A stretch of 43,361 bases of DNA from positions 1 through 43,361 of the forward strand of contig JAQWMB010000015.1 of assembly GCA_029246995.1 (NCBI GenBank). Reading direction: 5' to 3'. Below the pieces are notes generated by a model, which did not search any database, had not been told where the DNA came from, and saw only the letters and a list, made by a program, of their open reading frames with translations. Below, in pieces: positions 1 to 43,361 of the stretch. This DNA is from Dehalococcoidia bacterium (GTDB lineage: Bacteria > Chloroflexota > Dehalococcoidia > UBA2979). Positions within the stretch are counted from its first letter, which is position 1. Each line of letters opens with the position of its first letter. Both the position numbers and the translations under genes were made by a program.

Positions 1-71
1 TAATTAACATTACTTAAAGTTAGTTTACTATACTCATGCAAGTAACATTCTTCAATAACATTCATTTTCAT
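1..71 (-). CDS. possible 5' fragment of an unidentified gene, cut by the window start
   Basis: Reading leftward from an ATG at 71, 23 codons stay open to the window edge (begins MKMNVIEECYLHEYS). It lies 28 nt downstream of the apgM stop on the same strand, so it could be the next gene of that operon. There is no convincing Shine-Dalgarno sequence and the stretch is too short to assign a family. It may equally be untranslated DNA. Confidence 0.25.
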   Translation of the reverse strand, partial: MKMNVIEECYLHEYSKLTLSNVN

Positions 72-99
72 ATTAGCTACTACAAGAAATTGATCGTTT

Positions 100-1302
100 T
101 TATGCACCATATTTCTTTAACCTACCTGCATGAGCAAACGAGAGTGTCATTAAATTCTTAGCGTAAATTGTTCCAATATTTCCCTTACTACAATCTTTTT
201 CAGAAAATCCACTATGATTGTTTTTACGTATATAAGGACTTGATAACATTAAGGGAACAGGATGCCATGAATGTCCAGCCATCACAGCTGGTGATGAATG
301 ATCTCCTGTAAAAATCAATACGTCTGGTTTTAGAGCTGTTAATTTAGGAACCAATTTGTCATAATATTCAATTGCAGATTTTTTTGCAGAGAAGTTACCA
401 TCTTCACCGTAAGTGTCAGTTTTTTTATAATGTAGGAAAAAAAAGTCATAGTCTTGCCAATTTTTTTCTAAAGTTTCTATCTCATCATCAATCGTAAGAC
501 CAGTATTTAATACATCCATACCAACGATACTTGCCAAACCTCTGTACATTGGATAAGCAGCAATTGCTGCTGCTCTAATACCCCATGTATCCGCAAAATG
601 TGGCATTGTTGGTTTAAAAGACCAACCACGTAATGTTAGAGAATTTGCCTGGCCTTCGTTATTAATGACTGCAAGCGCCTGCATAATAACAGAATTAACT
701 AGCTCAGCTGTATTTACAGCATCATCAATCAATGGCAATACGACTTTAGGAGGCACTCCTGTCATTTGTGGATCTGATTCAGATATCTGATCAGACAAAC
801 TATCACCTCTAATAACTAATACAAATCGATGTTCTTTTACAGGCTTAATAAATACTTTATATCCTTCAATATTTATTGCAGATTCAATTTTTTTTGTTAA
901 TACAGAGCATGTTTCAGTTGGAATTCTTCCTGCACGTCTGTCAATAATATTACCATCATCATCTACAGTACAGAAATTACCACGAGCGGCTAAATCGTTA
1001 TCTTGTAATTCAAATTCAATGCCTGTTGCTTCAAGTGCACCTCTTCCTATTTGATATAGTAATGGATCATAACCGAATAGTGCTAGATGACCTGGCCCTG
1101 AACCAGGGGTAATACCATGCTCAACAGGAACGGACAATCCAAGGTCACTATTTCTTGCTAAGTTATCTAAATTGGGGGTAGATGCATCTTCTAGCTCGGT
1201 TCTACCTTTTAACGCAGGTAAGCCTCCTAGACCATCGAGTACGCACAGCAATATTTTAGAATTACTTTGTTGAGATAATTGTTTAATAATATTTAAATCC
1301 AT
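100..1302 (-). CDS. apgM: 2,3-bisphosphoglycerate-independent phosphoglycerate mutase, archaeal type
   Basis: Interconverts 3- and 2-phosphoglycerate in cytosolic glycolysis/gluconeogenesis without a bisphosphoglycerate cofactor. The 400 residues match the ApgM branch of the alkaline-phosphatase superfamily. Visible motifs are VLDGLGGLP near residue 21 (metal-binding Asp23), TPGSGPGHLALFGYDP at 65-80 with Ser68 as the likely phospho-Ser nucleophile, and TGDHSSPAVMAGHSWHP near the C-terminus with metal-binding Asp and His. Length is usual for ApgM (about 400) and well below the roughly 510 residues of bacterial GpmI. It follows pgk by 23 nt, so two consecutive glycolytic steps are co-transcribed. 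ATG start. Family assignment is confident; the enzyme is known from archaea and several bacterial phyla. Confidence 0.93.
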   Translation of the reverse strand: MDLNIIKQLSQQSNSKILLCVLDGLGGLPALKGRTELEDASTPNLDNLARNSDLGLSVPVEHGITPGSGPGHLALFGYDPLLYQIGRGALEATGIEFELQDNDLAARGNFCTVDDDGNIIDRRAGRIPTETCSVLTKKIESAINIEGYKVFIKPVKEHRFVLVIRGDSLSDQISESDPQMTGVPPKVVLPLIDDAVNTAELVNSVIMQALAVINNEGQANSLTLRGWSFKPTMPHFADTWGIRAAAIAAYPMYRGLASIVGMDVLNTGLTIDDEIETLEKNWQDYDFFFLHYKKTDTYGEDGNFSAKKSAIEYYDKLVPKLTALKPDVLIFTGDHSSPAVMAGHSWHPVPLMLSSPYIRKNNHSGFSEKDCSKGNIGTIYAKNLMTLSFAHAGRLKKYGA

Positions 1303-1325
1303 AAATCCTCACTATTAATATAGCA

Positions 1326-2516
1326 TTAATCCATAAGTGATTCTATGCCAGGCAGAGGATCACCTTTTAATAACATCAAGGACGCACCTCCACCAGTAGA
1401 AATATGAGTCACTTGATCTTTTATTTTAGCGATATTAGCAATTGCAGCAGTTTCACCGCCGCCAATAACTGATGTAGGTACATTTAAAGAACCAATCATC
1501 TTAGCAATCTCTAAGGAACCTTTTGCAAACTGCTCTTGTTCAAACATGCCCATTGGACCATTCCAGATTAAAGTTTTAGAATCCTGTAAGCTATGTCTAA
1601 ATTTAGCTATAGTTGATGGACCAACATCTAGGACGCGCCAACCAGCCGGTATTTGATCGACTGCTACTGTTCTAATTAAATTTTCAGCACCTTGACCAAC
1701 AGTTACTATAACTTCATCAGGAATAATTAAATCTACATTACTCTTTTTTGCTAGATCTATACAATTAATTGCTGCATCTATAAAAGATTCATCTACTAAT
1801 GAATCTGCAACATCATACCCTTGAGCTAAAAGAAATGTGTTAGCGATAGCTCCTCCTATGCAGAGCGTATTAGCATTTGGAATTAAATTTTCAAGTATAC
1901 GAATTTTATCTGAAATTTTAGCACCACCAAGAATAATGCCAAGTGGTTTTTCAGGAACCTTCGTTGCATTCTCTAATATACTTACCTCTTTTTCAAGTAA
2001 AAAGCCTGCTACAGATGGAAGATATTTTGTTATTCCAGCAATAGAAGCATGCTCACGATGAGATGCACCAAAAGCATCATTCACATAAAGATCAAAAGGT
2101 TCTGATAATTTTTCAGCAAAGGAATCTAAATTTTCGGTTTCACCTTTATAAAAACGAATATTTTCTAATAATAAAATATCACCAAAACTCATAGAAGAAA
2201 TTGTCTTACTGGTAACGTCCCCAAAAGCATTATCAGCAAAATTTACTGTTTGATTTAGTAGTTGGGATAAATGCTTAGCTACAGGTAAGTTTGATAATGC
2301 TGGATTAAATTCTCCTCTTGGTCTTCCTCTGTGGGAACAAATAACAACTTTGGCATTATTCTTTATTAAATATTTAATTGTTGGTAATGATTCTCTTAGC
2401 CTTAAGTCATCTAAAAGAACACCACTATCATCTTGAACGTTGTAATCAACACGTAATAAAATAGCTTTATTACTTACATCAACATCTTTGATTGTTTTTT
2501 TTCTAAAATTAGTCAA
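1326..2516 (-). CDS. pgk: phosphoglycerate kinase
   Basis: Transfers phosphate between 1,3-bisphosphoglycerate and ADP in glycolysis (reverse in gluconeogenesis). At 396 residues it has normal monomer length. Substrate-side motifs are LLRVDYNVQDDSG, CSHRGRPRGE and LLENIRFYKGE. Nucleotide-side motifs are GGAKISDKI, WNGPMGMFE and the C-terminal STGGGAS. The usual GGGDT/GGGDS reads GGGETAAIA here, a conservative D-to-E change. The only sensible start is TTG at 2516, because no ATG precedes the conserved N-terminus. That TTG overlaps the TGA stop of the upstream polyprenyl synthase as TTGA, which implies translational coupling. apgM lies 23 nt downstream. No gapA or tpiA is in the window. Confidence 0.95.
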   Translation of the reverse strand: MTNFRKKTIKDVDVSNKAILLRVDYNVQDDSGVLLDDLRLRESLPTIKYLIKNNAKVVICSHRGRPRGEFNPALSNLPVAKHLSQLLNQTVNFADNAFGDVTSKTISSMSFGDILLLENIRFYKGETENLDSFAEKLSEPFDLYVNDAFGASHREHASIAGITKYLPSVAGFLLEKEVSILENATKVPEKPLGIILGGAKISDKIRILENLIPNANTLCIGGAIANTFLLAQGYDVADSLVDESFIDAAINCIDLAKKSNVDLIIPDEVIVTVGQGAENLIRTVAVDQIPAGWRVLDVGPSTIAKFRHSLQDSKTLIWNGPMGMFEQEQFAKGSLEIAKMIGSLNVPTSVIGGGETAAIANIAKIKDQVTHISTGGGASLMLLKGDPLPGIESLMD

Positions 2517-3568
2517 TGTAATCCTTCTGAAATACTATTTTTGAATTCTAGTAACGCTTCTTTCTCAACATCTTCTAAAAAGTGGTCATCTGTAAGAATA
2601 TTCATAGCATTATTATTTTGCTCAACTATAAAATCCATACATGCTACTTTAATATTATTATCATTAAAAATATCATGTAATCTACTTACTGCATTAGTAT
2701 CGATATCTTTTTTATATATTGACAATACTTCATTTGATATATGATCCTCTTTATTTATAGCCAATATTACTGGCAAGCTTTTTTTCTTATTGTAGAGATC
2801 TTCATTGACTTTATTCATATTTTTTGATTCATTGCCCCAAATATTTTCATAATCATCAATAGCCTGAAATATAATTCCTAGAGAAGTTCCAAACTTAGCC
2901 AAAGTTTCTATAGAATCATTCTTATTACTTATAATACCAGCACACTGTAAAGCACTTGAAAATAATGCTCCTGTCTTATCTTCTATCATTCTTACGTATG
3001 AATTTAAGCTTATATCGTTCTTATTTTCATAGTTAATATCTAGATATTGACCATGAGTTAATTTAATAATTGTTGAATGAATTGTTTGAATTACATCAAA
3101 CATATTAAGGTAGTCTATTCCAGATTGCATTAAACGAAATAATGGATCATAAGCTAAAGCAAATAATTCATCGCCAATATTTATTGCTTGAGCTACACCT
3201 ACTTCCTTCCATAGAGTAGGTCTACCTCTTCTCACTGCGCTGCGATCCTGAACATCATCATGGACTAATGAGAAATTATGTATCATCTGAATTGACGCAC
3301 CAATTTTATAAGCTGCATCAATATTTCCTTTGAATACATTAGTTGCTTCAACGACTGCTCTCGGTCTGATCAGTTTACCTAATCCACTACCATTTTCCCA
3401 AAAAATTCCTGAAGATTTCATCAATGAATCTAAGAGTAATTTATATTCATTGTCTGGAATATTATTTTGTAAAATAGAATGTTGAAAAATCAGTTGAGCA
3501 TTATCTATACTTTCATATATTTCAGCAACTAATTTTTCAGTATCAAAAGAAAACACGTCTGAATTCAT
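2513..3568 (-). CDS. trans-polyprenyl diphosphate synthase (predicted geranylgeranyl type)
   Basis: Condenses isopentenyl diphosphate with allylic diphosphates to make the isoprenoid precursors of quinones, carotenoids or undecaprenol. The 351 residues show the first Asp-rich motif HDDVQD (Asp104, Asp105, Asp108) followed by RRGRPTLW, then KLTHGQYLD, KTGALFSS, and a second Asp-rich motif IDDYEN near residue 238 with KKKSLPVI behind it. The second motif is DDYEN instead of the common DDxxD. The fifth residue before the first Asp is Phe99, an aromatic position that in type I GGPP synthases limits the chain to C20; product length is therefore an inference. ATG start. Its stop overlaps the pgk start. 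Confidence 0.88.
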   Translation of the reverse strand: MNSDVFSFDTEKLVAEIYESIDNAQLIFQHSILQNNIPDNEYKLLLDSLMKSSGIFWENGSGLGKLIRPRAVVEATNVFKGNIDAAYKIGASIQMIHNFSLVHDDVQDRSAVRRGRPTLWKEVGVAQAINIGDELFALAYDPLFRLMQSGIDYLNMFDVIQTIHSTIIKLTHGQYLDINYENKNDISLNSYVRMIEDKTGALFSSALQCAGIISNKNDSIETLAKFGTSLGIIFQAIDDYENIWGNESKNMNKVNEDLYNKKKSLPVILAINKEDHISNEVLSIYKKDIDTNAVSRLHDIFNDNNIKVACMDFIVEQNNNAMNILTDDHFLEDVEKEALLEFKNSISEGLH

Positions 3569-3590
3569 GTTTTACTCATTTCATATGCTA

Positions 3591-5978
3591 TTACACTACA
3601 TTAAATTGTATTTTAGCGTGAGTATTTTGATGTATTTTATTAATTGAAAATATCAGTGGCCTGTATTCACCATCTAGGTATTCTTGCATTGAGTCATTAT
3701 AAAATATGCTGTCTGGTAAACCAGAATTACCATTAATTATTTGAAAAACACTACTGTCAAAATCACTTAAGTCAATTATTTGCCGATAAACAGGAGCCCA
3801 AAGAATTTTTGACTGATTACTTAACATATATCCAGCTTGATTAATTGTATTAGAGTCACCACCAAATGAATATTTATTTGAAGGCCATAATTTTCCTAAT
3901 ATCTTAATATTACTAAGAATATGTGAAATGTATAAAAAATGATTTGACCCCCATGTTTTCTCTTTTAAATTCTTATTAGAGTGTTTGCTTGTAACTTTAT
4001 TCAATGCATTGCGCAGTAGTGCTTCGATATTAGAAAAACTAATTCTTTTATATTGAATTTCGTTTAATATGTATAACAACCATCCTTGTAGCCGATATGA
4101 TAAGCTAGCAGAAGTATGATTAAAAAAGCGGAATTCACCCATTAGCTCAGCGCTTTTATCTTCCATGTAATGATCTAAAATACTTTTTGACAATTCAAAG
4201 TACATCTCTTGAATAAAAAAGGCAGTCTTAGAATCTGCAGAAAGGTTACCATCCCAATTCTTTATATTCATAAAATCATTATTCCCAAACTGTTTAATGA
4301 GATCATTTTGAAGAATATTACAAATCATTTCTGATAATAATTTCATTGCTGTCGACTCTTGATTTAATTGAATTGACTTAAAAGATTCTATATCATGTAT
4401 TTGATCCTTGAGTAACTCAGATATTTTTACAGAACGCCATTTTTCAGCCCAATCAGCTCCGTAGTTTAAATCATTGATTGGATTACTATTGGCAGATACT
4501 ACATATTTGTCTTTAGTATGTACCTCGCTAGGTAAATCGCTTACTTTATAAAAAGTTAAGTCTTGAGTTGGCATATAATTTAACGGGAACATTTGCTCTA
4601 GTGTGTCATTGCCTTCCAAGATATTGCCTACTAATTTTTGACCAATATGATTATCAATGGTTGCATAAACAAAGTTCAATGATGCACCTTGCCAGTTATT
4701 AATAATTTCATTAATTTCTTGATATGAGCTAGCAGTCCAAACTTTACTTGATATGTCCCATAAATTATTTTGTAAAACTGATGAGCAATAAACTATAACT
4801 GCAAACTTTTTATTTGAACTATCGTTTCCAATTTCTATTAATGAACCATATTTATTTTCAAAATATTCAATTTCTTGATCAGGCATCATTTTTACTTTAA
4901 TGATTTTTTTCTTTTTAATAATTTCATTTTTAGGATCAATTGTATCTATAAAATCATTGCCTTTATATTGAACTACTTTTGTGAGTATGCATTCTGATGT
5001 ATTTGCTAGTCCTGCAGTTACTCCCCAGGCATAATAATCATTGTGGCCTATAAATACTCCTGGGATACCTGGAATTCCAGTCCCTATTGCGTTAATTGTT
5101 GCACCTTTTACATGTATTGCGTGAAGCATTCCTGTTGCTGAAGGCTCAAGATGTGGATCTGAGGCTAAAAGAGGCTTTCCTGATTTAGATAATTCACCAT
5201 TTACTGCCCATGCATTAGAACCACTAATCTTTGGATAAGTGCTTAGATGATGATTATTAACATTGTATGCATCTTTAAAATTATGAATAGATTCATTAAT
5301 TAAATCAGTGAATTCACTAAGATCGTTCAATGAATTTAATGAAAATGTTGGATCTAGTAAATGAGCATTATCTTTAAAAGATTGTGCTATATCTAATCTA
5401 AATAATTTTGTATGCCAACTAGGACTAAAACTAAAAGATAATAATCTAATTAATAACATAGTGTCTTTTATTTGCCATTCTTTAGGTTTAATTCCAAGGG
5501 CATAAAATTCAGGAGGTAATTTTTTTACTGAGTCAATGTATGCATTAATTCCAGCAATATATGAATTGAATTGCTTATTTGAATGATCATCTAGCTTGAC
5601 TGTATCTTGTATTGCTAAATCATTAATTCCTAATCTAGTAAAAAATGTATCAGAAAAAATTCCTTGTTCTCCAATAATTGATGCAAGTTCTCCTGCAGCA
5701 GTTCTCCTAAACATTTCCATTTGAAATAATCTGTCAGCTGCATGAGCAAATCCCATCCCAAAATATGCATCATTATCAGATAATGCTAAAACATGGTTGA
5801 CTCCATATTTATCAGTAATAATTTCAAAATTTTTCTCAGTAGTTTTAGATAGAATAACTGTATCAGTTGCACCCATTTTTGATTTATAGAAAATTCTTAA
5901 AATATATGTATAAAGTCCTTTATATATAAAAAATACATATAAAATAATACGCCTGATTCTATTAGAAAGCTCTAACAC
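3591..5978 (-). CDS. penicillin acylase family Ntn-hydrolase, membrane-anchored
   Basis: Family members cleave amide bonds of penicillins, acyl-homoserine lactones or related N-acyl compounds; the substrate here is unknown. The 795 residues start with a basic stretch and a hydrophobic segment at about residues 11-31 that looks like a signal anchor. They continue with the alpha-chain region (FGMGFAHAADRLFQMEMFRR at 73-91, typical of the family). The autocatalytic site SGSNAW puts the N-terminal nucleophile at Ser254 after Gly253, and LLASDPHL follows at 270-277. The start is GTG at 5978, directly after the tsaC stop, with GGAGA seven nt upstream supporting it. The next Met is residue 35, beyond the anchor. 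An extracytoplasmic location is inferred. The operon context (tRNA modification, isoprenoids, glycolysis) gives no substrate clue. Confidence 0.87.
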   Translation of the reverse strand: MLELSNRIRRIILYVFFIYKGLYTYILRIFYKSKMGATDTVILSKTTEKNFEIITDKYGVNHVLALSDNDAYFGMGFAHAADRLFQMEMFRRTAAGELASIIGEQGIFSDTFFTRLGINDLAIQDTVKLDDHSNKQFNSYIAGINAYIDSVKKLPPEFYALGIKPKEWQIKDTMLLIRLLSFSFSPSWHTKLFRLDIAQSFKDNAHLLDPTFSLNSLNDLSEFTDLINESIHNFKDAYNVNNHHLSTYPKISGSNAWAVNGELSKSGKPLLASDPHLEPSATGMLHAIHVKGATINAIGTGIPGIPGVFIGHNDYYAWGVTAGLANTSECILTKVVQYKGNDFIDTIDPKNEIIKKKKIIKVKMMPDQEIEYFENKYGSLIEIGNDSSNKKFAVIVYCSSVLQNNLWDISSKVWTASSYQEINEIINNWQGASLNFVYATIDNHIGQKLVGNILEGNDTLEQMFPLNYMPTQDLTFYKVSDLPSEVHTKDKYVVSANSNPINDLNYGADWAEKWRSVKISELLKDQIHDIESFKSIQLNQESTAMKLLSEMICNILQNDLIKQFGNNDFMNIKNWDGNLSADSKTAFFIQEMYFELSKSILDHYMEDKSAELMGEFRFFNHTSASLSYRLQGWLLYILNEIQYKRISFSNIEALLRNALNKVTSKHSNKNLKEKTWGSNHFLYISHILSNIKILGKLWPSNKYSFGGDSNTINQAGYMLSNQSKILWAPVYRQIIDLSDFDSSVFQIINGNSGLPDSIFYNDSMQEYLDGEYRPLIFSINKIHQNTHAKIQFNVV

Positions 5979-6590
5979 TTATATCTCCATTAAATCATTG
6001 ATTGCAACATCTGAAAGAACCCCTCTTCGCACAATAACAGGAGTTGCTGGAATATAATTAATAACTGTTGAACCAGCTACGTTATGGCGCTTGCCATCAT
6101 CCAGAATAAGGATTTTATCATTAAATACTTTGTTTATATTGTATGGATCTTGGGTTGGTTCAACATTTGATTTATTAGCTGAAGTAGCTGCTAGTGCCCC
6201 TCCTGATTTATTTATAATATCTCGAGCAATTTGATCGTCTGGGCAACGTAAGCCAATACCACCTTTATAAATAAGCTTGCTACTAAAAATATTTAAAGGT
6301 ATTTTATTTATTGGTAAAATTGCTGTTAATGAGCCCGGCCAATATTTTGACAATTTATTTGTAAGCTTTTTATCATCAATATATTGATTCACTTGCTCTG
6401 GCTTATCAATCAATATTTGTAAGGGCTGGTCAGCATCACGACCTTTTATTTCATATATTTGTTCAATTGCGGAATCAATATTTGGCATGCAGACAATACC
6501 ATACACTGTTTCTGTAGGTATGATTGCAATGCCTGCCTGTCTAATTACATTAATGATGTCCTGAGTATTTTTTTTATTTATTATAGTCAT
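5979..6590 (-). CDS. tsaC: L-threonylcarbamoyladenylate synthase (Sua5/YciO/YrdC family)
   Basis: Makes threonylcarbamoyl-AMP from threonine, bicarbonate and ATP, the first step toward t6A37 in ANN-decoding tRNAs. The 203 residues comprise only the YrdC domain, without the extra Sua5 C-terminal domain. Motifs are PTETVYG near residue 26, KGRDADQPLQI (the K-x-R substrate clamp) near 49, WPGSLTAIL near 84, and LAATSANKS. ATG start with AAGGAA about ten nt upstream. It is the first gene of the minus-strand run, and its stop abuts the GTG of the acylase homologue with no gap. The YciO paralogue is possible, but the motifs favour the TsaC role. Confidence 0.88.
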   Translation of the reverse strand: MTIINKKNTQDIINVIRQAGIAIIPTETVYGIVCMPNIDSAIEQIYEIKGRDADQPLQILIDKPEQVNQYIDDKKLTNKLSKYWPGSLTAILPINKIPLNIFSSKLIYKGGIGLRCPDDQIARDIINKSGGALAATSANKSNVEPTQDPYNINKVFNDKILILDDGKRHNVAGSTVINYIPATPVIVRRGVLSDVAINDLMEI

Positions 6591-6614
6591 ATGAATATTC
6601 CTTGTAATTAACAG

Positions 6615-6642
6615 TTGACCACAAGCATATGTAGTCTATAGC
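6615..6642 (+). promoter_or_regulatory. candidate sigma70-type promoter for guaA
   Basis: TTGACC at 6615-6620 and TATAGC at 6637-6642 are separated by 16 bp. A second -10-like TATATT lies at 6650-6655. The box pair sits in the short divergent gap between tsaC and guaA and would give a 5' leader of only about 20-25 nt. Seen by eye only. Confidence 0.4.
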
Positions 6643-6670
6643 ATCTATGTATATTATGAATTATTAAAAA

Positions 6671-8344
6671 TTGGTTTTTTTATTGAATTCTGACAAAAAG
6701 AAACAATTAGATCGTATAACAACTTCTGGTGACAATGAAGTTTCAGCTTACCTTGAGATAGCAAGCTCAAAACAAACTGAGCAAATAAATCTTGATGTTC
6801 CTAATTCTCCTGAAACAATTATAGTAATTGACTATGGTTCTCAATATTCTATGTTGATCACTAGAAGAATCAGGGAGAGTGATATTTATTCTGAACTAAT
6901 ATCATGGGATTCTGATTTTGATAAAATTTCTCATTTAAATATTAAAGGATTCATTCTTTCTGGTGGACCTGATTCTGTTTCAAATGATGACTCTCCTACG
7001 TTACCAAACTTTGTTCTTGAAAGTAATTTACCAGTTTTGGGTATTTGTTATGGAATGCAATTGCTAGCTAAGACATTCGGTGGGGAAGTATTAAAATCAA
7101 CTTCTAGTGAATACGGTCAATCATTATTAACTTTAGGTTCTGAGCCTTGCAAATTATTAGATAACTTACCATCAAAGTTTTCTGTATGGATGTCACACGG
7201 AGATAGCGTTAAATCTTTACCTCAAGATTTCAAACTTGATGCATTTTCTGAATCAGCCCCCATCGCTATAATGTCTGATATCAATAATAAATTTTTTGGA
7301 ATTCAATTTCATCCTGAAGTCATTCATACTCAAAATGGCGATCAAATTATAAAGAATTTTACAGTTAACATTGCTGGCTGTTTGCAAAATTGGACTGCAT
7401 CATCATTTGTTGATGAAGCAATTAGTGCTATTCAAAATGAAGTTGGCAGCAAGCAAGTTATCTGTGCTTTATCTGGAGGTGTTGATTCAGCTGTAGCAGC
7501 TACTTTGGTGCATAGAGCTATTGGTGATCAATTAACTTGTATTTTTGTAAACAATGGGCTTCTCAGAAAAGATGAAGCCAACAGAGTTATCGAGACATTT
7601 AACAATAATATTGGCATAAAACTTCTTGATATTGATGCTGCAGATGAATTCATTGATAAATTAAGAGGCACAACAGATCCTGAAAAGAAGCGAATGATTA
7701 TTGGTGAAGCTTTTATTAGAGTTTTTGAAAAAAAAGCTAAAGAATTAGGTGAAATTGATTTTATAGTACAAGGAACAACCTATCCAGATGTTATTGAATC
7801 TGAAACAAAGGGCACTGCATCAGCAAAAATTAAAACACATCACAATGTTGGTGGGCTACCGCCTGACATGGAATTCAGTCTAATTGAACCTTTAAGGAAT
7901 TTATTTAAAGACGAAGTTCGTAAAGTAGGAACAGAATTAGGTTTACCCAGTGAAATCGTATTCAGGCAACCATTTCCTGGACCAGGGCTTGCAATACGAA
8001 TTATGGGGGAGGTTACTAAAGATAAGCTTAATATATTACGTGCTGCAGACTGGATTGTAATGGATGAAATAAAAAAAGCCAATACTTATTATGATCTATG
8101 GCAATCCTTTGCAATTCTTACAAATAACATGACTGTTGGTGTCCAAGGAGATCAAAGAACTTATGGACACTGCATTGCTATACGCTGCGTATCTGCTGAT
8201 GATGCAATGACTGCAGATTGGGCGAAACTTCCCTACGATCTACTAGCAAAAATTAGTTCACGCATCGTTAATGAAGTTCCAGAGGTTAATCGCGTCGTCT
8301 ATGATATCACTTCCAAGCCACCAGGCACTATTGAGTGGGAGTGA
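6671..8344 (+). CDS. guaA: GMP synthase (glutamine-hydrolysing)
   Basis: Converts XMP to GMP using ATP and glutamine. It has the class I amidotransferase domain with IDYGSQYS near residue 50, nucleophile Cys126 in GICYGMQLL, and His214/Glu216 in FHPEV. The ATP-pyrophosphatase P-loop SGGVDS is at 268-273. The C-terminal dimerisation domain ends in SKPPGTIEWE. At 557 residues it is about 30 longer than E. coli GuaA, because some 48 residues precede the conserved start. The frame has a stop at 6665-6667 and offers only TTG at 6671 or 6683 as conventional starts, neither with a clear Shine-Dalgarno, so the N-terminus is uncertain. It is the first gene of a plus-strand purine segment. Confidence 0.94.
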   Translation: MVFLLNSDKKKQLDRITTSGDNEVSAYLEIASSKQTEQINLDVPNSPETIIVIDYGSQYSMLITRRIRESDIYSELISWDSDFDKISHLNIKGFILSGGPDSVSNDDSPTLPNFVLESNLPVLGICYGMQLLAKTFGGEVLKSTSSEYGQSLLTLGSEPCKLLDNLPSKFSVWMSHGDSVKSLPQDFKLDAFSESAPIAIMSDINNKFFGIQFHPEVIHTQNGDQIIKNFTVNIAGCLQNWTASSFVDEAISAIQNEVGSKQVICALSGGVDSAVAATLVHRAIGDQLTCIFVNNGLLRKDEANRVIETFNNNIGIKLLDIDAADEFIDKLRGTTDPEKKRMIIGEAFIRVFEKKAKELGEIDFIVQGTTYPDVIESETKGTASAKIKTHHNVGGLPPDMEFSLIEPLRNLFKDEVRKVGTELGLPSEIVFRQPFPGPGLAIRIMGEVTKDKLNILRAADWIVMDEIKKANTYYDLWQSFAILTNNMTVGVQGDQRTYGHCIAIRCVSADDAMTADWAKLPYDLLAKISSRIVNEVPEVNRVVYDITSKPPGTIEWE

Positions 8345-8840
8345 TATAATTTTTTTTGAAGTTTCACTAATTATCTCTACTTTTTTATGCACCTTGGTAT
8401 CTGGATTCATTTTTACATACGCAATTGTTGTTATGCCTGGCTTATCAAAGCTTTCTGATAAAGATTTCATCAGAGCTTTTCAAGTAACTGATGGAATAAT
8501 TCAAAATAAACAGCCATTATTCATGTTAACTTGGTTAGGCTCTATCATCTCTATCTTATGTCTTATTCTGAGTTCAATTATAAGTGTTGGATTGCATGAA
8601 TCTTGGCTTGTCCTTTTTATTAGCGTCAGTTATCTTTTAGGCGTACAAGGCATTACCATATTCATTCATTTGCCTTTAAATAAAAATATTCAAAAATTGG
8701 TTGTTGATGAAACGAAAATCCAATCGTTCACTGAACAACGTGTATATTTTGAAAACAGATGGGTTACTTTTAATTTTCTTCGTACTTTTGTTGCAATTTG
8801 TGTCAGCGTATCGTTGTTATTCATCGCAACCTTACAGTAG
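8331..8840 (+). CDS. DUF1772-like integral membrane protein
   Basis: A hydrophobic protein of about 169 residues from the TTG at 8331 resembles the DUF1772 (anthrone-oxygenase-like) membrane family. The first helix runs into FTYAIVVMPGL, which matches the conserved region after helix 1. Two central helices follow (TWLGSIISILCLI; SWLVLFISVSYLLGV), then HLPLNKNI, a polar segment with FENRWVTFNFLR, and a final helix. The frame also has ATGs at 8271 and 8301, but these overlap guaA by 74 and 44 nt. TTG at 8331 overlaps by 14 nt, has AGG seven nt upstream and gives the usual short N-terminus. Function is unknown; coupling to guaA looks positional rather than functional. Confidence 0.7.
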   Translation: MSGSDIIFFEVSLIISTFLCTLVSGFIFTYAIVVMPGLSKLSDKDFIRAFQVTDGIIQNKQPLFMLTWLGSIISILCLILSSIISVGLHESWLVLFISVSYLLGVQGITIFIHLPLNKNIQKLVVDETKIQSFTEQRVYFENRWVTFNFLRTFVAICVSVSLLFIATLQ

Positions 8841-8862
8841 AATTACAAAGTATTTTCATGCA

Positions 8863-8891
8863 TTGATTAATTAGTCTGCTTGATTCATAAT
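8863..8891 (+). promoter_or_regulatory. candidate promoter upstream of the 8926 gene
   Basis: TTGATT at 8863-8868 and CATAAT at 8886-8891 are spaced by exactly 17 bp, about 35 nt before the ATG at 8926. Good spacing and near-consensus boxes; not tested. Confidence 0.4.
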
Positions 8892-8925
8892 AAGTCATAG
8901 TTATTTGAGCATACAGGATACATAC

Positions 8926-9588
8926 ATGAACACAAATACAAAAACAATACTAGGATGGTCTCTCATCATTGGTCCTATTCTTTTTCATATATTTTTTGGA
9001 ATATTTTATGGAGATACGGATCCAACAATTGCTACATCTGAAGAATTTTTGAAACAAGCCAGTGATAATATTTTACTGAGTAAAATATTATTAGTTGGAG
9101 GTAATGCGACAATGGTATTTGTTGCAGGTGCTTTATTTGTTTTTGCAAGTTTTCTTGCATCAACTAGCCATACTCCTGCTTATGGTTTATTTTCGGCTTT
9201 CTTTTTTCTTATTTTAGGAGCAAATGTTATCGAAAGTGGAGCAACAGAGTTAACCGCTCTTGAATTTTATGACCAAGGAAATATAAATCAAGCAGTAAAT
9301 GTTTTTAACTCAACATTATCAGAAAGTGGTGGGATGTTTAGTTTGATACTGGCAGCTGGAATGATTTCTTTACGTAGCGCAATTATCAAAACAGAAGAAG
9401 CTATAGGTTCAGGAAAAATATTTAAAATTGTAAATTATGGTTTACTTGTTGCAGGGTTACTGCATTTATTGTTTCCTTTCCTTGCATCTTTAGGAGATAG
9501 CTTTGAAGCTCTTGCATTTCTAGGGTGGATTGGCGGTTGGTTGATTATCGTGCTTTTAGGTGTTGGTATTTTAAGGACAAAAAAATAA
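8926..9588 (+). CDS. hypothetical multi-pass membrane protein
   Basis: I do not recognise the family with certainty; it resembles small DUF4386-type membrane proteins. About 220 residues carry roughly six hydrophobic segments: ILGWSLIIGPILFHIFFGI, a pair in the middle around FVAGALFVFASFLA and LFSAFFFLILGANV, then FSLILAAGMISL, and two at the C-terminus ending LLGVGILRTKK with a positively charged tail. A GDTDP loop and an ESGATELTALEFYD segment lie between helices. The start is the ATG at 8926 with AGGA about nine nt upstream; an in-frame TTG at 8905 lacks such support. It precedes purD by 25 nt but shows no sign of being a purine enzyme. Confidence 0.7.
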   Translation: MNTNTKTILGWSLIIGPILFHIFFGIFYGDTDPTIATSEEFLKQASDNILLSKILLVGGNATMVFVAGALFVFASFLASTSHTPAYGLFSAFFFLILGANVIESGATELTALEFYDQGNINQAVNVFNSTLSESGGMFSLILAAGMISLRSAIIKTEEAIGSGKIFKIVNYGLLVAGLLHLLFPFLASLGDSFEALAFLGWIGGWLIIVLLGVGILRTKK

Positions 9589-9613
9589 TATTCTTAATAG
9601 TGTAGATTGATCT

Positions 9614-10879
9614 ATGAATGTACTAATTATTGGCAATGGTGGACGGGAGCATGCAATTGCTTGGAAGATCAATCAATCGCCACTGTTAGACAATTTATTT
9701 TGTTTGCCAGGAAATGCTGGAACTGAATCTCTTGCAACAAATCTTACTAATATTGATATAGCTCATCACCAAAGCATCATTGATGCGGTGCAAGCAAATA
9801 CGATAGATCTGGTTATTATTGGTCCCGAACAGCCATTAGCAGATGGACTAGCTGATTCGTTAAATGCAAATAATGTTAAGGTTTTTGGCCCAACTGCAAC
9901 AGGCGCAAAGCTTGAAGCTTCAAAAAGTTTTTCTAAAAGCTTTATGAAAGATTCAGGTTTACCTACATCAAATTTTGACATATTTTCAGATATTGATAGT
10001 GCATTAAATTTTATTAATAAGAACGAATCATCCATTACTGATTATGTTATTAAAGCTGATGGTTTAGCTGCTGGTAAAGGAGTTATTTTACCAAATAATA
10101 TCGATGAAGCTACACGTGCTATTAATCAAATTATGTCGGATAAAATATTTGGCAATGCAGGTGATAAACTCATTATTGAAAAGCGTATTCCAGGAAAAGA
10201 AGTCTCGGCTCATGCTTTTTCTGATGGTAAAAATATTATTCCGATGCCATTTGTCTGTGATCACAAGCCTGTTTTCGATGGCAATAAAGGACCAAATACT
10301 GGTGGCATGGGATGTTTCTCGCCTCCACAATGGTTGTCTGAGCAATTGCAAAGAACAATTAACCAAGATATTTCAGCAAAAACAATAGAATCATTATCAA
10401 AGATTAATATTGATTATAAAGGAGTGCTTTATCCTGGACTCATGATCGATGGTCAAGATATTAATATTCTAGAATATAACTGTCGTTTTGGTGATCCAGA
10501 GACACAAATACTAATGAGTAAGCTACAGTCAGATTTACTCGAAATATGCTTGGCTGCTGCTGATAAGAAGCTTGACCAAATAAACATAAAATGGGATCAA
10601 AGGCCGACAGTAGGAGTTATTCTTGCATCTGGAGGTTATCCAGGAGATTATGACACAGGTCATAAAATTACAGGACTTGCGGATATTGATGATGACATTA
10701 ATGTATTTTTTGCTGGCGTTAAAAGAAAAGATAATATGCTAATAACTTCTGGAGGAAGAGTTATGGCAGTTGTTGGATCTGGTAATACGCTTAATGAAGC
10801 GAGAGAAAAAACCTACAAGAATGTTAGTAGAATTAAATTTGCTAATATGCATTATAGAACTGATATAGGATTGATCTAA
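9614..10879 (+). CDS. purD: phosphoribosylamine-glycine ligase (GAR synthetase)
   Basis: ATP-grasp enzyme joining 5-phosphoribosylamine and glycine in step 2 of purine synthesis. The 421 residues have the N-domain NVLIIGNGGREHAI, then GPEQPLADG, ATP-binding KADGLAAGKGV near 148, NTGGMGCFSP near 229, and the metal/catalytic stretch YNCRFGDPETQ near 294. Length is normal for the monofunctional bacterial enzyme. ATG start. It is first in the run purD-purE-purB-purC-purS, with gaps of 70, 23, 18 and 3 nt. PurF, PurN/T, PurL, PurM, PurK and PurH are not in the window. Confidence 0.96.
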   Translation: MNVLIIGNGGREHAIAWKINQSPLLDNLFCLPGNAGTESLATNLTNIDIAHHQSIIDAVQANTIDLVIIGPEQPLADGLADSLNANNVKVFGPTATGAKLEASKSFSKSFMKDSGLPTSNFDIFSDIDSALNFINKNESSITDYVIKADGLAAGKGVILPNNIDEATRAINQIMSDKIFGNAGDKLIIEKRIPGKEVSAHAFSDGKNIIPMPFVCDHKPVFDGNKGPNTGGMGCFSPPQWLSEQLQRTINQDISAKTIESLSKINIDYKGVLYPGLMIDGQDINILEYNCRFGDPETQILMSKLQSDLLEICLAAADKKLDQINIKWDQRPTVGVILASGGYPGDYDTGHKITGLADIDDDINVFFAGVKRKDNMLITSGGRVMAVVGSGNTLNEAREKTYKNVSRIKFANMHYRTDIGLI

Positions 10880-10949
10880 TTTGGAAGATATTACATAATA
10901 AATACTTCTTTAAAAAACATTGTTAGTTCTATAAAGAAAGGACTAATTC

Positions 10950-11372
10950 ATGAATTCGAAAAATTCTCCACAAGTAGCAATTATTATGGGCTCGACTTCC
11001 GACCAAGAAGAAATGAAAAATTGCATGAAAATACTCACCGAAGAAGGAATAAACCATACAGTTGATTACATTTCTGCACACAGAGAGCCAGAAAAATTAA
11101 GTGCTTTTTTAAAAACGCTTGAACCAGAAGGTTATAAAGTTATTATAGCAGCTGCCGGTGGAGCAGCGGCATTACCTGGAGTCTGCGCTGCGTATACAGA
11201 CTTACCAGTAATCGGCGTGCCATTAACCTCTTCAGCGTTAAATGGTATTGACTCATTGTACTCAATTGTAATGATGCCGGGAGGTGTCCCCGTAGCAACC
11301 ATGTCTGTTGGATCATGGGGTGCGAAGAATGCAGCAGTTTTTGCTGCTAAAATACTGAAGTTAATTGATTAA
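10950..11372 (+). CDS. purE: N5-carboxyaminoimidazole ribonucleotide mutase
   Basis: Moves the carboxylate of N5-CAIR to C4 to form CAIR. The 140 residues begin with VAIIMGSTSDQEEM and include SAHREPEKL, AAAGGAAALPGV and MMPGGVPVATMSVGSWGAKNAA, which follow the bacterial class I pattern rather than the animal class II type. It is shorter than E. coli PurE (169) but complete. A PurK partner is expected for class I and is not in this window. ATG start with AAAGGA about seven nt upstream. The 70-nt gap after purD shows no terminator hairpin. Confidence 0.94.
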   Translation: MNSKNSPQVAIIMGSTSDQEEMKNCMKILTEEGINHTVDYISAHREPEKLSAFLKTLEPEGYKVIIAAAGGAAALPGVCAAYTDLPVIGVPLTSSALNGIDSLYSIVMMPGGVPVATMSVGSWGAKNAAVFAAKILKLID

Positions 11373-11395
11373 GGATTGAAAGTAATAAATAAGTC

Positions 11396-12685
11396 ATGAT
11401 TACTCGATATGATATAAAAGAAATTTCAGATATTTGGTCTGATAAAAATAAATTTGAAACGTGGCTTAAAGTTGAAGTAGCAGCATCAGAAGCATGGGCC
11501 GATGAAGGCACAGTTCCAAAAGACGACATTGATAAAATAAAATCTAATGCCAAAGTTGACTCTGATAAAATCATTGAATATATAAATATTACTCATCACG
11601 ATGTAACCGCGTTCATTAAAAATGTTAATGAATCACTTGGCGATGAGCAGAGATGGATACACTATGGGCTTACATCACAAGATGTTTGGGATACTTCAAC
11701 AAATTTACAAATAATCGAAGCTATCAATTTCCTTGAAAAACAAGTACTTGCTTTAAAAGATGTTATTTACAAAACATCCATCAAATATAAGATGACTCCT
11801 TGTATTGGGAGAACACATGGCATTCACGCAGAACCAACTACATTTGGCTTAAAACTATTAGTTTGGGTTGAAACGCTTAATCGTCAGCTTGAAAGAATTG
11901 ATCTAGCTAGAAAGCAAATTAGTGTTGGGCAATTTTCTGGTCCAGTCGGTACACATGCTACAGTCCCACCATCTGTTGAACAAAAAGCATGCGAGTTATT
12001 AGGCCTAGAAGTTGCTAAAGTAACCACTCAAGTCATTCAACGAGATAGACATGCCTTCGTATTAGAAGTTTTAGCAAATATTGGCAGTTCGCTTGAATCT
12101 TTCGCAACAGAACTGAGACACTTACAAAGAACTGAAGTACGTGAAATACAAGAGCCGTTTGCAACAGGTCAAACGGGGTCCTCCTCTATGCCTCATAAAC
12201 GTAACCCTGAACTATGCGAGCGTGTCACAGGATTAGCTAGAGTATTGCGTGGATATTCAAATACAAGTTTAGAAAATGTATCATTATGGCATGAACGTGA
12301 TATATCTCATTCGGGTGCTGAAAGAATTATTTTTCCTGATAGTACTGGCTTGCTAGCTTACATGTTACAAATATTTACAGGTGTTATGAAGGATTTGATT
12401 GTATTCCCTGAGCAGATGAAAAAAAATATCAACCATACTAAAGGTCTTATATTTTCATCAAAGGTTATGCTTATCTTGGTTGAAAAAGGCCTTAGCAGAG
12501 AAGAAGCATATAATATTGTTCAAGGATTTTCAGCTCAAGTTATTGATCAAAATAAAAGCTTCAGAAGCTTGCTTGACTCTGATAGTGGCATAGCAAGCCT
12601 AGTTTCTAAGCAAGAGTTAGATAATATCTTTGACATAAACCAATACTTAATTCATGTTGAAGAAACTTTTAATAGAGTACAGTAA
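11396..12685 (+). CDS. purB: adenylosuccinate lyase
   Basis: Fumarase/aspartase-superfamily homotetramer that cleaves SAICAR and adenylosuccinate to release fumarate, so it serves two steps of purine synthesis. The 429 residues show THHDVTAF near 64, HYGLTSQDVWDTS near 90, GRTHGIHAEPTTFG near 138 and the family signature TGSSSMPHKRN at 260-270, whose flexible loop carries the catalytic Ser. ATG start. purC follows after 18 nt, so the SAICAR-forming and SAICAR-cleaving enzymes are neighbours. Confidence 0.96.
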   Translation: MITRYDIKEISDIWSDKNKFETWLKVEVAASEAWADEGTVPKDDIDKIKSNAKVDSDKIIEYINITHHDVTAFIKNVNESLGDEQRWIHYGLTSQDVWDTSTNLQIIEAINFLEKQVLALKDVIYKTSIKYKMTPCIGRTHGIHAEPTTFGLKLLVWVETLNRQLERIDLARKQISVGQFSGPVGTHATVPPSVEQKACELLGLEVAKVTTQVIQRDRHAFVLEVLANIGSSLESFATELRHLQRTEVREIQEPFATGQTGSSSMPHKRNPELCERVTGLARVLRGYSNTSLENVSLWHERDISHSGAERIIFPDSTGLLAYMLQIFTGVMKDLIVFPEQMKKNINHTKGLIFSSKVMLILVEKGLSREEAYNIVQGFSAQVIDQNKSFRSLLDSDSGIASLVSKQELDNIFDINQYLIHVEETFNRVQ

Positions 12686-12703
12686 TTTTTTAGGAGTGCA
12701 ATT

Positions 12704-13570
12704 ATGGTAGGAGATCTTAAACTTTTAAATTCAGGTAAAGTTCGTGAGATTTATGAACTAAATGATGAATTACTACTTATTGTAACCTCTAATCGTATTT
12801 CAGCATTTGATATAATTATGGACCAACATATTCCTGAAAAAGGAAAAGTACTAAATAATATCTCTGCCTATTGGTTTAATAAAACAGGTCAAATTATCCC
12901 TAATGCCTTTATAGGTGTATTGGATGCAGATTTAGCAAAAGAATACAATATTGATACAAATGAAGATTTATTCCAACGTAGCACAATCATGAAAAGAGCA
13001 GAGCCACTTAAAGTAGAATGTATTGTACGAGGTTATATTACAGGATCAGGATGGAAAGAATATCAAGCTAAAGGCTCAGTATCTGGAATAAATCTAGAAT
13101 CAGGTCTTCAGAATTCATCTAAATTACCAACAGCACTATATACACCTTCTACAAAAGCGGATATTGGTGAACATGATGAAGCTATTTCTTATGAGCAAAC
13201 AATTGATATTATTGGTGAACAACATGCAAATACACTCAAAACACGTTCTCTTGCCTTGTACGAATATGCAGCGCAATTAGCTGCACAGAAAGGTATTATT
13301 ATTGCCGATACAAAATTTGAATTTGGATTATTTGATGGAGAACCAGTACTTATAGATGAAGTACTAACTCCTGATTCATCAAGATTTTGGCCGGCAAATC
13401 AATATCAAGCAGGCCAAGAGCAAGAGTCCTTTGATAAGCAAATTTTAAGAAATTGGCTTGAAGGTACTGATTGGAATAAAAAATCTCCTCCACCAACAAT
13501 TCCTGATGAAATTATTAAATTAACATCTAAAAAATATGTTGATATTTTCAATTTATTAAGTAAAGATTAA
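12704..13570 (+). CDS. purC: phosphoribosylaminoimidazole-succinocarboxamide synthase
   Basis: ATP-dependent ligation of aspartate to CAIR to form SAICAR. The 288 residues carry LNSGKVREIYEL at the N-terminus, TSNRISAFDIIM near 29, VECIVRGYITGSGWKEYQ near 103 and LIDEVLTPDSSRFWP near 215. Length is that of the larger SAICAR synthetases (about 290) rather than the 237-residue E. coli form. ATG start with TAGGAG about eight nt upstream. purS starts three nt after its stop. Confidence 0.96.
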   Translation: MVGDLKLLNSGKVREIYELNDELLLIVTSNRISAFDIIMDQHIPEKGKVLNNISAYWFNKTGQIIPNAFIGVLDADLAKEYNIDTNEDLFQRSTIMKRAEPLKVECIVRGYITGSGWKEYQAKGSVSGINLESGLQNSSKLPTALYTPSTKADIGEHDEAISYEQTIDIIGEQHANTLKTRSLALYEYAAQLAAQKGIIIADTKFEFGLFDGEPVLIDEVLTPDSSRFWPANQYQAGQEQESFDKQILRNWLEGTDWNKKSPPPTIPDEIIKLTSKKYVDIFNLLSKD

Positions 13571-13573
13571 CCC

Positions 13574-13828
13574 ATGACACAATTCAATGCATCAGTTTAT
13601 ATAAAACTAAAAAATGGAGTCAATGATCCACAAGGCCTTGCCGTGATTAGCGGACTAAAACAACTAGGTTTCGAAGCTATTGATAGTGCAAGAGTGGGAA
13701 AAGTTATCGACATTAAATTAGATGCAGAATCTGAAGAGCAAGCTAAAAATGATTTGACTGAAATGTGTGAACAATTATTAGCAAATCCAGTTATTGAAGA
13801 TTTCGATATTTCAATTACTAATATTTAG
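13574..13828 (+). CDS. purS: phosphoribosylformylglycinamidine synthase subunit PurS
   Basis: Small structural subunit that bridges the glutaminase PurQ and the synthetase PurL in step 4 of purine synthesis. The 84 residues show the family pattern ASVYIKLKNGVNDPQG, then LKQLGFEAIDSARVGKVID and a C-terminal CEQLLANPVIEDFDI. ATG start. purQ and purL, its usual downstream partners, are absent: its last four bases overlap the end of the convergent hisN-like gene. The large subunits must be encoded elsewhere. Confidence 0.93.
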   Translation: MTQFNASVYIKLKNGVNDPQGLAVISGLKQLGFEAIDSARVGKVIDIKLDAESEEQAKNDLTEMCEQLLANPVIEDFDISITNI

Positions 13829-14628
13829 ATTGTACGTAGTAAAGAAACAACTTCTTCTTTTAATCCAATGCTATTTGCTGATATGGCTTCGCCGACACCA
13901 TTTGCTGTAAGATTGCCTGTATATTCTATTACTCCACCTGATTCAGGTATTAGTAATAAAAAAGGAGCAACATCCCAAATTTTTAAATCTGCATCTAGCA
14001 TGATTTCAGCAGCGCCTTCTCCAATTAAACAATGTCCATAAAAATCACCAAAGCCTCTAGAACGACTAGAACGATCTAAAACATTCAAAAAATTATCTTT
14101 ACCCCATGCATTCATTGCAAGATCTAGTGAACCATAAAGTACCTGCGATTCTGCCAGACTGCTTTTACTGGATACTCGTAATCTTTTGATCTGATTATTT
14201 CCAGCAATTTGGAAAGCTCCTGAATTCTTTGTAGCATACCATTGCATTTGCATCGCGGGAGCAGAAACAATTGACGCAATACATTCATTTTTATACATAC
14301 ATGAAATTAATGTTGCCCAAATTGGTATACCTCGAATGAAATTATTTGTTGCATCAATTGGATCAATAATCCACGAAAATTCAGAATTATTGATCTGAGC
14401 ACCCTGCTCCTCGCCAATAATATTGTAAGTGTTATTATATGAAAGAAGTTTATCTACAATAAATGCTTCTATCTCTTTATCGGCATTAGTTACAAGTGAG
14501 TTATCTTTCTTTGTTTCTATATCAAGGGAATGATAATTTTTAAAAAAAGTAGATGACTTCTGATCAACGTCAGTCATTATAGATAAAAGATGCTTTGAGA
14601 TATCAGAGATTTTGTCTTGAGAAATCAA
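13825..14628 (-). CDS. hisN: histidinol-phosphate phosphatase, inositol-monophosphatase family
   Basis: Predicted to dephosphorylate histidinol phosphate. The 267 residues have the IMPase metal sites: IIGEEQGA (Glu73, Glu74), IIDPIDATNNF (Asp89, Asp92) and DLKIWDVAPFLL for the third Asp. The HisN role is inferred from position, since it ends the hisZ-G-D-C-B run and no other phosphatase is present; the fold alone would also fit an inositol or other sugar phosphatase. The motif DPIDAT replaces the usual DPIDGT. The start is TTG at 14628, overlapping the hisB TGA as TTGA. The first in-frame ATG is residue 18. Its 3' end overlaps purS by four bases. Confidence 0.8.
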   Translation of the reverse strand: MISQDKISDISKHLLSIMTDVDQKSSTFFKNYHSLDIETKKDNSLVTNADKEIEAFIVDKLLSYNNTYNIIGEEQGAQINNSEFSWIIDPIDATNNFIRGIPIWATLISCMYKNECIASIVSAPAMQMQWYATKNSGAFQIAGNNQIKRLRVSSKSSLAESQVLYGSLDLAMNAWGKDNFLNVLDRSSRSRGFGDFYGHCLIGEGAAEIMLDADLKIWDVAPFLLLIPESGGVIEYTGNLTANGVGEAISANSIGLKEEVVSLLRTI

Positions 14629-15224
14629 GAGTTCAGGGTTCCCTTCGTGCTTGGAACATGACCATCAATACGTTTATCATAAGAAGAAGCTGCATCAAGT
14701 GCTCGTGCAAATGATTTGAAAGCAGATTCTGCAATGTGGTGATCGTTTTTACCTGATTTTTGAATAACGTGCAATGTTATTAATGCATTCATTGAAATTG
14801 AATCTAGCATATGAGAAATTAATTCACTTGGTAGTTCACCAATTAATGGACTTGTAAATGTAAGATCGACAGATGCAAAAGGACGACCAGACAAATCAAC
14901 AACAGTTTGGACAACAGCCTCATCTAATGGAACAGTTGCATCTCCCATACGAGTAATACCTGCTCTGTCACCTAAGCATTCATTTAACGCTTGGCCAATA
15001 GCAATACCGATATCTTCGACTGAATGATGCGCGTCAACTTCTAAGTCTCCAACACATTTCACTTCAAGATCAAATCTACCATGCTTTGCAAATGCCGAAA
15101 GCATATGATCACAAAAACCAATACCTGTGTCTATTTTTGAATTACCAACTCCATCAATATTTAACTTAACTATAATATCTGTCTCGTTAGTTTTTCTTTC
15201 AATAGAAGATTTTCGATTTGTCAT
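14625..15224 (-). CDS. hisB: imidazoleglycerol-phosphate dehydratase
   Basis: Mn-dependent dehydration of imidazoleglycerol phosphate to imidazoleacetol phosphate. The 199 residues form the monofunctional type without a fused phosphatase. Motifs are GFCDHMLSAFAKHGRFDLEV, DAHHSVEDIGIAIGQAL and the C-terminal GKNDHHIAESAFKSFARAL, which supply the repeated His/Glu metal ligands. The missing phosphatase function is plausibly supplied by the adjacent hisN. ATG start overlapping the hisC TGA as ATGA. Confidence 0.96.
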   Translation of the reverse strand: MTNRKSSIERKTNETDIIVKLNIDGVGNSKIDTGIGFCDHMLSAFAKHGRFDLEVKCVGDLEVDAHHSVEDIGIAIGQALNECLGDRAGITRMGDATVPLDEAVVQTVVDLSGRPFASVDLTFTSPLIGELPSELISHMLDSISMNALITLHVIQKSGKNDHHIAESAFKSFARALDAASSYDKRIDGHVPSTKGTLNS

Positions 15225-16297
15225 TTCTTATCCCATTCCTCTATAGCATTTAGTACTTTTTGCATATTATCAGTTGTTCCAATTGATATTCTAGCATATT
15301 TTGCAAGTATAGCATCAGAGTATATTCGAATTAAAATCTTTTTATCATACATAAATTTATGAAAATCTGTATTTGCTCCTTTATTAAGATGGCAAAGTAC
15401 AAAATTACCTTCTGATGGTATTGGTGTAATATTAGTTATGTCAACTAGTTGATTAATAAAATTATTTCTAGTTTCAATAATTTTCTTAACGTTATCATTA
15501 AGGTATTCTGTGTCATTAAGCGATATAATCGCAGCTTCCATAGCATAATTTGTAATCGTATATGGTTGTTGGATCGCATTTAAAGTAGATGCTAATTCTT
15601 CATTCATTATTCCATAACCAATTCTAAGTCCTGCAAGGCCTGCCCACTTACTAAATGTCTGTATCACAATTAAGTTCGAATACTCTTTTGTTAATTCGAC
15701 ATATGATTGATATTGTGAAAATTTAATATATGCTTCATCGATAATGACCATGTGGCCCTTATCAAGCAATTTCAACATGGAATCCTTTTCCATTATTTGT
15801 CCTGTTGGATTATTAGGGCTAGCAAAAATCAGGGCTATTTGTGGCTCTGCATCAACATCAAAGTAATAACCATTAGGTCGATAATTGATTTCTTGCTCAA
15901 GTTCATCAATGTCTATATTATTAATCATGGCATCATGTTTATACATACCAAAAGTTGGCGTAATCGTAGCCAATTGCATGTCGTCATAATTATTTTTTAG
16001 AGATGAAAAAATAAGATTAATAACTGCATCAGCTCCAGCGCCACAAACAATATTACTAGGCTGTACATTTAAATAATCAGCAATTGTTTGCTTGAGCTCG
16101 TCTATAGAATTTGGATATAATTGATAATCATTTCGATTAGATAATGCATCAGTCACCTTATTTGAAGGACCATAAGGATTTTCATTACCATCAAGCTTGA
16201 TAAAATCAGACAATTCTTTAGGGTAAGTTAGGGATTTATATCCATTAATATTTAATAAATGGTCCTGAATGTAATCCTTATAATTAAAATTACTCAT
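15221..16297 (-). CDS. hisC: histidinol-phosphate aminotransferase
   Basis: PLP enzyme converting imidazoleacetol phosphate and glutamate to histidinol phosphate. The 358 residues show LDGNENPYGPS at 35-45, SPNNPTGQI near 160, IIDEAYIKF near 185 and the PLP-lysine motif TFSKWAGLAGLRIGYG with Lys217. Fold type I, subgroup HisC. ATG start overlapping the last eight bases of hisD; ATGA overlap with hisB downstream. Confidence 0.95.
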   Translation of the reverse strand: MSNFNYKDYIQDHLLNINGYKSLTYPKELSDFIKLDGNENPYGPSNKVTDALSNRNDYQLYPNSIDELKQTIADYLNVQPSNIVCGAGADAVINLIFSSLKNNYDDMQLATITPTFGMYKHDAMINNIDIDELEQEINYRPNGYYFDVDAEPQIALIFASPNNPTGQIMEKDSMLKLLDKGHMVIIDEAYIKFSQYQSYVELTKEYSNLIVIQTFSKWAGLAGLRIGYGIMNEELASTLNAIQQPYTITNYAMEAAIISLNDTEYLNDNVKKIIETRNNFINQLVDITNITPIPSEGNFVLCHLNKGANTDFHKFMYDKKILIRIYSDAILAKYARISIGTTDNMQKVLNAIEEWDKK

Positions 16298-17642
16298 GTA
16301 TTTTCTCTAATCGTACGTCAATTGAATTTGCGTGCGCATCTAATCCTTCCATTTTTGCTATTTGAGATGCATATGGACCAAGCTTTGCAAGATCTTGTTC
16401 ATGTATATTTGCAATAGATATAATTTTTTGAAAATCATATATAGTTAATGGACTAGAAAACCTTGCACTACCTCCTGTAGGCATTACGTGGCTAATGCCT
16501 CCTGTATAATCTCCGATTACTTCTGGTGTTCCTTCTCCTACAAAAATACCTCCAGCATTTTTTATTTTAGGTATCAATGATTCTGCATTGTTCGTAGATA
16601 TGCATAAATGTTCAGGAGCAAATATATTAGAAAGATCAACTGCTTCATCGATAGTTTCAGTTATTACAATGCCTCCATTTTTTAGTGATAATTCAATCAC
16701 ATCACTTCTTTCAAAAATTTTTAATTTATCTTGAATTAATTTTGTTACAGACTTTGCTAAATCTTTGCTATTAGTTACCAGTATTGGAATTGCAAGTGCA
16801 TCATGTTCAGCAGCATGCAATATGTCTGCAGTGCAGATTTCTGGATCAGCAGATTCATCAGCAATAACGAGTGTTTCAGTTGGGCCATACAATGCATCAA
16901 TGCCAACTATACCGTTCACTTGTTGTTTAGCCATAGCAACAAATATATTGCCTGGACCAGCAATTTTATCAACCTGAGGAATTGATTCAGTTCCAAAAGT
17001 AAAAGCTGCAATAGCTTGTGCTCCTGATGCTTTATATACTTTCTCTATGCCTGCAAAACGAGCTGCTATTAATTTATAAGGATTAACCGTTCCAGAAGAA
17101 TCTGTTGGCGTAATGCCATAAATACTATTCACGCCAGCTACTGCCGCAGGTGTAGCGGTATGTATGATAGATGATGGAAGCGCAGTCATTGATCCTGTCA
17201 TATAAACACCAACCGTATCAATAGGAACTACTTTAATCCCAAATCCATTTTGAAAAAAATCTCTATCTCCATGCTTTAATTGAATTTCATGATAGTTCTT
17301 AATACGTGTCGCCATAAATTTAATTGCATCAATATCAGATTGATTAACTTTTTTAAATGCTTGATCAAACTCAGCTTCTGTAACAATTAGAGAATCTAAT
17401 ATAGAACCGTCTAATATATTGCAATAGTCCTTAATTGATTGATCTCCATTTTTTGAAACATCAGCAATAATTTTACTAACTAATTGATAGGGACTTAAGT
17501 TTTTTTTGAAAATTTCTTTATTTTTATTTTGCATATCTTTAGGTAGCTTATAATCAAGTAAAGAAATTCTTTTACGAGATAATAAGTTCTGTTTAGCTAA
17601 TTCTACATTTGTATAGGTCTTTAAATAAGTCTTTGTTGCCAT
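16290..17642 (-). CDS. hisD: histidinol dehydrogenase
   Basis: Zn- and NAD-dependent two-step oxidation of histidinol to histidine. The 450 residues carry KIAGPGNIFVAMAKQQV near 227, DALYGPTETLVIADE near 249, HAAEHDA near 276 and the catalytic pair Glu344-His345 in FAPEHLCIST, then VIGDYTGGISHVMPTGG. The segment where many HisDs read PGG-A-YPS is MTGSMTALPSSI here, a mild divergence. ATG start; its A is the last base of the upstream TAA, so the junction is TAATG and coupling with the Zn-PLC-like gene is likely. Confidence 0.95.
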   Translation of the reverse strand: MATKTYLKTYTNVELAKQNLLSRKRISLLDYKLPKDMQNKNKEIFKKNLSPYQLVSKIIADVSKNGDQSIKDYCNILDGSILDSLIVTEAEFDQAFKKVNQSDIDAIKFMATRIKNYHEIQLKHGDRDFFQNGFGIKVVPIDTVGVYMTGSMTALPSSIIHTATPAAVAGVNSIYGITPTDSSGTVNPYKLIAARFAGIEKVYKASGAQAIAAFTFGTESIPQVDKIAGPGNIFVAMAKQQVNGIVGIDALYGPTETLVIADESADPEICTADILHAAEHDALAIPILVTNSKDLAKSVTKLIQDKLKIFERSDVIELSLKNGGIVITETIDEAVDLSNIFAPEHLCISTNNAESLIPKIKNAGGIFVGEGTPEVIGDYTGGISHVMPTGGSARFSSPLTIYDFQKIISIANIHEQDLAKLGPYASQIAKMEGLDAHANSIDVRLEKIHE

Positions 17643-18406
17643 TATGCTTGCTCCGTGATTGCATTTATGCTTATCTTAACAGTTTCATTAATAAATTGTT
17701 TCATATTTTCTTGAGTAACAATATTAAAAGTATCGTCAATATTTTTTTTATAATCATTAACATGTTTTGAAATTTTATCAGATGTGTATCCCAACTTAGA
17801 TAAATGTGAATGCATTAAATGAGAATATTTATCATAAAATGGTGGCTGCGCAACAATAGAAATCATGATACCGCACCATTGATTCAGTGCAATGTCATTT
17901 ATAAATGGTATATTATACGCATGATTCTGTGCATTAATTAGATTTAAGGCATTGATTAAATCTTCTTGTTTTTCTCTCTCTTGTCTATCAATCTCAAACT
18001 GCAATGTACGATCAAATAAATTATAAACAAGTTGATCTTCATCATTAGGATCAAAATCAGAATCAGTATTCCTCAAAAAATACTTCCTATAAATTAATTC
18101 TATATACCTTTTATCAGCAAGCAAATGAGTCACATATCCTGCAATAAAAGCACTTTGAGGTGATACTTCAGATAAAATACTCAATAGACCTGGATATTCA
18201 GTTGATAAATTATGTAATGGATCTTGAGGTGTGTGTATATTTAAATCAAAAAAATGAGTTTCTTTACGATCTTGTCCAGTGAATGAGCGTATATCAGGTG
18301 CTGTTGTTCCGAGAAAAAATGAGCCAGGATACTCATTGCTTGCAAGATGAGAGTTATTCTCAAGAACTAGATTTCCAATATTAATGTGTAAGCAAAGTCC
18401 TGGCAT
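17642..18406 (-). CDS. zinc-dependent phospholipase-C-like protein inside the his operon
   Basis: The 254 residues look like the Zn_dep_PLPC family (Pfam PF00882), whose members hold a His/Asp zinc cluster. Candidate ligands are His7 in LHINIG, Asp38 in GTTAPDIR, His51 in THFFD, and His94/Asp98 in GYVTHLLADKRY, an order typical of that family. No signal peptide is seen, so it is probably cytoplasmic. It lies between hisG (ten nt upstream) and hisD (TAATG overlap), so it is co-translated with histidine genes although no histidine step is known to need it. The function is unknown; hydrolysis of a phosphoester is only a family-based guess. ATG start. Confidence 0.65.
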   Translation of the reverse strand: MPGLCLHINIGNLVLENNSHLASNEYPGSFFLGTTAPDIRSFTGQDRKETHFFDLNIHTPQDPLHNLSTEYPGLLSILSEVSPQSAFIAGYVTHLLADKRYIELIYRKYFLRNTDSDFDPNDEDQLVYNLFDRTLQFEIDRQEREKQEDLINALNLINAQNHAYNIPFINDIALNQWCGIMISIVAQPPFYDKYSHLMHSHLSKLGYTSDKISKHVNDYKKNIDDTFNIVTQENMKQFINETVKISINAITEQA

Positions 18407-18415
18407 AATTAGATA

Positions 18416-19786
18416 TTATTGGAACCGATTAATGAAATCTACAATTAATGGATTCACATTATCAATTAAATTCTTATGCCCAATAATACAATTAGTTGAT
18501 TCCAGTATGAGATCTTTCATTTCAAGATTATTTGCCTCTAAAGTTGCTCCAGTTTCAGTTCCTTCAACAAGTATCTCTGCATCCTCTGGTACAAATCCTT
18601 CAGAAGCACCGGAAATTGGAATAATTTGATATTCAGATTTAATGAAATTCCTTGCAAAATAATCTGCAATACCAAAATATTCTGAAGCAATTCTTATTTT
18701 CTTAATACCCTGGCTAGCCCATACCTCCATGGCTTCGTTAACATTGGTAACGTTTAAATCTTTAGAAACAACTGCTCCGATACGATATTTACTTTGCTTG
18801 AGATCGTGCATTTCAAATACCGGTGCCGTCGGATAATTATAAATAAAATTTTTTAACCAATCTCTTCCGGTAATTGCTATATCATAAAGACCAAGAGACA
18901 CGGCTTGAGGCATGTCTTGGGGCCGCATGACATTGATAATCATGTTTACGTTATTTGAAAGATCTCCTTGGATAACCTCACTATCGGTATAACCTTTAAT
19001 CTCTACGCCTGCATTATTTAACGCGAGCGCTGTATGTCTAAATGCATGGCCATCTGGTATAGCAATTCTAATCTGCTTTCTAGTTGAGTATATTTTTTTT
19101 GTATTATTCACATAATCATTTATCTTATTATCGAAAAAATGAAAAGGTGAGCGAGATGATAGACCCTTATATTCATTCAAAAGTTTGAAAAGCTTAGATT
19201 CCTTAATCTTTTTTAGGTTCTTTTTATTACCAATCAAAAGTAGACCACCTTGATATATTGAGTCAATAACTTTTACATTATCTGTAAGTTTCTCTTCAGG
19301 TAAAATTGCAATAGACGCATCCCCATTAAGCCAAGTTTCAGGGTTACCCCATGCTTCAAATACTCGGTAATTAGTTGTTCTGTTTGCGTATAAGTAATCA
19401 GTTGTAATGTTTGGAAATTCTGTAACAATAATATGTTCATCTAGGTTATCATTAAGAGGTAGTTTATCATTTGACCTAGTCGAGTATAACTTTGAAACTG
19501 AATCATTAAATAATATTAAATTCTCAATTGACAAGTGGGGATATTTAATTAATAATTCATCTGCCCACCATGACGTAACAATGCCAAGGTCATAATTACC
19601 CAATGCAACCTGTATCGGAATATCTTTTTCCGCAAATGATCTAGCAATAGCATCATTAATATTTTTAAATTCATAACTATAAACTCTATTTGCTCTATTG
19701 TAATCAGGTATATCTATAGAAAGATCTGCTAAAATTTCAGAAACATTTTTTTGAATAGAGCCTCTAGGTACTGCAAGCTTAATCAT
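18416..19786 (-). CDS. hisG: ATP phosphoribosyltransferase, tandem two-domain HisG
   Basis: First and committed step of histidine synthesis, PRPP plus ATP. At 456 residues this is far longer than short HisG (about 210) or regulatory long HisG (about 300). Two HisG-like halves are visible. Half 1 (about 1-205) starts KLAVPRGSIQKNVSEIL and has NYDLGIVTSWWADELL. Half 2 (about 236-456) starts IRIAIPDGHAFRHTALAL and has LYDIAITGRDWLKNF. Only half 2 keeps the PRPP loop EGTETGATLEANN (Glu411-Thr415); half 1 reads IDSIYQGGLLLIGNK there, so the loop is deleted. I infer a catalytic C-half and a degenerate structural or regulatory N-half. Directly follows hisZ (TAA then ATG). ATG start. Confidence 0.88.
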   Translation of the reverse strand: MIKLAVPRGSIQKNVSEILADLSIDIPDYNRANRVYSYEFKNINDAIARSFAEKDIPIQVALGNYDLGIVTSWWADELLIKYPHLSIENLILFNDSVSKLYSTRSNDKLPLNDNLDEHIIVTEFPNITTDYLYANRTTNYRVFEAWGNPETWLNGDASIAILPEEKLTDNVKVIDSIYQGGLLLIGNKKNLKKIKESKLFKLLNEYKGLSSRSPFHFFDNKINDYVNNTKKIYSTRKQIRIAIPDGHAFRHTALALNNAGVEIKGYTDSEVIQGDLSNNVNMIINVMRPQDMPQAVSLGLYDIAITGRDWLKNFIYNYPTAPVFEMHDLKQSKYRIGAVVSKDLNVTNVNEAMEVWASQGIKKIRIASEYFGIADYFARNFIKSEYQIIPISGASEGFVPEDAEILVEGTETGATLEANNLEMKDLILESTNCIIGHKNLIDNVNPLIVDFINRFQ

Positions 19787-20551
19787 TTATTGCTCATCAG
19801 ATAATAACTTTATTAGTTCATTCATATTAAAAGCGAATCCAGAAGCATAGGCCTTTTTACCACCAAGTCCTTCACATAAATTATCGTATCTTCCTCCAGA
19901 TAGGATTTCTGTGTCATTCGCAATCACTGAAAATGCATAATTTGTATAGTATTCAAATTTTTTATTTTGAGAAGCATCAATGAATTCATAATTAAATCCA
20001 TGTTTATCAAAAATATTGCCAAGTGCTTTGATTAATCTCTTTGCAATACTTTCATCTGGTAGAGAATCATAATTATCAACTTGTAAGTTGTTATCTTTAT
20101 TAGTAATGATGACTTTAATTGCTGTGGTTAAATTTAATTTACCTAGTAATTCTGTAACGAGCTTAATAATTGCTTCATTTGCAGTTTCTGGAGATATACC
20201 AATTAATTCTGTTCCACACTGCCATATTTCTCTATTATTCTTGTCATCAATAAATCGATAAACAGGCTCAATATAAAAAAGTTTTGCTTCTTGTCCTTCC
20301 ATATTATTTAAATACCATTGTGCGGCAGGAACGGTAACATCTGGGCGAAGAACTACGCGCTCCCCTGACCACCCATCCCAATCAAGAAATGAATATGTTC
20401 CATGCAGCATGCTTGGAGTTAAAGTGCCCGCTGAAGTATATAGATTAAGTGGCTGGACAGTATTGGTTCTTATTTCAGTAAAATTGTTTGCATTTAATAC
20501 ATCACGAAATAACTGTTCAATTACTTGAAATTTTTTCAAAGTATCAACCAT
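19787..20551 (-). CDS. hisZ: ATP phosphoribosyltransferase regulatory subunit (HisRS-like)
   Basis: Class II aminoacyl-tRNA-synthetase-fold paralogue of HisRS that in short-HisG systems forms the complex needed for activity and histidine feedback. Visible are FTEIRTNTVQPLNLY, motif-2-like VVLRPDVTVPAAQW, KLFYIEPVYRF with IWQCGTELIG, and motif-3-like LSGGRYDNL with ASGFAFNMNEL. No anticodon-binding domain is present, as expected for HisZ. At 254 residues it is shorter than typical HisZ (about 320-400). ATG start with GAGAGG nine nt upstream. It is first in the his run; hisG begins immediately after its stop. Confidence 0.85.
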   Translation of the reverse strand: MVDTLKKFQVIEQLFRDVLNANNFTEIRTNTVQPLNLYTSAGTLTPSMLHGTYSFLDWDGWSGERVVLRPDVTVPAAQWYLNNMEGQEAKLFYIEPVYRFIDDKNNREIWQCGTELIGISPETANEAIIKLVTELLGKLNLTTAIKVIITNKDNNLQVDNYDSLPDESIAKRLIKALGNIFDKHGFNYEFIDASQNKKFEYYTNYAFSVIANDTEILSGGRYDNLCEGLGGKKAYASGFAFNMNELIKLLSDEQ

Positions 20552-20568
20552 TCCTAAGAACCTCTCAA

Positions 20569-21375
20569 TTAATATAATTCTTCTATTGAAGCAGCCATTA
20601 CTTCAATATGCTCACCATTTTTCTTTTCTAGAATCAATACTCCGTGCTCCGAAATATCAATAACATTACCATGTACAGAAGCTTTATCTAAGTGTGCAAT
20701 AATTTTTTTTCCAATTGTAGAAACTAAATCTTTCCAGTTATTGTACAAAGAAACTGAATCACTTATTGATTGATAATATCGCTTCTCAAAATTAGTTGAA
20801 AGAGAAGATAAAAATATTTCATTATTATCAATATTCAGATTGTTGTTTCCATTGTCCTTTAAGATCTTTTGTAAGTCAGTACTATTATCACGATATTCAT
20901 CAGGCAGTGACTCAGAATTACGAATATTGATACCCATCCCAATTAATGAAACACCCGCTTGACTATCGATAACATTTTCAATCAGTATACCAGCGACTTT
21001 TTTATTTTGATACATAATGTCATTTGGCCATTTTATAGACGGTTTTATATTAATAAGATCTACTATCGAATCGCAAATAGCCAGACTGCTAATCATATAC
21101 AAATAATTACTAACGTATTCATCGTATTTTAAAAGATAAGTAACATAGATGCCTGAGTCAGGCTTTGAAGACCAAGTTTTTTGCCCTCTTCCTCTTCCTT
21201 TTATCTGCTCATCAGAAAGAAAAAGAGCCCCGTGCAATGACTCGCTATTTTGCTTTTGTAACTCATTCCTAGCATCATCCATTGTAGAATCAGTAGATGC
21301 TTTATAAAAAACTTGCTTACCTATATCTTTGGTATTTAGATTGCTTAAGTAATGTGATATATCAAAATTATTCAT
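20569..21375 (-). CDS. birA: biotin-[acetyl-CoA-carboxylase] ligase
   Basis: Activates biotin to biotinyl-AMP and attaches it to the lysine of biotin carboxyl carrier domains. The 268 residues form the catalytic domain and the small C-terminal domain only. No N-terminal helix-turn-helix precedes it, so it is not a repressor of the E. coli BirA type. Motifs are STDSTMDDA near 27, the biotinyl-AMP loop GRGRGQKTW at 60-68 and KWPNDIMYQNKKVAGILIE from 115. ATG start. It lies nine nt after the aminotransferase gene and 17 nt before hisZ. No biotinylated subunit is encoded in the window. Confidence 0.9.
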   Translation of the reverse strand: MNNFDISHYLSNLNTKDIGKQVFYKASTDSTMDDARNELQKQNSESLHGALFLSDEQIKGRGRGQKTWSSKPDSGIYVTYLLKYDEYVSNYLYMISSLAICDSIVDLINIKPSIKWPNDIMYQNKKVAGILIENVIDSQAGVSLIGMGINIRNSESLPDEYRDNSTDLQKILKDNGNNNLNIDNNEIFLSSLSTNFEKRYYQSISDSVSLYNNWKDLVSTIGKKIIAHLDKASVHGNVIDISEHGVLILEKKNGEHIEVMAASIEELY

Positions 21376-21384
21376 ACATATAGC

Positions 21385-22722
21385 TTATTGAATTGATTGC
21401 AATGAACGTTCTAATCCATCAAGCAAAAAATCTATTTCTGAGTGATTTGTGATCAATGGAGGCGCTAGAACAATTTGATCGCCCACAAACCTAGTAATGA
21501 CTCCGCATTCTTCTCTTAGAAATTTAGCAAACTTACCACCCATACCTAATGCTGGATCATAGTTAGTATTGGAACCTGTGTCTTCAACTAAGGCAAAGCC
21601 AGCAATAAATCCTAGTGTTCTAATATTTGATATATGTTTCTTGTTGGCAAAAATATTTTGTAAACCATCAGATAAATATTGACCCATTACTTGGGCATTT
21701 TCAACTAATTTTTCATCTTCAATAATTTGTAAGTTACGAAGGCCAACCGCGGAAGCAGTTGGATGTGCGCTATTCGTATAAGCATGCATAAATTTTGCAT
21801 CTGGAGGAACGTCTTGTAACGAATCCATAATATCCTTAGAAACAATGAATCCTCCCATTGGGATATAGCCAGATGTTACTGCCTTAGCAAATGTAACAAT
21901 ATCTGGATTAATGCCCCATCTTTGTAAAGCAAACCAATAACCTGTTCTACCAAATCCTGTAATTACTTCATCAGCTATAAGTAAAATATTATATTTATCA
22001 CAAATAGCACGTAATTCTTTGAAATAGCTCTCTGACGGTGTCCAAACTCCACCAGCACCCTTTACTGGTTCAGCGATGACTGCTGCTACTGTATCAGCTC
22101 CTTCTCTAAGGATTGTATCCTCTACCCAACTTGCTGTTTCTCCATCAGAATTTAATTCTTCACCGTCTCTGCTTTCACCTTCCGCATGAATAATTTCTTT
22201 TGGTAGTGGTCCAAAATATTTCCAAAAGGGTGGCAAGCCAGTCATTGCAGATGTAGCTAAAGTACCACCATGGTAAGCACGATGCCTTGCAATCAATTTA
22301 TTTTTTTTAGGTTGTCCCTTAAGATTCCAATAAAATCTAGCAGTTTTAAATGCACCTTCATTTGATTCAGAACCAGAGTTAGTAAAATATACACCCTGCA
22401 TATTATCATAGGTTAATTCAATAATTTTTTTTGCTAACTGAATAGCTGGAAGATTAGAAAAGCCAGTATAATTATTTGTAAATGCAACTTTACTGATTTG
22501 ATCATAAGCAGCCTGAGCAAGCTCTTCTCGACCATGACCAACTGCAACATTCCATAATGAGGAAAGACCATCCAAATATTTTTTGCCATTGTAATCATAC
22601 AACCAAGCACCTTCTCCTTTTTCAAAAACAATTGGCTCTTGGTGATCCGGTGCAAAGTATTGTGGATGGATTAAATGCTTTAAATCATCCTTAATTATTT
22701 GGTCTATATCTTCTTTGTGCAT
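21385..22722 (-). CDS. class III (omega) pyridoxal-phosphate aminotransferase
   Basis: The 445 residues carry the class III pattern: SSLWNVAVGHGREELAQAA near 54, FTNSGSESNEGAFKTAR near 113, HRAYHGGTLATSAMTG near 147, IADEVITGFGRTG with Asp251, and the PLP Schiff-base Lys280 in TFAKAVTSGYIPMGG. The sequence style fits the beta-alanine/taurine/polyamine-to-pyruvate group. BioA (DAPA aminotransferase) is an alternative, made slightly attractive by the adjacent birA, but no other biotin gene is present. ATG start. murE lies 20 nt upstream. Substrate not determinable from sequence. Confidence 0.88.
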   Translation of the reverse strand: MHKEDIDQIIKDDLKHLIHPQYFAPDHQEPIVFEKGEGAWLYDYNGKKYLDGLSSLWNVAVGHGREELAQAAYDQISKVAFTNNYTGFSNLPAIQLAKKIIELTYDNMQGVYFTNSGSESNEGAFKTARFYWNLKGQPKKNKLIARHRAYHGGTLATSAMTGLPPFWKYFGPLPKEIIHAEGESRDGEELNSDGETASWVEDTILREGADTVAAVIAEPVKGAGGVWTPSESYFKELRAICDKYNILLIADEVITGFGRTGYWFALQRWGINPDIVTFAKAVTSGYIPMGGFIVSKDIMDSLQDVPPDAKFMHAYTNSAHPTASAVGLRNLQIIEDEKLVENAQVMGQYLSDGLQNIFANKKHISNIRTLGFIAGFALVEDTGSNTNYDPALGMGGKFAKFLREECGVITRFVGDQIVLAPPLITNHSEIDFLLDGLERSLQSIQ

Positions 22723-22742
22723 ACCAACTGCCCTGCTTTCAA

Positions 22743-24350
22743 TTAAAATAAATCTTCTATTAGTTTCTTAGTAATCTCTCTATCATCCCAAGGAATAATC
22801 TCACTACCTGATTCAATAGATTTTTCGTGACCTTTTCCTAAAATTAAAACAAAATCATCCTCTGCTGCGTACTCTAAAGCAAATTTAATTGCCTCTTTTC
22901 TATCTAAGATAATTTTATAATTATCACCTTCAATAGCACCAGATTCTTTCATTTGATTTTCAATATCTTGTACAATATCATGTATTGATTCAGATCGTGA
23001 GTCTTCTTCTGTAAGAATACTCATATTTGCTTGTTCTGCAGCTAATCGACCTAAGCCAAATCGTCGGTCTTTTGAACGTTCTCCCGCACAACCAAAAACA
23101 ACGATCAACCTATCCTTAATATATTTCCCTAGAGTATTAAGAACCTTTTCAAAAGCATCAGGCGTATGTGCATAATCAACGATTACATTGAAAGGCGCAC
23201 CATCTATTTGTTCTAATCTTCCAGGGATGTTAAAGCAAGTCTCTATTGCATGTAGTATTTTTTCATATGAAAAGTCTTTATTCCATTCATGATTAAACTG
23301 AGTAATGGCTTCAAATGCCATTCCAATATTCATTAAATTAAAATCACCCATTAATTTGGTTTGACCAGAAAATAAACCCTTTTCGTCGAATTCATAACTG
23401 CCAATTTGATATCGTGTTTGAAATAAACTTTCTTCTATCTTTGCAATTGGAACATCTGCAGCTGTATTAAAACCAATTGTTGAAGCATTATGAACTAGCG
23501 AACGCAACTTAGCGATTTTTTCATTATCAGCATTAAGAATTAAGTGCCCAGTCTTTCGATAACTTAATTTCCCGGACGCTGATGAGTCATATCTTCTTAT
23601 TAGGTTAATGATTTTAGTTTTAGCATTAAAATAATCATCTTCATCCTCATGAAATTCTTGATGGTCTGGGCTAAATGATGTGAAAATTGCACAATCAAGA
23701 TCAATTGGATTGACCTTGTCAAATTGAAGTGCATGGGAAGTAATTTCAAGAATAATGACATCAGAATCAGATTTTTTAGCTTGTGCAATTAATTGAAACA
23801 ATTCCGGAGGATCAGGTGTAGTAAGTCTTATTTTTTGATCCTCGTCAATAATTTCTTTACCATCAATAAAAACACCTAAAGTGCTAATCAATGCAGCATT
23901 TACTCCTAATTCTCTTAAGGCAGTGTAAATAATATATGCTGTGCTAGATTTACCATCGGTGCCAGTAATCCCAATATGAAAAGGGTCTGCTCTAAAGGAA
24001 GATTTGTCATAGAAAGCCCAACTTAGGTAAGACAGTGCAGTCCTTGCTTTTCGTGTATATATAGCCGGCACTCTATCCGATGCAAAAGGATTGCTAAAAT
24101 ATCCTTCATCAAGCAGCTCGGTATCATCTGAGACTATCAGGGCAGCACCATTATTTTCTGCTTGATGGATATACTTGTTACTATTGACCTGAGTACCTTG
24201 TAAGCAGACAAAAATATTACCTGGTTGCACCAAGCGTGAATCAAAAGCGATGCCAGTGATCTCTTTTGGAAAATCTTTAAGCGATTCAAGCAATCTCTGT
24301 CCTGCTGGTTTTCCTTGAGAAAGCCTGTTTATCCAGTTATTATTACTCAT
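22743..24350 (-). CDS. murE: MurE-type UDP-N-acetylmuramyl-tripeptide synthetase
   Basis: Mur ligase that would add the third amino acid to UDP-MurNAc-L-Ala-D-Glu. It has the N-domain segment ITGIAFDSRLVQPGNIFVCL, ATP P-loop GITGTDGKSS (about residues 126-135 from this start), TTPDPPELF, LEITSHALQFDKV with the carbamylated-Lys region after it, VDYAHTPDAFEKVL, and FGCAGERSKDRR. The C-terminal specificity loop that reads DNPR in meso-DAP enzymes reads EDSRSE here, so the residue added is uncertain. I chose ATG at 24350 (535 residues); an in-frame TTG at 24371 would add seven residues and sits 12 nt from the RNase P RNA 3' end. No other mur gene is nearby. Confidence 0.85.
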   Translation of the reverse strand: MSNNNWINRLSQGKPAGQRLLESLKDFPKEITGIAFDSRLVQPGNIFVCLQGTQVNSNKYIHQAENNGAALIVSDDTELLDEGYFSNPFASDRVPAIYTRKARTALSYLSWAFYDKSSFRADPFHIGITGTDGKSSTAYIIYTALRELGVNAALISTLGVFIDGKEIIDEDQKIRLTTPDPPELFQLIAQAKKSDSDVIILEITSHALQFDKVNPIDLDCAIFTSFSPDHQEFHEDEDDYFNAKTKIINLIRRYDSSASGKLSYRKTGHLILNADNEKIAKLRSLVHNASTIGFNTAADVPIAKIEESLFQTRYQIGSYEFDEKGLFSGQTKLMGDFNLMNIGMAFEAITQFNHEWNKDFSYEKILHAIETCFNIPGRLEQIDGAPFNVIVDYAHTPDAFEKVLNTLGKYIKDRLIVVFGCAGERSKDRRFGLGRLAAEQANMSILTEEDSRSESIHDIVQDIENQMKESGAIEGDNYKIILDRKEAIKFALEYAAEDDFVLILGKGHEKSIESGSEIIPWDDREITKKLIEDLF

Positions 24351-24382
24351 ATACCCAACAATACATTGCAATATTTAGCTTT

Positions 24383-24724
24383 GTGGACGACCTGTAAGCG
24401 GAATTCTGTCCTCGTTTAAAAAAACGATGTACGACTATCCATCTAGGATTTAAGTTGCCTTAAACCTCAAGCAGCCTACCCTGGGGCTATTACGGACAAA
24501 TTAGCGCCCCTCTATTTGGCCTTGCTCCGAGTGGGGTTTGCCTAGCTACTTTTGTTACCAAAAGCACGGTGCGCTCTTACCACACCTTTTCACCTTTACC
24601 TTTACAGGAAGTATATTCTCTGTTGCACTTTCCATCGATTTGCATCGTCCGGTAGCTATCCGGCACTCTGTCCGTAGGAGTTCCGACTTTCCTCTAATAA
24701 ATTAGCAATCGTCCAGTCATCCAC
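24383..24724 (-). ncRNA. rnpB: RNase P RNA (M1-type, bacterial class A)
   Basis: Read on the minus strand, the 5' part contains GAGGAAAGTCGGAACTCC (the CR-I core), the middle contains GGTAAGAGCGCACC and GGCAAACCCC, then GTAGGCTGCTTGAG, and the 3' part contains GACAGAATTCCGCTTACAGG, all hallmarks of bacterial RNase P RNA. The ends GTGGATGACTG (5') and CAGGTCGTCCAC (3') pair as helix P1, which sets the boundaries at 24724 and 24383 to within a few bases, about 342 nt. It processes tRNA 5' leaders. It lies between modB and murE on the same strand. No terminator is seen after it, so read-through into murE is possible. Confidence 0.93.
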
Positions 24725-24769
24725 ATAAGCTATTTGTAGTTTAGCAGTTGTTTTTTTGATTAAAAGTAA

Positions 24770-25564
24770 TTAATTGATTATTTTTTCGCTTATGTATGAA
24801 ATTGACACAACAACTAGTGCAGATATAAGAATGCTGATAAAAGCAATAATCACAGCAAAATCAAAGCCATTTGATGATTCAAAAGAACTTAATATTGCTA
24901 AAGGCATAGTTTGCGTAATACCTAAAATATTACCTGCAAAAATCAAAGTTGCACCTAATTCACCTACTGATCGTGACCAAGTCAATAATATCCCAATTAA
25001 AATAGAATGTTTAAGGTTTGGGAGTACTACAAAAAGCATGTTACGTAGCGCAGAAGCACCTAGAAGTCTCGCAGACTCAGAATATGCAGGTTGTAAATTA
25101 ATAAGACCTAATTGTAACGTCCGGATATAAAAAGGACTTGACACAAAAACTTGAGCAATAATGACAGCAAAAATTGTAAAAGGAATTTCTATACCGACAC
25201 TAGCAAGAATACCACCGATAAAACTTGATTTATTGAATAGTAAAATTAAGGCTATACCAGCAACAGTAGGAGGAATAAATATAGGAAATTGGATTAAGCT
25301 TGTCAATGATTGTAAAAAATCAGATTTAGCCTTAGACAATAAATATGCTAATGGAGTTCCAAATATTACAGTAATAAATAGAGAAATCACTGAAGTGGAC
25401 AAAGTGAGCTTAATTGATTCATATACTATTTCATTATTTAATTGTGATAAAGAAGAATTAAAAATAGCATAAATTGCTAAGGAAATTAAAGGAAAAATAA
25501 TTAATGCAGCTAAAAGTACTGATGAATAGAGCCAAACATTAACAATCTTGTCAATTATGTTCAA
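24770..25564 (-). CDS. modB: molybdate/tungstate ABC transporter permease
   Basis: Inner-membrane permease of a ModABC-type oxyanion importer. The 264 residues have about five or six transmembrane segments. Motifs include FPIFIPPTVAGIALILL near 92, the EAA loop ESARLLGASALRNMLFVVLP near 164, and WSRSVGELGATLIFAGN near 202, which are typical of ModB. Sulfate permeases are the nearest alternative. The start is TTG at 25564, overlapping the modA TGA as TTGA; no early ATG exists. The ModC ATPase gene is not adjacent: the RNase P RNA gene comes next. Confidence 0.87.
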   Translation of the reverse strand: MNIIDKIVNVWLYSSVLLAALIIFPLISLAIYAIFNSSLSQLNNEIVYESIKLTLSTSVISLFITVIFGTPLAYLLSKAKSDFLQSLTSLIQFPIFIPPTVAGIALILLFNKSSFIGGILASVGIEIPFTIFAVIIAQVFVSSPFYIRTLQLGLINLQPAYSESARLLGASALRNMLFVVLPNLKHSILIGILLTWSRSVGELGATLIFAGNILGITQTMPLAILSSFESSNGFDFAVIIAFISILISALVVVSISYISEKIIN

Positions 25565-26298
25565 TTTTCATATCCATAGCTTAAACAATTAGATTCGTTA
25601 ACAAAAGATATTAGGTGTTTGTGAACGTCACTATTAACTAATGACGGACTTAATATTTGAAAAAAATATGGTTGCAAGACATCATATTTTAATTCTAAAT
25701 TTTTAAAATTCTGACGAATATATATATTATTTACTACATAACTTTTGTAAATAAAACCTCCGTCAACTTGTCCAGTGACCATACGATTGACAACTGAGCT
25801 TGCTGATAAATCATTTGTAATCATTTTATCTATTATAGCTTTTGCATCATCTTGATTAATACTTAACAAATACTTATTTGTAATTAAGCCTAGAGGCACT
25901 TCTTTAGAAGCATAAGCTAACGAAAAATCTTTATTAACAGCATCTGTAATATTATTAAGAAATAATTCTTTTTTAACACTTAGAACAAGTTTGTTAGAAC
26001 AAAAAGGATAGACAATATAATCTGCTAAACATTTTTCTTGAGTTGCACAAAAGAATATATCTGCGTTAGCTCCATTTTCTATTTGATGCTTTAATATTTG
26101 AGAGCCATTATATTGTATAAGTAATTTGTTCTTAAAGTTTTTCTCCACATCGTCTAAAGCTGGCTGTAAGGATGAAGCAGCAAAAATGATAGTCTTTTCA
26201 TTTGATGAAGAATGAGTATTAAAAGTGATATAAACACTAAAAAAAACAATAATAATAATGCTAAATAAAGTAATGAATGATTTTTTTTTATACAACAT
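25561..26298 (-). CDS. modA: molybdate/tungstate-binding periplasmic-type protein
   Basis: Solute-binding protein delivering molybdate or a related oxyanion to ModB. The 245 residues begin with an N-terminal hydrophobic segment at 8-26 without an obvious lipobox, so it acts as a signal or membrane anchor. Then come IIFAASSLQPALDDV, YNGSQILKHQIENGANADIFF (the Ser and backbone oxyanion site of the ModA fold), a variable middle, and VTGQVDGGFIYKSYV. The ASSL and NGS elements fit ModA. ATG start with AAGGAAG seven nt upstream. Overlaps modB by four bases. Confidence 0.83.
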   Translation of the reverse strand: MLYKKKSFITLFSIIIIVFFSVYITFNTHSSSNEKTIIFAASSLQPALDDVEKNFKNKLLIQYNGSQILKHQIENGANADIFFCATQEKCLADYIVYPFCSNKLVLSVKKELFLNNITDAVNKDFSLAYASKEVPLGLITNKYLLSINQDDAKAIIDKMITNDLSASSVVNRMVTGQVDGGFIYKSYVVNNIYIRQNFKNLELKYDVLQPYFFQILSPSLVNSDVHKHLISFVNESNCLSYGYEN

Positions 26299-26322
26299 AT
26301 CTATACTTCCTTAGAATAATTT

Positions 26323-26328
26323 ATTATA
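26323..26328 (-). promoter_or_regulatory. candidate -10 box for modAB
   Basis: On the minus strand a perfect TATAAT lies about 25 nt before the modA ATG, in the 64-bp divergent gap with the yceD gene. The -35 region is weak (TCTTAT at 16-bp spacing). No ModE-like palindrome or molybdenum-cofactor riboswitch is evident in the gap. Confidence 0.35.
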
Positions 26329-26362
26329 CATTGTAAAGTCATTGATAAGATTGAGAATAATA

Positions 26363-26818
26363 ATGCAATTTAATTTATCAGGATTTGAAAATAGTACTAA
26401 TGGAACAATTAAAAAGGAATCTATAAGTAACTTAGCATTCGATGTTAATGCAGATCGCATCATCCAAATTAAAGATTGCTTGTTTATTTTTAATAGAGTA
26501 AACAACGGAGCCTTAATAGAAATTCAATTAACCAATGATGAAATATTTAATTGTGATCGTTGTCTATGCGAATTTACTGCAACATCAATTAACAATTTTT
26601 ATGTTGAGTTAATTTTTGATAATATTTACTCTGAACAAACTGCTATCCCCATAGGAGAACTTGTTTTCAAATCAAATCCTGAACAAGTAGATCTTAGCGA
26701 AATTATTAGGCAACATGTAATTTCAACATATCCGATGAAATCTCTATGCAAAGAGAGTTGTAAAGGATTATGTAGTAATTGTGGAGTAAACTTGAATCAA
26801 CATGCTTGTATGTGTTAG
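26363..26818 (+). CDS. YceD/DUF177 family protein
   Basis: The YceD family sits upstream of the ribosomal protein L32 gene in most bacteria and is linked to 23S rRNA/ribosome accumulation. About 151 residues contain NCDRCLCEF and a C-terminal Cys cluster (LCKESCKGLCSNCGVNL, then HACMC), which probably binds zinc and is typical of the family. The start is the ATG at 26363; an in-frame TTG at 26342 adds seven residues without support. rpmF follows 41 nt later, the classic yceD-rpmF pair ahead of fatty-acid genes. Confidence 0.82.
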   Translation: MQFNLSGFENSTNGTIKKESISNLAFDVNADRIIQIKDCLFIFNRVNNGALIEIQLTNDEIFNCDRCLCEFTATSINNFYVELIFDNIYSEQTAIPIGELVFKSNPEQVDLSEIIRQHVISTYPMKSLCKESCKGLCSNCGVNLNQHACMC

Positions 26819-26859
26819 TTTATCCACTATGATTAAATATTAGTTCAAGGATTAAAGTT

Positions 26860-27096
26860 ATGGCTCTACCAAAAAAACGTACCCCAACTTCAAAAAAACG
26901 TTCAAGAAGAAGCCATCATAAATTTGGCGTTAAATCCTTAATGAATTCTTTTGATTACAAAATTCGCAAACTAGACAATCTTAATAGAGACGATAATGGT
27001 AAGCCATTTAATCTTGCAACGGCTGAAACTGTTGATGTCAAAGATAATGACGATTCTAAAGAAACAGAAGAAAATACTTCAGAGTCAGATAATTAA
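26860..27096 (+). CDS. rpmF: 50S ribosomal protein L32, zinc-less with acidic tail
   Basis: Large-subunit ribosomal protein. The 78 residues begin MALPKKRTPTSKKRSRRSHH, the diagnostic basic L32 N-terminus. The usual downstream C-x2-C zinc ribbon is absent (no Cys in the protein). Instead the C-terminal third is acidic (VKDNDDSKETEENTSESDN), extending beyond the roughly 57-60 residue norm. ATG start with CAAGGA upstream. The pairing with yceD and then fabD makes the assignment firm despite the unusual tail. Confidence 0.9.
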   Translation: MALPKKRTPTSKKRSRRSHHKFGVKSLMNSFDYKIRKLDNLNRDDNGKPFNLATAETVDVKDNDDSKETEENTSESDN

Positions 27097-27127
27097 TAGC
27101 TTCTTATAATTCTTATTTGTTAACATT

Positions 27128-28081
27128 ATGCTTCATAACATCACTCAATCCCTCCCTATTAAAGATAAAACATGTTGGTTATTCCCTGGTCAAGGAGCTC
27201 AGTATCCAGGCATGGCTAAAGAATTCGTAGAATATGACAATGATGTCAAAAAACTTTTTGACCTTGCTTCAGAAATTACTAATAAAGATTTAACTAATAT
27301 TCTTTTAAATAGCTCAGATGATGAGCTACAAAAAACAACATTTGCGCAATTAGCAATTTTTATACATTCCATTGCAGCATTGATTGTTGCTATCAAGTAT
27401 AAGAAAATTAATTACTCACCAGAATTTGTTGCCGGGCATTCGCTAGGTGAATACACAGCATTATATGTTGCAGGTCACTTCACTTTAGAGGAATCATTAA
27501 CAATGATTGATGCAAGAAGTGAAGCAATGCAAGAAGCATGCGATAAACACCCAAGTACTATGTGTGCAGTTGTTAAGCTACAAAGACATATAATTGAAAA
27601 AGAACTTACTGATAATAATGTATGGATTTGTAATGAAAATGCTCAAGGTAACATTACAATTGGTGGAAAAATTACAGATTTAGAAAATATTAAAAGCAAG
27701 CTTATTCAGATAGGTGGTAGGTGCTTGCCGCTTAAAGTAGCTGGTGCATTTCACACGCCATTAATGATAGATGCATCCGTTAAACTGACAAATACATTTA
27801 ATATAATTGAAGTGAAAAGTAGTAAAATAAAAACATTATCTAATATTACTGGTAAGATTTTACCGAAAGATTCTATCAAAACTGAACTAATTGATCAAAT
27901 TATTTCGCCTGTTGAATGGCTTAAAACAATGGAAACTTTAAAGCGGAATAATGTTACAGATGTACTAGAGTTTGGACCAGGTAAAGTTTTATCAAACTTA
28001 TTACGACGTACTACTCAAGATATTGATATAGTAAATATTGATAAACTTTCAGATATTGAAAACTTGGAGTTAAAAAGATGA
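27128..28081 (+). CDS. fabD: malonyl-CoA:ACP transacylase
   Basis: Loads malonyl groups from CoA onto acyl carrier protein for fatty-acid synthesis. The 317 residues show WLFPGQGAQYPGMAKEF, the nucleophile elbow GHSLGEYTALYVAG with Ser105, a conserved Arg in DARSEAM, and the catalytic His in AGAFHTPLM. ATG start. A TATAAT at 27105-27110 might be a local promoter but lacks a good -35. The end overlaps fabG by ATGA. fabD, fabG and acpP form a fatty-acid group interrupted by nusB. Confidence 0.95.
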   Translation: MLHNITQSLPIKDKTCWLFPGQGAQYPGMAKEFVEYDNDVKKLFDLASEITNKDLTNILLNSSDDELQKTTFAQLAIFIHSIAALIVAIKYKKINYSPEFVAGHSLGEYTALYVAGHFTLEESLTMIDARSEAMQEACDKHPSTMCAVVKLQRHIIEKELTDNNVWICNENAQGNITIGGKITDLENIKSKLIQIGGRCLPLKVAGAFHTPLMIDASVKLTNTFNIIEVKSSKIKTLSNITGKILPKDSIKTELIDQIISPVEWLKTMETLKRNNVTDVLEFGPGKVLSNLLRRTTQDIDIVNIDKLSDIENLELKR

Positions 28082-28848
28082 ATATAAACATAGGCACAGA
28101 AGCATTTCTAAGTAATAAAAACGCAATAGTAACTGGAGGTTCTCGAGGAATTGGTAAAGCGATTACGTTATCTTTAGTTAATCTTGGTGCTAATGTAGCT
28201 TTTTTATATAGAAGTAATGATGATGAAGCCTCTAAGCTCCTCAATGAAATGGATCAGTTTCATGACCAATTAATAGCAATAAAAGCAGATATAGTAAATG
28301 AAAATGATATTAAATCTGCATTATCTCAGATAAATGATAAATTTGGCAGCGTCGATATATTAGTAAATAATGCAGGAGTGACTGATGACACCTTGTTAGT
28401 AAGAATGCAACTTAAACAATGGGAAAATGTTATTAGTACAAATTTAACAGGAACGTATAATATGACTAAAGCCGTTCTAAGAGGAATGATTAAAAAAAAG
28501 TCTGGCAGAATCATTAATATCACATCTGTTGTTGGAGAAATTGGTAATTTGGGTCAATCTAACTATGCAGCAGCAAAAGCTGGCATTATTGGATTTACTA
28601 AATCTACAGCTCGGGAAGTCGCAACGCGCAACATAACAGTCAATGCAGTTGCTCCTGGTTTTGTTGAAACAGAAATGACCGCAGATTTATCAGATGAACA
28701 AAAAGAAGCGATTTTACAAGCTATCCCTATGAAAAAATATGCAACCACTCAAGATATTGCATCTATGGTTTCTTTTCTATGTTCTGAAGATGCATCATAT
28801 ATTACAGGGCAAACCTTTAATGTTGATGGCGGATTAGTAATGTATTAA
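28078..28848 (+). CDS. fabG: 3-oxoacyl-ACP reductase
   Basis: NADPH-dependent reduction of 3-oxoacyl-ACP in fatty-acid elongation. The 256-residue classical short-chain dehydrogenase has the TGGSRGIGKAI cofactor motif at 19-29, NNAGVTDD, and the catalytic Ser with YAAAK (Ser in NITSVVGEIG, then Tyr and Lys). It ends in the usual ITGQTFNVDGGLVMY. ATG start overlapping the fabD stop. Position between fabD and acpP supports FabG over other SDRs. Confidence 0.95.
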   Translation: MNINIGTEAFLSNKNAIVTGGSRGIGKAITLSLVNLGANVAFLYRSNDDEASKLLNEMDQFHDQLIAIKADIVNENDIKSALSQINDKFGSVDILVNNAGVTDDTLLVRMQLKQWENVISTNLTGTYNMTKAVLRGMIKKKSGRIINITSVVGEIGNLGQSNYAAAKAGIIGFTKSTAREVATRNITVNAVAPGFVETEMTADLSDEQKEAILQAIPMKKYATTQDIASMVSFLCSEDASYITGQTFNVDGGLVMY

Positions 28849-28859
28849 GGATGCAGGAT

Positions 28860-29273
28860 ATGTCGAACTCTCGTCATAAATCAAGAATAGCAATTTTTCA
28901 GTCAATATATGAATCTGAATTAACTAATCATGCAATAGTAGATAGTTTTACTAATGTCGCAGAATCATTAAAGCTATCAGATTCTAGTAAGAATTTCTGT
29001 AGTGAAATTATTGGTGGCATTATTAAAAATAAAAAAGAGATTGATAAAATGATAGAAAGTAAAGCTACTCAATTTCCAATTGATCAAATGCCAACAGTCG
29101 ATCTTGCGATTTTAAGACTAGCTATATATGAAATAGACTACCATGAAGACAAACAACCTATTGAAGTTATAATAAATGAAGCTATAGAAATTGCAAAAGC
29201 ATATGGTTCAAATTCTTCAGGAGCATTTATTAATGGCGTACTAGCTGGTATATTTAATGAACCAAAAAAATAA
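28860..29273 (+). CDS. nusB: transcription antitermination factor NusB
   Basis: All-helical RNA-binding protein that with NusE (S10) loads on boxA of rRNA operons. About 137 residues; SRHKSRIAIFQSIYESEL is the usual N-terminal R-x2-A-x2-lQ-x-lY pattern and DLAILRLAIYEI with PIEVIINEAIEIAKAYG is the conserved C-terminal part. Two starts are possible: ATG 28851 and ATG 28860. I prefer 28860, because AAGGA then lies at normal distance, whereas for 28851 it is adjacent. Placed between fabG and acpP. Confidence 0.88.
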   Translation: MSNSRHKSRIAIFQSIYESELTNHAIVDSFTNVAESLKLSDSSKNFCSEIIGGIIKNKKEIDKMIESKATQFPIDQMPTVDLAILRLAIYEIDYHEDKQPIEVIINEAIEIAKAYGSNSSGAFINGVLAGIFNEPKK

Positions 29274-29296
29274 TTATTAAATGAAAGTAGGTTAAT

Positions 29297-29560
29297 ATGG
29301 CTACCGTTTTTGATAGAATAAAAAATCTTATTGTTGATCAATTAGGAGTAGATGAAAGTGATGTTTCTATGGAAGCATCTTTTATTGATGATTTGAATGC
29401 TGATTCACTAGATCTAGTTGAATTAATTATGTCGATGGAAGAAGAATTCTCACCTGAGGGTGGAGAGCAAATAGAGATATCTGATGATGATGCAGAAAAA
29501 ATACGAAGCGTTAAAGATGCAGTAGATTATTTAATAAATGCTGGAATTAAAGACGAATAA
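29297..29560 (+). CDS. acpP: acyl carrier protein
   Basis: Carries growing acyl chains on 4'-phosphopantetheine attached to Ser37 in [11 protein letters not shown]. The 87 acidic residues have [20 protein letters not shown] at the start. Compared with E. coli AcpP, the loop after the EEEF motif has about five extra residues (SPEGGEQ) before [14 protein letters not shown] start with AGTAGG upstream. It follows nusB by 23 nt and precedes the tat genes. Confidence 0.95.
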
Positions 29561-29582
29561 ACAAGCAAAAGATAGGTTATAA

Positions 29583-29987
29583 ATGGACATATTTGGAGTT
29601 GGGATATTTGAAGCACTACTAGTTATGGTGGTAGCGCTTATTGTAGTAGGACCAAACAAATTTCCAGATATAGCTAAGAGTGCTGGAAGATGGTTTTCAG
29701 TTGCAAGAAACTATGCTGCAGAAGTCAGAACTGACATAGAGAGTGCAACAGCTGAGATAGAATCCGAAGTTAAAAGAGAGCAAGATTTTGCTGATGGTTT
29801 TATTGACGATTTAAATTCAATGGAAAAAGAAGCGTCTCAAAATATGCCAAAAGTGCTTAGTGCAGAACCCATTTTTGAGACAAATATTGATGATTTTAAA
29901 AAAGATAATTCTTTAATAGATAACACAAGTCCAGAAAAATTAGACAGTAATTCTATTAAAGAAGAAGAAAATACAACTAACGAATAG
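29583..29987 (+). CDS. tatA: Sec-independent translocase subunit TatA/TatB
   Basis: Pore-forming or TatB-like subunit of the twin-arginine translocase. The 134 residues have one N-terminal hydrophobic helix (FEALLVMVVALIVVGPNKFP), the amphipathic helix DIAKSAGRWFSVARNYAAEV, then a long acidic, probably disordered tail. The hinge Gly-Pro is typical. Only this one TatA/B gene is next to tatC, so it may serve both roles, or another copy lies elsewhere. ATG start. tatC begins six nt downstream. A Tat substrate (the solute-binding lipoprotein at 38001-39626) is encoded in the same window. Confidence 0.88.
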   Translation: MDIFGVGIFEALLVMVVALIVVGPNKFPDIAKSAGRWFSVARNYAAEVRTDIESATAEIESEVKREQDFADGFIDDLNSMEKEASQNMPKVLSAEPIFETNIDDFKKDNSLIDNTSPEKLDSNSIKEEENTTNE

Positions 29988-29993
29988 TATAAA

Positions 29994-30731
29994 ATGAACG
30001 AGTTAAATCCTATTAAAGACAGAGAGATGACTCTATTAGAGCATTTTAAAGAGCTCCGTGTTCGTATTACTTGGATGGCTGGTGCCATCGCTATAGGAAT
30101 GATGATAAATTTTGTCGCTTTTGGATTTCAAGTAATGGAATTTTTACAAGTTCCTGCACAAAAATCAATTCCTGATTTTAAGCCACAATTTACTGAACCT
30201 TTAGAAAACCTAGTGGCATACTTTCAAGTTGGATTACTGGCGGGCTTAGCATTTGCTATGCCAGTAATCGTTTATCACATAATGCGCTTTGTTTCTCCTG
30301 CTTTATCAAAACATGAGAGACGCTGGGCAATACCCATTGCAATTGGAGCTTCGCTTTCTTTTCTTGGAGGAATGGCATTTGCATACTATATTGTTTTACC
30401 ATTAGCACTTAATTTCTTACTAACCTTTGGTGAAGATGTAGCTAGGGCTGACTGGCGAATTGGTAATTATAATAACTTTGTAACTAGAATCTTATTAGTA
30501 TTGGGCTTAGTATTTGAAACCCCTTTATTTGTTATGGGCCTAGCTAAAATGAAGGTTGTAACTGCAAAAGTACTTCTGCAGAGATGGCGAGCTATGGTTG
30601 TAATGTCTTTTATAATCTCTGCAATCTTAACACCAACAATTGACCCAGTTACCCAAACATTGGTAGCAGGCCCTATGATTGTTTTATATTTTGTAGGTAT
30701 TGGGTTAGCATGGTTAGTAAGAAGAGAATAA
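29994..30731 (+). CDS. tatC: Sec-independent translocase subunit TatC
   Basis: Multi-pass receptor for twin-arginine signal peptides. The 245 residues begin with a cytoplasmic segment LLEHFKELRVRITWMAG (the HxxELRxR signature), then six hydrophobic segments. The periplasmic loop FTEPLENLVAYFQVGLLAGL and RWAIPIAIGASLSFLGGMAF are typical of TatC, with a late PTIDPVTQTLVAGPMI. ATG start without a strong Shine-Dalgarno; coupling to tatA six nt upstream is likely. Confidence 0.94.
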   Translation: MNELNPIKDREMTLLEHFKELRVRITWMAGAIAIGMMINFVAFGFQVMEFLQVPAQKSIPDFKPQFTEPLENLVAYFQVGLLAGLAFAMPVIVYHIMRFVSPALSKHERRWAIPIAIGASLSFLGGMAFAYYIVLPLALNFLLTFGEDVARADWRIGNYNNFVTRILLVLGLVFETPLFVMGLAKMKVVTAKVLLQRWRAMVVMSFIISAILTPTIDPVTQTLVAGPMIVLYFVGIGLAWLVRRE

Positions 30732-30754
30732 TTGATAAAAGTTTTAGATAAAAT

Positions 30755-31309
30755 ATGCACAAATTAGAAATAATATCTCGATCAATTATTAATTGCTCTA
30801 ATTGTCAACTTTCAACAACAAGAATCCATGCTGTCCCAGGTGAAGGGTCAAAAAATGCAAAAGTTATGTTCATTGGCGAAGCCCCTGGGAAAAATGAAGA
30901 TAAGAATGGTGAGCCGTTTATAGGAGCTGCTGGTAACTATCTTAATAAATTACTGGAAATTGCGGGATTGATTCGTGAAGATGTATTTATAACAAATATT
31001 GTAAAATGTCGTCCTCCAAAAAATAGAGATCCCTTACTACATGAAATAGAGGCTTGTTCTCAATACTTAACTGATCAAATTAGTGTTATAAATCCTATGG
31101 TTCTTGTAACTTTAGGCAACTATTCATTAAAGCATTGGTTGCCAAATGAGTCTATATCTAATATTCATGGTAATTTAGTCGAGATAAATAACCTAAGCTT
31201 ATTTCCTATGTATCACCCAGCTGCAGCGCTTTATAGAGGAAACTTAAGGCAAATCATTGAAGATGACTACAAAACACTTGGTCAATATATTGCAAAGCAT
31301 ATTAATTAA
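30755..31309 (+). CDS. uracil-DNA glycosylase, family 4 (Fe-S)
   Basis: Removes uracil from DNA in base-excision repair. The 184 residues have the family 4 layout: Cys14 and Cys17 in INCSNCQL, GEAPGKNEDKNGEPF at 41-55 (motif A), Cys85 in NIVKCRPPKNRDP, Cys101 in EACSQYL (completing four 4Fe-4S ligands), and the C-terminal MYHPAAALY (motif B His). ATG start. It follows tatC by 23 nt and precedes rnj by 11 nt. Confidence 0.92.
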   Translation: MHKLEIISRSIINCSNCQLSTTRIHAVPGEGSKNAKVMFIGEAPGKNEDKNGEPFIGAAGNYLNKLLEIAGLIREDVFITNIVKCRPPKNRDPLLHEIEACSQYLTDQISVINPMVLVTLGNYSLKHWLPNESISNIHGNLVEINNLSLFPMYHPAAALYRGNLRQIIEDDYKTLGQYIAKHIN

Positions 31310-31320
31310 AGGAAAACATT

Positions 31321-32970
31321 ATGAACAATACACTTAAAATAATTCCACTTGGCGGATTGGGTGAAATAGGGAAAAATATGATGTTGATAGAATATCAAAA
31401 TGAAGCAATAGCTATTGATTGTGGAGTAATGTTTCCTAGAGAAGAGCATGTTGGAATAGACGTTATAATTCCAAACTTTGAGTATTTACGAAAAAATATT
31501 AATTTATTAAAAGCTGTCTTTATTACTCATGGTCACGAAGATCATATTGGTGCTGTCCCGTACTTATTAAAAGAATTTAATGTACCAGTCTATTGTTCCC
31601 AATTAACTAAGGGGTTAATTGGGAACAAAGTAAAAGAACATAGGATTCAAGGTAGAGCAAATATTAACTTAATTGAAAATAAACAAGTTGTTAAAATTGG
31701 AAAATTCGAAGTTGAATTTTTCTCTGTAGCACATTCAATCCCTGATGCTGGAGGTTTTATTATAAAAACTCCTATTGTCAATTTAGTGCATACTGGAGAT
31801 TTCAAAATTGACAATCATCCAATAATGAATCAATTTACCGACATTGATAGATTAAAAAAACTTAGCAATAATAATGACACTTTATTATTGGCTGATTCAA
31901 CGTATGCAGAAATACCTGGCCATACACAATCTGAAAAAATTGTTGCAGAAACAATTCATAAAGTTATTAAAAAAACAACAGGTAGAATAATAATGTCAAC
32001 ATTCGCTTCATTAATATCAAGAATTCAAATAGCCATTGATGCAGCAGAAAAAAATAACAGGCGAGTTTTTGTTACGGGCACATCAATGGTCAATAACGTA
32101 AATATGGCAAAAAAACTTGGTTATTTAAAAATTAAGTCATCGACATTAGTAAATAAAAATGAACTAAAGCATATTGATCAAAATAAGTTAATTATTATAT
32201 GTACTGGCTCACAAGGGGAACCTACGTCTGTTTTAACAAGAATGGCTAATGGAACACATCAAAATATCGAGGTTAAAAAAAATGATACAGTCATTCTTTC
32301 ATCAAATCCTGTTCCTGGAAATGAAATGTCAGTTGCAAAAAATATTGATAAACTTTTCAACCTTGGGGCTAATGTTATATATAACAAAATGGAAAATGTA
32401 CATGTTAGAGGTCACGCATCCATGGAAGAATTGAGCATTATTCATAAAGCAATAAAACCTAAATATTTTGCAGGTATACATGGCGAGATGAGACATTTAT
32501 ATTTACATAAAGAACTTGCAATAGCCAATGGTGTTAATAAAAATAACGCATTTGTATTAGAAAATGGTGATATTTTAGAAATTTCAAAAAAGGATATTAA
32601 ATTATTGAAAAAACAAATTCCTGCTGAATATATTTATGTTGATGGTAAAGGAGTTGGTGATGTAGATGATGCAGTATTAGTCAATCGCAATGAATTAGCT
32701 AGAGATGGAGTCATAGTTTGTAAAATACATTTTAATAATACTGATATGAGCATTACGGAAACTGAAGTTTTTTCCTATGGTGTGATTAAAGATGACAATT
32801 TAAATGATTTGCATAATAAAATTATTGACAGCCTGGAGGATTTAATTGATAACAAGACTAGCAAGCAAACTGTACTGCTAGATGAAAATTCATTGAACAA
32901 ACATATAGAAAACTGTGTCTATAAATTTACAAGAAGAAGACCACTCGTATTAGCTTTATTGATAAAATAA
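31321..32970 (+). CDS. rnj: ribonuclease J
   Basis: Metallo-beta-lactamase/beta-CASP ribonuclease with 5'-3' exo- and endonuclease activity in RNA decay and processing. The 549 residues show KIIPLGGLGEIGKNMML at the N-terminus, the zinc site THGHEDHIG with His70, His72, Asp74 and His75, VHTGDFKID, ADSTYAE, the beta-CASP motif STFASLISRI, then SSNPVPGNE and VRGHASMEEL, and the C-terminal RNase J domain ending RRRPLVLAL. ATG start with AAAGGAAA upstream. ftsK follows 20 nt later, an RNase J-FtsK order seen in several bacteria. Confidence 0.95.
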   Translation: MNNTLKIIPLGGLGEIGKNMMLIEYQNEAIAIDCGVMFPREEHVGIDVIIPNFEYLRKNINLLKAVFITHGHEDHIGAVPYLLKEFNVPVYCSQLTKGLIGNKVKEHRIQGRANINLIENKQVVKIGKFEVEFFSVAHSIPDAGGFIIKTPIVNLVHTGDFKIDNHPIMNQFTDIDRLKKLSNNNDTLLLADSTYAEIPGHTQSEKIVAETIHKVIKKTTGRIIMSTFASLISRIQIAIDAAEKNNRRVFVTGTSMVNNVNMAKKLGYLKIKSSTLVNKNELKHIDQNKLIIICTGSQGEPTSVLTRMANGTHQNIEVKKNDTVILSSNPVPGNEMSVAKNIDKLFNLGANVIYNKMENVHVRGHASMEELSIIHKAIKPKYFAGIHGEMRHLYLHKELAIANGVNKNNAFVLENGDILEISKKDIKLLKKQIPAEYIYVDGKGVGDVDDAVLVNRNELARDGVIVCKIHFNNTDMSITETEVFSYGVIKDDNLNDLHNKIIDSLEDLIDNKTSKQTVLLDENSLNKHIENCVYKFTRRRPLVLALLIK

Positions 32971-32990
32971 TAATATATAAAGGTAGATAA

Positions 32991-35462
32991 ATGTCTGCAA
33001 AAAGATTCAACAAAAAACAACCAATACCAGATATCTTAACATTGCTTAGGTTTCTTATTAAAAGAAGGCTTGTTGGTTTTTGTTTTATAGTAATTGGGAT
33101 AATGAATATTCCAGGAATTATTGCACTACCAAGCACACTAGAAGATATCACAAACTCCGTTATTAAAAATATTGGGGTTATGTCCTATATGATATCTGCT
33201 TTGATGATAACCACTGGATTTGCACTATATATACAAGAGTACAAGTGGTTTAAAATACATCTTAGGCATATTTTTGGATTAAGCCTCTTACTTGTATTTC
33301 TTACTGGTTTACTAGGGCTTTTCTCTCCAAGTTTATTAATAGATTCAGTCAAATTAGATGCTAGTAGCTTAACTGGTGAATATGGTAAATATCTTAATCA
33401 ACAGATAAATAGAAGAATTTTATGGAGCTTGTCATTCGTTTTTGGCTTCTTGCTTGTATGGCCATACACATCATTATTGTTTAGTCAAAAAATTTATAAA
33501 ATTATAAAATTATATATTACATTTAGAAATATCTCTGTTTGCTTACGATACATTTTTGCATCAATAAATGTTATTTTCAAATCAATAAAATTCATCATAA
33601 AAAAACTTGCATATGGACTTGCGCAATTATTTCCTTCAGAAAATATTGACTTAAATCAAAATAATAGCTTAAATGATATCCCTGATGCAAATATAGATGA
33701 AGAATATCCTGTTAGACCTGAAACAAAATTATCTGAAAAAGTTGATACTTCAGCAAACATAGATAAAACTATTGAGAATAAAACTCCAAAAAAAATCAAA
33801 CAAATAAAAATGGATTTTGAAAGCTCTGTTACTGACTGGCGTCATACATCTGATGGATGGCAGTTACCTCCTTTTGATGTGCTAGCAGAAACATCCATAA
33901 ATGCTAATGAAAAAGTCGACAATCAAGCAAGAGCAACATTAATAATTAATACTTTAAGTTCGTTTGGAGTCGATGCAAAAGTTGTGGAGATTAACGAAGG
34001 GCCAACAGTTACACAATTTGGAGTAGAGCCAGGATGGGATATAAAAGAAAAAATTACCCCTCAACTTGATTCAGATGGGATACAAGTAATTGATAAACAA
34101 GGCGAGCCATTATATAAAAAAGAGGTAACTTCAAGAACAAGGATACGTGTTAATCGTATTACAGCATTGCAAAATGACTTAGCTCTTGCTCTTGCAACAC
34201 CATCATTAAGGATAGAAGCTCCTGTACCAGGCAAGCCAATTGTCGGAATTGAAGTGCCTAATAGTTTAAATTCAATCGTTAATCTGAAAAAATTAATAGA
34301 GAATGAAAAGTTTCACTCTTTTAAAGAAAAAAATAATCTTCCTGTTGCGCTTGGACAAGGTGTTTCAGGTGAACCTCTATTAATCGATCTGGCAAAAATG
34401 CCTCACTTACTTATCGCAGGAGCAACAGGCTCAGGTAAATCAGTATGTTTGTCAGGAATTATAAGTTGTTTATTAATGAATCATTCACCATCAGAATTAA
34501 GATTTATTTTGATAGATCCTAAGAGGGTGGAACTAACACAATTTGCTAAAATACCTCATTTAGCATTTAGTGAAATAGTGGTTGATACTGATAAGGTCGT
34601 AAGCACTTTAAGGGCAGTTATAAATGAAATGGAAAATAGATATAAGAGGTTTGGAAGTTTAAAAGTTCGAAATATTCAAACTTATAATGAAAAATATCCT
34701 GACGACCCTTTACCTTATTGGGTGGTTATCGTCGATGAATTAGCAGATTTAATGCTTTCTGCTTCATTTGAAGTGGAAACACAGTTAGTAAGACTTGCTC
34801 AATTAGCTCGTGCAACAGGTATTCATCTAATAATAGCAACTCAAAGACCATCTGTAGATGTTATTACTGGTTTGATTAAGGCTAACTTTCCAACAAGAAT
34901 TGCTTTTGCTGTCACGTCACAGATAGATTCGAGAACAGTAATTGATAGTGCTGGTGCAGAGAAATTATTAGGACGAGGAGATATGCTCTTCCTCTCTCCG
35001 AATGCCCAAAAACCTAAAAGAATACAGGGTGTATATGTTGATGATACTGAAATTGAAAAAATTGTACATTTTTGGACTGATGATAAATTTGAAGAATTGA
35101 AACCCGAAAAACAAGATCATCTCATTGTAGAGGCAGTAATTGCTAACGAAAAAATTGAAAACAATAAAATGCAAAAAACAGATGACCTCTATCCAAATGT
35201 TATTGAATTAATTAGTGAACTTGAAACCGTTTCAGTCTCACTTCTACAAAGAAAATTGCGAATTGGATACCCTCGTGCGGCCAGATTAATGGACGAGTTA
35301 GAGGAAAATAACAAAGTTTCTCCTGCTGAAAAAGGCCAAAATTTACGAAAAGTTATTAAAAATGACTCTTCAAATAATCTAGATATTTCAAATATAGAAG
35401 ACGAGATTCCAGGTACAGTAAATAATAATATTAGGAATGATAGCGATACAATTATTGATTAA
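32991..35462 (+). CDS. ftsK: DNA translocase FtsK/SpoIIIE
   Basis: Septum-anchored hexameric pump that moves chromosome ends and triggers dimer resolution. The 823 residues have four N-terminal transmembrane segments (about 25-165), a short polar linker, then the motor: Walker A GATGSGKS at 477-484, FILIDPKRVEL, Walker B VVIVDELADLM, and IIATQRPSVDVITG. A C-terminal winged-helix gamma domain (SLLQRKLRIGYPRAARLMDE) normally reads KOPS-type polar sequences. The linker is short compared with E. coli FtsK. ATG start. Confidence 0.95.
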   Translation: MSAKRFNKKQPIPDILTLLRFLIKRRLVGFCFIVIGIMNIPGIIALPSTLEDITNSVIKNIGVMSYMISALMITTGFALYIQEYKWFKIHLRHIFGLSLLLVFLTGLLGLFSPSLLIDSVKLDASSLTGEYGKYLNQQINRRILWSLSFVFGFLLVWPYTSLLFSQKIYKIIKLYITFRNISVCLRYIFASINVIFKSIKFIIKKLAYGLAQLFPSENIDLNQNNSLNDIPDANIDEEYPVRPETKLSEKVDTSANIDKTIENKTPKKIKQIKMDFESSVTDWRHTSDGWQLPPFDVLAETSINANEKVDNQARATLIINTLSSFGVDAKVVEINEGPTVTQFGVEPGWDIKEKITPQLDSDGIQVIDKQGEPLYKKEVTSRTRIRVNRITALQNDLALALATPSLRIEAPVPGKPIVGIEVPNSLNSIVNLKKLIENEKFHSFKEKNNLPVALGQGVSGEPLLIDLAKMPHLLIAGATGSGKSVCLSGIISCLLMNHSPSELRFILIDPKRVELTQFAKIPHLAFSEIVVDTDKVVSTLRAVINEMENRYKRFGSLKVRNIQTYNEKYPDDPLPYWVVIVDELADLMLSASFEVETQLVRLAQLARATGIHLIIATQRPSVDVITGLIKANFPTRIAFAVTSQIDSRTVIDSAGAEKLLGRGDMLFLSPNAQKPKRIQGVYVDDTEIEKIVHFWTDDKFEELKPEKQDHLIVEAVIANEKIENNKMQKTDDLYPNVIELISELETVSVSLLQRKLRIGYPRAARLMDELEENNKVSPAEKGQNLRKVIKNDSSNNLDISNIEDEIPGTVNNNIRNDSDTIID

Positions 35463-35502
35463 GCAGAATCAAAACATTTAATAATTATGTTATTGTCAAT
35501 TC

Positions 35503-37959
35503 ATGTCAATTTTTAAAAATATAAATGTACTTGATCTGTCTTTAGGGCCTGCAGGGGGCTTAACCACAATGGTCATGGCAGATTTTGGTGCTAATGTTAT
35601 TAAAGTCGAACCACCTACAGGGGACCCTTTTAGATCAATGCCTTCTAGTGAAAGTTGGATGCGTGGCAAAAAAAGTCGGGTGATTGATTTAAAGTCTAAA
35701 AATGGACAATCTCAATTAAAGGAATTAATTTTAAATACCGATATAATTTTAACAAACAGCAGGCCAATAAAAGCAAAATTGCTCAATCTAGATGATAAAT
35801 CGATTAGGAAATTAAATAAAAATATCATTCATTGTTCAATTACTGGTTTTGAACGAAAAGGAAACTTGGCGAATATTCCTGGATATGAAGGATTAATTGC
35901 TGCTAAATCAGGATACATGATGACCTTTGAAGGAATTGGAAAAGATATAGTAACAAATCAATATCGTGAAGGGCCAGTATACTCAGCAGTATTATTAGCA
36001 ACACATGCGGCTTCTCAAATAGCCTTACAATCAATTACTGCAGCTTTAATATACAGAGAAAAATCTGGTATGGGCCAGTATATAGAAACAAGTCTTTTAA
36101 GAGGCATGATACCTATTGATACTGCCGGTTTATTTATTGCCCAAATTCGTGAAAGATTAAAGGATAAATTGCCAAAAGCAGTTGATCCTGAATTTGGCAT
36201 GTTGCCAGCTTTAGGCTATCATCCAATACCCACAAAAGATGGCAGATGGATACAATTAGCTGGATTAGTTAGCCATTTATTTCATGCATTTATAGATGCA
36301 GCAGGATTGAATAAGATATATGAAAATCCTAAATTTTTAGAACCTAGAGAAATGTCTAATAAGGATAAAGATCAACTAGCCAAAATTATAGCAAAAAGAA
36401 CGATGGGGAAAAATGCAGACCAATGGATGAATTTATTTGTTGAAAATGGAAACGTTGCTGCTGAAGAATGGAATAGCACTAATGAAGCAATGAGCCACCC
36501 GCAAGTCTTATATAATAAAGATGTATGGGAGTATGCAAGTAAAGAATTAGGTTTAATCAAACAATTAGGACCACTTGCACATTTTAGTAACAATAAAGCA
36601 AATCATCCTGGTGCGAAACCAAAAATTAATCAACATAGCGACTATGCCTGGCCAAAAAGAAAAAGCAAAAAAAATAATCCTCCTAACAAAAAAATAAAAA
36701 AAGGACCATTAGATGGTTTAATTTTTTTAGAGTTTGCATCAATTATAGCAGCTCCCTATGCATGTACAATTCTTGGTGAGCTTGGTGCACGTGTTATTAA
36801 AATTGAACCAATTGAAGGTGACAATTTTCGTGTAGGAGCAAACCCAGGCACTGGCAAACAAATCAAAGGCTTAGGTGCAATTAAAACAACATCAAATAAA
36901 GAAAGTATTTGCATTGATTTAAAATCTAAAGAGGGAATTAAAATTGCTCATGAACTTATAAAAAAAGCAGCTGGGATGCTTCACAACTATAGGCCAGGTG
37001 TAACAGACAAGCTTGAGATCGATTATAAAACAGTAAAAAAAATAAATTCAAAAATTGTATACGTATCAGCATGGGGTTATGGGAAGTCTGGTCCATATGC
37101 ACATCGACCAACTGCTGCACCAGGCGTTGGCGCCGCAATGGGAGGTGCATTGAAACAATTCGGAGGCACTCTTCCAAAAACTTATAAAAATAATTTATCT
37201 AAAAGCATAGAAGCAGCAATAAAAATCTATACGGCAAATCCTGGTAGTTCAGATTACAATGCAGCTCATATTATTGCATCAGCAGCAATTATGGGATTAT
37301 ACGCGCAACAAAAGAATGGAACTGGGCAAGAAATTGATTGTAATATGTTAGCTGCAAATGCATACGCAAATTTTGATTATTTTATTGATTACAAAACTAT
37401 CGACCACAAAAATAAAATTAATAAAGAAATTACAGGCTTAAATGCATCATATAGACTTTACAAAACAAAAAAGGGTTGGGTATTTTTTGCTTGTCAAAAT
37501 AAAAATGATTGGGCTAACTTTATTAATTATATCAATCACAAAAAATTTGATAAAAAACCCAATTTTGATCTCCCTGAAAATATAATTGATTTGAAGACAA
37601 AACATTCACAAATTTTAGAAAAAATTTTTCTACAGCAACCAGCAGCTAAATGGGAAAAGGAACTATCTAAAAAAAGCATTGGATGTGTTGAAGCAAGTCA
37701 ATATCTCCCAGGGACTTTTTGGCATCAGGACGAACATGTTGCAGAAAATGATTTAACAATCGAAGTTGCAAATCCTTTATGGGGAAAAATTCAGCGACAT
37801 GCAACATTAGTGAAGTTTCAATCATTTTTGCACAGAGAGGGTCCACAAATAATGGCTGGACAAAATACTAAAAGAATTCTAAATGAACTAGGCTATAAAA
37901 AAAATATAATTAATTCGTTATATGAAAAGAAAATTATTGCAACACATAAAAATAAATGA
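35503..37959 (+). CDS. class III CoA-transferase, tandem CaiB/BaiF fusion
   Basis: The 818 residues hold two CaiB/BaiF (family III) CoA-transferase domains in one chain: about 1-385 and about 405-818, joined by a Lys/Asn/Pro-rich linker. Domain 1 starts INVLDLSLGPAGGLTTMVMA, domain 2 starts DGLIFLEFASIIAAPYACT; both have the VIKVEPP/VIKIEPI strand. The catalytic Asp expected 25 residues before the GQ of GxGQ is Asp584 in domain 2 (SSDYNAAHIIA) but Thr167 in domain 1 (LLATHAAS), so domain 1 looks inactive. The acyl-CoA substrate cannot be deduced. ATG start without a clear Shine-Dalgarno; the stop codon lies inside the terminator hairpin. Confidence 0.87.
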   Translation: MSIFKNINVLDLSLGPAGGLTTMVMADFGANVIKVEPPTGDPFRSMPSSESWMRGKKSRVIDLKSKNGQSQLKELILNTDIILTNSRPIKAKLLNLDDKSIRKLNKNIIHCSITGFERKGNLANIPGYEGLIAAKSGYMMTFEGIGKDIVTNQYREGPVYSAVLLATHAASQIALQSITAALIYREKSGMGQYIETSLLRGMIPIDTAGLFIAQIRERLKDKLPKAVDPEFGMLPALGYHPIPTKDGRWIQLAGLVSHLFHAFIDAAGLNKIYENPKFLEPREMSNKDKDQLAKIIAKRTMGKNADQWMNLFVENGNVAAEEWNSTNEAMSHPQVLYNKDVWEYASKELGLIKQLGPLAHFSNNKANHPGAKPKINQHSDYAWPKRKSKKNNPPNKKIKKGPLDGLIFLEFASIIAAPYACTILGELGARVIKIEPIEGDNFRVGANPGTGKQIKGLGAIKTTSNKESICIDLKSKEGIKIAHELIKKAAGMLHNYRPGVTDKLEIDYKTVKKINSKIVYVSAWGYGKSGPYAHRPTAAPGVGAAMGGALKQFGGTLPKTYKNNLSKSIEAAIKIYTANPGSSDYNAAHIIASAAIMGLYAQQKNGTGQEIDCNMLAANAYANFDYFIDYKTIDHKNKINKEITGLNASYRLYKTKKGWVFFACQNKNDWANFINYINHKKFDKKPNFDLPENIIDLKTKHSQILEKIFLQQPAAKWEKELSKKSIGCVEASQYLPGTFWHQDEHVAENDLTIEVANPLWGKIQRHATLVKFQSFLHREGPQIMAGQNTKRILNELGYKKNIINSLYEKKIIATHKNK

Positions 37960-37981
37960 GGCAAATGCCTCATTTATTTTT
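37948..37981. terminator. bidirectional intrinsic terminator
   Basis: A perfect 16-base inverted repeat (AAAAATAAATGAGGCA at 37948-37963 and its complement at 37966-37981) with a core GAGGC/GCCTC. T-rich on the right and A-rich on the left, so it can end both the long plus-strand operon (CoA-transferase) and the convergent solute-binding-protein transcript. The CoA-transferase TGA stop (37957-37959) sits within the left arm. Confidence 0.85.
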
Positions 37982-38000
37982 ATAACTGGCTATAGAAAAA

Positions 38001-39626
38001 TTATGCCAATGTTGTTTCATGTAAGATAAGTTGTGGATCTTCTCTTATCTCATAGCTAGGAATGACTTCAGGTCTCCAAGCCATAAATCGACTCGTGTCG
38101 ACTACAAATAAACCAACTACATCATCGTGCAACAATTTAACATTCTTCTTGTAAACCTCTGCTCGTGCAGCAGGATCAAAAACAGTCAAAGATTCTGCAT
38201 AATTCTTATCAAACTCTGGGTTGTTATAGTATTTAGCAGCATTATCGCTTAAATACCAAGTAAAACAAAAACCAGCATCAAACATGGATGTTGAATGCCA
38301 TGTATTTGCAAAGATAGGAGTACGAGGTGCTCGACCGTAAAGGCCATCACGCCAAGTACTAATATCTATTGTCGCAAGCTCTGATTTAACACCAATATTT
38401 TCATCTAAGAAACCTGCAACAGCAGTAGCCATAGGTACAGCTTCGCTATTTAGAGAATGAGTGTCATATTTTTGCTTAAATCCATTTGGCATACCAGCAT
38501 CTTTCATAAGCTGACGTGCTGCATCTGGATCAAATCCATAGTCTGAAATATTTGATTCATGACCAAGTACATCAGTTACAGTAGGTTGACCCTTTGCAGA
38601 TGCGAAGTATCCAGAATAAATTTCCTTACCAAGAGCATCAATATCAGTAGCTAGATTGTATGCCCTACGAACTCGAACATCATTAGTAGGGTAGCCTTCA
38701 CTTTGCCAACCACTAATATGATAGCCCGCAGTACCGTATGGCGTACTACTTTGAACTTGCACTCCATCCATTGCTGTAACACGCTCTACTTCTTGCAAAG
38801 GAACGGTATCAATCCAATCAACTTCACCTGTTTCAAAGGCAGCTACACGAGTTGTGTGCTCTTTAATGACATTCATTTTCCATGACTTAATACCTACATT
38901 GCCCTTCCAAGAAGATGGTGATTCTACTCCTTCGATTAAAGCATCTTTTACATAGTTAGTAATAAGATACGGACCACTACCTACTGGCCTCACTGCTTGT
39001 TCATTAGGACCTTTAGTTGCATCTTCATAGATATGTCTTGGCTGAATAAATGCAAGAGACATCCTATTTGCCCATGTAGCATCAGGCTTTTTAGTTCTAA
39101 ATCTTACAGTTTTTTCATCAATAACTTCATAGCTCTCAAAAGTGTTAACTCTTGAAATTAATCGAGACTTATTGTCTGGGTTTGCAGCATATTGAATTGT
39201 AAAACCAACATCATCAGCTGTAACTTTTTTACCATCTGACCATTCTGAATCTCTAAGATTAAAAACCCATGAACTGTCCTTTGGATCTACTTCCCAAGAA
39301 GTAGCCAAGTATGGCTTTAAATAAGGTCCATCTGGTCCTTGATAAGTCGTGCAAACATTCTCATAACATGCAGCCCATTCAACAGAACGACGTGAAGCTA
39401 AGTTAGGGTTCATCGTTTCACCTAAAGAACCCTTCCCAAAGGTTAAATGAGTTGCTTTAGCAGCCTGCGGAGCAGAAGTAGTAGCTGCAGGCGTCGAAGA
39501 TGAAGAATCATCATCACCACAACCTATTACTGATGCCACGGCAAGACCTAAGGTACCAACTGCACCAGCCCTTAGGAAGCTACGCCGATTAATATATTTA
39601 TTACTTATATCTTTAATTTCATCCAT
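38001..39626 (-). CDS. Tat-exported solute-binding lipoprotein, ABC peptide/nickel type (family 5)
   Basis: Substrate-binding protein of a Dpp/Opp-like ABC importer. The 541 residues have a twin-arginine signal NRRSFLRAGAVGTLGLAVA (Arg14-Arg15) followed by lipobox VIGC with Cys36 and a Ser/Asp-rich linker, so it is exported folded and lipid-anchored. The SBP_bac_5 fold is seen in YLKPYLATSWEVDPKDSSW, FNLRDSEWSDGKKVTADDV, RPVGSGPYLI and VRVRRAYNLATDI. ATG start with AAGGGAGA upstream. No permease or ATPase genes adjoin. Ligand unknown: peptides, nickel or other oligomers are family options. The tatAC genes in this window could export it. Confidence 0.9.
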   Translation of the reverse strand: MDEIKDISNKYINRRSFLRAGAVGTLGLAVASVIGCGDDDSSSSTPAATTSAPQAAKATHLTFGKGSLGETMNPNLASRRSVEWAACYENVCTTYQGPDGPYLKPYLATSWEVDPKDSSWVFNLRDSEWSDGKKVTADDVGFTIQYAANPDNKSRLISRVNTFESYEVIDEKTVRFRTKKPDATWANRMSLAFIQPRHIYEDATKGPNEQAVRPVGSGPYLITNYVKDALIEGVESPSSWKGNVGIKSWKMNVIKEHTTRVAAFETGEVDWIDTVPLQEVERVTAMDGVQVQSSTPYGTAGYHISGWQSEGYPTNDVRVRRAYNLATDIDALGKEIYSGYFASAKGQPTVTDVLGHESNISDYGFDPDAARQLMKDAGMPNGFKQKYDTHSLNSEAVPMATAVAGFLDENIGVKSELATIDISTWRDGLYGRAPRTPIFANTWHSTSMFDAGFCFTWYLSDNAAKYYNNPEFDKNYAESLTVFDPAARAEVYKKNVKLLHDDVVGLFVVDTSRFMAWRPEVIPSYEIREDPQLILHETTLA

Positions 39627-39667
39627 AAATAATCTCCCTTCAAGTTAATAGAATAAAATACAAATTA

Positions 39668-39717
39668 TTTCTTGAAAAAAGAACAACCTCAGGATATGTA
39701 ACATTTTCTTGAGAAAA
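39668..39717. repeat. paired TTTCTTGARAAAA elements in a divergent promoter region
   Basis: Two 13-bp near-palindromes, TTTCTTGAAAAAA at 39668-39680 and TTTCTTGAGAAAA at 39705-39717, differ at one base and start 37 bp apart. The second extends to a perfect inverted repeat TTTTCT-TG-AGAAAA (39704-39717). They lie between the divergently transcribed solute-binding-protein and crotonase genes, so they could be operators. AT-richness makes chance occurrence possible. Confidence 0.4.
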
Positions 39718-39720
39718 ATC

Positions 39721-39748
39721 TTGTAAGTTAATTATAAAACTGTATAGT
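39721..39748 (+). promoter_or_regulatory. candidate promoter for the crotonase gene
   Basis: TTGTAA at 39721-39726 and TATAGT at 39743-39748 with 16-bp spacing, about 45 nt before the ATG at 39794 and immediately right of the second TTTCTTGAGAAAA element, so a bound protein there would abut the -35 box. Confidence 0.4.
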
Positions 39749-39793
39749 TACTTTTACAATATAAAATATACTTTTAGTGTTCTAAGGTGATTC

Positions 39794-40573
39794 ATGTCAA
39801 TTGATGTATCAAGTCAAAATCATATCTCAATAGTCATAATAAATAATCCACCTGTAAATGCATTGGCAAGAGCAGACGTTATGTCTATTATGGATCATTT
39901 TATGGCACTTGGTGCAAGCGATGGGATCAGAGCTGCAATCTTAACAGGTGCTGGAACAAAAGCATTTTGTGCTGGGCTTGATTATAAGCGTGGAGGTGAC
40001 AGAGGTGGTGATTATGGAGTATATAAAGATCCTAGAGACCGCGGTGCTGACGGAGGAGGAGCAGATGCAATATGGGATTGTAGAGTTCCAGTTATTGGTG
40101 CGATAAATGGACCGGCATTAGGTGGTGGTCTTGTAATGGCAGCATGTTGTGACTACCTTATAGGTTCTACAAATGCTCAATTTGGTTTACCACAAATTTG
40201 GATGGGTAGTCTCGGTGGTGGTGGCCATGCATATAGAATTTTCCCTCAAGGATTAGCTAGAAGAATGCAATATACTGGGGAATATGTTAGTGCTAAAAGA
40301 GCGTTTGAAGTAGGCGCATTACAAGAACTTGTAGACCCTGAAAAATTAATGGATAGAGCACTAGAAGAAGCGAACAAGCTATCTACTAAAGTACCGGAAG
40401 GGATGAAAGCAGCTAAAGAAGCATTAAATCTTATGGAGTTAGCAATGCCTGATATTAGGATGGCACATAAAATTGAACAACCAATTATGGCAAGAATGCG
40501 TGGCAGCAAAGATCAAAAAGAAGCTAGAGAAGCATGGCTAGAACATCGTGAACCAAAATTTAGTGATGAGTAA
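39794..40573 (+). CDS. crotonase-superfamily (enoyl-CoA hydratase/isomerase) protein
   Basis: The 259 residues have the crotonase fold: oxyanion-hole segment TKAFCAGLDYKR near 55-66 and second oxyanion segment NGPALGGGLVMAACCDY near 110, then AQFGLPQIWMGSLGGGGHAYR. Both catalytic glutamates of true enoyl-CoA hydratase are replaced: the GGGCEL position reads GGGLVM and the QPEI position reads LPQI. It may therefore be an isomerase, thioesterase, lyase or dehalogenase-like member acting on an unknown CoA ester. A Gly/Asp-rich insert (KRGGDRGGDYGVYKDPRDRG) follows the first oxyanion segment. ATG start with AAGGTG upstream. It converges on an acyl-CoA dehydrogenase gene one base away. Confidence 0.87.
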   Translation: MSIDVSSQNHISIVIINNPPVNALARADVMSIMDHFMALGASDGIRAAILTGAGTKAFCAGLDYKRGGDRGGDYGVYKDPRDRGADGGGADAIWDCRVPVIGAINGPALGGGLVMAACCDYLIGSTNAQFGLPQIWMGSLGGGGHAYRIFPQGLARRMQYTGEYVSAKRAFEVGALQELVDPEKLMDRALEEANKLSTKVPEGMKAAKEALNLMELAMPDIRMAHKIEQPIMARMRGSKDQKEAREAWLEHREPKFSDE

Positions 40574-40574
40574 T

Positions 40575-41801
40575 TTAACCTCGCGGCAATCCTAGTCCTC
40601 TTGTAGCAATAATGTTGCGTTGTATCTCAGAAGTTCCACCAGCAATAGTCGAAGATATGTCATGCACATGTTTTTGTGTAAATTTTGAATGCATTGGAGC
40701 CCACTTGCTATTTGGGTCCCAGATATTTGCATATAATCCAAATGCCTTTATGCCAGTATTATTTAATCGCTGAGTTAATTCAGAATTAAATAATTTTGTT
40801 GTAGATGCTTCTTGATTTGGAATTAAACCTGCATTTTGCATAGAAATAATACGTAGAGAGAAGTTATAACCGACTTCGCATTCAATATAACGATCAGCGA
40901 TTGCATTCTTAATAGATTGAAAATGGGTATATTGAATAAATTTATTACTGCGAATTCTAAGAAAATCAATTAATGATTTAATAAATTTCTTTTTTTCAAT
41001 CATACCGGTTATATTGGACCTTTCATGATCTAAAAGAGTCATTGCTACATACCATCCACGATTTTCTTCTCCAATACGTTGTTTTATAGGTATTCTTACA
41101 TCTTGATAAAAGGTTTCATTTGTAGCATGCTCCCAGCCACCGCTAATAATTGGACGAATATCGATGCCATCTTGATTAATATCCATATAAACAAAAGAAA
41201 TTCCTCGATGCTTAGGAGCATCTTTATCAGTTCGAACTAACACAAATATCCAGTCTGCTTTATGTGCTGATGATGTCCATATTTTTTGACCGTTAAGAAC
41301 ATAATCATCTCCATCTTTTGATGCCCTTGTTTGTAAAGATGCAAGGTCAGAGCCAGCTCCTGGTTCTGAATAACCTTGCGCCCAAGTAACTTCACCAGAT
41401 AAAATTGGTGGTAATAATTCTTTTTTTTGTGCTTCAGTTCCATGAAGAACAATTGTTGGGCCTAACATATTAACTCCAGGCCCAGCTACAGGAGGAACAC
41501 CATGCCAAGCAAATTCAGAACGTAAAATAAATTGTTCCATTGGTGAGAGACCCCCACCACCATATTCTTTTGGCCAATGCGGTGCAACCCATTGATTTTT
41601 TGCTAAGGCATTAACCCACATAGATGCAGCTTGACGAGCTTCCTCTGACCCTACTTTAAAATCATATTGCCAACCACCAGTATGACCTTCAGCAATGCGT
41701 TCAGGAGAAGGATGTTTATAATAATTAGGCACCGAAGAATTTAAAAATTTAACTACCTTATCTCGAAATTTTTTTTGAGATTTATTATCTAGCCAGTCCA
41801 A
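40575..41801 (-). CDS. acyl-CoA dehydrogenase
   Basis: FAD enzyme introducing an alpha,beta double bond into acyl-CoA and passing electrons to ETF. The 408 residues show WPKEYGGGGLSPMEQFIL, GYSEPGAGSDLASLQTRA (FAD/substrate signature), LNGQKIWTSSAHKADW, GGWEHATNETFYQDVRIP and C-terminal IAGGTSEIQRNIIATRGLG. The usual Glu base of short/medium-chain enzymes (EGT) is Gly here (GGT), as in several other subfamilies. The start is TTG at 41801 with AGGA seven nt upstream; it gives the normal N-terminus. It could work with the crotonase homologue next door, but the substrate is unknown. Confidence 0.92.
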   Translation of the reverse strand: MDWLDNKSQKKFRDKVVKFLNSSVPNYYKHPSPERIAEGHTGGWQYDFKVGSEEARQAASMWVNALAKNQWVAPHWPKEYGGGGLSPMEQFILRSEFAWHGVPPVAGPGVNMLGPTIVLHGTEAQKKELLPPILSGEVTWAQGYSEPGAGSDLASLQTRASKDGDDYVLNGQKIWTSSAHKADWIFVLVRTDKDAPKHRGISFVYMDINQDGIDIRPIISGGWEHATNETFYQDVRIPIKQRIGEENRGWYVAMTLLDHERSNITGMIEKKKFIKSLIDFLRIRSNKFIQYTHFQSIKNAIADRYIECEVGYNFSLRIISMQNAGLIPNQEASTTKLFNSELTQRLNNTGIKAFGLYANIWDPNSKWAPMHSKFTQKHVHDISSTIAGGTSEIQRNIIATRGLGLPRG

Positions 41802-41901
41802 TATATTTTCCTTTTTACTTACAATAACATATTTACATATAAAACTCTGTTTACCTTATGTTGATTCATTTGTGATATATAGATAACAATACGCATCAGT
41901 A

Positions 41902-41907
41902 TATAAT
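41902..41907 (+). promoter_or_regulatory. consensus -10 box upstream of the structured RNA
   Basis: A perfect TATAAT, with no strong -35 at normal spacing. It would start transcription near 41914, just before the folded region. The remaining DNA from 41802 to 41901 holds no gene or repeat that I can see. Confidence 0.45.
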
Positions 41908-41913
41908 AATATT

Positions 41914-42108
41914 CATACATGCCTGCGGGGGGTTTGTTTCTCCAACTGGTTAATTTATTACAAAACTTGTAATCTACTGCCAGTTATAAGTTTTACTAAG
42001 TAAAATTTTAGCCCGAAACAAACGGCAGACCTATAAGGGCAACCCTGTAATCTTATGGTTACATGGAAATAAAAAAAAGGAGTATTAGGAAACTAGTGCT
42101 CCTTTTTT
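41914..42108 (+). ncRNA. unidentified structured RNA (orphan ncRNA or riboswitch-like leader)
   Basis: About 195 nt of non-coding sequence that folds well on paper. The outer helix is GTTTGTTTC (41932-41940) with GAAACAAAC (42015-42023), flanked by CTGC (41923-41926)/GCAG (42025-42028) and a G-run at 41927-41931 left as a bulge. Inside are AACTGG (41944-41949)/CCAGTT (41980-41985), enclosing a 7-bp hairpin at 41957-41973, and a 9-bp hairpin at 41988-42008. Outside is an AGGG-CAA-CCCT hairpin at 42036-42046 within CCTATAAG/CTTATGG, then the terminator. A TATAAT precedes it. It does not match RNase P, tmRNA, SRP RNA, tRNA or any riboswitch consensus I can recall. 6S RNA has similar size but a rod-like fold. 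Its identity is open. Confidence 0.55.
42073..42108 (+). terminator. strong intrinsic terminator with GAAA tetraloop
   Basis: A 16-bp stem pairing AAAAAAGGAG (42073-42082) with CTCCTTTTTT (42099-42108), continued inside by TATTAG/CTAGTG (two G-U pairs) and closed by a GAAA tetraloop at 42089-42092, ending in a T-run. It would terminate the structured RNA. The A-tract on the left means it may also work on the minus strand, for the dehydrogenase transcript coming from the right. Confidence 0.85.
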
Positions 42109-42211
42109 GTTTCTATTTTGATATAAATAATAAATTATATTTAATATAACTAGAACTTACATAGGATAGCTTTAATATTAATTCAGATAAAAAAATTACT
42201 GAGGAGTAGTT

Positions 42212-42382
42212 ATGTTAAAAATAAATTTTTCTACATCAATTCTTATTGCAGCATTTGCGTCTTTTCTCTTTTCAATTGGATTATGGTTTTTAGGCGATGA
42301 TCTTAAGCTAGAAGGTATTTTTGTAGGCATATGGGTCCCATCAATAATTTCATTTGGAATATTAATGGAGGTTCGTAAGTGA
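42212..42382 (+). CDS. 56-residue hypothetical membrane protein
   Basis: ATG at 42212 preceded by GAGGAG at ideal distance (42201-42206). The product has two likely transmembrane segments (TSILIAAFASFLFSIGLWFL and EGIFVGIWVPSIISFGILM), separated by GDDLKL, and a short EVRK tail. I do not recognise a family. The strong ribosome site, the transmembrane pattern and the stop/start overlap with the next gene support real coding despite the size. It lies about 100 nt downstream of a terminator and may be controlled by the structured RNA or by its own weak promoter (TTGATA at 42118-42123, TAATAT at 42142-42147). Confidence 0.65.
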   Translation: MLKINFSTSILIAAFASFLFSIGLWFLGDDLKLEGIFVGIWVPSIISFGILMEVRK

Positions 42383-42504
42383 GTCTTACTGGAATTGAAT
42401 TTATAGTAGGTAGCTTCGGAACAATCATTTTTGCAATTGTTTGTATAGGAACATACACTAAAATAGAGCTGGATAGACAAGAAAAAGAGTTAGAAGAAAA
42501 ATAA
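42379..42504 (+). CDS. 41-residue hypothetical membrane protein, coupled to the previous gene
   Basis: GTG start at 42379 overlaps the TGA stop of the 56-residue gene as GTGA, and ATGGAGG in the end of that gene serves as ribosome site. The product has one transmembrane helix (EFIVGSFGTIIFAIVCIGTY) and a charged C-terminal helix (KIELDRQEKELEEK), like small auxiliary subunits of membrane complexes. No family recognised. It ends 14 nt before the stop of the convergent dehydrogenase gene. Confidence 0.6.
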   Translation: MSLTGIEFIVGSFGTIIFAIVCIGTYTKIELDRQEKELEEK

Positions 42505-42518
42505 TATTTAAAGCATAT

Positions 42519-43361
42519 TTAACGTAATTGAACATGCTCAGAAGATATTTTCCATAGTTTTTCTCTAGCTTCATTGTTTGGCTTGCTTGTTTTTAATTCT
42601 TTTTGTTTATGCGCAAAAAATTGACCAGTGACTTTAAAATCATTGTCTGCAAGTGCTAAATTTATAATTCTTTGTCCACCATATTCAACTGATTCTAATT
42701 TTGATATATCTTCAATAAGACCGATTGAGGCAATATTTTCTGTCATATTAGTGCGAATAGTGCCTGGGTGGACTGCATTAATGTACACATGGTTTGCTAT
42801 TTCTTTTTCAGCTAGTGAAAAGGTAAAGGTATTTAATAAAACTTTACTCCTCCAATACGCTTTGATTAAACTATATCTTTCAGTCGTTTGCATATCTTTC
42901 CAATTGATATCAGATTCGTCAGCAACATCACTATCATCAGTATTGCCTAAAGTAGAGACATTGATCACTCTTGAATACCCATTATCTAAACTAGCTTTTC
43001 TAAGAAGTGGAATCAAATTATTAGTTAATAAAAATGGAGCTAAATAGTTAATTGTAAAGGTAAGTTCGAATCCATCGATACCAACCTGCCTATCAGTAAA
43101 AGTTGCTCCAGCATTATTTACTAACACATCCAGGTTATTAAAATTACTAACAATTTCCTTACTCATACTGCGTACATTATCAAGTGATGAAAAATCAGCT
43201 ACTATACTTAATACATTATCATTTCCTGTTGTTGAAATAATATCTTCAACTGTTGAATCAAGTAAAGATTGAGAACGACCATGAACAATCGTGCGAAATC
43301 CTTGCTCTGCAATTTTTCGTGCTGCATATAATCCTATACCATTTGTTGCTCCAGTTATTAA
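42519..43361 (-). CDS. short-chain dehydrogenase/reductase, 5' end beyond the window
   Basis: The frame is open from the window edge: about 65 residues lie upstream of the first internal Met and include the cofactor motif LITGATNGIGLYAARKIAEQ, so the true start is outside. The rest shows VADFSSL, LDVLVNNAGATF, a Ser in INVSTLG, YSLIKAYWRSK (YxxxK active-site pattern with a shift: the Tyr-Lys pair reads Y-S-L-I-K), and NAVHPGTIRTNM. This arrangement fits retinol-dehydrogenase/WWOX-like SDRs. At least 280 residues. Substrate unknown. Convergent with the mini membrane-protein genes. Confidence 0.87.
   Translation of the reverse strand, partial: LITGATNGIGLYAARKIAEQGFRTIVHGRSQSLLDSTVEDIISTTGNDNVLSIVADFSSLDNVRSMSKEIVSNFNNLDVLVNNAGATFTDRQVGIDGFELTFTINYLAPFLLTNNLIPLLRKASLDNGYSRVINVSTLGNTDDSDVADESDINWKDMQTTERYSLIKAYWRSKVLLNTFTFSLAEKEIANHVYINAVHPGTIRTNMTENIASIGLIEDISKLESVEYGGQRIINLALADNDFKVTGQFFAHKQKELKTSKPNNEAREKLWKISSEHVQLR

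Follow-up and report, generated by a model that had tools for sequence, protein, structure and literature searches.

The window, by which we mean the whole 43,361-nucleotide stretch of Dehalococcoidia DNA analysed here, carries a histidine-biosynthesis gene (hisGG) whose product reads firmly as two joined HisG domains. The N-terminal domain lacks the loop that binds PRPP, while it retains an arginine that in a related enzyme acts in the partner subunit. Most members of one Chloroflexi class carry the double HisG. HisG is a model enzyme for allostery and has been described in two forms, short and long. The double HisG may represent a third architecture: two HisG domains obligately paired within a chain and sharing a single composite active site, to which a PRPP-incompetent HisG domain supplies some of the catalytic residues. 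It would be regulated by HisZ, in a complex with half the usual number of sites, and be fixed through most of the class. Taken as a whole, we regard this proposal as evenly balanced.

Each half of the protein matches the HisG family PF01634 in its own right, the C-half at 7.4e-25 (88 bits) and the N-half alone at 5.4e-8 (33.4 bits), both exceeding the curated Pfam cut-off of 25.5 bits. The two HisG-like halves that a first, sequence-only reading had picked out in the 456 residues are thus recovered when each is searched separately. TIGR00070 gives 97 bits for the C-half and 53 bits for the N-half, the latter below the equivalog cut-off of 75.75. The HisG_C regulatory domain is absent, Pfam reporting PF01634 only, with an end at residue 455. 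These two halves are the only HisG matches in the window's own genome. With hhalign, 29 N-halves align with ten single HisGs from relatives at 99.9% probability (E 2.7e-36), and N-halves align with C-halves at an E-value of 4.6e-51. Searched against the PDB, the profile of 29 N-halves retrieves 20 sequences, all of them HisG (best E 1.2e-21), and its alignment with these proteins spans nearly the whole domain. A model of the N-half (pLDDT 62.7), of moderate confidence and built from four sequences (window and sister genome), finds Lactococcus HisG as its first match (1z7m_E, E 1.0e-11), and its best 50 matches are all HisG. A full-chain AlphaFold2 model built from a two-sequence input was discarded (pLDDT 33.9), so that the evidence for the fold of the N-half comes from the profiles and the four-row N-half model. 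By both of these, residues 1-205 match HisG, and we conclude that the N-half really is a HisG domain.

Table 1. Features of the double HisG gene and its operon (positions in the window; residue numbers of the hisGG product unless PaHisG is named).
Feature	Position	Strand	Description	Basis
hisGG (double HisG)	18416..19786	-	456 aa, ATG start, no internal stop	ORF, Pfam, TIGR
N-half, residues 1-205	19172..19786	-	HisG fold without PRPP loop	Profiles, model
Interhalf linker, residues 206-237	19076..19171	-	Length and sequence vary among relatives	
C-half, residues 238-456	18419..19075	-	HisG domain with PRPP loop	Pfam, TIGR, profiles
Arg34 codon	19685..19687	-	N-half; equivalent of PaHisG Arg56, R-x-Y motif	
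Residues 162-171	19274..19303	-	Site of lost PRPP loop in N-half	
His247 codon	19046..19048	-	C-half; PDGH signature, PaHisG Arg32 position	
Arg288 codon	18923..18925	-	C-half; PaHisG Arg73 position	
PRPP loop, E408-N420	18527..18565	-	C-half; EGTETGATLEANN	
hisZ	19787..20551	-	254 aa, directly upstream of hisGG	
Phospholipase C-like gene	17642-18406	-	254 aa, between hisG and hisD	
hisD	16290..17642	-	Same operon	Pfam, TIGR
hisC	15221..16297	-	Same operon	TIGR
hisB	14625..15224	-	Same operon	Pfam, TIGR
HisN-like gene	13825-14628		Same operon	

In a tree of 64 domains comprising N-halves, C-halves and single HisGs, the N-halves form one clade (100/100), the C-halves another (100/98) and the single HisGs a third (100/95). 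As profiles, the N- and C-halves are the closest pair (score 330, compared with 274 for C-halves and single HisGs and 247 for N-halves and single HisGs), and they have derived features in common, SEYxN(L/I)A and PEDAD among them. Since each half forms one clade, and the two are closest as profiles and share derived features, these data point to a single internal duplication followed by joint descent; one ancient event of this kind, before the diversification of the class, would explain them. The pairwise identities of the N- and C-halves correlate at 0.81, as expected if the halves travelled together. The N-halves evolve faster, with a mean identity of 39.9% against 47.8% for the C-halves (lower in 384 of 406 pairs), and the difference is most marked in the window (branch 1.76 versus 0.76). 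The tree, the profiles and the residue counts that follow all support the duplication and fusion, with one half left without its PRPP loop, that had been read from the window.

We compared active-site positions, numbered as in Psychrobacter HisG (PaHisG), in 51 N-halves, 53 C-halves and 26 single HisGs, with a held-out check set of 19 genomes. The PRPP loop motif (D/E)xxxTGxT is found in the C-half and not in the N-half. Thr180 and Gly181 are both present in 53/53 C-halves, and in 19/19 of those held out, but each in only two of the 51 N-halves; Thr183 is kept in 50 of the 53 C-halves and is Ser in the other three. At about residues 162-171 the N-half of the window reads ILPEEKLTDN, against LVEGTETGATLEANN, and is four residues shorter. 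The sequence-only reading had correctly placed the loop ETGATLEANN at residues 411-420, in the C-half only, and no complete PRPP loop aligns in the N-half. It had also put VIDSIYQGGLLLIGNK at the position of the loop; in the alignment of N- and C-half profiles this segment falls instead opposite the post-loop segment MKDLILESTNCIIGHK. The loss of this substrate-binding motif is solid in the alignments, and the N-site is predicted to be dead.

The N-half does keep a residue of the neighbouring site. In PaHisG, Arg56 extends over the dimer interface into the other subunit, to the pyrophosphate of the PRPP bound there; the R56A substitution costs 42-fold, and R56K does not work (PMC9734150). The R-x-Y motif at positions 56-58 is retained in the N-halves (Arg in 50/51, Lys in 1/51, Tyr in 94%); at the Arg56 column the held-out N-halves add 16 Arg and 3 Lys, which gives 66/70 Arg and four Lys overall, and Dehalococcoides-like genomes have Lys instead of Arg56. 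The C-halves have lost R-x-Y, with Arg in about 2% at this column. However, the hairpin of 49 of the 53 contains an arginine somewhere, in most cases within an RRP that lies two to three residues past the column, so whether the C-halves of the class at large have lost Arg56 depends on where the gaps are placed. The C-half hairpin of the window, and that of its sister, contains no arginine at all. A second arginine of PaHisG, Arg73, is likewise provided by the adjacent subunit and acts on the gamma-phosphate of ATP, and loss of its equivalent in A. baumannii HisG costs only about fivefold (PMC10998830). It is present in 53/53 C-halves compared with 11/51 N-halves. A basic residue occurs at 73 or 75 in 42 of the 51 N-halves, many being Lys or Arg two residues on, and in the window's own family several members lack one at both positions. 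At the Arg32 position, all 53 C-halves have His within a DGH signature (almost always PDGH).

When a homodimeric enzyme is fused in tandem, an internal pseudo-dimer is the usual outcome. We propose that the N-half and the C-half of one hisGG chain pair in the manner of the two subunits of a HisG homodimer, for which they would stand in. The product would be the catalytic subunit of a HisZ-dependent ATP phosphoribosyltransferase, with its sole active site in the C-half, where the ETGATLEANN loop would bind PRPP, and Arg34 of the N-half would contact the pyrophosphate leaving group from across the interface. HisZ would activate the pair and carry the histidine feedback site. If the halves do pair, the PRPP loop of the C-half faces Arg34 and the reverse site has neither, which would leave one working site per chain and a complex with half the active sites of the usual four-plus-four octamer. 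We assign this composite-site model (N:C pairing, one site in the C-half, Arg34 acting in trans from the N-half) a probability of about 0.55. It is strongest for the window and its sister, because their C-half hairpin is devoid of arginine. The estimate goes no higher on account of Arg73, which is invariant in the C-halves and mostly lost from the N-halves, the opposite of what N:C pairing around a C-site predicts, and on account of the shifted arginine of the C-halves and the lysine of the Dehalococcoides-like N-halves. This lysine counts against a composite site, as R56K fails to work in PaHisG. A perfect complementation of the two halves through R56 and R73 together was dropped, since Arg73 also acts in trans (PMC10998830). 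The 'scaffold or regulatory pseudo-enzyme' of the sequence-only reading holds as regards the lost PRPP loop but is too simple, as the N-half retains the R-x-Y motif; this arginine acts in the partner subunit of Psychrobacter HisG, so the N-half may be part of the catalytic site and not a bystander.

The invariance in the C-halves of Arg73, itself a trans residue, and the RRP arginine close to the Arg56 position in most of them could also mean that the C-halves of two chains form an ordinary two-site HisG dimer, with the N-halves outside as scaffold or HisZ binder, an arrangement that the faster evolution of the N-half would suit as well. It leaves unexplained, however, the near-invariant R-x-Y of the N-halves, and many further N-half positions are invariant too (D55, Q59, G63 and E77). 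In addition, the arginine-free C-half hairpin of the window speaks against it. We consider this alternative unlikely, although it deserves to be kept in mind.

The usual short-form complex is a HisZ4:HisG4 octamer activated by HisZ. In transcription order, the operon of the window comprises a biotin ligase-like gene, hisZ, hisGG, the phospholipase C-like gene, hisD, hisC, hisB and the HisN-like gene (Table 1). Each of the 22 double loci examined carries a HisZ-like gene immediately upstream of hisG, and a separate histidyl-tRNA synthetase, above cut-off, is encoded elsewhere in 6/6 relatives checked. Since HisS is a separate gene, the gene beside hisGG is HisZ, and its position directly upstream in all 22 loci marks the double protein as a short-form HisG that is associated with HisZ and present twice in each chain. 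No HisS over the TIGR00442 cut-off was found in the window's assembly (G000, 89% complete); as the sister genome (G001) has one, that of the window is probably in the missing sequence. The HisZ of the window retains the GGRYD and FEYYT motifs, and is without an internal segment and a C-terminal region found in many relatives; in the window's genus HisZ measures about 254-265 aa, compared with about 360-430 aa in many relatives. It should be noted that at three loci (L112, L115 and L124) a HisS/HisZ-like gene also immediately precedes a single HisG, which here has about 340-360 aa and a C-terminal extension; a HisG of long-form size would not be expected beside a HisZ-like protein. The phospholipase C-like protein has a weak match to zinc-dependent phospholipase C (PF00882, 26.6 bits for a cut-off of 26.8), and homologues are found at the corresponding position in many genomes of the class, whether their HisG is double or single. 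Its candidacy as the missing histidinol-phosphate phosphatase is weakened by the HisN-like gene already in the operon.

We may wonder whether the N-half is itself an allosteric sensor, whose old active site binds nucleotide or histidine and replaces or supplements HisZ. The N-half is conserved and not decaying, and Arg73 of the C-half would point into the N-site. Yet the pocket is poorly kept in the N-halves (G92 in 55%, D94 in 35% and T91 in 8%), and histidine sensing is already housed in a HisZ with both its motifs, and we find this role rather improbable. We give still less credit to a reading of the N-half as a relic whose only role is structural, in keeping the chain soluble or properly spaced on HisZ. 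Its missing PRPP loop and its rapid evolution, above all in the window, would agree with a relic, but it has been maintained, with invariant residues, through the whole history of the class, and the halves are split in mid-contig in only one genome seen (G063).

The HisG family search returns at least two matches in the majority of genomes from the window's taxonomic family and in about two thirds of the HisG-bearing genomes of the class (hand count). As a rule, the double HisG is one frame of about 450-550 residues. The N-half profile matches 247 of the 393 sampled class genomes at E <= 1e-20; without a few weak matches to single HisGs or to C-halves only, a double HisG is present in about 240 of them (hand count). 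Of 400 sampled genomes from the phylum, 36 have the full double (hand count), all of them from the window's class, and none was seen outside it, where the best match is a single domain. A Chloroflexi MAG (QGNP01000008.1) contains a relative at 76-78% identity, and a search of viral contigs for related loci found none. The remaining HisG-bearing members of the class have single HisGs, of about 285-360 aa in those inspected. Two genomes of family f33, G135 and G271 (L181, L182, L192 and L193), have a double and a single long-form-like HisG on separate contigs; as there are f33 members with the single form only, the double and the single HisG seem to replace each other. In G063 (L069), the halves are two overlapping ORFs (675-1370 and 1345-2040, + strand) that share GTGCAGGATAG, which may be due to fission, to halves left unfused or to a frameshift in the assembly. 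These separate ORFs could be invoked for an artefact of assembly or gene prediction in which two adjacent genes are joined, but that reading is refuted by the same fused frame in well over a hundred independent class assemblies, including single-contig genomes of 1.4-2.1 Mb with 99-100% completeness.

The double HisG resembles the short form (HisG_S) of Psychrobacter arcticus, Acinetobacter baumannii and Lactococcus lactis in the catalytic core and PRPP loop of its C-half, in the absence of a HisG_C domain and in the adjoining hisZ. HisG_S, however, has one core in about 200-230 residues, whereas hisGG encodes two in 456, one of them without the PRPP loop. The C-half has the signature PDGH in place of the (P/S)KGR of HisG_S, and the trans arginine of HisG_S (PaHisG Arg56) is found at its column in the N-half only, the C-half hairpin often having a shifted Arg. 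The long form (HisG_L; Escherichia coli and Campylobacter jejuni) has the same catalytic domain fold, but its extra length is a C-terminal regulatory domain, whereas that of hisGG is a second, N-terminal HisG core; unlike HisG_L, hisGG is accompanied by hisZ. The double HisG would find a parallel in the prozyme-type pairs, such as those of trypanosomatid AdoMetDC and deoxyhypusine synthase (PMC5201418 and PMC3663545), which couple a dead with an active or impaired paralogue; the halves of hisGG differ in that they lie in one chain, are bacterial and belong to an unrelated enzyme.

No tandem, double or fused HisG is described in the literature searched, outside which most subscription journals fall, and a prior description is possible. 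Sequence databases surely hold double HisG proteins under the HisG label already, so the family is not new; within the literature searched, the double architecture and its implications appear not to have been described previously. A natural fused pair with a dead domain, if this is what hisGG encodes, would provide a handle on the trans-arginine mechanism, since with two halves in one chain residues can be altered one half at a time, without subunit mixing. It would also show cleanly how a homodimer turns into an asymmetric pair after duplication, in a central enzyme and in a widespread class that probably includes Dehalococcoides.

Finally, two other features of the window can be mentioned. 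A Bacterial RNase P RNA class A (RF00010, 284 bits) is located at 24379-24724 on the minus strand. On the plus strand, 35503-37959 encodes a protein of 818 aa that CoA-transferase family III matches in two stretches; here, too, a dimeric enzyme may have been fused in tandem.

What the first reader, a model, noticed from the sequence alone, without database searches (positions are those of the whole stretch)
41902..42108. Orphan structured RNA with its own -10 box and terminator
In the only large gene-free gap of the window, a perfect TATAAT is followed by at least four mutually compatible stems, a G-run bulge, and a 16-bp GAAA-capped terminator. It codes for nothing plausible and matches no RNA class I can recognise. 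It could be a trans-acting small RNA of about 195 nt, or a riboswitch/attenuator for the two mini membrane-protein genes starting about 100 nt later. The CCC at 42012-42014 and the CCC at 42043-42045 could each pair with the G-run at 41927-41932, which would allow alternative folds.
Basis: partly seen in the sequence, partly recalled or inferred. Interest (0 to 1): 0.7.

Follow-up and report, generated by a model that had tools for sequence, protein, structure and literature searches.

The report
Orphan small-RNA gene, known from one genus
A marine Chloroflexota bacterium carries a roughly 195-base stretch with its own start and stop signals that probably makes a small regulatory RNA; it matches no known RNA family and was found only in the one sister species available, so it looks like an ordinary but unnamed small RNA.

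Summary
A perfect TATAAT (41902-41907) and a 16-bp GAAA-capped terminator (42073-42108) enclose a folded, non-coding stretch. No + strand gene lies upstream to use that terminator. Rfam finds nothing, even at E<=10. A syntenic copy exists in the only other genome of the genus (L032) and in none of 393 class genomes sampled. The two copies share the terminator, a 3' hairpin (P4), a P1/P2/P3 rod with both-sided base changes, and invariant GCGGGGG, CUCCAACU and CGGCAGACCUA. The 151-nt core alignment folds better than 999 of 1000 column shuffles, although the rod part alone is weaker (p about 0.016) and the sister core is not unusually stable. I read it as a lineage-restricted, independently transcribed trans-acting sRNA. 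The attenuator idea is weakened: no conserved antiterminator was found, the mini membrane genes lack the RNA in the other lineages inspected, and a possible promoter lies between terminator and genes. It is not 6S, SRP RNA or tmRNA by model search. Targets and expression are untested. Interest is modest: a new sRNA family candidate of a known kind.

The parts
41902..41907 (+). -10 box TATAAT of the RNA promoter (weak -35)
   Evidence: the homologue also has a TATAAT, about 6 nt further upstream relative to the RNA
41914..42108 (+). inferred transcript of about 195 nt (start inferred as about 7 nt after the -10 box, end from the terminator)
   Evidence: start site not measured
41925..41932 (+). 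GCGGGGGG segment, G-run; GCGGGGG invariant in both copies; can pair with CUCC 41940-41943
41923..41926 (+). candidate P0 5' strand (YUGC), partner GCAG 42025-42028
   Evidence: 4 bp, one U-G variant, weak
41932..41940 (+). P1 5' strand GTTTGTTTC, partner 42015-42023
   Evidence: T-A to A-T change on both sides in L032
41940..41947 (+). invariant CUCCAACU; mostly the bulge between P1 and P2 in the conserved fold, candidate seed
41948..41953 (+). P2 5' strand GGTTAA, partner 42008-42013
   Evidence: 6 bp with one both-sided and two one-sided changes
41965..41969 (+). P3 5' strand ACTTG, partner 41987-41991
   Evidence: 5 bp with two both-sided changes
41977..41981 (+). CUGCC in the P3 loop, possible pseudoknot partner of GGCAG 42024-42028
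   Evidence: 5 bp, one C-to-U variant; hard to reconcile with a straight P1-P2-P3 rod
42008..42013 (+). P2 3' strand
42015..42023 (+). P1 3' strand GAAACAAAC
42023..42033 (+). invariant CGGCAGACCUA
42047..42062 (+). P4 hairpin GUAAUC-UUAU-GGUUAC
   Evidence: becomes AUAAUC-GAAG-GAUUAU in L032 (compensatory change)
42073..42108 (+). intrinsic terminator, 16-bp stem, GAAA loop
   Evidence: conserved in L032 with changed stem bases and the same UUAGGAAACUA top

Best explanation
A stand-alone small-RNA gene found so far in a single genus. It is transcribed from its own promoter (about 41914), forms a rod (P1-P2-P3), a short 3' hairpin (P4) and a terminator at 42108, and acts in trans. The most likely mode is base pairing of its invariant single-stranded CUCCAACU bulge, which can be sequestered by the GGGG run, with mRNA leaders, possibly at ribosome-binding sites since CUCC complements the GGAG Shine-Dalgarno core. 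Shown: sequence anatomy, terminator, conservation of position, changes on both sides of several helices, absence from Rfam. Inferred: transcription, trans action, the pairing segment. The targets are unknown.
For: Promoter-like TATAAT and a strong terminator with no + strand gene upstream to terminate: the upstream gene runs away on the - strand and the last + strand gene ends at 40573. Fold z -4.88; core alignment -20.0 against -7.6 +/- 2.9 kcal/mol in column shuffles, 1 of 1000 as good. Syntenic homologue at E 4e-4, with 83% identity in the 5' part (41919-41954) and 81% in the terminator, against 52-60% in neighbouring non-coding DNA. Both-sided changes in P1, P2, P3 and P4. Invariant GCGGGGG, CUCCAACUG and CGGCAGACCUA. 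No Rfam match up to E 10 that is more than chance. A possible separate promoter for the downstream genes (TTAATA-TAGGAT in the window, TTGATC-TAGTAT in L032; read by eye).
Against: Only two sequences exist in the genomes searched, so covariation is thin: the rod region alone has p about 0.016, and the homologue's core is not more stable than shuffles (z -0.47). The lowest-energy folds of the two copies differ inside P1. Extended complementarity to CUCCAAC is not found at start codons: GTTGGAG occurs upstream of 0 of 301 and 0 of 299 genes sampled. No expression data.
Confidence: 0.5

Rival explanations
1. Cis-acting attenuator or riboswitch: the RNA is a leader whose terminator at 42108 is switched to control the two mini membrane-protein genes at 42212-42504.
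For: Same strand, 104 nt upstream, in both genomes of the genus. In L032 the 5' segment GGGGGAAUGUUA could pair 12 bp with the terminator's 3' arm (-13.5 kcal/mol; shuffled -6.8 +/- 1.8), which would be an antiterminator.
Against: The window copy lacks that pairing (-10.0 against -8.9 +/- 2.0), and nothing pairs with the terminator's 5' arm in either copy, so no antiterminator is conserved. The gene pair occurs in many phyla, and in the 14 loci whose upstream DNA was read it lacks the RNA. A possible promoter motif lies between terminator and genes in both copies.
Confidence: 0.16
2. A protein-binding housekeeping-type RNA, for example an analogue of 6S RNA, which this class mostly lacks, or of another missing ncRNA.
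For: 6S RNA is not found in 58 of 60 relatives. The RNA is a rod of roughly the size of 6S (about 195 nt).
Against: No 6S match. It has no closing stem joining the two ends and no central bubble; the 3' third is two separate hairpins. It is absent from the rest of the class, which an essential RNA would not be.
Confidence: 0.1
3. A short hydrophobic peptide gene, or a dual RNA: MPAGGLFLQLVNLLQNL in the window, MYACGGMLLQLINVLLYAIKTAKNAFN in L032.
For: GG-hydrophobic-LQL(V/I)N(L/V)L is conserved, and no second-position changes are seen in the 11 aligned codons; p about 0.05 against random substitution, for a frame chosen afterwards.
Against: No Shine-Dalgarno; different start context and length (17 against 27 codons); -10 boxes show no pile-up at leaderless distance before genes in either genome. 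The same bases form P1 and the G-run.
Confidence: 0.07
4. No function as RNA: a spurious short transcript or decaying intergenic DNA with a terminator that insulates the mini genes from upstream transcription.
For: The terminator dominates the folding signal; the middle (41955-42007) is 53% identical, no better than neutral spacer.
Against: Three segments of 7-11 nt outside the terminator are invariant while neighbouring spacer is 52-60% identical; both-sided changes in four helices; core alignment p 0.001.
Confidence: 0.15

Closest known systems
Trans-acting bacterial sRNAs with C-rich, anti-Shine-Dalgarno seeds (for example RsaE/RoxS-type; from general knowledge)
   Same: Independent promoter and intrinsic terminator, about 100-200 nt, an unpaired CUCC-type segment that is among the most conserved parts
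   Different: No sequence or covariance-model match; no targets shown; extended seed complement not enriched at start codons
6S RNA (RF00013)
   Same: Size and overall rod shape
   Different: No model match; ends do not pair; no central bubble
Terminator-controlled riboswitches and attenuators
   Same: Folded leader, terminator, genes 104 nt downstream on the same strand
   Different: No conserved antiterminator; possible separate promoter downstream; genes occur elsewhere without the RNA

Membership tests
6S RNA (RF00013) | covariance-model match over cut-off | tested here: not met
6S RNA (RF00013) | 5' and 3' ends paired in a closing stem around a central bubble | tested here: not met
   folds: 3' part is P4 plus terminator
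Bacterial SRP RNA (RF00169, RF01854) | model match | tested here: not met
tmRNA (RF00023) | model match, tRNA-like domain | tested here: not met
   no match; no ARAGORN hit in the window; the genome's tmRNA is elsewhere, G000:C11
Any Rfam family | score over gathering threshold | tested here: not met
   best sub-threshold match is the bare terminator hairpin
Terminator riboswitch or attenuator | alternative pairing that competes with the terminator, conserved between homologues | tested here: not met
   12 bp in L032, not in the window
Terminator riboswitch or attenuator | aptamer conserved upstream of the same genes in other lineages | tested here: not met
Trans-acting antisense sRNA | own promoter and terminator, no coding function | tested here: met
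   (sequence level only)
Trans-acting antisense sRNA | expressed as a discrete transcript | not testable with these tools
   needs RNA-seq or Northern blot
Trans-acting antisense sRNA | conserved mRNA targets of the exposed segment | tested here: inconclusive
   no extended complement at sampled start codons; about one third of each genome sampled

The most novel reading that the evidence does not exclude
A new, lineage-restricted RNA class with two conserved alternative states: GGGG pairs either with the neighbouring CUCC (hiding it and breaking P1) or not, so that a conformational switch exposes an anti-ribosome-binding-site segment or, in the sister species, an antiterminator.
Probability: 0.1. 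Interest if true: 0.5.

Novelty: new member of a known kind. Interest (0 to 1): 0.3.

Why it matters
The targeted literature searches made here found no described small RNA of SAR202-like marine Chloroflexota; a discrete, conserved one would be a first handle on post-transcriptional control in these streamlined ocean bacteria. Otherwise it is an ordinary orphan sRNA of the sort expected in any poorly studied lineage.

Tried and rejected
CCC 42012-42014 and 42043-42045 pairing with the G-run: both CCC runs are changed in L032. 6S, SRP, tmRNA: no matches. Wider homologues: pattern scan of the order (44 genomes), covariance model R1 in 393 class genomes and with looser filters in 38 relatives, pattern scan of viral contigs: none beyond the two. 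Anti-Shine-Dalgarno seed with extended complement: AGTTGGAG-N-ATG gave 21 hits against 3 for the reversed pattern in the two genomes, but none of the sampled gene starts carries (A)GTTGGAG. Leaderless short peptide: no leaderless pile-up in either genome. Pseudoknot CUGCY/GGCAG: conserved by sequence but sterically doubtful with P1-P3 stacked.

Full report
Where it lies. The window is contig 15 of an unfinished 1.19-Mb genome. The RNA sits between an acyl-CoA dehydrogenase-like gene running leftward (40575-41801, -) and two tiny rightward genes (42212-42382 and 42379-42504, +), followed by a leftward short-chain-dehydrogenase-like gene. Gene names here are my reading of the translations. No rightward gene ends within 1.3 kb upstream, so a rightward terminator at 42108 has nothing to terminate except a transcript that starts in this gap.

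Check of the observation. All stated coordinates are right. The terminator is real: 16 bp, GAAA loop, T-run. The transcript folds with z = -4.88. Without the terminator the 151-nt core has z = -3.1, within the lowest 4% of 475 windows drawn almost entirely from this genome's intergenic DNA; other windows in that tail include tRNA loci. The promoter call rests on the -10 box alone; the scan finds no more promoter-like sites than chance.

What it is not. Rfam gives nothing at gathering level, and only chance matches, chiefly to the terminator hairpin, at E <= 10. 6S is absent from the genome and from 58 of 60 relatives. tmRNA is elsewhere in the genome. SRP RNA models do not match it.

Comparison with the homologue. 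The only homologue lies at the same place in G001/L032. Along the 5.4-kb alignment the substrate-binding-protein and hydratase-like genes are 89% identical, the dehydrogenase 75%, spacers 52-60%; the RNA's 5' part (41919-41954) is 83%, its middle 53%, its terminator 81%. Three segments are invariant: GCGGGGG, CUCCAACUG and CGGCAGACCUA. Helices kept in both copies, with both-sided changes: P1 GUUUC/GAAAC to GUUAC/GUAAC; P2 GGUUAA/UUAGCC to GAUUAA/UUAAUU; P3 ACUUG/UAAGU to ACGCA/UGCGU; P4 GUAAUC/GGUUAC to AUAAUC/GAUUAU; plus the terminator stem. The core alignment folds at -20.0 kcal/mol against -7.6 +/- 2.9 in column shuffles, 1 of 1000 as good; the rod alone (columns 1-115) has p about 0.016. 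With P1 and P2 imposed, the cores lie 1.9 (window) and 1.8 kcal/mol (L032) above their minima. Two cautions: the homologue's core alone has z = -0.5, and two sequences cannot settle details. P4 and the terminator are secure, P1/P2/P3 likely, the CUGCY:GGCAG pseudoknot and the 4-bp P0 only possible.

Alternative folds. The G-run and CUCC (41940-41943) are both invariant and could form a hairpin that breaks P1; in L032 it is part of the minimum-energy fold, in the window it lies 2.7 kcal/mol above. Because neither side varies, there is no covariation evidence for or against it.

Cis or trans. For a cis role: same strand and 104 nt from the mini genes in both genomes, and in L032 a 12-bp pairing between GGGGGAAUGUUA and the terminator's 3' arm. 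Against: the window copy lacks that pairing; nothing pairs with the 5' arm in either; more than 300 relatives of the 56-aa gene were reported in many phyla, and in the 14 loci whose upstream DNA (up to 500 nt) was read no such RNA is present (motif scan of all loci held). A -35/-10-like pair (TTAATA...TAGGAT in the window, TTGATC...TAGTAT in L032) lies between terminator and genes, read by eye from the alignments. I therefore favour a separate transcription unit.

Mechanism. Inference only: the invariant, mostly unpaired CUCCAACU (window UCC unpaired at 0.97) is the natural pairing segment, and CUCC complements GGAG, found upstream of 55 of 301 and 42 of 299 sampled gene starts. No longer complement is seen there, so specific targets are not identified.

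Coding. One frame gives similar hydrophobic peptides in both species (17 and 27 aa), p about 0.05 after choosing the frame. There is no Shine-Dalgarno, the lengths differ, and the two genomes show no sign of common leaderless genes. Considered unlikely.

Novelty. A new sRNA family candidate by absence from Rfam, of a well-known kind, restricted to one genus in the data held. Interest is modest.

Noticed in passing
42196-42600: The two mini membrane genes and the stretch after them are 95-100% identical in DNA to the sister species L032, while flanking genes and spacers are mostly 52-75% identical. This suggests recent exchange of a 0.4-kb piece, or very strong constraint.
   Followed up: partly
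42212-42504: A pair of tiny membrane proteins (56 aa with an FVGIWVPSI motif, then about 40 aa) is found as adjacent, often overlapping genes in Chloroflexota, Bacteroidota, Planctomycetota, Acidobacteriota and others, yet has no Pfam or NCBIfam model.
   Followed up: partly
G000 and G001 (whole genomes): Neither genome of this genus has a detectable SRP RNA, small (E<=10) or large, though 9 of 11 other relatives have the large form. Both assemblies are incomplete (89% and 83%), so loss, divergence or a gap are all possible.
   Followed up: partly
L118 (G041:C227:21772-21948): Among 60 relatives one genome has a clear 6S RNA match (E 1e-13) while nearly all the rest lack it; that genome is listed with 9% contamination.
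   Followed up: no
L132:18031-18123 (-): A selenocysteine tRNA in this small genome.
   Followed up: no
24379-24724 (-): Bacterial RNase P RNA class A, in the second largest gap of the window.
   Followed up: no
L138:14093-14343 (+): Another stretch of the same genome with a strong folding score (z about -5.1) and no Rfam match; it overlaps a possible short membrane-protein frame.
   Followed up: no
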